Positions 1-46,128 of a stretch of 46,128 nucleotides of DNA are shown piece after piece. The position numbers and the translations under genes are program-made. Position 1 is the stretch's first letter; each line of letters begins with the position of its first letter. Source of the DNA: a virus; IMG/VR virus record IMGVR_UViG_3300008450_000068, positions 1 through 46,128 of that record; one strand, 5' to 3'. The notes below the pieces were generated by a model. That model was not told the origin of the DNA. It did not search any database and was given only the letters and a program-made list of their open reading frames with translations.

Positions 1-114
1 AATAGGGCAATTCATGTTCGAATGTTCGCCTACTGGAACGTCAAAATACTCACCAACTCTTTGGGCTAAGTTGGTTGCCTGTTCCTCCCAATAATCACGT
101 TGTTCAATAGTCTG
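1..114. repeat. Terminal direct repeat, left copy (circular join)
   Basis: These 114 bases are identical to the last 114 bases of the window (46015-46128). An open reading frame on the minus strand continues through the join without interruption, so the repeat is best read as the overlap of a circular or circularly permuted genome. A short true terminal redundancy cannot be excluded from the sequence alone. Confidence 0.95.
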
Positions 115-435
115 AATAGAATCGTTTAATTCTTTCTGATATGCTTTTTCTAAGTCTGCAATCTTCTTCTGAGCTTGCTCTTGTGCTGGTTGTTGAGCAA
201 CTAATGAAATCAACAATTCTTCGTATCGCTTGCGCAACTTTTCGTCAAAAGGCATACCATGTTCTAACTCTTTTTTGATGTTGGCAATTCTTCCATCATT
301 TGAGGCTAGCCCCCAAGCTACACCAGTGCGAAAAATATCCGCAGCCATACTAGGCTTGCCAATATCACGACCGAAGCCGTGAGCAATCAACCCTGTTTCT
401 TCAATCACCGTAAGTGGTTTTTTATGCATGCTCAT
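1..435 (-). CDS. Hypothetical protein, N-terminal part (gene crosses the circular join)
   Basis: This is the 5' part of a 275-residue gene whose 3' part lies at 45622-46014. The ATG at 433-435 overlaps the TGA of the upstream gene (ATGA) and follows an AGAGG ribosome site, which decides the start. The protein begins MSMHKKPLTVIEE, has a stretch around residues 33-45 reading AADIFRTGVAWGL, and then a long glutamine/glutamate/lysine-rich helical segment (roughly residues 70-115) with coiled-coil character. The far end carries a CPHCG knuckle. I do not recognise the family. It is the last gene of the early minus-strand run that starts at 3101. Confidence 0.8.
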   Translation of the reverse strand, partial: MSMHKKPLTVIEETGLIAHGFGRDIGKPSMAADIFRTGVAWGLASNDGRIANIKKELEHGMPFDEKLRKRYEELLISLVAQQPAQEQAQKKIADLEKAYQKELNDSIQTIEQRDYWEEQATNLAQRVGEYFDVPVGEHSNMNCPI

Positions 436-698
436 TTCGATACCTCTACACAGGTTACTGTAACTTTTTCAACTTCTTCAAATCGTTTTATTTGCCAACC
501 AAGAAACCCCGACCATTCGCGCGCCATGCCTTCAGCGTCATTTTGTCGAGAATAGGTAGCCCATTCGTTCATACCTATGCAAATTTTCTTTTCGACATTA
601 TTATTAACAAGTGATACTGACCAGCAATCGGTACGCTGAGTCGCAAACCCGCCATTAAATCGCTTACCTTTGGAAATTTTTATATAGGAGTTGCTCAT
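432..698 (-). CDS. Hypothetical protein, 88 aa
   Basis: A small basic/mixed protein starting MSNSYIKISKGKRFNGGFAT with no motif I recognise. Its start overlaps the end of the upstream membrane protein gene and its stop overlaps the start of the next gene by ATGA, so it is translationally coupled within the early minus-strand operon. The sequence around residues 50-75 is rich in W, E and R (YSRQNDAEGMAREWSGFLGW), suggesting a compact soluble fold. Function unknown; support is coding context and overlaps only. Confidence 0.7.
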   Translation of the reverse strand: MSNSYIKISKGKRFNGGFATQRTDCWSVSLVNNNVEKKICIGMNEWATYSRQNDAEGMAREWSGFLGWQIKRFEEVEKVTVTCVEVSK

Positions 699-985
699 TT
701 CTTCACCTCAGCTTTAAAAGCATTTTGTGAGACATTAGAACAGATACGCTGACGCACTTTTGCCATATCAGTCGAACCTGTCCACCATTGTACAGCAATC
801 TCGGCTTCATGCTCTTTTAGGTTGTCCAAAACCTGATTGCGTCCAGTCAGTACACCATGTTGGTATGCTTCATCAGCACGTTGATTTACATAAGTCTCGG
901 TCATATAACCACATAGAAAGATCAGACCAAGAAGAATAACAACAGCCACCAACCAGTCATACCATTTAGGATCATTGTTTTTCAT
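695..985 (-). CDS. Small membrane protein, 96 aa
   Basis: Residues about 10-28 (WLVAVVILLGLIFLCGYMT) form one clear transmembrane segment near the N-terminus. A hydrophilic region with the helical stretch RADEAYQHGVLTGRNQVLDN follows. The N-terminus carries several positive and negative residues (MKNNDPKWYDW), so topology is uncertain. Its start overlaps the upstream stop as TAATG and its end overlaps the next gene, so it belongs to the early operon. It could be an inner-membrane host-takeover or exclusion protein, but nothing in the sequence proves that. Confidence 0.75.
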   Translation of the reverse strand: MKNNDPKWYDWLVAVVILLGLIFLCGYMTETYVNQRADEAYQHGVLTGRNQVLDNLKEHEAEIAVQWWTGSTDMAKVRQRICSNVSQNAFKAEVKK

Positions 986-1170
986 TAGTTACCTTTACAG
1001 AGTTCAAGTGCTTGTTGTTCAGTGAAGCCGGCTTTCAAATGGGCTTCGTATTTAATACGTCTTTCAATAGCTAGAACTCGCCAAAGCTGAGTCATTCCAA
1101 TCGGATCGAAGTTATCAACGACCCGTTTTATCATCATAGCCATTTCTGCACGAGCTTTGTCGTCAGTCAT
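985..1170 (-). CDS. Hypothetical protein, 61 aa
   Basis: A small charged, mostly helical protein (MTDDKARAEMAMMIKRVVDN...). Its start overlaps the end of the 183-residue gene upstream by ATGA and its stop overlaps the next start as TAATG. The region KYEAHLKAGFTEQQALELCK resembles the short helix-turn motif seen in many tiny phage proteins, where a target-recognition role is often guessed but not shown. No function assigned. Confidence 0.7.
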   Translation of the reverse strand: MTDDKARAEMAMMIKRVVDNFDPIGMTQLWRVLAIERRIKYEAHLKAGFTEQQALELCKGN

Positions 1171-1718
1171 AACGCTTGCACTTTCGCGGTCGCTTTGGCT
1201 TTTGGTTTCTTTGGCTCTGTCAATTCAACCTGTGGTGATCCATCAGTGATCGTTAAAACTTGATCAAAGATTGACAAAAGTTTTTTGTAATGATCCTGAG
1301 TAGCACCACTCGTAATTTTGATACTTTCGATTAACTTTCTGTACGGAGTAATCGACAATTCAGGTTTATACTTGATGAACTCGGAAATGTCGACTTGTTC
1401 TTCCTCAGGTAAATGTTCTTGTGCCTGCATTAATTCTTGAGTTATGGCAGGGATTGTTTCAACATTCACCTTGCGAGTGATAACACCCGTAACTTTCAAC
1501 TTCCAACCTTCGGGCATTTCGCAATCATTGGTACCTTCTTTCAATCCATTAGGAAAGAAGTATTGTATTACCTTGTTGCGCAATTCCATTTCTTCCGCGC
1601 GCAAGTCTTTCAACGCCGCTGACTTCTGATACCAGCTGGCCAGATCAGCGAAGGCCTGCTTTTTTTCTTCAACTAATTGCTCAGGCGTTTTTACCACTTC
1701 TAATGTTTGGTCAGTCAT
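1167..1718 (-). CDS. Conserved phage hypothetical protein, 183 aa
   Basis: This acidic soluble protein has an N-terminal helical section (residues 10-50, rich in E, K and A). A middle section follows with the pattern FFPNGLKEGTNDCEMPEGWKL and then VTGVITRKVNVE, which I associate with a conserved family near recombination and nuclease genes in siphoviruses, from memory only. The C-terminus is a Lys/Pro/Ala tail (EPKKPKAKATAKVQ). It is the first gene after its own promoter (about 1750-1778), with GGAG at the right distance from the ATG. Exact function unknown. Confidence 0.75.
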   Translation of the reverse strand: MTDQTLEVVKTPEQLVEEKKQAFADLASWYQKSAALKDLRAEEMELRNKVIQYFFPNGLKEGTNDCEMPEGWKLKVTGVITRKVNVETIPAITQELMQAQEHLPEEEQVDISEFIKYKPELSITPYRKLIESIKITSGATQDHYKKLLSIFDQVLTITDGSPQVELTEPKKPKAKATAKVQAL

Positions 1719-1784
1719 TTCAATTACTCCGTTTCGTTGATGATGTTTAATTATAGAACACTTGTTTTAATGAGTCACGAACTA
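1719..1784 (-). promoter_or_regulatory. Early minus-strand promoter and leader
   Basis: On the minus strand a perfect TATAAT (1750-1755) lies 17 bp from GTGACT (1773-1778, four of six matches to TTGACA). The transcript start would be followed by AAACATCATC and AACGAAACGGAGTAA. Nearly the same leader follows the promoter at 3133-3161, so the two form a repeated promoter-leader module. It would drive the 183-residue gene and those below it. Confidence 0.7.
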
Positions 1785-1994
1785 TTAGTGGTAACGCCAC
1801 TCTTTTAATGTCGCCCACAAAAAGTCTTTTCCATCTTCGCGCTCGACATAGTGAGAAACCCCACGTTTTGCAACTATACATTGTACTTCCGTATTGTCGA
1901 TCAATTTTCCTACAAAGCGGAAACCCTCTTGGTTAGGGATCATCGCGCGGTTGTACCACTTATGGGTATTAGTGATTGCTCTAATTAGACTCAT
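1785..1994 (-). CDS. Hypothetical protein, 69 aa
   Basis: I chose the ATG at 1992-1994 (MSLIRAITNT) rather than the upstream GTG because a GTGGGG ribosome site precedes it at a normal distance. It overlaps the upstream gene by 14 bases. The protein reads as a small beta-rich domain (RFVGKLIDNTEVQCIVAKRG, then HYVEREDGKDFLWATLKEW). I do not recognise the family. The promoter at 1750-1778 follows it. Confidence 0.7.
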   Translation of the reverse strand: MSLIRAITNTHKWYNRAMIPNQEGFRFVGKLIDNTEVQCIVAKRGVSHYVEREDGKDFLWATLKEWRYH

Positions 1995-2253
1995 TTGTGA
2001 CCCCACGTGATTTGTTGTTTAAACGACCAGCAAAACTATTTGCCAATTGAAAGCTACGATAAGTTTTTTGTGTTGCACGTTTTGGAGTTAAGGTTACTCG
2101 CCAGTATCCATTTTGAAAATAGATATGTGGTTTTCCATCACGCCGTGGTAAATGAGACATAAAAACTTCACCGCATATACATCGCATGATCAGAGTATCG
2201 TCATCTAATCTTGCCATTTTTTCCGCGTATTTGAATTTGTGATCGCAGGTCAT
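1981..2253 (-). CDS. Hypothetical protein with Cys/His-rich N-terminus, 90 aa
   Basis: The N-terminal half holds CDHKF and MRCICGE, giving a C-x-H...C-x-C spacing that could bind one metal ion. The rest is basic (LTPKRATQKTYRSFQLANSF) and resembles small nucleic-acid-associated phage proteins. It lies 8 bases after the upstream gene and overlaps the next. No family name can be assigned. Confidence 0.7.
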   Translation of the reverse strand: MTCDHKFKYAEKMARLDDDTLIMRCICGEVFMSHLPRRDGKPHIYFQNGYWRVTLTPKRATQKTYRSFQLANSFAGRLNNKSRGVTNESN

Positions 2254-2261
2254 TTCATCAC

Positions 2262-2552
2262 CTATATATCAAGATCGTCAAAAATCGCTTTGGCCGCGAA
2301 ACATTCCGGAATGCCACCGGCATCCACAAAGAACATCGCCAATTCATAATGAGTACCATCATAGTTGAATGTCTGACGAATAGTGTATGTGATTTGCTTA
2401 ATGGTCATAGATGCACATAACCCCATGCTCAATGCTGCGCGGCAGTGAGAATTTTGCATTATGGCGCGAAACCCTTCAAACATACGTTCAGTTGCGCGGT
2501 CAATGTGCAGACCATGAGCTGTTCCGTCATCGGTTACGCGCGCGTTATACAT
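2262..2552 (-). CDS. Hypothetical protein, 96 aa
   Basis: A soluble, mixed protein (MYNARVTDDGTAHGLHIDRA...) with a central segment RAALSMGLCASMTIKQITYTI and an acidic C-terminus AIFDDLDI. Its start overlaps the stop of the upstream gene. No recognised motif. Its close packing with neighbours supports it as a real gene of the early operon. Confidence 0.7.
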   Translation of the reverse strand: MYNARVTDDGTAHGLHIDRATERMFEGFRAIMQNSHCRAALSMGLCASMTIKQITYTIRQTFNYDGTHYELAMFFVDAGGIPECFAAKAIFDDLDI

Positions 2553-2775
2553 TTTTAAACTCCGTTAATTCAATATCACAATGTTTGTGGTTAGTGATTG
2601 CATATACAACCTGCACTTTGGTAAAACCCTTAGCTAACATTAAGTTTGATTCACGTTTACTTAAATAAACACCACCAGGCACTTTAAAGTCCTTACCATC
2701 GTTCCAGTCTACTAGAACTTCATCGGCGGTTTCGTAACGCCGCCCATACGCAGGTACCACTATCAAGGTTTTCAT
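2545..2775 (-). CDS. Hypothetical protein, 76 aa
   Basis: The protein begins MKTLIVVPAYGRRY, a short beta strand followed by a basic turn, then an acidic patch (DEVLVDWNDGKDF), and looks like a small alpha/beta fold. It overlaps the upstream 49-residue gene by ATGA and the next gene by 8 bases. The first residues resemble nucleotide-binding Rossmann-like strands but no loop motif follows, so I do not assign a function. Confidence 0.7.
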   Translation of the reverse strand: MKTLIVVPAYGRRYETADEVLVDWNDGKDFKVPGGVYLSKRESNLMLAKGFTKVQVVYAITNHKHCDIELTEFKNV

Positions 2776-2921
2776 GCTTTCAACTCCTTAATCTGATTAA
2801 CGATAACTTCATTCTTCAACATTGCGCGCAACAACAAAACCATTTCCCATTCTTGATCACTGTCGCTGTAGTTTTCTTCTAACCAAGCTAAGTGTTCTTT
2901 CATCGTTTGAATATTAAACAT
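2772..2921 (-). CDS. Hypothetical protein, 49 aa
   Basis: A 49-residue acidic, wholly helical-looking protein (MFNIQTMKEHLAWLEENYSD...). A GGAG ribosome site lies about 9 bases before the ATG, and the TGA overlaps the next ATG as ATGA. It is the second gene after the 3133-3161 promoter. No family recognised. Confidence 0.65.
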   Translation of the reverse strand: MFNIQTMKEHLAWLEENYSDSDQEWEMVLLLRAMLKNEVIVNQIKELKA

Positions 2922-2941
2922 TTTTATTTACTCCAAATGAT

Positions 2942-2955
2942 GCCCCCGAAGGGGC
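2942..2955 (-). terminator. GCCCC-TTCG-GGGGC hairpin
   Basis: On the minus strand a 5-bp G/C stem closes a TTCG tetraloop directly after the stop of the 44-residue gene. No strong T-run follows, so it is more likely a weak or partial terminator or an mRNA-stabilising hairpin inside the operon than a full stop. Confidence 0.55.
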
Positions 2956-2966
2956 TGTGTTTTATT

Positions 2967-3101
2967 TTAAGCAAGGTCTACCGGATACCAGCCTTTGCAT
3001 TTCGCCTGAGCTATTGCGAACGCTTCAAATTTATCAAATGCAAAAACTTTAACACGTTTTACATCTTCGCCGTTTTCCATAATCACTGTAAATTGTTTCA
3101 T
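2967..3101 (-). CDS. Hypothetical protein, 44 aa (first gene of early minus operon)
   Basis: A 44-residue protein, MKQFTVIMENGEDVKRVKVF..., ending CKGWYPVDLA. The start follows CGGAGTAAACGAA, a good ribosome site. It has the strand-strand-helix look of tiny phage proteins that begin with a short antiparallel pair. It is the first gene after the promoter at 3133-3161 and is followed by a TTCG-loop hairpin. Function unknown. Confidence 0.65.
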   Translation of the reverse strand: MKQFTVIMENGEDVKRVKVFAFDKFEAFAIAQAKCKGWYPVDLA

Positions 3102-3250
3102 TTCGTTTACTCCGTTTCGTTAAGATGTTTCTATTATAGGACATCTTTCTAAAATATTCAACAGAATTTAAACTAAATAAAATATTAGAATATTTTCAGA
3201 ATACTGGTTATAATTAGCGTCATTATCAACCCGACCTAAAAGGTGTCATC
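3102..3250. promoter_or_regulatory. Divergent promoter region with palindromic operator
   Basis: Two promoters point away from each other. The minus-strand one is TTGAAT (3156-3161), 17 bp, TATAAT (3133-3138). The plus-strand one has TATAAT at 3210-3215 with a weak TTAGAA at 3186-3191. An 18-bp palindrome, AAAATATTAGAATATTTT (3180-3197), overlaps the plus -35, and another AAAATATT half-site (3151-3158) overlaps the minus -35. This is the layout of a regulator-controlled divergent switch. The first plus-strand product is a small HTH-like protein and is the obvious candidate regulator. Confidence 0.65.
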
Positions 3251-3478
3251 ATGAGTCCGACCGAGTTTAAAAATCCCCATGCGCAGAGTTGTTCTCTGCT
3301 GGCCAAGACTATTCAACTACTAACCAGCTGCGGAAAATCGCCGGCGGTCATTGCTGAAGAATCCGGCTTGCCTTTTTACTGGGTACAGTCGCTTCGGTAT
3401 AACCACAAGATTGACCCGAGCGTAACCAAGACAGTCGCTTTATACGAACATCTATCTGGTAAAAAATTGGAGCTGTAA
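3251..3478 (+). CDS. Small HTH-like DNA-binding protein, 75 aa
   Basis: Residues about 30-55 (SPAVIAEESGLPFYWVQSLRY) fit a helix-turn-helix: helix, GLP turn, recognition helix. The C-terminal section (DPSVTKTVALYEHLSGKKLEL) resembles the dimer-forming end of Cro/transcription-regulator-like phage proteins. An AGGTG ribosome site precedes the ATG. It is 3 bases upstream of the primase-helicase, so they share an mRNA. It probably regulates the divergent promoters around 3130-3215, or it may load or assist the primase. Role inferred. Confidence 0.7.
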   Translation: MSPTEFKNPHAQSCSLLAKTIQLLTSCGKSPAVIAEESGLPFYWVQSLRYNHKIDPSVTKTVALYEHLSGKKLEL

Positions 3479-3481
3479 ACT

Positions 3482-5782
3482 ATGCAGAATCAAACCTATA
3501 ACAATATACCTCTTGAGTTGAGACAGCTACCGCAGTGGGTATCGGTGGACATGTCAATTAATCCTGAAACTGGTCACCCTTGGAAAAAACCAGTCAATCC
3601 AAATACCGGATACCCTGCCGATGTAATGAACCCGCAAACATGGGGAACCTTTGAACACGCAGCTTCTCGTAATGCACCGATAGGCTTCGTGTTTACCTCG
3701 ACCGACCCATACGCTATTATTGACCTAGACAATAAGCCGCACAAGCCCGCCACACCGGCTCAATTATCTTTACATAATCAGATATTGACCGGCATCGAAT
3801 CTTACATAGAACGATCCATTTCAGGTTCAGGCTATCATGTGGTTATTAAGGGTGCTATACCGCACGGTGTTAATTATGGAAATGTCGAGCTGTATTCGTC
3901 AGGTCGCTACATGATCTTTACTGGTGATACCGTCAAGGCGTTACCTATTGATGACTATAACGAAGCAATCAACAATATGTTCAACCAAATGATCGAAATG
4001 CGCGAGAAGACCAAACGTATTTCAGAACTAACACAAGTTGAAAGTCATCTTGAAGACGGTGATGTTTTTTCTATAGCCAGTGATGCAGTAAACGGTGATA
4101 AGTTTAACCAGCTCTGCGCCGGCAATTGGCAGCAATATGGTTACCCGTCTCAGTCTGAAGCCGACCTGTCATTGATGTCTATGTTTGCATTCTATTCAAA
4201 AGACAATGAACAATGTCGTCGCTTATTTAGAATGACCCAACTCGGTAAGCGTGAAAAACATCAACAAGGCGACAATCACTTAAATCGGCATTTACAGATC
4301 ATTCGTGCAAAAGAACCTCAGCCTGTTGTTATGGAAGCTGTTGATACCAAAGTTGCCGAAGTGATGGCCACGATTCAGACCGAAGCCGGAAAGCCGGTAT
4401 CGCTTCCACCGACTCCAACTTTGAATGTCCCAGCACCACCAGCCCTTGATGTTTTACACCCACCAGGTTTGCTGGCACAGATGGCGGAGTACATGTTTCA
4501 ATCCGCGCCCTACCAGGTGAGGGAGTATGCTGTTTGTGCATCCATCGCCATGCTATCAGGTATTTGTGCGCGAGCCTTTAATATTAGCAGAACTGGTCTA
4601 AATCAATACTTGATTGTACTAGGTGGACCAGGTACAGGCAAGGAAAGTATGGCATCAGGTATCGGACGATTGACCAAAGTTATTAATGACGGAATAACCA
4701 ACCCCTTACCTGTTGACATTGGCAAATTTGCATCAGTGCAGGGATTGCAAAAAGCTTTGATCAATCAACCCTGCGGTCTCAGTATCCTTGGTGAAGTTGG
4801 TAATGAGTTTAAAATCATGTTGTCCCCTAAATGTGATCCTAACCGATTGGAAATAAAAAATGCTTACCTCAACCTCTACAATAAATCTGGCGAAGGTGAA
4901 TCTTATAGCCCTGTTACCTACAGCAAATCCGAAAATAACATGGTCGCAGTATCAAGTCCAAATCTCAGCTTACTTGGCGAGTCTGTCCAGCATAGATTTT
5001 ACGAAACCATTAGTGAATCCAGTGCACAAGACGGCTTCCTTTCACGACTTATGGTCATCGAATACAACGGGCTTCGACTCGATCTTAACGAAAATACCAA
5101 CATTCAACCCAGCGATGAACTTGTCAGGTGGCTGTCGAGCATCAGGGATCACAGCGCCGACCTTCAGGCTAGAAACACCACCTGCCATATTGAAACCGAA
5201 CCCCATGCAAAAGAAACCCTACGCCAGTACGCCAAGCAAATTACTAAACGGATTAATGATGCGAGTCAGCATGGGCAGTTAGGGGTAGCCGAGTTACTGG
5301 TTCGCAGCCATGTCAAAGTTTTAAAATTGGCAGGACTGGGAGCTGTTGCGATTAATCATTATAACCCTGTGGTCACTCAAACTTTGGTTGAATGGGCGAT
5401 TGCTTTCGTAAATAAAGCTGATGCCGTGATGACCACAAGATTTGTAAATGGCGAAGTAGGTGAAGTTAATGACACTCAATGCGAGCCAATTATTCGCAAA
5501 GCTATCCAAGCCTATTTTAAAATGTCGGTTAAGTCGCGCGTCGATAATCGCCAACCTGTTTCACTTGCCGAATCGAATTTTATTAGTTATTCATACTTAC
5601 GCCAGTATTGCAAACAGCGCGAACCCTTTAAGTCGCATAAGTTAGGATTTGCCAAAAGTATCGAAATGGCTATTGTTGATATGGTTAAGGCAGGGGTACT
5701 TGTTCAAATCCCGCCAACCCAATTGCCAAAAGCGACTAATGGACAGACTCCAGTGGCTTATAGTTTAGGTGAACAATTCTGA
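3482..5782 (+). CDS. Primase-polymerase/helicase (DUF3987-type), 766 aa
   Basis: The N-terminal half carries archaeo-eukaryotic-primase-like (Prim-Pol) motifs: IDLD at residues 80-83, then SGSGYHVVIKG (about 117-127) and VELYSSGRYMIFTGD (about 135-149), matching the D-x-D, s-G-h-h and Y-x-x-x-R pattern of phage primases. The C-terminal half has a Walker A loop GGPGTGKES at 381-389. The downstream stretch with FKIMLSP, SSPNLSLLGES and GFLSRLMVIEY is typical of DUF3987 helicases. It should prime and unwind at the phage origin. It is coupled to the small HTH protein and directly precedes the repeat-rich non-coding region at 5783-6310. Family assignment is from motif memory; replicative role is inference. 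Confidence 0.85.
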   Translation: MQNQTYNNIPLELRQLPQWVSVDMSINPETGHPWKKPVNPNTGYPADVMNPQTWGTFEHAASRNAPIGFVFTSTDPYAIIDLDNKPHKPATPAQLSLHNQILTGIESYIERSISGSGYHVVIKGAIPHGVNYGNVELYSSGRYMIFTGDTVKALPIDDYNEAINNMFNQMIEMREKTKRISELTQVESHLEDGDVFSIASDAVNGDKFNQLCAGNWQQYGYPSQSEADLSLMSMFAFYSKDNEQCRRLFRMTQLGKREKHQQGDNHLNRHLQIIRAKEPQPVVMEAVDTKVAEVMATIQTEAGKPVSLPPTPTLNVPAPPALDVLHPPGLLAQMAEYMFQSAPYQVREYAVCASIAMLSGICARAFNISRTGLNQYLIVLGGPGTGKESMASGIGRLTKVINDGITNPLPVDIGKFASVQGLQKALINQPCGLSILGEVGNEFKIMLSPKCDPNRLEIKNAYLNLYNKSGEGESYSPVTYSKSENNMVAVSSPNLSLLGESVQHRFYETISESSAQDGFLSRLMVIEYNGLRLDLNENTNIQPSDELVRWLSSIRDHSADLQARNTTCHIETEPHAKETLRQYAKQITKRINDASQHGQLGVAELLVRSHVKVLKLAGLGAVAINHYNPVVTQTLVEWAIAFVNKADAVMTTRFVNGEVGEVNDTQCEPIIRKAIQAYFKMSVKSRVDNRQPVSLAESNFISYSYLRQYCKQREPFKSHKLGFAKSIEMAIVDMVKAGVLVQIPPTQLPKATNGQTPVAYSLGEQF

Positions 5783-6310
5783 AATGGGTAACCCCGCTAT
5801 CTATCTTCGTTATCCATCCGTCTTTTATAACTCATTGATTACATTAAGTAAAAAATGGATGGATACGATGGATAAGATGGATACGGGGGTCTTATAAGGG
5901 GGTATATAAAAAGGATATATAGTTTCAGTCTTCCTTAAATATAGTCTATATCTTCTCTTATAATATCTATCCTATCTATCTATCTATCTATATTATATTA
6001 AATCTTTAAAATCAATAGGTTAGAATCAAAACAAGATGGATAGAGTAATAGATAACAAGATAGATATAGGTACAAATTGAAACTAAGTGATTGAATAGGG
6101 GTAGTGTAGTGGGCAGTATATTAAAACACTATGTTTAAGAACACAGGGTAGTTTTCGATATATGCACCAAGCTGGTCGATGTATCGAATTGAGGTTAAGA
6201 TAATGGAAAACAAAGAGTGAGTGAAAAAATGGAATAAGGGCGAAAAGGCCGCGCCCGCAGAGTATTTTTATCAACAAAAACTTTTAAAAATCAACTAGGA
6301 ACAGACTTTT
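5783..6310. other. Repeat-rich AT-rich non-coding region, origin candidate
   Basis: These 528 bases hold no convincing gene. They contain repeated GGATGGATA/GATAAGATGGATAC units (5856-5886), their complements (TATCCATCC at 5811-5819), a run of CTAT tetranucleotides (about 5969-5992), a later group AAGATGGATAGAG/ACAAGATAGATATAG (6033-6069), and a GGGGGTCTTATAAGGGGG element (5885-5902) before a TATATAAAAAGGATATATAG stretch. Iteron-like repeats plus an AT-rich tract directly after the primase-helicase gene fit a replication origin. Function is inferred. Confidence 0.5.
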
Positions 6311-6712
6311 ATGACTATTACACCAGAAATACTAGCCAGATCAGGAACAGAAGATGCCGAGCAGGCAGCTTTGTTTTGCTGGGCAGGGGATCAGATCGCA
6401 TCAGGTCGGTTTGAAGTCTTACAAATGATGCATGCGATTGCAAACGGGGGCAAGCGAGACATCAGGACTGCCGTGCGATTGAAGGCGACAGGTGTCAAGG
6501 CAGGGGTAAGTGACATTTTCTTACCAGTAAGCCGACATGGGGTTCATGGGTTATACATCGAAATGAAGAAATCGAAGGCAAACGGAGGTGGGCGTGTTTC
6601 GGATGAGCAGAAACAATGGGGCGCCGATGTTTTGCGCGAGGGCTATGGTTTCTGCGTTTGCTATGGCTGGCAGGAGGCTGCTAGTGTTTTGGAAATGTAT
6701 CTGTCGAACTAA
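6311..6712 (+). CDS. VRR-NUC domain nuclease, 133 aa
   Basis: The core GVKAGVSDIFLP (residues about 58-69), GLYIEMKK (about 76-83) and the following S-x-E-Q-K-Q-W then GYGFCVCYGWQEA match the VRR-NUC family of the PD-(D/E)XK nucleases: catalytic D in GVSD, E-x-K in IEMKK, and a downstream Q. Phage single-domain VRR-NUC proteins cut branched DNA such as Holliday junctions or flaps. An AGGAA site lies about 13 bases upstream of the ATG. It sits after the origin candidate and faces a convergent gene. Confidence 0.85.
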   Translation: MTITPEILARSGTEDAEQAALFCWAGDQIASGRFEVLQMMHAIANGGKRDIRTAVRLKATGVKAGVSDIFLPVSRHGVHGLYIEMKKSKANGGGRVSDEQKQWGADVLREGYGFCVCYGWQEAASVLEMYLSN

Positions 6713-6716
6713 GGAG

Positions 6717-6737
6717 GGGGCTGTGTTTTCAAGCCCC
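6717..6737. terminator. Bidirectional hairpin between convergent genes
   Basis: GGGGCT (6717-6722) and AGCCCC (6732-6737) form a G/C-rich stem around a 9-base loop, just after the stop of the nuclease gene and before the stop of the convergent gene. No T-run follows on the plus strand, so efficiency is uncertain. Confidence 0.55.
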
Positions 6738-6752
6738 TACCATGTGGTCATC

Positions 6753-7478
6753 TTAGTTCTTGGCGGGCATACTGATTTTACCGTCAGCTCCAATTGTCGC
6801 GATAGGGGCTGTTTTCAGATCATTAACACATTTGAACCAATGTTGAAACTGAGTACGGGCTGTTCCATAAGCAATACCTTGTTTTACGCATTCTTCGATC
6901 ACTTCAATGCGTTTGGGTGAGGGGCTGTTGTTTTTCGCAGCGGCTGCAAACATTCTGTCTGCAATATCCCATACCTTTTTGGTCGGTAACTTGATGCTTG
7001 ATACGCGAGGACGGAGGGGGTTAGTGTTTGCGGCTTGAGCGTCGGCTAAACGATCTGCATTAGCATTCGTAAAAACACCATTACCTTCGTCAACCAAACC
7101 AGCTTCGCGCTGCACATTCGCAAATCGTTCTAGTTCATCTTCACCGAACTGTTCGATTGCCTCAGCCGCATCAGAAACCAAGGCGGGGGTTATTGTTTTA
7201 GGGACAGGGGGTACCGCTGGAATTGCTGGTGATGCGATTTGTAAGAATGAGGGCAATGGTGGGGCTGGGATCGCAGGGGTTTTCTCTGCCACGGCTTCGT
7301 GAATAGGGGTGGCAGGGGTGTCTAGGGGTTTGAGTGATGCGATTTCCTTAACTTGGGCTTTAGAGTCTATCGAAAAAGAGCCTTCACTTTCAATAATTTC
7401 GCAAATATTTGACCAATCGTCGCCAAATAATTTTTTAGCGGCGCGAACGGCTGAGGATTTTTGAGCGTAAGTTTTCAT
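6753..7478 (-). CDS. DNA-binding-like paralogue A, 241 aa
   Basis: The N-terminal 40 residues (KTYAQKSSAVRAAKKLFGDDW) form a small domain, followed by a long Pro/Ala/Val-rich linker (about 50-110). The C-terminal domain (about 165-225) contains KVWDIADRMF and IAYGTARTQFQHWFK. That C-terminal domain recurs in the proteins at 39548-39931 and 40038-40658, so this phage has three paralogues. The helix pattern (VWD-AD helix, then a helix ending T-Q-x-x-x-W) suggests a winged-helix or SAP-like nucleic-acid-binding fold. It has its own promoter at 7516-7544. Function is inferred; the family is not one I can name. Confidence 0.75.
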   Translation of the reverse strand: MKTYAQKSSAVRAAKKLFGDDWSNICEIIESEGSFSIDSKAQVKEIASLKPLDTPATPIHEAVAEKTPAIPAPPLPSFLQIASPAIPAVPPVPKTITPALVSDAAEAIEQFGEDELERFANVQREAGLVDEGNGVFTNANADRLADAQAANTNPLRPRVSSIKLPTKKVWDIADRMFAAAAKNNSPSPKRIEVIEECVKQGIAYGTARTQFQHWFKCVNDLKTAPIATIGADGKISMPAKN

Positions 7479-7515
7479 GATGTTTATTCCTTAAAGTTGA
7501 TGTTGTAGAGACTTC

Positions 7516-7544
7516 ATTGTAAAACACTTTTGTTTGAAACACAA
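7516..7544 (-). promoter_or_regulatory. Minus-strand promoter for paralogue A
   Basis: TTGTGT (7539-7544) and TACAAT (7516-7521) are 17 bp apart on the minus strand, about 40 bases before the ATG of the 241-residue gene. The segment AACAAAAGTGTTTTACAAT resembles AACAAGTGTTCTATAAT at the 1750 promoter. Confidence 0.55.
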
Positions 7545-7571
7545 CTGATTTTGCCATTGATATGGTCAAAA

Positions 7572-7724
7572 TTATTCAGCCGTAAACCCATCGAACCAAA
7601 TGCCATCTTTTTTGCTTGATGGATCAGAACAGTGAGCGCGCGCTTCAGTGAGCGACATCCCACGACGAATCACTTTTTGGCGACCCGATTTGCGATAAAA
7701 TCGAATGATTTTGTAAGTTTTCAT
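7572..7724 (-). CDS. Small conserved phage protein, 50 aa
   Basis: The reading frame gives MKTYKIIRFYRKSGRQKVIRR followed by GMSLTEARAHCSDPSSKKDG and IWFDGFTAE. The pattern of a basic strand pair, then L-T-x-E-A-x-A-H-C-x-D-P and a W-F-D-G end, is one I know from many small uncharacterised phage proteins. The start is 1 base after the stop of the upstream gene. Role unknown. Confidence 0.75.
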   Translation of the reverse strand: MKTYKIIRFYRKSGRQKVIRRGMSLTEARAHCSDPSSKKDGIWFDGFTAE

Positions 7725-7725
7725 T

Positions 7726-7896
7726 TTATACCTCGATTAAAGTTAGTTTTGACATGGCGTTTTCGACTTCTTTGGTTTTAAAAATTCCTATTGAACGAAT
7801 CATGGCCAAAGCCTCTTGAGCCGCCAAATACGCATAATCATGTTTAGAAGTTAAAACTTCATGGTTATTAATAGTGCCTTGGTATTGGAATTTCAT
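7726..7896 (-). CDS. Hypothetical protein, 56 aa
   Basis: The frame reads MKFQYQGTINNHEVLTSKHD... and ends AMSKLTLIEV. The ribosome site is weak (GAAAG before a run of A). A central helix (YLAAQEALAMIRSIG) is predicted by eye. It is packed tightly against the 50-residue gene, which supports translation, but confidence is moderate. Confidence 0.55.
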   Translation of the reverse strand: MKFQYQGTINNHEVLTSKHDYAYLAAQEALAMIRSIGIFKTKEVENAMSKLTLIEV

Positions 7897-7975
7897 TTTT
7901 TAGCTTTCAATATTTATATTGAGTCGCCCTAAAAATCAGAGCGACTTCAAAATTTCCCATTAAGGGGTTTAAAAT

Positions 7976-8110
7976 TTATTCAAGAACCAGATTGGTATAT
8001 TTGATCCAATATTCCATTCGAGCCGCGATCAATTTGATCCGAAGATCAAAAGGGATCGAATTAAGCGAGCGATAAAATGATTCATCGTTAAATTGAAATG
8101 ATGTCATCAT
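7976..8110 (-). CDS. Hypothetical protein, 44 aa
   Basis: The frame reads MMTSFQFNDESFYRSLNSIP and ends MEYWIKYTNLVLE. AAGGA lies about 9-12 bases before the first of two consecutive ATG codons. It looks like a helical mini-protein. It lies between two hairpins upstream and an AGTCGC/GCGACT inverted repeat downstream (7922-7945). Function unknown. Confidence 0.5.
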   Translation of the reverse strand: MMTSFQFNDESFYRSLNSIPFDLRIKLIAARMEYWIKYTNLVLE

Positions 8111-8132
8111 GATAATATTTCCTTATTGAAAT

Positions 8133-8177
8133 AATAGCAAAATGCTATTCTAAAATCCCCTATTAAATAAGGGATTT
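8133..8177 (-). terminator. Two tandem hairpins after the 66-residue gene
   Basis: AATAGCA-AAA-TGCTATT (8133-8149) and AAATCCC/GGGATTT (8153-8159 and 8171-8177) are perfect stems. On the minus strand the second stem is followed by a short TTTT, as in an intrinsic terminator. They separate the 66-residue gene from the 44-residue gene. Confidence 0.6.
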
Positions 8178-8188
8178 CGGGATAGGAT

Positions 8189-8389
8189 TTATTCCATATT
8201 TTCAGAAATATTTTTGCATAATTGATCTATATCGATCGTCCCCTTCAAATATTCAAAATTTCCATTGTCCCCAATCTCAGGGTAATTTTTTATATCTTTT
8301 TTCAAATAATATGAAAAGCATTCTCCTAATAATTTCATAGCTAAATCATATTTATTTTCCATCAGATCGACTTCTCTGATATTTTCCAT
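8189..8389 (-). CDS. Hypothetical protein, 66 aa
   Basis: Starts MENIREVDLMENKYDLAMKLL behind a strong AAGGGGGAATGAA ribosome site. It is acidic and helical, with GECFSYYLKKDIKNYPEIGD in the middle. It is the first gene on the minus side of the palindrome-rich region 8390-8785 and ends just before two hairpin terminators, so it may be a single-gene unit. No family recognised. Confidence 0.7.
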   Translation of the reverse strand: MENIREVDLMENKYDLAMKLLGECFSYYLKKDIKNYPEIGDNGNFEYLKGTIDIDQLCKNISENME

Positions 8390-8785
8390 TTCATTCCCCC
8401 TTAAATTCGATTAATCCCTTTGACCAATCTATGAATCTATTATATAGAATAACTTCAGATCACAAGTTGATAATAACTATCATAAACAGGTACTTTCGAT
8501 AGATTTAGACTAAATCGATTTAGACGCGATTTAAGGGGGTTTTTAGACGAGTTAGCTCGATCTGACAGAATCCTATGCGGACGAAATTTAAATTGAATGT
8601 CACAAATCAGTCCAGTTTAAGTCTTATATAAGAGTTGAGTCTAGTCTTATATAAGAGTGAACAAAGACTAAATCTGATCATTTTTATGAATATATTCAAA
8701 AAAGAGTTCCCTTTATTTTGAAAGTCTGACATAATCTTAATTATGGAATCGCAGATTGGTTCCCAATATTTATAAGGGGTTAGAA
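8390..8785. promoter_or_regulatory. Divergent intergenic region with palindromic repeats
   Basis: No gene is visible in these 396 bases. AGTCTTATATAAGAGT occurs twice (8620-8635 and 8643-8658), its core TCTTATATAAGA being a perfect palindrome and the copies 23 bp apart. CTAAATCGATTTAG (8510-8523) is another perfect palindrome, flanked by two GATTTAGAC copies (8502-8510 and 8517-8525). A plus-strand promoter-like TTGAAAGTCTGACATAAT lies at about 8719-8736. The 23-bp spacing of the twin palindromes, close to two helical turns, suggests cooperative repressor or initiator binding. Function is inferred. Confidence 0.6.
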
Positions 8786-9016
8786 ATGAACAAATCAGAA
8801 TATCGCGCAGCTCGCAAGGTCATTCGCGCCAATGGCAATTTTGCATTGCGCTGGCTTCAAGGCGAAGTTAAAGAGGTTATGATCAAGCTCAATAATCAGA
8901 AGCATGATAATTTAAGAAGTCGCAAAATTTTCTTTTCTGAAATGCAGCCTATTTCAATAAAGCAACTTATGATCAAAGACGAAATTATTCGTTGCCATAG
9001 CTCAATCGGTGCATAA
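8786..9016 (+). CDS. Hypothetical protein, 76 aa
   Basis: I placed the start at the ATG at 8786 (MNKSEYRAARKVI) because AAGGGG precedes it, rather than at an upstream start. The protein is basic (RAARKVIRANGNFALRWLQG) and might bind nucleic acid. It is the first plus-strand gene after the palindrome region and shares its mRNA with the 77-residue gene. No family recognised. Confidence 0.7.
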   Translation: MNKSEYRAARKVIRANGNFALRWLQGEVKEVMIKLNNQKHDNLRSRKIFFSEMQPISIKQLMIKDEIIRCHSSIGA

Positions 9017-9044
9017 GATCAATTATTAATCAAAGGGAAATAAA

Positions 9045-9278
9045 ATGAAATCAGCGACATCTATCCAAGTAGCCATGACTCAGATCACAGAATTTTTTGC
9101 GGCTATTGATCATCTAAAAATCACCGATGAAAAAATGATACAAAAGTTATTTAAAGAAAGGTTGCTCGATTATCACTGCGTAGACATGGACGATCCATGT
9201 GAGCCGCTCGATCCCGAAGGGAGCATGAAGAATGATCTGTTCCAATATGAAATGCTCTATCGCGAAATGAGTACCTAA
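9045..9278 (+). CDS. Hypothetical protein, 77 aa
   Basis: Starts MKSATSIQVAMTQITEFFAA behind AAAGGGAAATAAA. It is acidic, with a DDPCEPLDPEGSMKND loop near residue 50. It follows the 76-residue gene by 28 bases. The stretch of DNA from 8000 to here is unusually rich in GATC. Function unknown. Confidence 0.7.
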   Translation: MKSATSIQVAMTQITEFFAAIDHLKITDEKMIQKLFKERLLDYHCVDMDDPCEPLDPEGSMKNDLFQYEMLYREMST

Positions 9279-9580
9279 AAATCAATTGAGATAAATCCTA
9301 TCGATTCTCATGGATCGATAGGGAAAATCTATCGGTATCTAGGATCACCACCCCCCTATAGGGGAGTAATAAAATGATAATGTTCGCGTTAGCCTTCCAA
9401 AATATCCTCAGAAAATCTGACATTGACTTGTTGGTAGGCATTCTCATTTACATATAACTTATAAACATTTTTAAATATCTGATTAAAACATTCACTAAAT
9501 TTGTACCTCCACATTACTTTTTAAAAATACGTATCATATAATAGCCACAATATCAACCTTAACCTCTACAAGGTATTTAC
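9279..9580. promoter_or_regulatory. Intergenic region with hairpin, palindrome and promoter before the lysis genes
   Basis: No gene is seen here. CCTATCGAT/ATCGATAGG (9297-9305 and 9314-9322) is a perfect 9-bp stem with an 8-base loop, probably ending the upstream unit. CCCCTATAGGGG (9353-9364) is a perfect 12-bp palindrome of operator type. A TATAAT at 9537-9542 lies about 40 bases before the next ATG, with no convincing -35, as often seen for late promoters that need an activator. Confidence 0.55.
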
Positions 9581-9991
9581 ATGGACTTGTATTTGAAGCG
9601 TACTGACTTTACTGACGAATCAACCATCGGCACGCTTACTGTAAATGGTAAGTTTGAATGTTTTATCCTTGAGGACAGGGATCGCAAACTAGAAGCTGGC
9701 GGCGTTAAAATCCCTGCAAAAACCTGTATCCCTCGCGGCAAATACAATATTGTGGTCACCCACTCGAACCGCTTCGGTCGCATGCTTCCATTATTACAAA
9801 ACGTCCCACAGTTTGAAGGCATCCGTATTCATACTGGAAACTATGCAAAAAATACGGAAGGTTGTCTATTACCTGGTAAGCTAAAAGCGAAAGACGCGGT
9901 TTTGCGTTCGGTCGATGCATGGGGTGAACTGTTCGATAAAATTTTGGCGGCTCATAACCGTGTAGAACCTATTACCATCACAATTGATTGA
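9581..9991 (+). CDS. DUF5675-like protein, probable lysis/endolysin role, 136 aa
   Basis: The order of motifs FECFILEDRDR (residues about 26-36), KIPAKTCIPRGKYNIVVTHS (44-63), LPLLQNVPQFEGIRIHTGN (70-88) and NTEGCLLPG (92-100) matches the DUF5675 family, whose conserved R-I-H-x-G and T-E-G-C residues resemble a peptidoglycan-active site. Members sit beside holins in many phages. Here it directly precedes a holin and spanin pair, which fits a cell-wall-degrading role, though the enzymatic activity is not proven for the family. No signal peptide is seen. Confidence 0.75.
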   Translation: MDLYLKRTDFTDESTIGTLTVNGKFECFILEDRDRKLEAGGVKIPAKTCIPRGKYNIVVTHSNRFGRMLPLLQNVPQFEGIRIHTGNYAKNTEGCLLPGKLKAKDAVLRSVDAWGELFDKILAAHNRVEPITITID

Positions 9992-10003
9992 ATTTTCAAT
10001 TGT
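9980..10003 (+). terminator. ACAATTGA/TCAATTGT hairpin after the DUF5675 gene
   Basis: A perfect 8-bp stem with an 8-base loop spans the stop codon of the DUF5675 gene. It lacks a T-run, so it may be a weak terminator or a processing hairpin. Confidence 0.4.
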
Positions 10004-10082
10004 TACCAATTAGTTCTTAATAAACATCATTAACAATAAATACTTGCTACTTATCTAGGGTTATTTACCAAATTTAGGTCGC

Positions 10083-10088
10083 TATAAT
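10083..10088 (+). promoter_or_regulatory. TATAAT -10 element before the holin
   Basis: A perfect TATAAT lies 12 bases before the holin ATG at 10101. The upstream AGGTCGCTATAAT resembles AAGTCAGCTATAAT and AAGTCTGATATAAT at the 41065 and 45574 promoters. No good -35 is present. A start here would give a very short leader. Confidence 0.4.
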
Positions 10089-10100
10089 GAAAGGTATCAA

Positions 10101-10451
10101 ATGCAACCACCTAATAATAACTGGTTTGAAACGGCGGTCTTTACAGGGCTGGCGTCTTTTGCCGGATTGATGGGATACCTTATGAGAAACTCAAACGATC
10201 GCCGCGTTATTACTTGGGAACGTTCCTTACTCGAAACCTTTGCATCGGGTTTTATCGGGTTCTTGACCGTTTTACTATGCCGCGCTTTAAGTATTCCTTA
10301 TGAATGGACAGGCTTTATTGCTGGGGTATTGGGCTGGTTAGGTGCGACTGCTTCAATACAACTTTTTGAACGCATCGTACGTAAAAAACTGGGGATAGAT
10401 AATGTTGACTTGGGCGATCCTAAAACCGACACTGACCAAACTAGCACATAG
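10101..10451 (+). CDS. Holin, LydA/superfamily-III-like, 116 aa
   Basis: Hydrophobic segments lie at about 10-28 (AVFTGLASFAGLMGYLM), 48-62 (FASGFIGFLTVLLCR) and 72-90 (GFIAGVLGWLGATASIQLF), with a charged tail. The start MQPPNNNWFET and the R/W region between segments 1 and 2 resemble the LydA-type phage holins. It would form inner-membrane lesions that time lysis. It overlaps the i-spanin gene by 50 bases and follows the DUF5675 protein. The exact holin class is from memory. Confidence 0.75.
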   Translation: MQPPNNNWFETAVFTGLASFAGLMGYLMRNSNDRRVITWERSLLETFASGFIGFLTVLLCRALSIPYEWTGFIAGVLGWLGATASIQLFERIVRKKLGIDNVDLGDPKTDTDQTST

Positions 10452-10842
10452 TATTCTGCCAATTCTTCTACTGGCAATGCTAATAGCTCTGATAATGTAT
10501 CATGTAGGGACACTCCGTAGTACCATTGACAAACAAAAAGTTGAGTTGAAGGCCTTGCAAAATAGCTTGGCTTTGACGAAAGTCGTCATTGATACTCAGA
10601 ATCAATCGATTAGCAAAATTACTAAGGCGCGAGAAGCAGATTCTACCGCCTTTAGTGATCTTATTCAGTTTCACAATGGTATTGTGCGTACTTACTCAAA
10701 ACGGTTAAACAGTCGTCAAACTTTGGAGTCTAAAAATGTTGAAATCAAAAACTATGTTGATGGCGATGTGCCTCTTGAGCTTCGTCGGTTGTTCGACGCA
10801 CAAAATGCCAGATACATCAGTAGTAGTCCAAACAAAGATTGA
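10402..10842 (+). CDS. i-spanin (Rz-like), 146 aa
   Basis: Residues about 18-35 (ILPILLLAMLIALIMYHV) form an N-terminal signal-anchor. A long coiled-coil-like region follows (STIDKQKVELKALQNSLALT...), and the end reads DGDVPLELRRLFDAQNARYI, very like the terminal V-P-x-x-x-R-x-L of Rz proteins. With the lipoprotein encoded in another frame at 10736-11020 it would link inner and outer membranes and fuse them at lysis. The gene overlaps the holin. Confidence 0.85.
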   Translation: MLTWAILKPTLTKLAHSILPILLLAMLIALIMYHVGTLRSTIDKQKVELKALQNSLALTKVVIDTQNQSISKITKAREADSTAFSDLIQFHNGIVRTYSKRLNSRQTLESKNVEIKNYVDGDVPLELRRLFDAQNARYISSSPNKD

Positions 10843-11020
10843 GCTGTTAGAACCTCCTGCGGCTTTGTTAGCCGATCCAGCTAAACCTGAACTTAAACAT
10901 GTGGTCATTACACGTGACATACTCGATAATTCGGATGCATTTGAGTTTGCTTATGAAAAAGCAGTCGAACAAATCCGACTTTTGCGAGAATGGTTTAAGT
11001 CCCAAAAGGTTACGAAGTGA
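10736..11020 (+). CDS. o-spanin lipoprotein (Rz1-like), 94 aa
   Basis: A signal peptide with lipobox (LLSFVGC, Cys at residue 19) begins the protein, followed by a proline-containing periplasmic region (LLEPPAALLADPAKP). The first 107 bases lie inside the i-spanin gene in another frame, the classic nested spanin layout. The lipid-modified cysteine would anchor it in the outer membrane. At 94 residues it is longer than lambda Rz1 but within the range of overlapping o-spanins. Confidence 0.85.
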   Translation: MLKSKTMLMAMCLLSFVGCSTHKMPDTSVVVQTKIELLEPPAALLADPAKPELKHVVITRDILDNSDAFEFAYEKAVEQIRLLREWFKSQKVTK

Positions 11021-11169
11021 CTAATAATGTCATAGTAGTTGAGTTTAGAAAACTTGAAGAAGCTACTTACTGGCAATGTAGTTGTGGGTCAGTTCTTTTC
11101 TACTTAACTAAAATGGGTTGTTTTTGTTCAGAATGCGAAACCTTGGCGGTACTTCCCGATGAAAGTTGA
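11017..11169 (+). CDS. Small zinc-ribbon-like protein, 50 aa (GTG start)
   Basis: A GTG at 11017 overlaps the o-spanin stop (GTGA) and is preceded by AAAAGG at a good distance. The frame reads MTNNVIVVEFRKLEEATYWQ with C-S-C-G at about 21-24 and CFCSEC at about 35-40, a likely single-metal zinc ribbon. Its stop overlaps the start of the 57-residue gene. Such mini zinc proteins are common between lysis and terminase genes. Function unknown. Confidence 0.65.
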   Translation: MTNNVIVVEFRKLEEATYWQCSCGSVLFYLTKMGCFCSECETLAVLPDES

Positions 11170-11332
11170 GTTTAAAGTTACCATCAAATGGTGGGTAAAA
11201 CCTTACCTTATAGGGGTTGAATTTTTTTGCTGGCTATACCAATGCGAACCTAATTGGAAAAAAGTAGAAGAAACGGTTTTAAAAGGTACAAGTCTAAAGT
11301 TGCTAAAAAGTGACCACAAAGATATATTTTGA
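11159..11332 (+). CDS. Small conserved phage protein, 57 aa
   Basis: The frame reads MKVEFKVTIKWWVKPYLIGV and ends LKLLKSDHKDIF. The pattern K-x-K-W-W-V-x-P-Y-L near the N-terminus is one I know from many small proteins encoded near terminase genes of siphoviruses. It overlaps the zinc-ribbon gene by 11 bases. It could be a membrane-surface peptide, with W/Y/F-rich residues 11-26. Role unknown. Confidence 0.7.
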   Translation: MKVEFKVTIKWWVKPYLIGVEFFCWLYQCEPNWKKVEETVLKGTSLKLLKSDHKDIF

Positions 11333-11359
11333 ACATCTACTGCTTGCGAGAGTTCAAAA

Positions 11360-12043
11360 ATGTCTGAAGAATACGATACTGATTTAAAACCATGGCAGGA
11401 AGGGTATTTGCCACCTGCCGAAGCGTATAAACGTTCCCCTGCCGAAATTGGACGACTGGGCGGATTAAAGTCACAGGCTCGTCGTAAAGCCGGACTGCCT
11501 CCGCTTCCTACTACAAACGGTACTGGAAAACCTGGTCGTAAACTTACTAGTGAAAAAGCCATAGCTCGCGCAGAACGTGCGACCGAAGAAAACTTACCGC
11601 TTAAAAAGCGAATGTTTCTTGACCGTTTTGTTGCTGAATATATCCACGATTTTAATTCAAGTATGGCCTATATTCGGGCGGGCGGGGTCGCTAATCACGC
11701 GACAACAGGTGGTCCTGAAGCACTACGTACGGCTTACGTACAAAACCAAATCCGCATATTGACTGAACATCTTGAAGAAGAAAAGTTAGTCACTCGTGGT
11801 GAAGTACTTATGGGGATTAAGAAAGAAGCGAATCACCATGGGGAGGATGGAAGTTCGAGTGCGCGTGTGAGAGCATGGGGGCTTCTAGCAAAAATCAAAG
11901 GTATGGAAGCGCCAACTAAAGTCGAAGCAGAAGTCGTCCACAAAGGCGGCGTTATGGAAGTTCCAATGGTCGCCACCGAAGTCGAATGGCAAGATGTGGC
12001 AAGTCAATCTCAGACACAATTGAAAAATGACGTGAGAACTTAA
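11360..12043 (+). CDS. terS: Terminase small subunit, 227 aa
   Basis: The region MFLDRFVAEYIHDFNSSMAY with I-R-A-G-G just after it, and ALRTAYVQNQIRILTEHLEE, match the DNA-binding HTH and following helices of terminase small subunits of the terminase_2 type. RGEVLMGIKKEANHHG and SARVRAWGLLAKIKGM are the usual C-terminal motifs. It recognises phage DNA for packaging. The start ATG lies inside a poor ribosome site (GAGAGTTCAAAA). It overlaps TerL as TAATG. Confidence 0.88.
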   Translation: MSEEYDTDLKPWQEGYLPPAEAYKRSPAEIGRLGGLKSQARRKAGLPPLPTTNGTGKPGRKLTSEKAIARAERATEENLPLKKRMFLDRFVAEYIHDFNSSMAYIRAGGVANHATTGGPEALRTAYVQNQIRILTEHLEEEKLVTRGEVLMGIKKEANHHGEDGSSSARVRAWGLLAKIKGMEAPTKVEAEVVHKGGVMEVPMVATEVEWQDVASQSQTQLKNDVRT

Positions 12044-13566
12044 TGGCTAATGAACAAGTTGCAAATGCTATTAAAACCATTTGGAAACCATTACCAGGTT
12101 CACAAAGTCTGGTAATGTCATGCCCGTGCCATTCGATTCTATACGAAGGTACACGAGGACCTGGTAAAACAGATTCTCAATTAATGTTTTTTCGTAAACA
12201 CGTTGGCAAAGGATACGGCGCCTTTTGGCGGGGGGTTATCTTTGACCGCGAATACAAAAATCTTGATGACTTGATTGCAAAATCTCGGCGTTGGTTTCCA
12301 ATGTTTGAAGATGGCGCACGTTTTATTGCCTCGCGTTCAGACTATAAATGGGTCTGGCCAACTGGCGAAGAACTCCTGTTTCGTCAAATTAAGAAAAAAG
12401 CAGACTACTGGAATTATCATGGTCAAGAATTTCCGTTCATCGGTTGGAATGAGTTATCTAAATATCCAACTTCTGAACTTTTTGACGAAATGATGTCCTG
12501 TAATCGTTCATCGTTTAGACCTGAAGATCACGAACAAAAAAATGCAGACGGTTCAGTATATTATTTGCCTGAGATACCATTGGTGGTATTTAGCACGACA
12601 AATCCGTATGGCGCTGGCCACAATTGGGTTAAAAAACGCTTTATTGATGTCGCACCGGCGGGAACCATCGTAAAACGTACCATTGATGTTTTTAATCCAA
12701 AAACACAAAAACGGGAACCTATTACTAAGTCACAAGTTCGCATTTTTGGATCATATAAAGAAAACATTTATTTATCGCCTGAGTATATTGCCGAGCTGGA
12801 AGGTATCCGTGATCCTAACAAGCGTAAAGCTTGGTTGTGGGGGGATTGGGACGTTGTCGCGGGCGGTGCTATTGATGACGTATGGGATGCTGCAAAATGC
12901 GTTAAACCGCGATTTAAAGTACCTTATTCTTGGACGATTAATCGTTCATTTGACTGGGGTTCGACTCATCCGTTTTCAGTCGGTTGGTGGGCTGAAGCCA
13001 ATGGTGAATACGCAACTTTGCCCGATGGTACGCGGTTCTGTCCACCTTCAGGTTCACTGATTCGCATCGCCGAGTGGTACGGCACTGAAGAAGTTGGCAC
13101 TAATGTCGGTTTAAAAATGTCAGCCCGTGATATTGCAAAAGGTATCAAAGAAATTGAACGCGAGTTACGCATGGGTCGTTGGATTACTGGTGAAGTAGAA
13201 CCAGGTCCTGCTGACGGACAAATTTACGCGGTACGTGAAAAAGACGTTGATACCATCGCGAAAAAGATGGAAGACGAAGATGTAGCGTGGATTGAAGCTG
13301 ATAAGTCGCCAGGTTCGCGTATAAACGGTCTTGAGTTAGTTCGGGGTATGTTAGAAAACGCGTGCAGAGGTGAGGAGGCTGGTCTATACTTCATGGATAA
13401 TTGTGTAGCTGCGTTAGCTACATTACCTGTATTGCCGCGTGACGATGATAAAATCGATGACGTTGATACTGATGCCGAAGACCATGTATATGATGATGTT
13501 CGTTATCGAGTTTTAGCCGGCAGTAATCGAATGGCCACTGTTATTCATGTTAAATTTGGGACATAA
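12043..13566 (+). CDS. terL: Terminase large subunit, 507 aa
   Basis: Walker A is GTRGPGKT (36-43) and Walker B with catalytic glutamate is FPFIGWNEL (130-138). RSFDWGSTHPFSVGWW (about 303-318) begins the RNase-H-like nuclease domain with its first aspartate. EADKSPGS and the acidic D-rich section near the end complete it. It is the packaging ATPase and headful or site-specific nuclease. It is coupled to TerS and followed by the portal gene after 2 bases. Confidence 0.93.
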   Translation: MANEQVANAIKTIWKPLPGSQSLVMSCPCHSILYEGTRGPGKTDSQLMFFRKHVGKGYGAFWRGVIFDREYKNLDDLIAKSRRWFPMFEDGARFIASRSDYKWVWPTGEELLFRQIKKKADYWNYHGQEFPFIGWNELSKYPTSELFDEMMSCNRSSFRPEDHEQKNADGSVYYLPEIPLVVFSTTNPYGAGHNWVKKRFIDVAPAGTIVKRTIDVFNPKTQKREPITKSQVRIFGSYKENIYLSPEYIAELEGIRDPNKRKAWLWGDWDVVAGGAIDDVWDAAKCVKPRFKVPYSWTINRSFDWGSTHPFSVGWWAEANGEYATLPDGTRFCPPSGSLIRIAEWYGTEEVGTNVGLKMSARDIAKGIKEIERELRMGRWITGEVEPGPADGQIYAVREKDVDTIAKKMEDEDVAWIEADKSPGSRINGLELVRGMLENACRGEEAGLYFMDNCVAALATLPVLPRDDDKIDDVDTDAEDHVYDDVRYRVLAGSNRMATVIHVKFGT

Positions 13567-13568
13567 TT

Positions 13569-15104
13569 ATGTTAATCTCACCAACTACTCCAACACCAAA
13601 ACAGCCTAATATTGGCTATGTTCGTTCTGAAGTAAATGCGATGACCTCACGTTGGGAACTTGTCGAAGATTGTTTAGCCGGCCAAGACGCTGTCAAGTCT
13701 AAACAGACTCTGTATTTGCCTCAACCTAATGCCGCTGACACCTCTACTGAGAATCAAGAACGATATTTAGCTTACTTGTTAAGGGCGGTCTTTTATAATG
13801 TTACGTCAAAGACTTTGAACGGTTTGGTCGGTCAGGTATTTAGCCGCGATCCAATTGTGGTCATGCCTGAGACAATGCGCCGAAACATGTTAACTGATAT
13901 TGACGGCAATGGAGTTAGTTTAGATCAACAGGCTAAAAAAGGTTTAGGTTATTTATTGGGCTTTGGTCGATTTGGAGTTTTTGTTGATTATCCAAAACTT
14001 GACCGTGCTATTTCATTGGCAGAACAAGAAGCCGGATTTTTTAAACCTACTCTTTTGCAATACTCACCAAAAAGCATTATTAATTGGCGAACAAAGCAAA
14101 TCGGTGGTAAAGCTGTTTTAAGTTTACTAGTATTGGTTGAAGACTCCACTACTAATGATGACGGTTTTGAAATCACCACCAAACAACAATATCGTGTGTT
14201 GGAACTGATTGACGATCAATGTGTTGTATCCACTTGGACGTATACCAAAGACAAAACATATAAAATGGTTACTGAAAGAACGGTTATTAAGGATTCAACA
14301 GGTACTCCATTGTCAACTATTCCATTCTACTTCTGCGGGGTGTTAAATAACGATAACGTTATTGATTTAGCACCTTTGTATGATCTGGCTATTTTGAACA
14401 TTGCGCACTATCGCAATTCTGCCGACTATGAGGACTCCTGCTATATGGTAGGTCAGCCAACGCCATATTTTTCTGGACTTACTCAACAATGGGTTGACAA
14501 GGTTTTTAAGGGCAAGGCCATTCAACTTGGTTCACGTGCAGCTATCCCATTACCTACCGGCGGGGTGGCTGGTTTGCTACAAGCCAATCCAAACACGATG
14601 CCATTTGAAGCTATGGGGCATAAAGAAAAACAAATGATGGCATTAGGCGCAAAATTGATTGAAGGCGGGGCGGGCACCAATACACTCGGTCAGGCGCAGC
14701 TTGAAGAAAGTAGTGAAACTTCGACTCTCGCCACTGCGGCTAAGAATGTGGCTATGTGCTATACCGAAGCGTTAAAGATGGCTGCAAAATTATTTGGGGT
14801 GTCTGGTGAAATTAATTATAGTTTAAACACTGATTTCCCAGCATCACGTTTGACACCGAATGAACGTGCGCAATTAGTATTAGAATGGCAGTCGGGTGCG
14901 ATTACTGAAACTGAAATGCGGGCAGGTTTGCGGAAAGCGGGGGTAGCCACATTAGATCAGGTTGCGTACGTTGCGGAATTGAAAGCGTCACCTCCGCCAG
15001 TATCGAAAGCGATGACCAATAATCAAGGTCAGGGTGGTTCAGACAACTCGTCAAATCCGGCAAAAGATTCTCAAAATAATGGTGGTAATCAAGCTGGCGT
15101 TTAA
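13569..15104 (+). CDS. Portal protein (DUF4055-type), 511 aa
   Basis: The N-terminal region (WELVEDCLAGQDAVK...YLPQP, then LLRAVFYNVTSKTLNGLVGQVF) and the central GLGYLLGFGRFGVFVDYP are typical of DUF4055 portal proteins. Near the end are GAKLIEGGAGTNTLGQAQLE and a Gly/Asn/Gln-rich tail. It forms the dodecameric DNA gate at the capsid vertex. Position between TerL and scaffold agrees. The family identification is strong from the pattern of conserved motifs. Confidence 0.85.
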   Translation: MLISPTTPTPKQPNIGYVRSEVNAMTSRWELVEDCLAGQDAVKSKQTLYLPQPNAADTSTENQERYLAYLLRAVFYNVTSKTLNGLVGQVFSRDPIVVMPETMRRNMLTDIDGNGVSLDQQAKKGLGYLLGFGRFGVFVDYPKLDRAISLAEQEAGFFKPTLLQYSPKSIINWRTKQIGGKAVLSLLVLVEDSTTNDDGFEITTKQQYRVLELIDDQCVVSTWTYTKDKTYKMVTERTVIKDSTGTPLSTIPFYFCGVLNNDNVIDLAPLYDLAILNIAHYRNSADYEDSCYMVGQPTPYFSGLTQQWVDKVFKGKAIQLGSRAAIPLPTGGVAGLLQANPNTMPFEAMGHKEKQMMALGAKLIEGGAGTNTLGQAQLEESSETSTLATAAKNVAMCYTEALKMAAKLFGVSGEINYSLNTDFPASRLTPNERAQLVLEWQSGAITETEMRAGLRKAGVATLDQVAYVAELKASPPPVSKAMTNNQGQGGSDNSSNPAKDSQNNGGNQAGV

Positions 15105-15114
15105 AGGTACAAGT

Positions 15115-15143
15115 AAATACGTTGCTATGATGGTGGCGTATTT
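15115..15143 (+). terminator. AAATACG/CGTATTT hairpin after the portal gene
   Basis: A 7-bp stem with a 15-base loop is followed by T residues and TATAATT, about 60 bases before the scaffold gene. It may be a partial terminator that lowers readthrough into the head genes, or the TATAAT may mark an internal promoter. Confidence 0.45.
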
Positions 15144-15200
15144 TATAATTAACTAACGTTTCCATGTTGGGACGTATAACTTAACTGATCGGTGATCTAA

Positions 15201-15911
15201 ATGGCACTTAAACGTATTATTACTAAAGCAGAGTTCGATGCTTTATCTGATGTATTAAAAACTGAATACAAGGCTTCCGGTGAAAACTTTGCGTTAGATA
15301 TTGACGGTGACGACAATATTGATTGGAAGCGTAAACGTGAGATTGAAGCAGAGCATCGTGCGAAAGCTGAGAAAAAACTGGCTGACGCACAAGAAGAACT
15401 TGACAACCTCCGTCGTGGTGCCATTCCAAAAGCCGATGTAGAAGCGTTAGAAAATTCATGGAAAACAAAGTTGCAAACACGTGAAACTGAGCTAAATACT
15501 CAGGTCGATATGTTGAACGGGGTTATTACAAATAATACCGTAAAAAATACAGCAAAAGACATTGCTCAAATGTTTTTGGCTCCGGCGGCGGTGATCCCAA
15601 TGATCACAAGTCGCTTAAAATCTGAAATTGTGAACGGTGAAGCGGTAACTCGCGTTCTCGATAAAAATGGTCAATTATCAGCAATGACGATTGATGACTT
15701 GAAAAACGAGTTTAAATCGGATGCGACATTTGCACCGATCCTCGTTGGTAGTCAAGCGTCCGGTGGCGGTGCCGCTGGCAGTGGTGGTGGAAATCCAGGT
15801 GCCGGTGGCAAAAAGTTAAAAGACATGAACGACCAAGAACGAGTAACTCTGTTTAAATCAAATCGTACAGAGTTTGATCGATTGGTTGCTGAACAAAATT
15901 CAATCAAATAA
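15201..15911 (+). CDS. Probable scaffolding protein, 236 aa
   Basis: A long acidic coiled-coil segment (about 45-110, K-R-K-R-E-I-E-A-E-H-R-A-K-A-E-K-K-L) is followed by a domain with NTVKNTAKDIAQMFLAPAAV and by a Gly/Ala/Ser-rich linker before a short C-terminal helix. This is the architecture of phage scaffold proteins, and it lies directly upstream of the capsid gene. It would guide capsid assembly and then leave. Confidence 0.8.
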   Translation: MALKRIITKAEFDALSDVLKTEYKASGENFALDIDGDDNIDWKRKREIEAEHRAKAEKKLADAQEELDNLRRGAIPKADVEALENSWKTKLQTRETELNTQVDMLNGVITNNTVKNTAKDIAQMFLAPAAVIPMITSRLKSEIVNGEAVTRVLDKNGQLSAMTIDDLKNEFKSDATFAPILVGSQASGGGAAGSGGGNPGAGGKKLKDMNDQERVTLFKSNRTEFDRLVAEQNSIK

Positions 15912-15923
15912 AGAGGTTAAACC

Positions 15924-16943
15924 ATGGCAACAGTACGTATCTCAGATGCGGTGATCCCAGAAGTATACAATTCGTATGAAGCTGACGCGTCACCGGAAAA
16001 AAGCACGTTTTTTCAATCAGGTATTGTAGTTCAAACTCCACAGTTAAACGCTACGTTTAACGATCCGGCGTTGACAGCTACCACTCCGTTCTGGAAAGAC
16101 TTAGATCAAACAGTTGAACCAAACTACGGTAGTGATGATCCTGATGTTTCTATCACACCAGGTAAAATCGGTTCTGGCTTCTTTACAATTCGTAAAGGCT
16201 ACCTGAATCAGGCTTATCAAACCGCTGATTTGGTGGCTGAATTAGCCGGTTCAAATCCAATGCAACATATCAAAAATCGTTTTGGTACATATTGGACTCG
16301 GCAATGGCAACGTCGCGCCATTGCTACGGCTGTGGGTATCTTGAACGCTAACGTGGCTCAAGATGGTGGTGATATGGTTAAAAACGTATCAATCGCTGAC
16401 GGTAACGCGGCAGTAGCTGCAAACTTGTTCAATCGTGCAAACTTTATTGACGCATGCTTTACTATGGGTGACCGTGGTGAGGAAATCATGGCCATTGCAG
16501 TTCACTCGGTTGTTTACAAACGTATGTTGAACAACGAAGATATTGACTTTATTCCTGACTCAAAAGGTGAAATGTCAATCCCAACTTACCTCGGTCGCCG
16601 TGTTATCGTTGATGACATGATGCCTGTAGTAGCGGGTGGAACGTCTGGCTTTGTTTACACGTCAATCTTGTTTGGTCGCGCAGCCTTTGGTTATGGTTCC
16701 GGCAAGCCGGCTGTACCGATGGCAATTGTTCGCGACGAAAAAGCCGCGAACGGTGCCGGTATTGAAATGATTATCGAACGCAATAACTGGATTATCCATC
16801 CATTTGGTTTTTCATGGACAGAAACCACAGTCACGGCGCCTGCTATTTCACCAACTAACGCGAACCTCAGCGTGGCTGCTAACTGGGATCGTGTGACAGC
16901 TCGCAAAAACATTCCGTTGGCGTTCTTAAAAACGAACGGCTAA
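15924..16943 (+). CDS. Major capsid protein, 339 aa
   Basis: The protein starts MATVRISDAVIPEVYNSYEA, has WTRQWQRRAIATAVGILNAN (about 128-147) and PTYLGRRVIVDDMMPVVAGG (about 221-240), and ends with a beta-rich section. These are the hallmarks of HK97-fold coat proteins of the type found in siphoviruses with DUF4055 portals. It follows the scaffold gene by 12 bases with a good AGAGG ribosome site. A strong hairpin follows it. Confidence 0.88.
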   Translation: MATVRISDAVIPEVYNSYEADASPEKSTFFQSGIVVQTPQLNATFNDPALTATTPFWKDLDQTVEPNYGSDDPDVSITPGKIGSGFFTIRKGYLNQAYQTADLVAELAGSNPMQHIKNRFGTYWTRQWQRRAIATAVGILNANVAQDGGDMVKNVSIADGNAAVAANLFNRANFIDACFTMGDRGEEIMAIAVHSVVYKRMLNNEDIDFIPDSKGEMSIPTYLGRRVIVDDMMPVVAGGTSGFVYTSILFGRAAFGYGSGKPAVPMAIVRDEKAANGAGIEMIIERNNWIIHPFGFSWTETTVTAPAISPTNANLSVAANWDRVTARKNIPLAFLKTNG

Positions 16944-16951
16944 TTAACCAA

Positions 16952-16982
16952 GTAAAACGGGGGTCAGGTGCCTCCGTTTTAC
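16952..16982 (+). terminator. Hairpin after the capsid gene
   Basis: GTAAAACGGGGG (16952-16963) pairs with CCTCCGTTTTAC (16971-16982), a 12-bp stem with one G-U, loop 7 bases. It lies between the capsid gene and the small gene that starts at 16998. It could cap the abundant capsid mRNA at its 3' end. Confidence 0.7.
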
Positions 16983-16997
16983 AATGTGGAGAAAATC

Positions 16998-17312
16998 ATG
17001 CCAAAAAATGAAACTACTGTAGAACACAAAGACCTGTATGAGCCGCATAAGCAGCCGACTTTACAGGAATTGTTTGCAGCTGAAACACAGGTGAATGAAA
17101 ATCTCGCCCGTGAACAAGAAGAACGTGAACGCGCTGAGGTTATGGAACGTTATGGTTTAGGTAAATCAAAGTCTAAAAAGACAAACCAACCTGTTCAAGC
17201 GCCGGTCGTCGAATCTGATATTACGCCAGAATTGCCGCCTGAATCAGAGTTGAATCCACCAGTCCCGCCTGAACCTGAAACACCAAGTACTCCTAATCCA
17301 TTTGCGGAATAA
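16998..17312 (+). CDS. Small hypothetical head-region protein, 104 aa
   Basis: I start it at the ATG at 16998 because GGAG lies 8 bases upstream and the earlier ATG falls inside the hairpin. The protein has an acidic coiled segment (QVNENLAREQEERERAEVME), a basic stretch (GKSKSKKTNQ), and a proline/glutamate-rich C-terminus (ELPPESELNPPVPPEPETP), so it is probably disordered. Its position between capsid and head-tail joining genes suggests a minor head or decoration role, unproven. Confidence 0.65.
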   Translation: MPKNETTVEHKDLYEPHKQPTLQELFAAETQVNENLAREQEERERAEVMERYGLGKSKSKKTNQPVQAPVVESDITPELPPESELNPPVPPEPETPSTPNPFAE

Positions 17313-17317
17313 ACATT

Positions 17318-17839
17318 ATGGCTCTAGTTATTGAAGATGGTACACAGGTAGCTGGGGCTAATTCGTATGTCACAGCGGCTGAAGCAAAGGCTTTCGCAGC
17401 TGCTCGTGGGGTTACTTCGTTTCCGACCGTTGATGCTGAAGTTGAGACTCTATTGACGTTAGCAATAGACTATCTTGAAGCTAAACGGTCGGAATATCGA
17501 GGTACAAAAACTAGCGTCTCACAATCTTTACAGTATCCACGTATAGGAAGTACTGTAGATGGGCTAGAAATCGCAAACAACGTTATTCCTATCGAGTTAA
17601 AGAACGCCCAAATGCAATTGGCTATTGAAGCAAATGAGTATGGTGATCTTGCGCCAAGCTCAGACGGTTATGCTATAGCTGTTGAAAAAATTGACGCTAT
17701 TGAAGTGCAATACGCTGCGGGTGGTCGATTAAGTGGAACATCTTTACCGGCTGAAATGAATTTCCCAAAAGTTGATGCATGGTTAGAGGCATTGGTTAGT
17801 AATGGTTTTAGCAACTTTATGTCGACATTTCGAGTATGA
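17318..17839 (+). CDS. Head-tail connector/adaptor (DnaT-like superfamily), 173 aa
   Basis: The start MALVIEDGTQVAGANSYVTA, followed by a region ending AARG, then LTLAIDYLEAKRSEYRGTKT and LQYPRIG, is the pattern of the putative DnaT-like family that in phages acts as the head-tail adaptor. It lies just after the head genes and overlaps the head-tail stopper gene by ATGA. The function comes from gene order and family. Confidence 0.75.
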   Translation: MALVIEDGTQVAGANSYVTAAEAKAFAAARGVTSFPTVDAEVETLLTLAIDYLEAKRSEYRGTKTSVSQSLQYPRIGSTVDGLEIANNVIPIELKNAQMQLAIEANEYGDLAPSSDGYAIAVEKIDAIEVQYAAGGRLSGTSLPAEMNFPKVDAWLEALVSNGFSNFMSTFRV

Positions 17840-18201
17840 AAAAATATGACTATTCACGAATGGCTAGAACATCAAAACGATTAATTGATCGTTTTGGCGA
17901 TGAGGTCACATTTGTGGTCATCACTCAAGTACCTAACGTTGAAAAATGGAAACCTGCAACTGTCACTGAGACTGAAATAATAACAAACGCCGTTTTCACA
18001 AAAGAAGAAGAAAAGTATGAAAATGGTGTATTGGTTCAACATGCTAAAGAAAAAGTATTGTTTTACAAAATTGGCGTTTCTTTTGATCCAAATTTAATAG
18101 GACATATTAAGCGGGGTACCGAAACGTGGAAGTTTTCAAATGTCAAAATAGTAAATCCTGCTGGAACAGTTTTGATCTACACGGCTGAGGTTACTCGATG
18201 A
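17836..18201 (+). CDS. Probable head-tail stopper, 121 aa
   Basis: The N-terminal MARTSKRLIDRFGDEVTFVV and C-terminal strands (ETWKFSNVKIVNPAGTVLIY) match the short beta-barrel head-completion proteins that begin with an R-x-x-x-R-F-G helix. It lies between the adaptor and tail-terminator genes and overlaps both by ATGA. It would plug the connector. Assigned by position and pattern. Confidence 0.65.
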   Translation: MKKYDYSRMARTSKRLIDRFGDEVTFVVITQVPNVEKWKPATVTETEIITNAVFTKEEEKYENGVLVQHAKEKVLFYKIGVSFDPNLIGHIKRGTETWKFSNVKIVNPAGTVLIYTAEVTR

Positions 18202-18650
18202 TTGATGAACTAGGTATTAATGACGATATTCTTGCGATGTTTGACACGGGTTGGGCGTCTGCCGACTGGTCAAGTATTCAAGGTGGGCAAGCGCCGGCTG
18301 TCATCTATGATGGTCGTGATTCTGGCAAACCTCTTGATATAACTTTACCACACGCTAAAGTATTTATAGAAGTCATTGATTCAAAACAGGCTTCATTAAC
18401 TACGGCAACTGGACAAACAAAATACGAAAATATTGGATTGATGACTATTCAATGTTTTGGTGCGCTAGATCGTGGTGACGGGTTGGAAATGTCAAAATAT
18501 ATGGCTATAATAGCCAAACGAATATACCAAGGAAACGTATCATCAAGTGGTACTTGGTTTCGTAATTGTAGGGCAAACAGAATTGGAGCGACCGGTGGAT
18601 GGTTTCAATTTAACACATTAATTGAATTTAATTTTAACGAATTGAGGTAA
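18198..18650 (+). CDS. Probable tail terminator, 150 aa
   Basis: The protein has ILAMFDTGWASADWSSIQGG at its start, a central YENIGLMTIQCFGALDRGDG, and a C-terminal GATGGWFQFNTLIEFNFNEL. This resembles the tail terminators of siphoviruses (U-like or DUF4128-type fold), which end tube polymerisation and join to the head. It lies between the stopper and the tube gene, the usual order. Assigned by position and pattern. Confidence 0.65.
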   Translation: MIDELGINDDILAMFDTGWASADWSSIQGGQAPAVIYDGRDSGKPLDITLPHAKVFIEVIDSKQASLTTATGQTKYENIGLMTIQCFGALDRGDGLEMSKYMAIIAKRIYQGNVSSSGTWFRNCRANRIGATGGWFQFNTLIEFNFNELR

Positions 18651-18654
18651 TAAA

Positions 18655-20166
18655 ATGACTGCGAATAAAATTGACTCAAACGTAACCGGTCTGAATATCG
18701 CTTACGAAGATGCTATTGGTGTATTGCCGGTAAGTCCGGTATGGTATCCATTGGAGCCAAACAGCTATGCTGATTTTGGTCCGAACATCAAAACTACGCC
18801 GCGCAATCCTATCAACCAATCACGCCAACGCCAAAAAGGTTTTGTTACTGATCTTGATGCGACTGGTGGGTTTAATCAAGACTTAACGCAAAACAATATG
18901 ACTCGTCATTTGCAAGCATTCTTCTTTGCGAGTTTGCGTGAGAAATTAACTACTACGCCTATGAATGGTACGAAAATTCCTATTACGGGAGTTGATGCTA
19001 CCACTGGGTATGCTGCCGCATCAGGACTGGCTGGCTTTACTGCAGGCACCTTAGTTAAGACTTCAGGTTTTGGTATTACAACTAATAATGGTTTGAAAAC
19101 AGTTGTGTCATCAACAGCTACTGCCGTTGTGATGAACTCTCAGGCCACTGAAGCCGCTCCACCTACCGCTGCAAAATTAGAAAAAGTGGGTCGCGTTTTT
19201 GCGGCGAGTGATGTTTCATTCACTGTCAATGGATCACTACCGCGCATGAATAGCGCGGCTGTTGATTTGACCACATTGGGCTTAATACCTGGTGAATGGA
19301 TATTCGTAGGTGGTGATGTAACTAATTCAAGTTTTGCAGTAAGTAAAGGTTGGGCGCGCTGCTCAGTCATTACAGTTGGCTACATTGAGTTTGATAAATC
19401 AGATTGGACAGCTACTGCTGAAACAGGAACTGGTAAATCATTGCAGATTTTCTTTGGCAATGTGTTGCGTACTGAAGAATTGCCAGCGAATCAAGTTCGT
19501 CGCACAGGTACCTTGGAGCGTTTGATGGGCGATGCCGGAACAGGTCAACAGGCTGAATATATAACCGGTGCAACAGCTAATACTTTGACAGTTAATATGC
19601 CGCAAAGTGACAAGATTACCTTGGACTTGGGCTATGTCGCATTAGATGGTTCTCAAAATACAGGGGCTGTTGGTTTGAAATCAGGTACACGGATTACTGA
19701 AATTGCGACTGATGCATTTAATACGAGTTCTGACTTTTCACGCATTAAAATGGGCGTAGTTGATGTGGCTAACTCTAATGTCACACCATTGTTTGCGTAT
19801 TTATTAGACTTGAATTTAAGTATTTCAAACAATGTCACTTCAACAAAAGCCTTGGGTACTTTGGGCGCGTTTGATACCAATGCTGGTCAGTTTACAGCTG
19901 ATGGTAAGTTAACAGCCTACTTATCTGATATTTCTGCAGTATCAGCGGTACGTAACAATACTGATGTCACCATTGATATTGTTATGGCTAAAAATAATGC
20001 GGGTATGGTATTTGACATGCCTTTGATTAGCTTAGGTGGCGGTATGTCTAAAGTTGAAAAAGACAAGCCGATCACAGTGCCTATTGATGCTATGGCGGCG
20101 CAATCACGTTTCGGGCATACTATGTTATATCAGAACTTCCCATACGTACCATCAATCGCACAATAA
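18655..20166 (+). CDS. Major tail tube protein with inserted domain, 503 aa
   Basis: N-terminal GLNIAYEDAIGVLPVSPVWY and the regular strand pattern up to about residue 110 begin the tube domain. A region with two repeated beta-type modules (FTAGTLVKTSGFGITTNNGL and LIPGEWIFVGGDVTNSSFAV) follows. The end contains LGTLGAFDTNAGQFTADGKL and VKAS-like strand pairs seen in tube proteins. At 503 residues it is longer than a simple tube (about 200-300), so an inserted surface domain is likely. A strong terminator follows. Confidence 0.75.
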   Translation: MTANKIDSNVTGLNIAYEDAIGVLPVSPVWYPLEPNSYADFGPNIKTTPRNPINQSRQRQKGFVTDLDATGGFNQDLTQNNMTRHLQAFFFASLREKLTTTPMNGTKIPITGVDATTGYAAASGLAGFTAGTLVKTSGFGITTNNGLKTVVSSTATAVVMNSQATEAAPPTAAKLEKVGRVFAASDVSFTVNGSLPRMNSAAVDLTTLGLIPGEWIFVGGDVTNSSFAVSKGWARCSVITVGYIEFDKSDWTATAETGTGKSLQIFFGNVLRTEELPANQVRRTGTLERLMGDAGTGQQAEYITGATANTLTVNMPQSDKITLDLGYVALDGSQNTGAVGLKSGTRITEIATDAFNTSSDFSRIKMGVVDVANSNVTPLFAYLLDLNLSISNNVTSTKALGTLGAFDTNAGQFTADGKLTAYLSDISAVSAVRNNTDVTIDIVMAKNNAGMVFDMPLISLGGGMSKVEKDKPITVPIDAMAAQSRFGHTMLYQNFPYVPSIAQ

Positions 20167-20180
20167 TTAGTGTACGTTGG

Positions 20181-20222
20181 GCATAGGGTACTCGTTTAAC
20201 CTAGTTTAATTTGAACCTATGC
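20181..20222 (+). repeat. GCATAGG/CCTATGC inverted repeat after the tail tube gene
   Basis: The two 7-bp arms (20181-20187 and 20216-20222) flank a 28-base loop immediately ahead of the strong terminator at 20232-20264. Together they may act as a double-hairpin end for the tube mRNA. Confidence 0.4.
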
Positions 20223-20231
20223 TATAGAATT

Positions 20232-20264
20232 GAGGCATGACTAATAGTGGTCATGCCTCTTTTT
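20232..20264 (+). terminator. Strong intrinsic terminator after the tail tube gene
   Basis: GAGGCATGAC (20232-20241) pairs perfectly with GTCATGCCTC (20250-20259), followed by TTTTT. This is a textbook Rho-independent terminator. It would reduce expression of downstream tail genes relative to the abundant tube, which fits stoichiometry. Confidence 0.88.
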
Positions 20265-20280
20265 ATATGGGAAAATGAAA

Positions 20281-20712
20281 ATGTCCGCATTACACAAAGC
20301 CTTCAATTCTAACAAAGACCTCGAAAAATCAGGTATTCTTTTGCAATATGGCGAAGTAGTACGTGATGGTAAAAAAGTACCGGTCACGATCACCATCGCG
20401 CGTGCTGGCGGTTCAAATACCCGCTTTGACAAAGTTTTTGAAGTAAAAACAAAACCTTACAAACGTTTGATTCAAAGCGATGCTTTAGACAAAGAAGTAT
20501 CCAAAAAAATCATGCGTGAAGTTTACGCCGAAACAGTTATTCTCGGCTGGGAAAACGTTCAAAACAATGAAGATGAGTTTTTGCCTTTCAACAAAGAAAA
20601 TGTGATTACCATTCTTACCGAATTGCCTGATTTATTTGACGATATTGCGGCTCAAGCGTCAAAAGCGTCATTATTCCGTGATGAAATCATTGAAGCTGAC
20701 TCAAAAAACTAA
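20281..20712 (+). CDS. Tail assembly chaperone G-like, 143 aa
   Basis: I take the ATG at 20281 because GGGAAA lies 9 bases upstream; the ATG at 20275 is too close. The protein (MSALHKAFNSNKDLEKSGIL..., with KVPVTITIARAGGSN) resembles siphovirus tail chaperones of the lambda G type. Its end DSKN is encoded on an AAAAAAC slippery heptamer followed at once by TAA, so a fraction of ribosomes should shift to -1 and make a G-T-like fusion. The frameshift site is listed separately. Confidence 0.8.
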   Translation: MSALHKAFNSNKDLEKSGILLQYGEVVRDGKKVPVTITIARAGGSNTRFDKVFEVKTKPYKRLIQSDALDKEVSKKIMREVYAETVILGWENVQNNEDEFLPFNKENVITILTELPDLFDDIAAQASKASLFRDEIIEADSKN

Positions 20713-20742
20713 TTGAAGTCCTGCTCTATCAAATAGAGCAGG
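20703..20742 (+). promoter_or_regulatory. Programmed -1 ribosomal frameshift site
   Basis: A_AAA_AAC (20703-20709) is in the correct frame for tandem slippage, with a TAA stop at 20710-20712. Ten bases downstream CCTGCTCTAT (20720-20729) pairs perfectly with ATAGAGCAGG (20733-20742) across a 3-base loop. Slippage moves reading into the frame that continues to 21041. This is the standard layout of tail-chaperone frameshifting. Confidence 0.92.
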
Positions 20743-21041
20743 GCGACGTAGAACAAAAAATCATTCAAGATAGTGTCAAATACAAAATGCCACTTCCTGA
20801 TAGTATTAAAAACGCACCCAGTCTAAATTATGGTTTAAACTTATACTATAATGCGTTTTTTAAGTTGAACAAATGTAGAACTCTTGGCTTAGGTACAATA
20901 AGTCCGTTCACATGGTTTATGTTAGTTGATTTTTGTGATCGTAATGATATAATCGGGGAACAACGCGACGATTTTATCGAAATTATGACTGCAATGGACG
21001 ATGCGTACATAAAACATGTAAATGGAAAATCTAAACCATGA
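20709..21041 (+). CDS. Tail assembly chaperone T-like extension (by -1 frameshift), 110 aa
   Basis: This frame opens right at the slippery site and continues as L-I-E-V-L-L-Y-Q-I-E-Q-G..., then MPLPDSIKNAPSLNYGLNLYY. It is not expected to start independently, though the internal ATG at 20787 is an alternative. The fusion with the G-like part is about 253 residues and should bind the tape measure protein during tail assembly. It overlaps the next gene by ATGA. Confidence 0.82.
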   Translation, partial: LIEVLLYQIEQGDVEQKIIQDSVKYKMPLPDSIKNAPSLNYGLNLYYNAFFKLNKCRTLGLGTISPFTWFMLVDFCDRNDIIGEQRDDFIEIMTAMDDAYIKHVNGKSKP

Positions 21042-21466
21042 GCGACTTACGGGATTTGGCGAAATCGATGCGACGTACTGCGATAGCGGTAGGTATCAAC
21101 AGCGTTGAAGCCGTCAAATCAATAAGTAAAAATGTCGGCGTTACTGTCGTATACGCCACTCCAGTAGACACCTCCCGTGCTAGAAGCAATTGGCAAGCGT
21201 CAATAACGCAACCTATCACGGGAGTGTTGTTTCAATATCCCGCGAAACCTTCTGAACCAACAATCGGACCTCGTACCGCGATAGAATCAATAAACAAAGC
21301 CGTTTCTGAGTATACCGGTCAACCTAAAGGTATTTTCATAGTTAATAATCTTGACTATATTCAGAAATTAAATGACGGAAGTTCTGACCAAGCCCCTGCT
21401 AATTTTGTGGCTAAATCGGTAATTGCAGCGGCTCAATCAACTAAGAATGTGAAACTACTACCATGA
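21038..21466 (+). CDS. HK97 gp10-like tail completion/neck protein, 142 aa
   Basis: TPVDTSRARSNWQASITQPI (about residues 46-65) and NNLDYIQKLNDGSSDQAPAN (about 107-126) are the conserved patterns of HK97-gp10-type proteins. These usually sit between head and tail-tube genes. Here the gene lies between the tail chaperone and the tape measure, an uncommon position. It overlaps the tape measure start by ATGA. Confidence 0.7.
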   Translation: MSDLRDLAKSMRRTAIAVGINSVEAVKSISKNVGVTVVYATPVDTSRARSNWQASITQPITGVLFQYPAKPSEPTIGPRTAIESINKAVSEYTGQPKGIFIVNNLDYIQKLNDGSSDQAPANFVAKSVIAAAQSTKNVKLLP

Positions 21467-24400
21467 CTACTGAAAACATTGTAATTAATATACGTGAAGA
21501 TGGTGCACGGGTAGTTATCCGTAATATTGACGATATTGGCAATTCCGCAACTAAGAATGCAGGCAAAGTTGATATTTTGCATATGTCATTTAAAAGCTTA
21601 GTTACGCAAGCTTATGGTTTAGAAACCGTTTTTCGCAGACTTATCAGCGTATTGGCAATCCGTGAATTTATGCAAATGTCAGATACCGCGGTGTTGCTTG
21701 ACGCTCGTTTAAAGATGTTAGTTAAGTCATCAAATGATTTAGTAAAAGCTCAAAAAGACATTTATGATATTGCGCAAAAGAATGCAATTGGTTTGCGGGA
21801 AGTAGGAACCCTTTACACTAAGATTTACGATCCTGTTACTCGTATGGGTGGTGGGGTAAAAGAAACCACCGCGATTGTAGAAGCATTTACCACATCTTTG
21901 CGTATCAGTGGAGCGTCGACTCAAGAAGCAGCTGCCGCCACTTTGCAATTTGGGCAGGCTATGTCAAGCGGTCGCGCAATGGGTGATGAGTTCCGTTCAA
22001 TGACAGAGAACAACCCACGTGTTTTAAAAGCTTTCGCCGAAGCGATGAATGTACCAGTTGAAAAGCTAAAGCAAATGAGTTCTGAAGGCAGATTGACAGC
22101 TGACGTTATGGGTAATGCCATGATCAAGGCTCTTGATAAGTTGCGCGCAGAAGGATCGAAGTTAAACGAAGGTTTATTCTCAGCGGCATTTGCGCGTTGG
22201 CATAATGATTTAATTGTTTTAATTGACGACTTCAATAAATTGACCGGCGTATCACAAACTATGACTGAAACAGTCGATGGTCTACGCCTTATAACTCAAC
22301 AGTTGTCAAAAGTGATGAAAGATGAACTTGCTGCAGGGACTAAAGTAGCCACTGGACAATTCGACGCAATGGGAACGGCTATCGCAGTCATGGGAACGGT
22401 GTTAGAAACAGTTTTAATAGTGGCTTCTGATATAAGTTTCGTCATTAAAGGATTTGGTCGTGAAATAGGTGGAATAGCCGCACAAGCTGTGGCATTAGCG
22501 AAAGGCGACCTTGCACAAGTTCGTGAAATTCGCAAAATGATGTTAGAAGACAATGAAAATGCGGCTAGCGAACTTGAAGCTTATCAAAAACGAGTTTTAT
22601 TAATAACTACCAATGCTTTATCTGAACGTGAAAAATTAAAGTTAAAAGCAGGTCAAGGAAAATCCACTGAAACAGGTACATTAACCGCGGCTTACGATGA
22701 TGAAAAGATGATCGAAGTACGGATGAGGCTAACGGGTATAAACAAATCCTATATTCAGGATTTGAATACGATACAGGAGGCGTACGATAAGGGTGGAATT
22801 ACTGCAAATGAGCGCGTAGATCAATTAAAAATGTTGGCGATAAAAACATATGAAGCATCGGTTGCCGGCAAGGCTCATTCAAAAGCAGTAAAAGAACAAG
22901 ATTCTGATTACACCAATCTGATTAAGACTATCAAAGAAAAAGTTACTATTTCACAGCTTGAAAGTCAGGGCGAAGATAAGTTGACAGCTAACCAAAAATT
23001 AGCTGCTAAAGTGATGACCGACTTCCGCGACAACGCAATCAAACTTGTGGCTATTAAGGGTAAAACGATCGATCAGCAAAAAATTGAAATTGGTCAAATG
23101 TTGGAGCTATTGTTGGCTACTGATGCGGTCAATGCGGTAAAGAAAACACAAACTGAGTTAGATACTAAACTAATTGAAGACTCTACAAAACAAGTCGAGT
23201 CATTAGATGAGCAGATTCAGCGTCAGATTGAGCATAACGAACAAATTGGTAGAAGTAAAGCTGAAATTGAAGCTTTAAAGAGTCAGCGATTACTTGATTC
23301 TGCGGCTACTGATATGCAAACAGCATCGCAAGTTTATGCTGACGTTATTTTGGGCAAGGCTAGCTCGACAATGATCACTTATGCGGCTAACTTAGAATTA
23401 GCTGCGCAAAAGAAACGACAATTAGCGGGTGTATTTACTGAAGGAGCCGCTTTAGAAGAAGCTAAGGCGTTCAATGACGAAATACAAAAAGCTGCTGATA
23501 AAATGCAAAACGCATTTGAAGCATCAAGTCGCCGTATTGAAAACGGTTTGTATGATGCTATATCACAAGGCGGCGAACGTGCCCGTAAAAAGCTAATACT
23601 TGATTTGAAAAATTGGTTTGCGCGATTAGTGCTTGAACCGATTATCAAACCTATTTCTAATTACGGTGCGTCGATTATGAATCCAGGTGCCGCTGGTGCA
23701 CAAGGATCATCGAGCAGTATAACTGATATGTTTTCAGCAGGTAAAACGTTATGGGAAGGATTCAGTTCTGCTGAAACTATTGGCGGAGGTATATCAAATG
23801 TGGCAGGCAATTATTTGGGGTCTATGGGTAGTGTAATTGGATCGACCACGTTATCCGCTTTTGCGTCAGGTTTAAGCGGTACTGCCGCTGGCACACTAGC
23901 TGGTGCCGGTCCGACTATTGCCGGTTCGGCTACAGGTTTAGGTTCGTTAGCAGGCGCCGCAGGTGTTGGTGAGGGAGCAGGGGTGTTATTGGCTTCTGAG
24001 GCTGGCGCAGGTGCAGGTGCTGCCGGACTTGGGGCAAGCATTTCAAGTGCCTTGGCGGCTATCCCTGTATGGGGTTGGGCGGCGTTAGCGGTGGCTGCGA
24101 TTGCAGCTAAATTTGGCGGTGGAAAAGATCGAGTATTAGGTGATCAAAGTATTTCAGGTACTTTGGGAAGCAGTGATTTAACCCGCAATGTACCGTGGAC
24201 TAAAGAAGGGGGTTGGTTTCATTCTGACACTTCGGGGGTTTGGAATTATAAACTTCAAACTAGCACCGCGCAAGCTTCAAATGGTCAGTTTTACCAAGAT
24301 GCCGCTAATGTGGCCAATGATACAGCTATGTTAAAAGCTTTAAATGATGCATATGCTAATCTGAAAACATCGGCAGCTGATTTTGCAAAATCGCTTGGTT

Positions 24401-26184
24401 TAAACGCTGATGAAATAATGGCACGTAATGACCAAATAAATTTCATGCTTGGAAAAACTGAAGAAGAAACAAAAGCCAATATTGAAAAGGCGTTCGGCGC
24501 TATAGCCATATCAATGAGTGATAGTCTAGGTGTCTCATTTAAAGAATTGGCTAAACAAGGTGAAACCGCTTCACAGACATTGTTACGTGTTTCGACTACC
24601 TTTACTGCGGTAAATAAAGCATTTGATACTTTAAATTTGAAATTGTTTGAAACCTCGCAAATTGGAATGACTGCTGCTAATAACTTTGTAGATTTAATGG
24701 GCGGGGTAGAAGCTTTTGCGAGTTTAACAAATTCTTACTATGAAAACTTCTACACACAAGAAGAAAAAACAGCCGCCATTACTAAGCAATTGTCCGATGA
24801 ATTTACTAAGTTAAATGTTGGGGTTTTGCCAACTACACGTGAAGCCTACCGTAGCTTGGTAGAAGAACTTTCAAAAACCGGTTCACCTGAGCAATTGGCG
24901 GGTGTATTAAAATTGTCTAATAGTTTCACGACAATCGTTCCAGCTACGTTGACAGAAACTGTCGATCAAACCTCAGCTAGTTTTGACAGATTGACTAGTT
25001 CGACTGATGCTTTATCAGAAGCAGCAAAACGTGCGGCCGTAATCGCTGAAGAACGTAAAAATTTACAAGATCAGCTTGACGAGTTGACCATGTCATCGGT
25101 TCAGTTATTACAGAAACAGCGCGACACTGTTAATGAAAGTAATCATGACTTATTTGATCAGCTTCAAGCTACTAAAGCCAAAAAAGAGGCTGATGATGCA
25201 TTGTTAGCCACAAATAAAGAAGTTCAAAGTCAGATTGATCAATTAGTCAGATCAACACTAACTTTGAAAGAACAGCGCGCGTTAGAATTAGTCGGTCAAG
25301 ATAAATCTACTATTGCGTTAAAACAACGTTTGTTTGCATTGCAAGACGAAATAGATATGACTGGTAAAGCCAAAGAAGCGGCCGATGCCAGAACCTCTGC
25401 GTTTACGGGTATGATGAACGGTATGGTGGCGGCTGTTCAATCATCAGCTAACGCGGCCAACGCACTTGCTGATTCTCTTGAAAAAGCGCGTAATGATTTA
25501 TGGTTAGGTTCACAATCTGGCTTGAGTGGGACGGATAAACTTGCAATTGCGCAAGACCAGTTGAAAAACGCTAGTCCTAGTGAACTACCTGCTTTAACAA
25601 AGAATTACTTGTCGATATTGAGCGAAACTGCTACAAGTTCTTTTGAGTATCAGCGCGGATTCGGCCAAGCCGTAGGTAATATAGATACCCAAGCCGGCAT
25701 CGCTCGTAAAGCGGGTGTAATCAATTGGGAGGGGATGCGTGGATTCGGGGAGGTGCTGGCTCAACAGAAAGCTGAAGAAGATGTGCGCGACAATTGGAAT
25801 GCTAGATATTCAACCTATGCGAACTTGAGTTCGTCAAATGCATACATTCAAGACCCGACTACCAATCTAAAACTAGAAGATATGCGAACAAATTTGTTCA
25901 ATGATCCATATTATCTAAAAACCTATGTAGACGGCTCACATGCTGGTGGATTGGACTACGTACCGTTTGATGGATATGTTGCCGAACTTCACAAAGGCGA
26001 ACGAGTTCAGACGGCTAATCAAGCACAAAATAGTGATGAAACGGCAAACGAAATTCGTATATTGCGTGAAGAAGTAAAAGCAGCTATGATAGCGATAGCT
26101 AAAAATACGGCTGAAACTTCAAATCAGCTCATTCGCTGGAATGGTGACGGTATGCCGGAAACTAGAACGTGGGTAAACGGATAA
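21463..26184 (+). CDS. Tape measure protein, 1573 aa
   Basis: The N-terminal 250 residues (GQAMSSGRAMGDEFRSMTEN followed by N-P-R-V-L, then GRLTADVMGNAMIKAL) match the tape-measure N-terminal domain. Long helical stretches follow (about 400-700 and 1180-1400), with a Gly/Ala-rich hydrophobic region AIPVWGWAALAVAAIA (about 860-885). The end AGGLDYVPFDGYVAELHKGE is typical of these proteins. At about 0.15 nm per residue a tail near 235 nm is predicted, using the known scaling. The protein fixes tail length and helps DNA entry. Confidence 0.92.
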   Translation: MTTENIVINIREDGARVVIRNIDDIGNSATKNAGKVDILHMSFKSLVTQAYGLETVFRRLISVLAIREFMQMSDTAVLLDARLKMLVKSSNDLVKAQKDIYDIAQKNAIGLREVGTLYTKIYDPVTRMGGGVKETTAIVEAFTTSLRISGASTQEAAAATLQFGQAMSSGRAMGDEFRSMTENNPRVLKAFAEAMNVPVEKLKQMSSEGRLTADVMGNAMIKALDKLRAEGSKLNEGLFSAAFARWHNDLIVLIDDFNKLTGVSQTMTETVDGLRLITQQLSKVMKDELAAGTKVATGQFDAMGTAIAVMGTVLETVLIVASDISFVIKGFGREIGGIAAQAVALAKGDLAQVREIRKMMLEDNENAASELEAYQKRVLLITTNALSEREKLKLKAGQGKSTETGTLTAAYDDEKMIEVRMRLTGINKSYIQDLNTIQEAYDKGGITANERVDQLKMLAIKTYEASVAGKAHSKAVKEQDSDYTNLIKTIKEKVTISQLESQGEDKLTANQKLAAKVMTDFRDNAIKLVAIKGKTIDQQKIEIGQMLELLLATDAVNAVKKTQTELDTKLIEDSTKQVESLDEQIQRQIEHNEQIGRSKAEIEALKSQRLLDSAATDMQTASQVYADVILGKASSTMITYAANLELAAQKKRQLAGVFTEGAALEEAKAFNDEIQKAADKMQNAFEASSRRIENGLYDAISQGGERARKKLILDLKNWFARLVLEPIIKPISNYGASIMNPGAAGAQGSSSSITDMFSAGKTLWEGFSSAETIGGGISNVAGNYLGSMGSVIGSTTLSAFASGLSGTAAGTLAGAGPTIAGSATGLGSLAGAAGVGEGAGVLLASEAGAGAGAAGLGASISSALAAIPVWGWAALAVAAIAAKFGGGKDRVLGDQSISGTLGSSDLTRNVPWTKEGGWFHSDTSGVWNYKLQTSTAQASNGQFYQDAANVANDTAMLKALNDAYANLKTSAADFAKSLGLNADEIMARNDQINFMLGKTEEETKANIEKAFGAIAISMSDSLGVSFKELAKQGETASQTLLRVSTTFTAVNKAFDTLNLKLFETSQIGMTAANNFVDLMGGVEAFASLTNSYYENFYTQEEKTAAITKQLSDEFTKLNVGVLPTTREAYRSLVEELSKTGSPEQLAGVLKLSNSFTTIVPATLTETVDQTSASFDRLTSSTDALSEAAKRAAVIAEERKNLQDQLDELTMSSVQLLQKQRDTVNESNHDLFDQLQATKAKKEADDALLATNKEVQSQIDQLVRSTLTLKEQRALELVGQDKSTIALKQRLFALQDEIDMTGKAKEAADARTSAFTGMMNGMVAAVQSSANAANALADSLEKARNDLWLGSQSGLSGTDKLAIAQDQLKNASPSELPALTKNYLSILSETATSSFEYQRGFGQAVGNIDTQAGIARKAGVINWEGMRGFGEVLAQQKAEEDVRDNWNARYSTYANLSSSNAYIQDPTTNLKLEDMRTNLFNDPYYLKTYVDGSHAGGLDYVPFDGYVAELHKGERVQTANQAQNSDETANEIRILREEVKAAMIAIAKNTAETSNQLIRWNGDGMPETRTWVNG

Positions 26185-26188
26185 TATT

Positions 26189-27775
26189 ATGAAAATAGTT
26201 CGACCAATCAACACTGATACTGCTGCGACGTTCACAAGAGCGTCGACAGCCACGTATTACAATAATTTAGGTATATTAGCATCCGCCGCAATCAATGTGG
26301 CTAGACTTAATTATGTGCCTAACGATCTTACTGTTCCACCGGCGTACTTAGTTGAAAAAACGGCTACTAACTCACTATTATATTCGGCACAGTTAGATAA
26401 TGCAGCATGGGTGGTTGCTGGGGCTACTGTCACTGCTAACACGGTCACATCGCCTGATAACACAACTACTGCCGATACCTTAACGGGTTCGGGTGGATTG
26501 TCACAGCGTAGTATATATCAAACTAATGCAGCCTCAGTAACTGGGAAAACCTTTTCGATATATGTAAAAGCCGGAACAAATAATTTCATTCAACTATCAT
26601 TTGGTACTGCAACTTCGCTATACGCAAACTTTAATTTGCAGACTAGGCAAGTTGGTAATGTCTCAAGTGAGGTTACTGCAAATATTGTGGCCATCAATAA
26701 TGGCTGGTATCGTTGCTCATTAACAACCCCTTCACAGGTTGCGGGTAATGTATATGTGAGCTTAGTTACTTCCTTGACGGCTGCTTGCTGCGAACCTAAT
26801 ACTTTAACTACTACGGTATATTTATGGGGCGCACAATCGGAAACTGGAGCTTTTACAACTAGCTATATCCCAACAACTACTACTGGTGTCACACGTTCTG
26901 CTGATAGCTATAGCGCAGGTGTATTTTCAAACGTACCGCTGGATGCGACAGCCATATACGCCGCCGGAACTACTTATGCGGCAGGAAATCGAGTGCGTAT
27001 TGAAACAACCACTGTTCATAAAATATATGAGTCTTTGGTTGCCGCGAATGTTGGTAATGACCCGTTAACCAGTCCGACCAAGTGGGTGTTTGTATACGCA
27101 ACTAACCAATTTCAAATGTTTGACGGGTCAAACTCTTCGCAAACCACAAACGCCGAAGTTATAGCCGTTATGGTAAGTATGACAAGTTTGGTTGATACTA
27201 TTGGCACGTTAAACATTTCAGCGTCGAAAATTAGGATAGTGCAAAATACAGTGGATGGTGTATCGTTCGATAAAACCGTTAATTTAACTTCTACGCGTGG
27301 GATAACTGATTGGTATAAATGGTTTTGGGAACCGATTGTCAGATCGACCGATGCTCTGATTGAGAATTTACCAAAATATAATAATTCTTCTGTGGCTATT
27401 ACCATATATAACCCTGCCAATACTACAAAATGTGGAACTTGCGTTTTAGGGTTTCAAACTGAAATAGGTACAACGCAATATAGTGCAAAGGTGGGTATAT
27501 TAGATTACTCTATCAAAACCAAAGATGCTTACGGTAATTACAATATGGTTCCACGCGCATTTAGTAAAATTAATGATTTCATAGTACATGTTGAAAGCAA
27601 TTATGTCGATCAACTTCAAGCTCTGTTAGCCAGTTATCGCAGCGTGCCAATTCTATATATAGGTTCAAACGCTTATGGGTCTACTATGATTTTTGGTTAT
27701 TATAAAGATTTTTCCATCGATATTGCATATTTTTCAGTATCGATTTGCACAATTAAAATTGAAGGATTGACATAA
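26189..27775 (+). CDS. Distal tail/fibre protein with carbohydrate-binding-like N-domain, 528 aa
   Basis: The first 230 residues (ATFTRASTATYYNNLGILAS, VEKTATNSLLYSAQLDNAAW, GKTFSIYVKAG) follow a pattern common to phage structural proteins with a jelly-roll, lectin-like carbohydrate-binding fold. The middle stretch, with HKIYESLVAANVGNDPLTSP and WVFVYATNQFQMFDGSNSSQ, and the region after it recur in tail-tip proteins. It starts 4 bases after the tape measure and overlaps the next gene by ATG/TAATG. It could be a distal tail or tip protein; the exact role is not proven. Confidence 0.65.
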   Translation: MKIVRPINTDTAATFTRASTATYYNNLGILASAAINVARLNYVPNDLTVPPAYLVEKTATNSLLYSAQLDNAAWVVAGATVTANTVTSPDNTTTADTLTGSGGLSQRSIYQTNAASVTGKTFSIYVKAGTNNFIQLSFGTATSLYANFNLQTRQVGNVSSEVTANIVAINNGWYRCSLTTPSQVAGNVYVSLVTSLTAACCEPNTLTTTVYLWGAQSETGAFTTSYIPTTTTGVTRSADSYSAGVFSNVPLDATAIYAAGTTYAAGNRVRIETTTVHKIYESLVAANVGNDPLTSPTKWVFVYATNQFQMFDGSNSSQTTNAEVIAVMVSMTSLVDTIGTLNISASKIRIVQNTVDGVSFDKTVNLTSTRGITDWYKWFWEPIVRSTDALIENLPKYNNSSVAITIYNPANTTKCGTCVLGFQTEIGTTQYSAKVGILDYSIKTKDAYGNYNMVPRAFSKINDFIVHVESNYVDQLQALLASYRSVPILYIGSNAYGSTMIFGYYKDFSIDIAYFSVSICTIKIEGLT

Positions 27776-29259
27776 TGTCTATTACCGCATTACCCCCTCC
27801 ACCAAGTCGTACCCAATCAGCACAGGATTTTTCTGATAATGCTGATGCGTTTATGAACGCATTGCCAACGTTTGCTACTGAGGCTAATACGTTACAAGTA
27901 GATGTAAATGCAAAACAGGTTGCGACAGCTCAATCAGCCACCGATGCTGCTGAGCAGGCAGATATAGCCACAGTTCAAGCTACGAATGCTGCAGCAAGCG
28001 CAGCGGCGGCGGTCGCAACGGCGAACGCGGCGGCGTGGGTGAACGGCGGCACGTACGCGTTAAACGCGAACGCGATTTCGCAAATTGATTTTTTGACTTA
28101 CAGAAAGCAAACGGCTTCTAGTGTCACGACGATTGATCCAAAAAACGACGCTGTAAATTGGGTGTGCCAAGTTGGAAGCGGCAAGGTTAGCCGATCAAGT
28201 CGAACATCGAACACGGCTTTATCGTTAGCGGACAAAGGCAACCTGATCGAAATTACTAGCGGAACTTTTACCCAAACATTTGCTGCGGTGGCGTCGCTCG
28301 GTGACGGTTGGTTTTGTTACTTAAAAAACTCGGGCGGCGGCGATATTACGCTAGACCCGAATGCGTCGGAATTGATCGACGGCTTAACGTCTTTTGTTAT
28401 GTACGACGGCGAAACCCGCTTGATCCAGTGCACAGGCACAGCATTAACATCGACAGTTTTGTCACCGTTCACTAAAACATTCACCGCTTCAGGTAACTTC
28501 ACAAAACCACCAGGATATAGATTGTTCGGTGTTCATGCTCTCGGTGCTGGTGGCGGTGGTGGTGGATCGACTGCAAGCGGGTCAATGCGTGGCGGCGCAG
28601 GTGGCGCGGGCGGCATGGGTTTCGCGGGGCAATTTGCGGCGAGCATGTTCGCAGCGACCGAAGTCGTGACAATTGGCGCGGGTGGCACAGCGGGCGCGGT
28701 TGGTAGCGGCAGCGGCGGCGCTGGCGGCAATACTACAATCGGTTCTTTCGTAATCGCGTATGGAGGTAATGGAGGGGCTGGCGCGGTAGCGTTTGGGTCA
28801 AGCACCATTGCCTCAATTGGTGGGGGGTATGGGGCAACGACAGGGGTTCCGTCGGGTTATATACCTTCCACTAATTCGAACGAGTACCCAGAATACGCGG
28901 GCGGCACTCTTTCATCGCTTTCCAGCGGAAATTATGACCCACCAGTTGCTGGGACAGGATCGTTTTGGGGCGGCTCAACGGGCGGGCATGGAACTATAAA
29001 CAGTTATAAAGGCTCGGCGGGCGGTGTCTCTAGAAACCCATCGATAAGGCTTGGTGGCGGTGGCGCGGGGGCATTGGCGGGCGCGGGCGCAGGCGGTAGC
29101 GCGGTCGGTACTTTTGGCGGTGGTGGCGGCGGCTCCGGTGGCGCAGGTGGCGCGGGCGGTTGGGGTAGTGGCGGCGGCGGCGCGGGCAATACTGCGTCGG
29201 TCGGTTATGCGGGCGGTGTTGGTGGTTCGGGTTGGGCTCAAATTTGGGGAGTTGTTTAA
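27775..29259 (+). CDS. Glycine-rich tail fibre/receptor-binding protein, 494 aa
   Basis: An N-terminal helical adaptor (PPPPSRTQSAQDFSDNADAF) and an Ala-rich coiled segment (about 55-85) join to a domain with AISQIDFLTYRKQTASSV. The C-terminal half is dominated by glycine runs (GAGGGGGGSTAS and many later). Gly-rich loops like these form the polyglycine bundles of phage adhesins such as T2 gp38. From about position 28000 the base use becomes much richer in CGC/GCG than in flanking genes, suggesting that the receptor-binding part was acquired. It probably recognises the host surface. Confidence 0.8.
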   Translation: MSITALPPPPSRTQSAQDFSDNADAFMNALPTFATEANTLQVDVNAKQVATAQSATDAAEQADIATVQATNAAASAAAAVATANAAAWVNGGTYALNANAISQIDFLTYRKQTASSVTTIDPKNDAVNWVCQVGSGKVSRSSRTSNTALSLADKGNLIEITSGTFTQTFAAVASLGDGWFCYLKNSGGGDITLDPNASELIDGLTSFVMYDGETRLIQCTGTALTSTVLSPFTKTFTASGNFTKPPGYRLFGVHALGAGGGGGGSTASGSMRGGAGGAGGMGFAGQFAASMFAATEVVTIGAGGTAGAVGSGSGGAGGNTTIGSFVIAYGGNGGAGAVAFGSSTIASIGGGYGATTGVPSGYIPSTNSNEYPEYAGGTLSSLSSGNYDPPVAGTGSFWGGSTGGHGTINSYKGSAGGVSRNPSIRLGGGGAGALAGAGAGGSAVGTFGGGGGGSGGAGGAGGWGSGGGGAGNTASVGYAGGVGGSGWAQIWGVV

Positions 29260-29261
29260 TT

Positions 29262-29645
29262 ATGCGTGCACATATTATTGAAAACGGAATAGTCATCAAC
29301 ACAATCGAAGTCGAATCGCTCGACTTTATGCCGAACTTGCTCGACGCGGAAATCGGCGGTCAAATTGGCGACACATGGGACGGTGAGAACTTCACCCCGA
29401 AAGCGCCTGTCGTCGAAGTTCCAAAAGAAGTCACGATGCGTCAAGCTGAACTAGCGTTGCTCGCAGCTGGGTTGCTTGATGATGTCGAAGACTTTATCGC
29501 GACGCTCACCCGAGAAGCACAAATCACATGGAAACGTTCAAGCGTAGTGCAGCGATCTAACCCACTAATCGCCGTGGTTGCTAATGCGAACGGTATGACG
29601 ACAGCGCAAATTGATCAACTTTTCATCACCGCAGCGGGACTTTAA
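29262..29645 (+). CDS. Tail fibre assembly/accessory protein, 127 aa
   Basis: The ATG at 29262 follows GGGAG, which decides the start. N-terminal MRAHIIENGIVINTIEVESL starts a small domain like those of fibre assembly chaperones. The end (RQAELALLAAGLLDDVEDFI, WKRSSVVQRSNPLIAVVANA) is a helical module frequently found in fibre-linked proteins. It shares the GC-rich composition of the fibre gene next to it, so both may have moved together. Confidence 0.65.
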   Translation: MRAHIIENGIVINTIEVESLDFMPNLLDAEIGGQIGDTWDGENFTPKAPVVEVPKEVTMRQAELALLAAGLLDDVEDFIATLTREAQITWKRSSVVQRSNPLIAVVANANGMTTAQIDQLFITAAGL

Positions 29646-30197
29646 ATGATAATGACTTACGCACAAGCTCGTGCCAAAATACATGACGGTGACCTAATTT
29701 CGGTCTTCAAAGCTTATAGTATTTTCAACATAGCCACTAAGCTGTTTACTGGTGAGTATACTCACGTAGGTATCGCAATTTGGATGGACGGTGGATTGTG
29801 GTTAGTCGAAATTAATGGGGGTGGCAATCATGCTATCCCATTGTCACAGCTTCAAAAATGCGGCTTTGACGTAAGCTCACCCCCATCGGGTGTAACTCGA
29901 ATGACCGCCCGTGCCCATGCATTACAGGCCTTGCGAGAACGCGAAACGTATGGCTTTTTTACCACAATAGTTACAGGTGTTATTGAGTTCTTTAAAATAC
30001 CACTGGTGATCAATTGGCGGAAAGGTCGGCATTGTGCCGGCTTAGTTGTTCGCATATATGATCGTGCGGGTTGGGCGAGTGCTGGTGAGGGAACGCATAC
30101 TTACGTGATTTCCCCCACCAAGCTGACTAAGCTAATGATGTTTAGATTTCGGGTTCAGCCTTCAAAAACATTGCCAGCATCAAAGGATCGGTTCTAA
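29646..30197 (+). CDS. Permuted NlpC/P60 (YiiX/YebB)-like peptidase, 183 aa
   Basis: The order of motifs is histidine first, in YTHVGIAIW (about residues 39-47), then a VEING strand, and cysteine later in RHCAGLVVRIYD (about 126-137). This is the reversed order of permuted papain-fold NlpC/P60 enzymes. Such a protein at the end of the tail operon could cut peptidoglycan peptides during infection. No signal peptide is seen. Its last 56 bases overlap the convergent gene on the other strand. Confidence 0.7.
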   Translation: MIMTYAQARAKIHDGDLISVFKAYSIFNIATKLFTGEYTHVGIAIWMDGGLWLVEINGGGNHAIPLSQLQKCGFDVSSPPSGVTRMTARAHALQALRERETYGFFTTIVTGVIEFFKIPLVINWRKGRHCAGLVVRIYDRAGWASAGEGTHTYVISPTKLTKLMMFRFRVQPSKTLPASKDRF

Positions 30198-30558
30198 CCT
30201 TTCGCCGCTTTGCTCTACGTTTGGCTAAGTAAACATCTTTCGCTTCTTGATCTTTGTTTAACTTAGCCATTTTTTCATGGTAGCATATTAGCGGTGTCTT
30301 AATAGTGGGTTTAGGAACATCTTCACCTTTCCCCCACGCATAAATAGGTAGCTTTGTTTCATATTTTTTAGCAGGGCATCGATACCATCCACAGACATAG
30401 ATTTGATGGGTTTCATGTAGCATAGCTATATAATTCCACAATCCTGTTTCACTTGCGTAGATTGCACCAGCTAACTGTCTAACTGTTTTGCTTTTGTCGC
30501 GTAACGATTTTTCAATAGCCTGAAGTTTGACCTTAGCCGGATTTCTGGTGAAGTTCAT
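30142..30558 (-). CDS. Hypothetical winged-helix-like protein, 138 aa
   Basis: I start it at the ATG at 30556-30558 (MNFTRNPAKVKLQ), 5 bases after the polymerase stop; an earlier ATG in frame would overlap the acidic tail of the polymerase. Residues about 25-60 (KTVRQLAGAIYASETGLWNY...IYVCGWYRCP) look like a winged helix. The C-terminal 40 residues are very basic (KRRAKRRKVRTD). The gene ends inside the convergent peptidase gene (56-base overlap). It may be DNA-binding; function unknown. Confidence 0.65.
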   Translation of the reverse strand: MNFTRNPAKVKLQAIEKSLRDKSKTVRQLAGAIYASETGLWNYIAMLHETHQIYVCGWYRCPAKKYETKLPIYAWGKGEDVPKPTIKTPLICYHEKMAKLNKDQEAKDVYLAKRRAKRRKVRTDPLMLAMFLKAEPEI

Positions 30559-30562
30559 TGTT

Positions 30563-32647
30563 CTAATCGTCGATGGTGATTTCATCGTTGTCATCTTCTT
30601 CGTCATCTTCTTCGTCATCCTCACTGACAGGTAATTCGCCTTTTAAATGACCGATCTGTGTTAATAATTTGGTCGTTTCTGATTCGTACCATTCATAGCA
30701 AATATCACTAGGGAACTCGTCAGGTAACGTCATAAGCGGTTTGGCTCCGTCCGATCTAGGAACCTTGTTACCGCTCTTTGCGTAAACTATCACACCTTCA
30801 ATATCATTGGCATAGTACCATCTAATCGCTTTGCCTAAAAATACACCCTCTTTGTATGCCCCACCCCGAACGGTTCTTACTGAAACGAACTTAGTAATAT
30901 CTCGGCATTCGCGTATAATTTTCTTGTAATCGGAACCATCTAACAATGTGGCTATTGCCGCTTCATGACAAATCAAAGTAGTAGGGTTTTTGTCTAACTT
31001 AACATTACCGAAAATACCTTTTCCTTTGAATAATTTACCTTTTTGCGGTGTAGTGTAAATAGCTACATAGTTATTAATGTCTCGACTATAAACGGCTTTG
31101 TAATCAGTTTCTTCAGTTTGGAAATTGGTTTCAAGTTCCCATTGTTTTAGAATGGCCTCAAATTCAGAAATTCGATTTCTGAATCCTTTGGTAACTATAC
31201 CATCTGTATTGGCAGATACAACGGTAAAGCCGGCAAGCTCTAACCTTTCTATCAACATTAGCAAAGACAACTGACCCGTAATAGTTGTTTGAATCAATAA
31301 TTGCGGCGAATACAAAATGCTCCATTTGCTACCGAACTTACCAAAGCTACCATTGGCAACGATCTTCAGCGTATCAGCAGTTACCGTATCGCCTCGCGCT
31401 TTCGCATTTACCCGCTCATTGACCACAAGAGTGTATTCAATAGTAAAGTTTTGACCGAGGTTTTCAGGCTTTAAGTTTTGATTGATGATGATACGTGGAT
31501 AGTATGAAGTAACGTCTCGATCCTTCAAAAAATATTCATCGTCTGCAATATGACAAATATTTTTCTCGGTCGAATGCAAACCACCGATACCCATTTGATA
31601 GGTCGATTGGTTCATATTTATTCGCAGCTCTTTCAACTGCTTTGGCATGACTACCTTACCGCTTGGGGCTACCGCAAAATCTGCATTTCTTACTGTATCT
31701 AAAACATGATTCAACATTGCCGATTCAAACTTGATGAATCGGGGAACATTGTATTTATAAACGGTACCAGACAAGACGTTATTCTTTTGAAGAAACTTTT
31801 GTCCGGTTCGTTTTTTAATTTGGGCAGACAATAAGTCTTCGGCAATTTGCGCATCTGAACGAGACCGAACGTCGATACCATATTTCCGACCGATCTGTTC
31901 GCGCAACTCAATCTGCGGTTTAACTTCATCATAAAGCAGTTCGGTATTGTCAAGATCGTTTACCCAATACCAACGAACAATAGTAATTTGATCATCAGTC
32001 AATACTGTACCAGGTGCGACTGGTAAATCTTGCATACGTTTTGCATGAAGGCGACCCGCACAGATTTTCAAGGACGGACGAAGTTTAACAAGTTCGATCA
32101 AATCAATGTGGTCAGCTTCAAGTTTTTGCGCCTTAAAAGTTTTCAATACTTGATAACCTTTAAGCTTTTGACCGGCTACTCCTTCGATGATCATTTTAGT
32201 GGCGCGATGGATTTGCGCACAAATATTTCCGGCACATGCTATCGCCGCAATAGTCAAGTCATAGCCTTTTGAATTAAAACCGATAGTCGCTAGATTATTC
32301 ATAACCCATTTGAGTTTCAAACAATCTTCATACGCTAAACTATTGTTTTCACCGATAATTTCAACATACCAAATCTTTTTGCTTAAAATTGATTTGAACC
32401 CGATCAAAGTGTAATTAGGGTAGGATTCAATATCGAATGTAAATCGCTCACCGCTTCGTGACGCGGCGATAATCTCTTGATCTGATAGAAGATTCATCTT
32501 CATAGCGCGGGCTTCTTCTAAACCTGGTAAATAGGTTGGAAGTAACCAAATCGGAGCCGGCGGAGTTGCCTTTGGTTTCTCTTTCTTCGGTGGCTTTACT
32601 GGGGCAACATCTTCCCACCACATACCTAAAGCATCAAATCTGGCCAC
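30563..32647 (-). CDS. DNA polymerase, family-B-like with 3'-5' exonuclease, 694 aa
   Basis: Exonuclease motifs are FDIE (71-74), N-x-x-x-YD (N125, Y129-D130) and YWVND (227-231). Polymerase motifs are A (DVTSYYP, about 378-384), B (LKIVANGSFGKFG, about 427-439) and C (ANTDGIV, about 479-485, with NTD in place of DTD). At 694 residues it is compact. The tail is very acidic (EDDEEDDEEDDNDE). It is in one unit with the clamp and DpdA. It overlaps the upstream small gene. Family-B assignment comes from motif order and spacing. Confidence 0.85.
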   Translation of the reverse strand: MARFDALGMWWEDVAPVKPPKKEKPKATPPAPIWLLPTYLPGLEEARAMKMNLLSDQEIIAASRSGERFTFDIESYPNYTLIGFKSILSKKIWYVEIIGENNSLAYEDCLKLKWVMNNLATIGFNSKGYDLTIAAIACAGNICAQIHRATKMIIEGVAGQKLKGYQVLKTFKAQKLEADHIDLIELVKLRPSLKICAGRLHAKRMQDLPVAPGTVLTDDQITIVRWYWVNDLDNTELLYDEVKPQIELREQIGRKYGIDVRSRSDAQIAEDLLSAQIKKRTGQKFLQKNNVLSGTVYKYNVPRFIKFESAMLNHVLDTVRNADFAVAPSGKVVMPKQLKELRINMNQSTYQMGIGGLHSTEKNICHIADDEYFLKDRDVTSYYPRIIINQNLKPENLGQNFTIEYTLVVNERVNAKARGDTVTADTLKIVANGSFGKFGSKWSILYSPQLLIQTTITGQLSLLMLIERLELAGFTVVSANTDGIVTKGFRNRISEFEAILKQWELETNFQTEETDYKAVYSRDINNYVAIYTTPQKGKLFKGKGIFGNVKLDKNPTTLICHEAAIATLLDGSDYKKIIRECRDITKFVSVRTVRGGAYKEGVFLGKAIRWYYANDIEGVIVYAKSGNKVPRSDGAKPLMTLPDEFPSDICYEWYESETTKLLTQIGHLKGELPVSEDDEEDDEEDDNDEITIDD

Positions 32648-32873
32648 GGTAACTCCTGTCTAATGCTTTTAACTCGGCGTGCATTTTATTGTCTCTATCT
32701 TTTGCTTCTTGGTGAAGCTGTTTACGTAATTGGTCGGCGGCTTCATAACTAAGCGTATCGCCGGCAACGGTTTCAACCTCATGATAGTTGTTAGAATATG
32801 GGTCTTTGCGCAAGGATTTATAAACGACTAACCAAAGCCCTCTTTGCGCCGGTTTGACATAGTAGTGAATCAT
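32634..32873 (-). CDS. Hypothetical protein, 79 aa
   Basis: Starts MIHYYVKPAQRGLWLVVYKS and is rich in basic and aromatic residues; the last 35 residues form a charged helix (ADQLRKQLHQEAKDRDNKMH). Its start overlaps the SLOG-gene stop (ATGA) and its end overlaps the polymerase start, so it is coupled to both. It could be a small polymerase-associated factor; function unknown. Confidence 0.65.
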   Translation of the reverse strand: MIHYYVKPAQRGLWLVVYKSLRKDPYSNNYHEVETVAGDTLSYEAADQLRKQLHQEAKDRDNKMHAELKALDRSYRGQI

Positions 32874-33223
32874 TCAATCACCCATACATCAATATTCGCC
32901 TTTTGCGCACGTTTAACCATATCGGCTGTTCCACTACCACCTTTAAAGGCTATTACAACGTCCGGCATAGCCCAATCAATCATCCACTGATTACGAATAC
33001 CCCCAGCCGCTTTATCATAATAATTCCAATTCGCAGGCATACAAATACTAGGGCATCCAAAATTAAACGCCCATGTGTGAGCCATCATATCGGCACCGCG
33101 AGCAAAACCGTTTATAATACAAAACTCTTTTGCAAAATATGGACGCGCGTTAACCATGGTCTCGTTGAATAGCTTGTCATCGTTAAAGTCTCTACCACCA
33201 CAGATAAGTATTCGTTTTTTCAT
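32870..33223 (-). CDS. SLOG-family (DUF2493/YspA-like) protein, 117 aa
   Basis: The start at 33223 (MKKRILICGGRDFND) overlaps the clamp gene as TAATG. The pattern ICGGRDFND (early), NGFARGADMMAHTWA and GGIRNQWMIDWA, ending DVVIAFKGGSGTADM, is that of DUF2493 SLOG proteins, which bind nucleotides or nucleotide-derived signals. In phages they are common but of unproven function. Its location between clamp and polymerase, and near the 7-deazaguanine genes, hints at nucleotide handling. Confidence 0.8.
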   Translation of the reverse strand: MKKRILICGGRDFNDDKLFNETMVNARPYFAKEFCIINGFARGADMMAHTWAFNFGCPSICMPANWNYYDKAAGGIRNQWMIDWAMPDVVIAFKGGSGTADMVKRAQKANIDVWVIE

Positions 33224-34179
33224 TATGAGCGCATTTTCACGATAGCCCCGCGCCAAAGTTCGCCAAAGAACAAAGCGGGCGATTGATTAAAGTCAAATGA
33301 TGTGGCCACCTTAGATAGTAATCGCAATTGATTAATGTTAAAACACATATCGTTTGGTATTGAGTCAGAATAATGTTCTACTCGCGCACCTAAGCCTTCG
33401 TCAATATGTGTTGCTAAAAAGCCATCGTGAAAGAAACAGCGATTCAAGTCGTCAACAAAAGGGCGAAGGGTTTCAAGATCGTCAAAAAATCCTTCATACA
33501 ACAACTTTGGGTCAAGGTTTTCCTTATCCAATACGCGAGAAATGTCTGGCCATTGAGTCGATACGGTCTGCGTTCTTAACCAACGATTGTTTGAAAAATG
33601 GAAAGTCACTGCGTTTTCAGTAACCTGCAAAGCGACTGGCTCTTCATTGATGCGAATAATCTCGTTTACCGCATCATGTGGAATGACCATGTCAAATGGA
33701 ATTTTATGCTGCAACCAATACTGACAGATGACCACATTGTTAGTCGCATGTGCGAATTGATCCCGCAATAGAATACCACGCGCCCAAGGTCGGCTAGCAT
33801 CTTCGGCAATCATTGGCTCAAGAACCTTTAATGCCTTCAGAATACCGCCACCTAGAACAATCATTTCACCTTCAGGTTCGACATCAGGAAATATTTCTTC
33901 GACACAGTTGATGTGCGCTTTGAACTTACCAGATTTCACAGTGAGGCGACCAGCAGGGGTCATGCTCAAATGAACCGTATTATCTTGGCAGGTTTGAATC
34001 GCCTTGATAAAATCGACAGCTTTTGGTTGGCAGTTTATCCCTATCTCGATAGGACTGCACAGCGCGATACGGCCATTGTAACCCTTGATAAATCCGTCTT
34101 TGATACGGAAATGGGTTAAGGTCGGAATAATGTCTTTTTTGGCGACAGCACCTTGCACGAATTTGAGGTCAGCTAACAT
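33223..34179 (-). CDS. Sliding clamp-like protein (DnaN-like), 318 aa
   Basis: LKFVQGAVAKKDIIPTLTHF, then FIKGYNGRIALCSPI, is the start of a beta-clamp domain. RLTVKSGKFKAHINCVEEIF, FPDVEPEG and later LQVTENAVTFHFSNNRWLRT with QWPDISRVL match the repeated strand-strand-loop modules of bacterial clamps. At 318 residues it is shorter than cellular DnaN (about 366), suggesting a trimmed third domain. It would give processivity to the phage polymerase encoded downstream. Confidence 0.8.
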   Translation of the reverse strand: MLADLKFVQGAVAKKDIIPTLTHFRIKDGFIKGYNGRIALCSPIEIGINCQPKAVDFIKAIQTCQDNTVHLSMTPAGRLTVKSGKFKAHINCVEEIFPDVEPEGEMIVLGGGILKALKVLEPMIAEDASRPWARGILLRDQFAHATNNVVICQYWLQHKIPFDMVIPHDAVNEIIRINEEPVALQVTENAVTFHFSNNRWLRTQTVSTQWPDISRVLDKENLDPKLLYEGFFDDLETLRPFVDDLNRCFFHDGFLATHIDEGLGARVEHYSDSIPNDMCFNINQLRLLSKVATSFDFNQSPALFFGELWRGAIVKMRS

Positions 34180-34469
34180 TACACTGCCCCCCGAATATCA
34201 AATTTCCATTGTAAAGACTCAAATTCTTTGCGATTAGACTGTATAAAATCGGCGTGCATTTTTTGCTTGATAGCTTCCATACGTTTAAAATGTTCTTGCG
34301 CATCGAGTCTGACCTCGTCAACAGAAACATGTGAAAACTCACCGTATAGAAATGCATTTTGCTGTTGTAATGATCGTCGCTTTAAATCTTCAACATACAT
34401 TTTTTGAAGTTCTTTGTCAAAATCAGGAATAGAACGCACTTCATGAATATTTGGATCATATTGATACAT
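34179..34469 (-). CDS. Hypothetical protein, 96 aa
   Basis: MYQYDPNIHEVRSIPDFDKE, then a long charged helix (ELQKMYVEDLKRRSLQQQNA) and a second one (EHFKRMEAIKQKMHADFIQS). It appears largely alpha-helical, possibly coiled. It is encoded between DpdA and the clamp in the same mRNA, with 0-1 base spacing to both. Function unknown; a partner for either neighbour is possible. Confidence 0.65.
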   Translation of the reverse strand: MYQYDPNIHEVRSIPDFDKELQKMYVEDLKRRSLQQQNAFLYGEFSHVSVDEVRLDAQEHFKRMEAIKQKMHADFIQSNRKEFESLQWKFDIRGAV

Positions 34470-35369
34470 TTAAAACAACTCCTCTTGGTTAACTACAAAT
34501 GGTTTTTCTAAAGCGGTCATCATACGACCGAGTTCGGTATATGCCCAAACATTGTATGCCCAACGTGGATAGTTCAAATCTCGCATACGACTCAAATCGA
34601 AACCAGTGCGTTCGAGTTCATTTTCAAACGCTTTGCGATAAATTGGCGCCATTGTGTCAATATGCTGTCCTTCGATCTTTACGTTTGGGGAGCGTGCGGA
34701 AATTGCGAATTGTCCGAACTTTGGTACGTATATATTCCCGTGCGCGGCTAACTGAACCCATGACGAAGAGTCCACCGAGTACCATGGATACCTCGTCATC
34801 AGTGGTACACTTGTTAATCCGAATCCGTGAACCTTCAAACGCGGTCTTCCGCTTCCGTCTGTCAGATATTTTGCCCATATTCTGTCTAGCCATAAAAAGA
34901 GTTGTGGTGTAGAAATAGGAACCATGCCACCGAGGGTGATATATTCATAGTTCTTTATGTAATGTTCCAAATACCGCTCGTCTTCGCCATAGTGAAAGCA
35001 GGGAAGCGGGCGGGTACCTAATTCTTCCATAGCCATTTGATTTTGGTAAGTCTTATATGGGTCACCAATCCCATCGAGCACCGAAGACATCAAAATAATA
35101 TCTTCGTTTCGCTTTATATAGTCACAATATGCTGGTAAATCAATATGTTTACCCAAAGTGAAAGCCGAGAATGCGCCCGAATCTAAAAAGACTTTGTCGC
35201 CACGTTCACGGATTTTATCGACATACGCTTGCTTGCCGATATAGTGGTACGATTCAAGACGGTCAACACATTCATCATGACCTTGCTTTTCACGATCAGT
35301 CAACTTTTCGTAATAGGTTCCACCTGATACGAAGTTAGATGTGTATAAACCCGCGATGTAGATTTTCAT
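34470..35369 (-). CDS. dpdA: DpdA-like DNA 7-deazaguanine transglycosylase, 299 aa
   Basis: The pattern DSGAFSAF (63-70) and VHGFGLTSVPL (179-189) followed by SVDSSSW (197-203) matches the TGT-like fold of phage DpdA proteins. The early D-S-G corresponds to the general base and the later aspartate region to the nucleophile of tRNA-guanine transglycosylases. DpdA exchanges guanine in DNA for a 7-deazaguanine such as preQ0. The preQ0 genes lie just upstream (35867-39450) but in another transcription unit. At 299 residues it is a phage-type short form without a PUA domain. Confidence 0.87.
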   Translation of the reverse strand: MKIYIAGLYTSNFVSGGTYYEKLTDREKQGHDECVDRLESYHYIGKQAYVDKIRERGDKVFLDSGAFSAFTLGKHIDLPAYCDYIKRNEDIILMSSVLDGIGDPYKTYQNQMAMEELGTRPLPCFHYGEDERYLEHYIKNYEYITLGGMVPISTPQLFLWLDRIWAKYLTDGSGRPRLKVHGFGLTSVPLMTRYPWYSVDSSSWVQLAAHGNIYVPKFGQFAISARSPNVKIEGQHIDTMAPIYRKAFENELERTGFDLSRMRDLNYPRWAYNVWAYTELGRMMTALEKPFVVNQEELF

Positions 35370-35632
35370 GGCAGTTCAATTTCCTTGATTGTGATACGAT
35401 GAGCTTGTGGGGCTAATATTTGCATCGCATAAAAGCGACTTTGTTCTTCACGCATAGTGATAACGTGTCTTGGAGCGTTTAAAACATGCACTGTTACATC
35501 AACTAATCCGTATAAAGCATGAACATTGTCAATCACAATTAACGCCTCAACGCGACCACCCAGCTCTTTGCATAATTCACGTCGATACCATTGGGCGTGT
35601 TCGTATCGGTGAGCCACTATAATATGTTTCAT
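35366..35632 (-). CDS. Hypothetical protein next to DpdA, 88 aa
   Basis: MKHIIVAHRYEHAQWYRREL, then LIVIDNVHALYGLVDVTVHV and HRITIKEIELP: an alpha/beta small protein with a likely Rossmann-like start. It overlaps the DpdA start (ATGA) and the zinc mini-protein stop. It could modulate or complete the base exchange, but there is no motif to prove it. Confidence 0.65.
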   Translation of the reverse strand: MKHIIVAHRYEHAQWYRRELCKELGGRVEALIVIDNVHALYGLVDVTVHVLNAPRHVITMREEQSRFYAMQILAPQAHRITIKEIELP

Positions 35633-35742
35633 ACCTTCGCAGAGCCTTTACATTTTGGGCAAGTCTTTGGACATTTGCCAGTCTTGCCACCCCAAACCGT
35701 CCCCGATCCAAAACAGAATTTACATTTCTTTAATGTGGCCAT
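35629..35742 (-). CDS. Mini zinc-finger protein, 37 aa
   Basis: I start it at the ATG at 35740-35742, 9 bases after AAGGAG. The protein has C-K-F-C-F-G-S-G and C-P-K-T-C-P-K-C-K-G-S, close to one half of a DnaJ-type C-x-x-C-x-G-x-G zinc module. It is the first gene after the consensus promoter at 35771-35799, leading the DpdA-clamp-polymerase unit. It may serve as a small RNA/DNA-binding or folding helper; role unknown. Confidence 0.7.
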   Translation of the reverse strand: MATLKKCKFCFGSGTVWGGKTGKCPKTCPKCKGSAKV

Positions 35743-35770
35743 TTTAATAACTCCTTTGATTTGATGTTTA

Positions 35771-35799
35771 ATTATATCGGGTTTTACAATTAATTTCAA
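35771..35799 (-). promoter_or_regulatory. Near-consensus sigma-70 promoter for the DpdA/replisome unit
   Basis: On the minus strand TTGAAA (35794-35799) and TATAAT (35771-35776) are exactly 17 bp apart. The leader TAAACATCA follows, as at the 1750 and 41065 promoters. It sits just after a terminator, so transcription of DpdA, clamp and polymerase appears to be independent of the preQ0 genes. Confidence 0.85.
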
Positions 35800-35817
35800 T
35801 AAATTAATTGTCGACAT

Positions 35818-35848
35818 AAAAATAGCCACATGGTTAGTGGCTATTTTT
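35818..35848 (-). terminator. Terminator after PRTase-FolE
   Basis: AAAAATAGCCAC (35818-35829) and GTGGCTATTTTT (35837-35848) pair perfectly around a 7-base loop, with the T-run on both strands. It separates the preQ0 gene set (upstream) from the DpdA/replisome unit. Confidence 0.85.
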
Positions 35849-35866
35849 ATTATATCAGGAACTTAT

Positions 35867-36769
35867 TTAGCCGCGAGCCAATGCCAAGAACTCGGCGCGT
35901 GTTTCCGGTTGATCTTTGAATACACCACGTAATGCACAAGTAACCGTTTCAGAATTACTGTTACATACGCCACGTGATTCTACACAAAGATGTCGCGCAC
36001 TAATCCAAACACCGACACCTTTTGGTGCGATAATATCAAACATAGCATCTGCGATTTGATTGGTCATGCGCTCTTGAACTTGCAAGCGACGCGCAAACAT
36101 ATCTGCAAGGCGATCCATTTTTGACAATCCAACCACTTTACCATCAGGAATGTATGCGATAGTACATTTGCCGATAATTGCGGCTAAATGATGTTCGCAG
36201 TGGCTATAAATCGGAATGTCTTTACGTACCACCATTTCGTCGCAGCTTTCTGCACCATCTTCAAAGACTTTTAAAATATCTTCAGGTTTGATCGAATAAC
36301 CCGAAGTCCAAAACTGCCACGCTTTCGCAACACGTTCAGGAGTTTCTAGCAGACCTTCTCGACTAGGATTCTCACCAACGAATTGCAATAAACGAACAAT
36401 ATTGTCGGTAATCGAAGACTCCGCCGATTGCTCCCACGGAAATACCAACCACTTGTCTTTATAGATCGGATGGTCACGTTTGTCGATCAATGCGAAGAAG
36501 TCTAAATCAGGATGACTTTGCGCATAACGCTCTTGAGTAGTACCACTATCAATCAAGTCATCAATGATGCAATCAGCTTCATTGATATTGTCGGTTACCA
36601 CAATTTTGTCAGAATATGCGGCTACTAAATAGGATGCTGAAATACCACCGCGCGGAACACCATATATGTAAATCAATTCCTGTGATGGGTAAACTACCAT
36701 GATGTCTTCAGCGAGGCGATTCGCCAAATTATTTACATCCCTTTGAGTTAAAATAGTTTTGTTTGTCAT
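35867..36769 (-). CDS. folE: Phosphoribosyltransferase-GTP cyclohydrolase I fusion, 300 aa
   Basis: Residues 1-115 form a PRTase-like domain with the PRPP loop CIIDDLIDSGTT (67-78) and the end WLVFPWE (107-113). Residues 120-300 are GTP cyclohydrolase I: zinc/catalytic set SHCEHHLAAIIGKCTIAYIP with HLCVESRGV and the end RGVFKDQPETRAEFLALA. All the usual metal and substrate residues are kept. FolE makes dihydroneopterin triphosphate, the first step to preQ0. The attached PRTase might salvage guanine to GMP and so feed GTP, which is inference. No good ribosome site is seen; it follows the QueD stop by 44 bases. Confidence 0.88.
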   Translation of the reverse strand: MTNKTILTQRDVNNLANRLAEDIMVVYPSQELIYIYGVPRGGISASYLVAAYSDKIVVTDNINEADCIIDDLIDSGTTQERYAQSHPDLDFFALIDKRDHPIYKDKWLVFPWEQSAESSITDNIVRLLQFVGENPSREGLLETPERVAKAWQFWTSGYSIKPEDILKVFEDGAESCDEMVVRKDIPIYSHCEHHLAAIIGKCTIAYIPDGKVVGLSKMDRLADMFARRLQVQERMTNQIADAMFDIIAPKGVGVWISARHLCVESRGVCNSNSETVTCALRGVFKDQPETRAEFLALARG

Positions 36770-36813
36770 GATTATTCAATAAAGAGAAGGTTAAAAACGT
36801 TCTGAGGTTCCTG

Positions 36814-37281
36814 TTATAAATTCAACAATTCAACAGGGGCTAAATAAATCGCACTGTTTGCACCATGTTCGCTAACTTCAACGCTGGCGACCTTGACACG
36901 AGGTTTGTAACCAGCGTCTTTTAACCAGATTTCGGTGCTTTCAAAGATCAGTTTTGCAAATGCTTCACAGCCGGTTGCTTCGACAAATACGACATCTGCT
37001 AAACCTTCATTGTGCAAAGCGATAAAATGTTTACGTTTTGGATCATCTTCAGCCACTAACAACTTGTGGTCAAAGGTGTCCTCAAAACGTTGTTTCAATG
37101 ACTTCAGCGATCCAAAGTCAACCACCCAATTACGTACATCTAATTCTTCGGCTTCAAAGGTAATTTTAATACCTAGCGCATACCCGTGAATCAATCGGCA
37201 ATGCGACTCAGCTTTCCATTGCCGGAACGCTGCAGAAAATCCAAGGTCGGGTGTAAAAGTTTTTGTTGATTGGTAGGTCAT
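36814..37281 (-). CDS. queD: QueD-like 6-carboxytetrahydropterin synthase, 155 aa
   Basis: I start it at 37281 (MTYQSTKTFTPDLG), with AAGG 8 bases upstream and the previous stop overlapping. The core FSAAFRQWKAESHCRLIHGY (15-34) holds the catalytic cysteine (C28) and H32, and WVVDFGSLKSL, FDHKLLVAEDDP and VSEHGANSAIYL follow the family order. However the first zinc histidine is F19 and the third is Y34. This is a divergent QueD subtype of the preQ0 path between FolE and QueE. It could still be active with altered metal binding; that is unproven. Confidence 0.8.
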   Translation of the reverse strand: MTYQSTKTFTPDLGFSAAFRQWKAESHCRLIHGYALGIKITFEAEELDVRNWVVDFGSLKSLKQRFEDTFDHKLLVAEDDPKRKHFIALHNEGLADVVFVEATGCEAFAKLIFESTEIWLKDAGYKPRVKVASVEVSEHGANSAIYLAPVELLNL

Positions 37282-37282
37282 G

Positions 37283-37522
37283 TTAACCTTCAATTGAAAA
37301 AGTGTTTTCGTTTGGATCGAAAGATACCGTGAGCTTCGCCATACAAACCGGACACTCCATATCTTTCGCTTCGATGGCTTCTTGCGGCATTGGAACTGTT
37401 TCACCACGTTCTATGCGTTGACAAAGTTCTTCGATAATTGGACTCTTAGAACGAATGTCGTCAATTCGACGCAATAGTTCTTCAGTCGTTAGACCTGATA
37501 GACGGGTTGGAATATTAGACAT
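37283..37522 (-). CDS. Hypothetical protein with CPVC knuckle, 79 aa
   Basis: A helical N-terminus (LTTEELLRRIDDIRSKSPII) is followed by ECPVCMAKLTVSFDPNENTF, a half zinc finger with just two cysteines. It overlaps the QueC end and precedes QueD by 1 base. Lying inside the preQ0 operon it is a candidate accessory protein, but nothing identifies the function. Confidence 0.65.
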   Translation of the reverse strand: MSNIPTRLSGLTTEELLRRIDDIRSKSPIIEELCQRIERGETVPMPQEAIEAKDMECPVCMAKLTVSFDPNENTFSIEG

Positions 37523-38342
37523 TTAACTCACCATTCTTTACTAACAAATCACGAATTGTTGAAATGGTATAATCAACACCATCAGTCATCATTTCATCGT
37601 AATTCATTGTTTGCGGTACGTCCATTTCACCCAAAATAATCGCGCGAACTACCAAAGGATCAGGCAAGCCGGCATCTTCAAAACCTTTTGCACGTAATAC
37701 ATTTGCATGATTCATGTCGGTAGGTGGAAACTTTCCGTCATAGCTAGTATGACTATATGCTAAGGCTTCCCAGCAATCCGGCATATTCCACGCTAGTCGA
37801 ACCGTTTCAGCTTTGGTCGAGTTCATCAAAGGTGCATGGATGCGGAAAGCATCGTTTGCTTCCTTACGGATACCAAGCGACAGATTTGCCATGTCTTCAA
37901 ACGCATTGCGGAACGCTTCAGTACAGTCAGGATAATTCGCATTGTCTTCCTGACAGATACCTGTAACCAGGTTTCGGCAATCCAACTCGACCGCACGATT
38001 CATAGCCACAGTAAAGAAAAAGGTATTGCGCATTGGAACGAAGGTCAATTCGACTCGATCCCCGATTGTTTCTGCCATTTGATCAGCATTGCGGTATTGT
38101 TCCAGTTCTGAATCACTGGTCAATGGGCTGGTTGACTTCAGGATATTAGGTACAGATACTACCTCGTGAGAGGTGACGCCAGCTAATGCCGCAACATTAA
38201 TCGCGGCATCAATTTCGATTGAATGGCGCTGCCCATAATCGAATGTAATGGCGTGAACTTCATCAAAGTTTCGCTTTGCCCAAAATAGGCAGGTCGTTGA
38301 ATCCTGACCGCCTGATAAAATTACAAGTGCTTTCGTTTTCAT
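37515..38342 (-). CDS. queC: QueC-like 7-cyano-7-deazaguanine synthase, 275 aa
   Basis: The PP-loop SGGQDST (10-16) and FVPMRNTFFFTVAMNRAVEL and GICQEDNANYPDCTEAFRNA (the QueC-typical ATP and substrate regions) are all present. QueC turns CDG into preQ0 with ATP and ammonia. The usual zinc set (C-x8-C-x2-C-x2-C near the end) is missing; the matching region reads SHTSYDGKFPPTDMNHANVL. Length is normal-to-long (E. coli about 231). No amidotransferase (Gat) domain is fused. It overlaps the neighbouring membrane gene. Confidence 0.88.
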   Translation of the reverse strand: MKTKALVILSGGQDSTTCLFWAKRNFDEVHAITFDYGQRHSIEIDAAINVAALAGVTSHEVVSVPNILKSTSPLTSDSELEQYRNADQMAETIGDRVELTFVPMRNTFFFTVAMNRAVELDCRNLVTGICQEDNANYPDCTEAFRNAFEDMANLSLGIRKEANDAFRIHAPLMNSTKAETVRLAWNMPDCWEALAYSHTSYDGKFPPTDMNHANVLRAKGFEDAGLPDPLVVRAIILGEMDVPQTMNYDEMMTDGVDYTISTIRDLLVKNGELNV

Positions 38343-38533
38343 AATACATCAACCTCGGTTTCTTTAAAGAAGTTAACAACATTGCCGATGAAAACCACCG
38401 CCATTATGGTACCAACTACACCCCATACCCAGTCGGTAGCGTTAAATTTATCCAACATGAGATACGCGGTCATCATTTGAAACACCGGTATTTTTGAAGG
38501 TAGATTGTCTCGTTTAATTACACGCTTTTTCAT
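38339..38533 (-). CDS. Small membrane protein, 64 aa
   Basis: One transmembrane segment at about residues 33-52 (TDWVWGVVGTIMAVVFIGNV) follows a basic N-terminus (MKKRVIKRDNLPSK), giving a likely N-in topology. It is in the preQ0 operon between two other small genes and QueC. A membrane role with the modification enzymes is not evident, so it is noted as unknown. Confidence 0.65.
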   Translation of the reverse strand: MKKRVIKRDNLPSKIPVFQMMTAYLMLDKFNATDWVWGVVGTIMAVVFIGNVVNFFKETEVDVL

Positions 38534-38733
38534 TTAATTACATCCCCGATGTTTAATAATGCGTTAAAAATAAGATGCCGCAATGCTGATAGTTCATGAT
38601 GTTCAATACCATCAGCATTTATTGCAGGTTCAAATGGATTCTGAGTCATACCCTTTAATAGTTCCACTTCACGAAGTGTTAAATCCATCACCACGCGAAA
38701 ATTCGTAACGGGTGTGACTATAATCTTACCCAT
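38530..38733 (-). CDS. Hypothetical protein, 67 aa
   Basis: MGKIIVTPVTNFRVVMDLTL, then EVELLKGMTQNPFEPAINAD and HHELSALRHLIFNALLNIGD: a strand pair followed by two helices. It overlaps the membrane protein start (ATGA) and lies 3 bases after QueE. No family recognised. Confidence 0.6.
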   Translation of the reverse strand: MGKIIVTPVTNFRVVMDLTLREVELLKGMTQNPFEPAINADGIEHHELSALRHLIFNALLNIGDVIK

Positions 38734-38736
38734 GGA

Positions 38737-39450
38737 CTATTCCATTCCAAGAATTTTGTGCAATTGCAAACATAAACGGTAGCCATGATTCATGCACGAA
38801 TCAATTGCGGCTTTTAAATGACGTTTATTCTCTTGTGGGTCTTGGGTATCAATAGGTTGCACATAAACGATACCTTTGAAACCAGCATGGGGGCGTGCTA
38901 CTTTAGGCGATGCCGAATGCTCAAGCGCCAAGATAGGTAAACCATCGTCAGGATCAATCGAATCAGCATGCACCACATATTTATACGCCTTAATGTGGTG
39001 ATACAATGACTTATTAACTTTTCCTGCTTTTGGGCTACATACAATATGAAAATTCGGATGAATGAACAATACGCCCAAATCAACAAACAGCGTACCATTT
39101 GTCTCAACCTGAACAATCAAACCGCAATCCATCAACAATTTTTTAATCAAAGGTTGGATATTTTGACGAAATGGCTCACCGCCAGTGATAACCACAATAG
39201 GTTGCAAAGTCATTGACTCGCAAACTAACTCTGCGACTTGATTAGTGATTTGTGAAACACTCCAACGAACACCGTATGCATAATCGGTGTCGCAAGACGG
39301 GCATTGAAGATTGCAACCAGCTAAACGGATGAATATTGCCGGATTGCCAGCAAACATACCTTCGCCTTGAATGGTATAAAATATCGAGTTAATACTAAGA
39401 ATTAAACCATCGCCCAATTCTTGTTTAATAGGGATTTGCTTATTAAGCAT
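38737..39450 (-). CDS. queE: QueE-like 7-carboxy-7-deazaguanine synthase (radical SAM), 237 aa
   Basis: FYTIQGEGMFAGNPAIFIRL, then AGCNLQCPSCDTDY (about 44-57), contains the radical-SAM cysteines C-x3-C-x2-C. VVITGGEPFRQN is the SAM-binding stretch, and VQVETNGTLF is typical of QueE. It makes CDG from CPH4. Length is normal for QueE. GGAG precedes the ATG by 10 bases. It leads the preQ0 genes after a stem-loop at 39475-39496. Confidence 0.92.
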   Translation of the reverse strand: MLNKQIPIKQELGDGLILSINSIFYTIQGEGMFAGNPAIFIRLAGCNLQCPSCDTDYAYGVRWSVSQITNQVAELVCESMTLQPIVVITGGEPFRQNIQPLIKKLLMDCGLIVQVETNGTLFVDLGVLFIHPNFHIVCSPKAGKVNKSLYHHIKAYKYVVHADSIDPDDGLPILALEHSASPKVARPHAGFKGIVYVQPIDTQDPQENKRHLKAAIDSCMNHGYRLCLQLHKILGME

Positions 39451-39474
39451 TTAGACTACTCCAAGTTAAGGGAT

Positions 39475-39496
39475 CAGTGGGGACAATTCCCCACTG
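39475..39496 (-). terminator. CAGTGGGGA/TCCCCACTG stem-loop
   Basis: A perfect 9-bp G/C-rich stem with a 4-base loop lies between the paralogue-B gene stop and the QueE start. No T-run follows on the minus strand, so it may be a weak attenuator or a barrier to decay rather than a full terminator. Confidence 0.55.
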
Positions 39497-39547
39497 GTAC
39501 CGGAGTTACAACATTACAACTAAAGGAAGGTAAAACTTTGATGCGAA

Positions 39548-39931
39548 TTAAGCAGGTACTGCTGGGGCGGCTGGTGGGACGGGTGCGGCTGCTGCAGGCT
39601 TTGCTTCTTTCGCGGTGACTAAGCCGTGATATTTGCGCCATTTGCCATATTGAGTATGGATCGTACCAACAACCAAACCTTCAGCCAACAATGCATCAGT
39701 CAATGCTGCGCGAGTTACTGGCGTTTTGGCGGCTTTTGACATTGCATCGGCTACGTCCCAAACTTGTTTGGTTTTACCGGATGATGGACGAGTAACGCCG
39801 TTCTTTTCATCGAGTGCTGGTTTTGGTGCAGCAACTTTTGGCTCTTTTGGAGCTTTTGCTGCTTTTGGTGCAGCAGGAGCTGCTGGTGCTTGTGTTGTTT
39901 CTGCGGCTGCTGCTTTGTCTTTCTTGGCCAT
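39548..39931 (-). CDS. DNA-binding-like paralogue B with histone-H1-like N-tail, 127 aa
   Basis: I start it at the ATG at 39929-39931 (MAKKDKAAAAE), with GGAG 9 bases upstream. Residues 1-55 are a Lys/Ala/Pro-rich tail (PKAAKAPKEPKVAAPKPAL) like that of histone H1. The central domain (KQVWDVADAMSKA... to HTQYGKWRKYHG) matches paralogues at 6753-7478 and 40038-40658. The end is Ala/Pro-rich again. It may compact or shape DNA, but function is inferred. Confidence 0.75.
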   Translation of the reverse strand: MAKKDKAAAAETTQAPAAPAAPKAAKAPKEPKVAAPKPALDEKNGVTRPSSGKTKQVWDVADAMSKAAKTPVTRAALTDALLAEGLVVGTIHTQYGKWRKYHGLVTAKEAKPAAAAPVPPAAPAVPA

Positions 39932-40037
39932 TTCGGACTCCATATATTAAGTTGAGGGGTGAAACAATAAAACGATTGGTGAGATTGAATTATACTGTCA
40001 TGTTTTAAAGATGACTAGGACTTTCTTGTTGCTAAAA

Positions 40038-40658
40038 TTATTTTGACGCTTTCCATTTACTGAATTGAGTTGCCGCGGTCGCAGGATTGATACCGATTGC
40101 TTCACATTCTGAAATAATCTTAGTGCGCATTTCTTTGGTAATCAATCCACCACCCATGCTGGCATGAACCTGGTCGGCTACTTCCCAAACCCGCCCTGTA
40201 GAGCCTTTTGCAGATGGCTTGGATGGATTCTTAGGGCTAGGCGGCTTTGGCGCTTCCACGAAGGGATTAGACCCGTTACTGGCTCCGTCATATTTGACGA
40301 TGATTGGCGGCTTTGGAATACTTGGCGGTGGTGGAATGACTGGTAGTTTGTCGGCTTTCTTTTCCAATTCAGAAAGCGACCGACTATCTACTGGTAATTT
40401 TAATGCCAGCTCATAACACTCTTTAATCATTCCAGCAAAGTTGTAGATGTCGCCTTGTAATCCGGTATGATTTTTGTATAGTAAAAGCAACTCAAGGACA
40501 CCGAAGGTGCTAAAGAAACGTTTGCTTTCCAATGGAAGAACCACTGAGGTATCGTCCGCACAATCGTTCCATGCAATAAGACTTGCCTTTTGCATGGAGT
40601 CAGCGACTGCAATAAAGGTCATTGTGTCTCGATTAATGACCACATGATTAGTTGACAT
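40038..40658 (-). CDS. DNA-binding-like paralogue C, 206 aa
   Basis: The N-terminal 120 residues (MSTNHVVINRDTMTFIAVAD, later ALKLPVDSRSLSELEKKADK) form a domain not seen in the other paralogues. A Pro/Ser-rich linker (about 120-150) joins the shared C-terminal domain: GRVWEVADQVHASMGGGLIT to AATQFSKWKASK. AGGAG is 6-7 bases from the ATG. It lies in the same unit as paralogue B. A nucleic-acid role for the shared domain is inferred. Confidence 0.75.
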   Translation of the reverse strand: MSTNHVVINRDTMTFIAVADSMQKASLIAWNDCADDTSVVLPLESKRFFSTFGVLELLLLYKNHTGLQGDIYNFAGMIKECYELALKLPVDSRSLSELEKKADKLPVIPPPPSIPKPPIIVKYDGASNGSNPFVEAPKPPSPKNPSKPSAKGSTGRVWEVADQVHASMGGGLITKEMRTKIISECEAIGINPATAATQFSKWKASK

Positions 40659-40666
40659 AATTACTC

Positions 40667-40867
40667 CTAGAATCGAATGTCGTTAACATACATTTCACAG
40701 CCAATTGCGATCACTTCAGCAGGTGGGCGCATATTCGCGTTCATATATTCACAATGTTCAGTTTGCTTGTTGAAATTTTCGCAGCTAACACATGACGGAA
40801 ACTGTCCACTCAGAATAAGTTCCTTTTGCAATTTCATCATGTAGGTTCGTTTAGTATCAGGTATCAT
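40667..40867 (-). CDS. Small conserved Cys-rich phage protein, 66 aa
   Basis: CVSCENFNKQTEHCEYMNAN, then RPPAEVIAIGCEMYVNDIRF: four cysteines with the pattern C-x2-C...C...P-P-x-x-V-I-x-x-G-C, which I know as a common small phage zinc-binding protein. It overlaps the upstream gene as ATGA and lies 9 bases before paralogue C. Function not known. Confidence 0.75.
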   Translation of the reverse strand: MIPDTKRTYMMKLQKELILSGQFPSCVSCENFNKQTEHCEYMNANMRPPAEVIAIGCEMYVNDIRF

Positions 40868-41037
40868 GTTTGCAACTCCTCAGCTTCTATCTTTTCAACA
40901 AATTGTTTTACAAGAGCATCAAAATGATTAAATTTATCAGTCTCACCCCAAAAGGTATGATGCATCGAACATAGCTCACCTTTCGCACGTTCCCACGCTT
41001 GTGCGCGTAAAACCCGCATTAATCTATCATCTGCCAT
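40864..41037 (-). CDS. Hypothetical protein, 57 aa
   Basis: The frame reads MADDRLMRVLRAQAWERAKG then ELCSMHHTFWGETDKFNHFD and ends EKIEAEELQT. A GGGGG ribosome site is right before the ATG, and the stop overlaps the next gene as ATGA. The protein is helical and charged. It is the first gene after the 41065 promoter. Unknown function. Confidence 0.65.
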   Translation of the reverse strand: MADDRLMRVLRAQAWERAKGELCSMHHTFWGETDKFNHFDALVKQFVEKIEAEELQT

Positions 41038-41064
41038 AATAACCCCCGTTTGTTTGATGTTTGA

Positions 41065-41093
41065 ATTATAGCTGACTTTGTTTTAAAAATAAA
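41065..41093 (-). promoter_or_regulatory. Minus-strand promoter ahead of the preQ0 operon
   Basis: TATAAT (41065-41070) lies 28 bases before the ATG at 41037 and is followed by TCAAACATCA, the recurring leader. The -35 is weak (TTTATT at 41088-41093, 17-bp spacing), but the segment AAAGTCAGCTATAAT matches AAAGTCTGATATAAT at the 45574 promoter. Confidence 0.6.
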
Positions 41094-41097
41094 CCCA

Positions 41098-42783
41098 CTA
41101 AACTGTATATTCGTAGTTTAATATTTGCGGATTCTCAGTGTCTAGTCTGACATGAATTACGTTTGGAACTCTCAAAGTATCAACATAATTCAACGCATCA
41201 GTAGTTGATTCAGGCGGCGGAACCTTGCTTCTGTCACGCCACCAATTTTTTGACTTCGTTTGAACACTTCCGGTATGTTCTAAGCAGACCCATTCAAAGA
41301 AACGACGAAGCCCGCAATAGTAAGTAACCCTGATACTTGGCGGGCGACCTGGTTTGAAATGCGGTGCGTATTCGACGCGGCTCACATTAAACATTTTTAC
41401 TTCAATCGGCTTAGGTTCTTCGACTTTACTACTACGAATAAGCTCTGCATTACTCGCCTTGTCTAACAGCTTGATCATTCTAGGAAACTCTGCCCCGCAA
41501 TGATCACATGTGGTCACTGATGCATGATTATAGGTTCCACATTTGTCGCAAATCTTAATCGGTACTTCGCCAAGTTTCACACCTTTTTCTTTTGGTCGCG
41601 GAATACAAGGATCATTAATCGGACCAAGTTGTACAGCATTCCCTGCAAAGTCAGCTACCAGACAATATGGTTTTTCAGAATTGGCAATTGCGGCAAGGCG
41701 CCCTTCTTGTGTTGATAGATCATACCCGAATGCGTAAAAAGGTCGAGTTCCACGTCCTAACATTTGAACCCATAAACCAACTGATTTAGTCTTGCGAAAA
41801 ACAATGATGTAATCAAGCGCCGGATGGTCAAACCCAGTCGTCAAAATCCCATTGTTTACCATACACTGATATTTGCCAGCTTTATAGTCGGCTATTCGCT
41901 GGTCACGTTCGGCATCCGACATTGGATACTCTTTACTATTTGAATGAACATAAGTGGTTGGAATACCCTGCCGATTCAGCTCATTTGCCACATTGATAGT
42001 ATGTTTTACACCTTGGGCGAAGCAAATCCAACTGTGTTTACCTTCGCCCATTTCTATTGCTTCAGCAACGATTTTTTCTGTTAATTCTTTTTTGTCGACC
42101 GCTTTAGCCATGTCACCTTGATGGTATTCACCGGCAACCGTCCTCACTCCTGCGGCATCAATTTCAGTCTTAGTCGGTCTAGGTCGCAACCTACATAAAT
42201 AGCCTTGATCAAAAAACCAGTTGAAGGCTTCCATAGTGGTAGCGTCATAACAAATGTTTGAAAATAATGCCCCCTCACCTTCAGTCAATAACCCCTGCCC
42301 CATTCTGAATTTAGTTGCGGTATAACCGACCACTACTAAATATGGATTGGTTATTTTAAGGTCTGAAATAAAAGTCTGGTATTGGCTACTTTCTTTTAAT
42401 GAAATCAAATGCGCTTCGTCAACTAACAAAAAATCCACCTTACCGAAGTAAAGTGGACAATTCGCAACTGATCCAATGCCGCCAAAAGTGATTGGTGTAT
42501 GACGATCTTTTCGTTTCAATCCAGCAGAATAAATACCTGCCGGTGCGGCTGGCCATAACTCCAACAGTTTTGCATGATTTTGGTCAATCAATTCCTTTAC
42601 ATGGGTCAAAACCATGATCCGTAAACCCTTGTAATCATTGAATAGGCGAGCGATTAGACCCGCGATCATAACCGATTTACCCACTCCAGTTGGCGCAGCC
42701 ACTAAGGGATTACCAGTACCTCCATTGATAAAATAGTTTAAAACAGCATCTATTGAATAGTCTTGGTAGTCCCTTAATTTCAC
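41098..42783 (-). CDS. SF2 DEAH-box helicase with zinc ribbon, 561 aa
   Basis: Motifs: RDYQ Q-motif region at the start, Walker A APTGVGKS (30-37), DEAH (122-125), GYTATKFR (motif III region), NNGILTTGFDHPALDY (motif V) and VQMLGRGTRPF (motif VI, about 340). A C-terminal zinc ribbon reads CDKCG...CDHCG. It is of the RecG/DEAD-like phage helicase type often found with recombination nucleases. Overlaps the nuclease gene as ATGA. It may unwind DNA for recombination or origin-independent replication. Confidence 0.88.
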   Translation of the reverse strand: MKLRDYQDYSIDAVLNYFINGGTGNPLVAAPTGVGKSVMIAGLIARLFNDYKGLRIMVLTHVKELIDQNHAKLLELWPAAPAGIYSAGLKRKDRHTPITFGGIGSVANCPLYFGKVDFLLVDEAHLISLKESSQYQTFISDLKITNPYLVVVGYTATKFRMGQGLLTEGEGALFSNICYDATTMEAFNWFFDQGYLCRLRPRPTKTEIDAAGVRTVAGEYHQGDMAKAVDKKELTEKIVAEAIEMGEGKHSWICFAQGVKHTINVANELNRQGIPTTYVHSNSKEYPMSDAERDQRIADYKAGKYQCMVNNGILTTGFDHPALDYIIVFRKTKSVGLWVQMLGRGTRPFYAFGYDLSTQEGRLAAIANSEKPYCLVADFAGNAVQLGPINDPCIPRPKEKGVKLGEVPIKICDKCGTYNHASVTTCDHCGAEFPRMIKLLDKASNAELIRSSKVEEPKPIEVKMFNVSRVEYAPHFKPGRPPSIRVTYYCGLRRFFEWVCLEHTGSVQTKSKNWWRDRSKVPPPESTTDALNYVDTLRVPNVIHVRLDTENPQILNYEYTV

Positions 42784-43685
42784 AGCGTAAACTCCATCTT
42801 TTTGTCGTAATCCTGACAGCCTGTCAATTGTACTTCTTTTGGTAAAGTCGCTTGATGTTTCATGCAGACAAATGTTCCATCAGGTCGTGCTACTGAACCC
42901 GCACAAGTTCGGCAATTCATCGCCGGTTCTTCATTCATGTGGCAAATACGTTTGAAGTCACAAAATTGACATTTGTAAAACGCAATCGACTCATTAATAC
43001 GGGCAGGGATTGTGTTTTGTAAAATAATGCGGTGTGCACGTTCCAAATATTGTTGAGCTACAGTTGGATCGTATTCAACAATTTCACCATATAACATATC
43101 ATCGTTTTTGTTTACCGCCAAGTAAAGCGCATACCGAAGATTTAGCTTGTTCATATAGATTTGCATTTGAACAAAATGTTCCATTTTGACAGCCCTCACG
43201 CCACCGGTCTGCAACTTCTTAAATGACTTATCATTATGCGTTTTGAACTCACCTAAAATCGGATGATTCGGTAAGTCGGGGCAACCTTCTATCACCGCAT
43301 CAATTGCCGACCCGAAATGCCCACCTACATCACTAATCCGAAACTGATTACCGTTTTCATCGTGGCACCAGACTTGACAGCCTATCATTTGTAGCATTGC
43401 CACAAGTCTAGGTTCTTCCAAGTGACCGCGGTTAAACAAACGAAGCATTCTACCTTCAAAACTAGGCGCTTTTGCCCAGTGGAAATTATACCAAAGTTCG
43501 CGCGGACATTCCCGCCCGATCATTGACGCGCCTAAATGCGAACGAAAGTCATCCTTTTTACCCTCGAAAGCATCTTTTGCATCAGGTATTAGTTTTTCCA
43601 AACGTTGCCGAAAGCGAGCGCCTTGGTCTTCATAGATCATTTGGTCGATAAGGGCGACCGTTTTGTGAGCGAGTACGATACTCAT
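42780..43685 (-). CDS. Cas4/RecB-like PD-(D/E)XK exonuclease with Cys clusters, 301 aa
   Basis: Catalytic residues: H123, D129 (GSAIDAV), E146 and K148 (GEFKT), then Q-x-x-x-Y (QMQIY about 173-177). Cysteine C60 (GRECPRELWY) with C239, C242 and C248 (CQFCDFKRIC) gives the one-plus-three pattern of a 4Fe-4S cluster, as in Cas4 and AddB nucleases. Extra C258, C261 and C274 may bind zinc. It likely resects double-strand ends for the Sak4-like ATPase. It is coupled to the helicase. Confidence 0.85.
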   Translation of the reverse strand: MSIVLAHKTVALIDQMIYEDQGARFRQRLEKLIPDAKDAFEGKKDDFRSHLGASMIGRECPRELWYNFHWAKAPSFEGRMLRLFNRGHLEEPRLVAMLQMIGCQVWCHDENGNQFRISDVGGHFGSAIDAVIEGCPDLPNHPILGEFKTHNDKSFKKLQTGGVRAVKMEHFVQMQIYMNKLNLRYALYLAVNKNDDMLYGEIVEYDPTVAQQYLERAHRIILQNTIPARINESIAFYKCQFCDFKRICHMNEEPAMNCRTCAGSVARPDGTFVCMKHQATLPKEVQLTGCQDYDKKMEFTL

Positions 43686-43700
43686 AGTATCCCCAGTTGA

Positions 43701-43724
43701 AAATAGCCCACGTATGGGCTATTT
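43701..43724 (-). terminator. AAATAGCCCA/TGGGCTATTT hairpin
   Basis: A perfect 10-bp stem with loop CGTA on the plus strand lies between the DUF669 gene and the nuclease gene. On the minus strand TTTTC follows. It shares the AAATAGCC stem with the terminator at 35818-35848. It may attenuate transcription after the abundant ssDNA-protein gene. Confidence 0.7.
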
Positions 43725-43753
43725 GTTTTGATTAACCTACAATGTGGCTATTA

Positions 43754-44683
43754 TTACTTACCTTGCATCCATGGTAAGCCAGCAGCACTACCGGTAGCCG
43801 CAGCTGCAGTAGGGATAGTCGCAGGTGACGCTGGGACACCCGTGGCAGCTGGCGCGCTTGGCAAAGGGTTTGGTTTCACCTCTACGGCGTAGCCTTCACG
43901 AATCATTAATTCCAGATTCCAACCATCAGCCGCTAACCATTGTTCCATCGTCAAACCCGCAGCAGCTTGTTGAGCTTTATCTGTTAAGGCATAAGTAGGT
44001 TTAGCTGGCGCAACGGCTGGTGTTGATGTAGGCATTACTGGTGTAGCTTGCTGTACCGGCGCTTGTTCAGCAGGAGCCATAAACGCCGGCATAGCTTGCT
44101 GCTGAACAGGTTGGCTTATTGTGGCTGGGGTAAATGCCGCAGTAGCTTGACTGAATGCTGGGTTCCACGCTTCACCAACAGCGGCTACTCCTGAAGCTGT
44201 ACGGACAGCTGGCGCTGAAATTACATCAACTGACACATCACCGATATTCTTGAAACCGTTGATGTCGTTTTGCGCGTCATATTCTTTCATACCTTTGGAC
44301 ACATCCATCGGATCGTTAGGAACAGAACGTGCTGGTTTCAACTTGACATGAATCAAGACCGGACGACCGTGCCATTGATTAGTGTCGTCAACACCGTTAG
44401 GAAAACCAGTTGCTTCACTTAACGCCTTCATTTCGCCCCAGCCAATGTCCTGAGCGGTTTGATTTTGATTTGCCAAGTTGAAGTTTTTGAACAATGGGCG
44501 TTGCTTGAATGCCGGATCAGATAAAACAAACTTTGCACCGATCATGGTATTGCCAGTATTCGCGTTATTGCTTGTTGGCTTTTCTTCAGTTTCCACGACG
44601 ATCGCACGATACCAACCGGTAGCCAATGGTTCAGGTGACGAGGTTGCTTCTACTTTGGTAAAATCAATATTTAACTTTGCCAT
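43754..44683 (-). CDS. DUF669-like ssDNA-binding/recombination protein, 309 aa
   Basis: N-terminal ATGWYRAIVVETEEKPTSNN, then MIGAKFVLSDPAFKQRPLFK with N-F-N-L following, then GWGEMKALSEATGFPNG and VLIHVKLKPAR: the family pattern of DUF669, found with phage recombinases and thought to bind single-stranded DNA. The C-terminal 150 residues are Pro/Ala/Gln-rich and end with a hydrophobic LPWMQGK, like the protein-interacting tip of SSB. It starts 1 base after the Sak4-like gene stop. Role inferred. Confidence 0.78.
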   Translation of the reverse strand: MAKLNIDFTKVEATSSPEPLATGWYRAIVVETEEKPTSNNANTGNTMIGAKFVLSDPAFKQRPLFKNFNLANQNQTAQDIGWGEMKALSEATGFPNGVDDTNQWHGRPVLIHVKLKPARSVPNDPMDVSKGMKEYDAQNDINGFKNIGDVSVDVISAPAVRTASGVAAVGEAWNPAFSQATAAFTPATISQPVQQQAMPAFMAPAEQAPVQQATPVMPTSTPAVAPAKPTYALTDKAQQAAAGLTMEQWLAADGWNLELMIREGYAVEVKPNPLPSAPAATGVPASPATIPTAAAATGSAAGLPWMQGK

Positions 44684-44684
44684 T

Positions 44685-45410
44685 TTACTTTCCTTTAATT
44701 TTGTTGAATAAATACGTCAGGTTGGGTGCTTCTAGTGGCGCTAAATTTCCTGACCGATCCTTAGCGACATACTGTGTATCCGGTTGCGTCTGTAAAAAAC
44801 GATGTTCTTTGCCCTGCGGGTCTTTCATTACCCCCATGCGAAAAACTTCGTCAAATAAATACGGTAGTTGAGGTCCGACTTGTTTACCTGGCATCATAGG
44901 TTGCCACATGATAGCGCCGGTTATTTCGTCTTTGTCTTTTTCCATCTTCGCGGAAATATAAACATTTTTGCCATTTATATCGCGATAGGCTTTGATTAGT
45001 TGAATCAACTTTTCGGCCATGTCACCATAAGCTTGGCGCGGGTCTTTGGCGATCAATTTAGAATTGGTTAAAACCTTTTCGCCAATTTCGCTCAATGAAT
45101 CCATGCAGATTGTTTCAAATTGCTTTGCTTCGTGAGCTTCAGTCACCCAGCGATAAATGTCACCTAAGTCAGCCATTGAGCTAACTAAGATCACCGGAAT
45201 GTCGTAGGTTATCCCCTGAGTATTAACCCCGAACATTCGTTCAAGGTTGGATTTTTTCAACGATAGCAACCCCGATTCGGCAGAAATGATAATAGGTGTT
45301 GGAGCTGTAGCACAAAGAACCGTTTTACCTGAACCTGAGCCGGCATAAGTCAAGACTTTTATACCAGCGTCTTGAACCGATTGCTCAGTGGTTGTGAAAT
45401 TAAGAGCCAT
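44685..45410 (-). CDS. Sak4-like RecA-fold ATPase (AAA_24), 241 aa
   Basis: Walker A is GSGSGKT (24-30). ICMDSLSEIGEKVL (about 101-114) is the Walker B region. MAEKLIQLIKAYRDINGKNV and VYISAKMEKDKDE follow, and the end has GPQLPYLFDEVFRM. These match the AAA_24/Sak4 proteins that act as RecA-core single-strand annealing proteins in phages. It pairs with the DUF669 protein and the nuclease to form a recombination module. Its mRNA begins with a structured leader (45421-45567). Confidence 0.8.
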   Translation of the reverse strand: MALNFTTTEQSVQDAGIKVLTYAGSGSGKTVLCATAPTPIIISAESGLLSLKKSNLERMFGVNTQGITYDIPVILVSSMADLGDIYRWVTEAHEAKQFETICMDSLSEIGEKVLTNSKLIAKDPRQAYGDMAEKLIQLIKAYRDINGKNVYISAKMEKDKDEITGAIMWQPMMPGKQVGPQLPYLFDEVFRMGVMKDPQGKEHRFLQTQPDTQYVAKDRSGNLAPLEAPNLTYLFNKIKGK

Positions 45411-45437
45411 GTTTAATACCTCGTTGTTGGTAATTGT

Positions 45438-45552
45438 ATTAGATCGAAACTATCTGATTGTGGATACCACTAATCAGTAATGGTTATTAATGGAAAAGCC
45501 CATTAATTTTTTGCCTGCAGTGCTCAACCTTACCCGATAGTTTCGATCTAAT
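45438..45552 (-). ncRNA. Structured 5' leader with 17-bp closing stem
   Basis: ATTAGATCGAAACTATC and GATAGTTTCGATCTAAT (45438-45454 and 45536-45552) form a perfect 17-bp stem. Inside it on the minus strand are ATTAATGG-GCTTTT-CCATTAAT (a perfect 8-bp hairpin) and CTGATT-A-GTGG-TAT-CCAC-AATCAG (a 10-bp hairpin with one bulge). The promoter at 45574 would transcribe it as the leader of the Sak4-like gene, whose ATG is 28 bases beyond. A multi-branch junction closed by a long P1 is typical of riboswitches or protein-binding leaders. Function unknown. Confidence 0.72.
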
Positions 45553-45564
45553 AGAATTTGTTAA

Positions 45565-45603
45565 GTGAGTCTTATTATATCAGACTTTAAAAATAAGACT
45601 CAC
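45565..45603 (-). promoter_or_regulatory. Promoter bracketed by a 12-bp inverted repeat
   Basis: TATAAT is at 45574-45579 on the minus strand, with a weak GTGAGT at 45598-45603. The arms GTGAGTCTTATT (45565-45576) and AATAAGACTCAC (45592-45603) are perfect inverted repeats 15 bp apart, so they cover the -10 and -35 regions. This is operator-like. AGTCTTAT also forms the half-site of the palindromes at 8620-8658. Confidence 0.7.
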
Positions 45604-45621
45604 CTATTTTGTGGTTAATCG

Positions 45622-46128
45622 TTAGTCTTTCTGTGCTGATAAAACTATGTTTATTTCACTCATACTACTTGCCTCTTTAACTGGTGGAAGTGGTAGAGGC
45701 GCAGGCTTTCCGCAATGAGGGCAACGATCAATCCACAATTCGACACCATCTGTCATTAATGTCACGCAAGAGTGCTTCCAGCCGTTTACATATTTGCTTT
45801 CTGGCTCTTGCTCACGAACTAATCCAGTAGTTATATTGTCTATCTGCGATAGGACACCAGCTAAATCACCAAGAACTTCAAATACTGGCGATTCTGTCTT
45901 GTAATGCTTTTGCCATAAGTGCGTGGCTAGCTCTTGAGTGCTTTTGAGCAACCAGGCTGGCTGTTGATCAAACTTTGTGACATATTCCCCGTCAAGAATT
46001 TTTAACGCCTCTTCAATAGGGCAATTCATGTTCGAATGTTCGCCTACTGGAACGTCAAAATACTCACCAACTCTTTGGGCTAAGTTGGTTGCCTGTTCCT
46101 CCCAATAATCACGTTGTTCAATAGTCTG
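45622..46128 (-). CDS. Hypothetical protein, C-terminal part (same gene as 1-435)
   Basis: This frame is open to the window end. Joined to 1-435 through the 114-base repeat it makes a 275-residue protein. The C-terminal portion includes KTESPVFEVLGDLAGVLSQI, SCVTLMTDGVELWIDRCPHC with GKP following, and an end EASSMSEINIVLSAQKD. The two-cysteine CPHCG may bind metal with another site. It is the last gene before the convergent-spaced promoter region of the Sak4 unit (18 bases away). Function unknown. Confidence 0.8.
   Translation of the reverse strand, partial: QTIEQRDYWEEQATNLAQRVGEYFDVPVGEHSNMNCPIEEALKILDGEYVTKFDQQPAWLLKSTQELATHLWQKHYKTESPVFEVLGDLAGVLSQIDNITTGLVREQEPESKYVNGWKHSCVTLMTDGVELWIDRCPHCGKPAPLPLPPVKEASSMSEINIVLSAQKD
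46015..46128. repeat. Terminal direct repeat, right copy (circular join)
   Basis: Identical to bases 1-114. See the left copy. Its presence supports a closed or permuted molecule of about 46,014 bp. Confidence 0.95.

Follow-up and report, generated by a model that had tools for sequence, protein, structure and literature searches.

What the long hairpin located just ahead of a Sak4-like gene does in the genome of an uncultured phage, and whether it is a riboswitch, is the question raised by this locus. The window, i.e. the whole stretch of DNA analysed (46,128 nucleotides), is a virus record in which positions 1-114 recur as an exact direct terminal repeat at 46015-46128. Given this 114-bp repeat at the record ends, the genome is read as complete and circularly assembled, and probably measures 46,014 bp. 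Its replication genes are like those of Queuovirinae and allied siphophages. The hairpin site is found in the minus-strand interval between an upstream gene of about 275 codons, which is also on the minus strand and spans the record-end junction, and the Sak4-like gene (45410-44685), behind which genes for SSB, a Cas4-type exonuclease and a helicase are found. Genes of 7-deazaguanine metabolism (queE, queC, queD, folE and a queuine tRNA-ribosyltransferase-like gene) are located downstream in the same orientation. The preliminary description had called the gene downstream of the leader Sak4-like, and the match to PHROG phrog_124 (E = 5.6e-55) agrees. The features of the region, listed in the direction of transcription, are as follows.

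45562..45606, no strand assigned: operator-like inverted repeat flanking the -10, 12 perfect bp, 14/15 over 15
45574..45582, minus strand: predicted extended -10 promoter TGA-TATAAT, within the 15-mer AAAGTCTGATATAAT (45588-45574)
45437..45553, minus strand: hairpin element of 117 bases, with P1 closing a three-way junction
45536..45553, minus strand: P1 5' arm, reaching 45558 with one mismatch
45477..45533, minus strand: P2, a helix of 8 bp (45533-45526/45485-45477) with a bulged A; it encloses P3 and the unpaired GAGCACTGCAGGCAAAAA
45486..45507, minus strand: P3 hairpin, 8 bp, loop GCTTTT (45507-45500/45493-45486)
about 45455..45476, minus strand: P4 hairpin, 8-9 bp, one bulged A, loop UAU
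45437..45454, minus strand: P1 3' arm, reaching 45432 with one mismatch
45419..45422, minus strand: Shine-Dalgarno (SD) sequence GAGG, 8 nt from the ATG at 45410
44685..45410, minus strand: Sak4-like ssDNA annealing protein gene, the first gene after the leader

Folding of the minus-strand RNA from 45552 to 45438 returned the shape described earlier, plus an extra helix; the overall arrangement is a three-way junction formed by P1, P2 and P4. The closing stem, reported as perfect over 17 bp, is in fact made of 18 perfect Watson-Crick pairs (45437-45454/45536-45553), and 22/23 positions are paired out to 45432/45558. G-U pairs are absent from P1. Both internal hairpins of the preliminary description are present, the 8-bp one with the GCTTTT loop corresponding to P3; the second has the single bulge, but spans 8-9 bp and not 10 (P4), and the third inner helix, P2, had been overlooked. 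The unpaired GC-rich segment with the CTGCAG core is likewise found inside the hairpin, as GAGCACTGCAGGCAAAAA.

The hairpin is real, and P1 is far beyond chance. The minus-strand fold has a minimum free energy of -40.5 kcal/mol (z = -7.06), a stability reached by none of 200 shuffles, and in a set of 30 shuffled genomes perfect inverted repeats within 150 nt did not exceed 13 bp. A survey of about 564 kb from related loci and of 605 kb from related phage genomes found few perfect inverted repeats that reach 16 bp within 150 nt, and none of them ahead of Sak4. The fold signal is almost wholly in the closing stem, and the interior is barely above chance: folded alone, its 81 nt gave z = -1.5, and 18 of 200 shuffles did as well. 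The opposite strand folds equally well (z = -7.5), as a near-perfect palindrome must. Since both strands fold alike and P1 is devoid of G-U pairs, the sequence cannot tell an RNA function from a DNA function.

The promoter that the preliminary description placed at 45574 was recognised in the sequence as described, the -10 TATAAT being located at 45579-45574. It is part of an extended -10 (45582-45574) lacking a good -35, which is missed by a simple consensus scan, and transcription is predicted to start at about 45566. The operator-like inverted repeat belongs to a cluster of four AGTCT half-sites. The 15-mer AAAGTCTGATATAAT recurs on the plus strand, where a copy with one base changed (AAAGTCTGACATAAT) is located at 8721, and the densest AGTCT/AGACT clusters of the genome, counted per 120 bp, are found at 8620 (five copies) and 45568 (four copies); 100 shuffles yielded at most three. 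The recurring 15-mer and the two clusters make it likely that the promoter upstream of the Sak4 leader is a real one and that it shares a regulator; a single regulator probably acts on the rightward (8618-8735) and the leftward (45565-45630) promoter. Both promoter-like sites contain AAAGTCTGAYATAAT, and two copies of AGTCTTATATAAGAGT are found at 8620 and 8643. The leaders following the sibling promoter-like sites at 41065 and 35771 are short and unstructured, and as two other genes of the cluster have leaders of this kind, the long structure appears to be specific to Sak4. The 35771-35850 interval holds in tandem a first promoter-like site, a strong terminator-like hairpin of 14 bp (ATAAAAATAGCCAC) and another promoter-like site.

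The SD-like GAGG reported ahead of the Sak4 ATG was found at 45422-45419, and fold and positions together corroborate the notion of a strongly structured leader between the promoter and the Sak4 SD. P1 begins about 13 nt past the predicted start and ends 14 nt before the SD. No terminator-like site was found after the stem. In the predicted 5' untranslated region the pairing probabilities of the SD region are nearly the same when P1 is allowed and when it is forbidden, and a weak 4-bp hairpin touches the GG of the SD in either case. With no terminator, and an SD unaffected by P1, neither of the classical riboswitch outputs is present, and mRNA stability, processing or protein binding remain as roles for the stem. 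A short putative uORF (MGFSINNHY) is located within the leader.

Homologues of the element were found neither by blastn against phages and plasmids nor by pattern scans of viral contigs with the stem arms. A stem-arm pattern applied to genome contigs (one genome each of about 85,000 species) gave five matches, which is about the chance expectation, and these look unrelated. A single-sequence covariance model recovered only the element itself and one other locus (L031), which had previously been selected by the stem arms. Inverted repeats in the 350 nt upstream of the gene do not exceed 11 bp in about 100 Sak4 relatives (41-61% identical), and in many of these relatives Sak4 sits directly after another gene. 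The element thus appears to be absent from distant relatives, i.e. from those whose Sak4 is 41-61% identical. A perfect 22-bp stem at L115:4943-5056 lies beside a gene related to the upstream gene of the window (71% identity over the first 75 residues). The outer ends of this stem resemble integron attC core sites, and no Sak4 was found in the record; being without Sak4 and looking like an integron attC, the stem was rejected as an orthologue of the hairpin. In Pantoea phage Vid5 (L022:3243-3514) three copies of 72-bp perfect inverted repeats are found near an SSB-like gene next to Sak4.

A lineage-specific hairpin of the 5' leader, with the role of an RNase III-type processing site or of an mRNA-stability stem on the Sak4 mRNA, is the explanation tentatively favoured from the sequence, at somewhat less than an even chance. 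The mRNA would start at the regulated promoter, open with Sak4 and carry the hairpin in its 5' untranslated leader; the hairpin would be transcribed and would fold in the ~130 nt at the start of the RNA. The long double-stranded stem would act at the RNA level, either cut by the host RNase III or shielding the 5' end, and would determine how stable the Sak4 mRNA is and how well it is translated, either constitutively or in concert with a phage protein. The position between promoter and SD fits a leader role, and the stem is long and uninterrupted (18 perfect bp, 22/23), as expected of an RNase III processing site. Against this reading stand the length of the stem, which at 18 bp plus a few pairs past a mismatch is close to the lower limit for RNase III substrates, the equal folding of both strands, a P1 without G-U pairs, and the lack of homologues and hence of covariation. 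Among known systems, the lambda leader from nutL to N is similarly highly structured and spans the interval from an early promoter to its first gene (PMC5725501); work cited in this source ties RNase III to the repression of N translation (Wilson et al. 2002, via PMC5725501). The Sak4 leader differs in that no nut-like box was recognised, no phage antiterminator was identified and no sequence relation was shown. The R1.1 RNA of phage T7, an RNase III substrate, likewise offers a stem in a phage mRNA to the enzyme (PMC4858673), but is 60 nt long, whereas the element described here is longer, branched and placed in a 5' leader. In leader mRNAs bearing Correia elements RNase III cleaves at the terminal repeats (PMC10969869).

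The main rival is the insertion of a MITE-like palindrome of about 120 bp into the leader, with terminal inverted repeats of 18-23 bp and an 81-nt core, its effect on the mRNA being secondary; it could act on the mRNA in the same way as a leader stem, and is a serious though doubtful possibility. Prokaryotic MITEs have terminal inverted repeats of about 4-30 bp, measure less than 500 bp in total, and are AT-rich and intergenic (PMC10969869), and size, repeat length, base composition (35% GC) and intergenic location of the element all fit. Correia/NEMIS and other prokaryotic MITEs resemble it in being about 120 bp long, AT-rich, intergenic and promoter-proximal, with terminal inverted repeats of ~20 bp; like them, the hairpin would be a substrate of RNase III (PMC10969869). 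The perfect 18-bp repeat has TA at both ends, and the element is missing at the same place in the ~100 relatives. When the flanks are joined, a short unstructured leader of the type of the sibling promoters results, a resemblance that fits an acquired element. However, the element is single copy in this genome; copies with the same arms were not above chance in the survey of ~85,000 species, one genome each, and none was found in viral contigs or plasmids. Unlike MITEs, it could be assigned to no family, is not known to have a related transposase and shows no clear target-site duplication, the flanking direct repeats being only TA, which the palindrome itself implies. A function at the DNA level, as a cruciform, an operator or part of a replication origin, is quite unlikely. 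It would agree with a perfect, strand-symmetric palindrome, and in Me-ZS1, another phage with Sak4, a long non-coding stretch contains a 16-bp inverted repeat with an apparent DnaA box; yet no consensus DnaA box was found at the hairpin, where one 8/9 match is present, and neither iterons nor a GC-skew switch are located there. The skew switches near 4-6 kb, away from the hairpin, and a non-coding, AT-rich stretch with iteron-like GATGGATAC repeats follows the primase gene at 5.8-6.1 kb; this stretch is more plausibly a candidate origin than the hairpin.

The remaining alternatives assign to the leader RNA a partner to be recognised. A protein-binding RNA, either an autoregulatory operator (for Sak4 or SSB) or a put/nut-like antitermination element acting on RNA polymerase, is unlikely: the location right behind a promoter heading a long run of co-directional genes, the branched structure and the unpaired CTGCAG-centred segment would suit it, but the interior fold is not significant and the element is not conserved with Sak4. 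The put RNA of phage HK022 is also a structured RNA just behind a phage promoter, but consists of two adjacent stem-loops of about 70 nt in all, with no enclosing stem, whereas here a long stem encloses everything (PMC9378689). A metabolite riboswitch, e.g. for 7-deazaguanines, is highly improbable. A structured leader and 7-deazaguanine genes downstream speak for it, but the que genes are several genes off and have promoter-like sites of their own in between. The remark of the preliminary description that no known riboswitch is matched is confirmed, as no Rfam 15 family matches the element, but the term riboswitch-like is not supported: no expression platform and no homologues with a conserved aptamer were found, the interior is not significantly structured, and the hairpin bears little resemblance to a switch that senses metabolites. 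Very unlikely, too, is that the hairpin represents a new class of regulatory RNA in phages with 7-deazaguanine genes, which would sense a phage protein or a metabolite and time the recombination/replication operon by means other than terminator or SD switching.

Some sequences found elsewhere are also of relevance to replication origins. A candidate origin is the 5783-6310 interval of the window, located behind the primase gene and close to the GC-skew minimum; it is AT-rich and non-coding and contains iteron-like GATGGATAC and TATC repeats. The window (1-46128) has a single match to the DnaA-box consensus TTWTNCACA, about 6.7 occurrences being expected. In Microcystis phage Me-ZS1 (L134:9166-9275, 48865-48974 of the record) the 16-bp inverted repeat encloses DnaA-box-like repeats (CTGTGGATAA), and this stretch is a possible origin.

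The element is most likely, to judge from its sequence and location, a leader stem peculiar to this lineage, or a palindrome that was inserted there and has the same effect. A processing or stability stem would be a phage-specific and testable way of setting the expression of the recombinase; an inserted palindrome would be an example of a small mobile element rewiring a phage leader. In addition, the AGTCT operator cluster found at two promoters hints at a shared regulator that may be identifiable.
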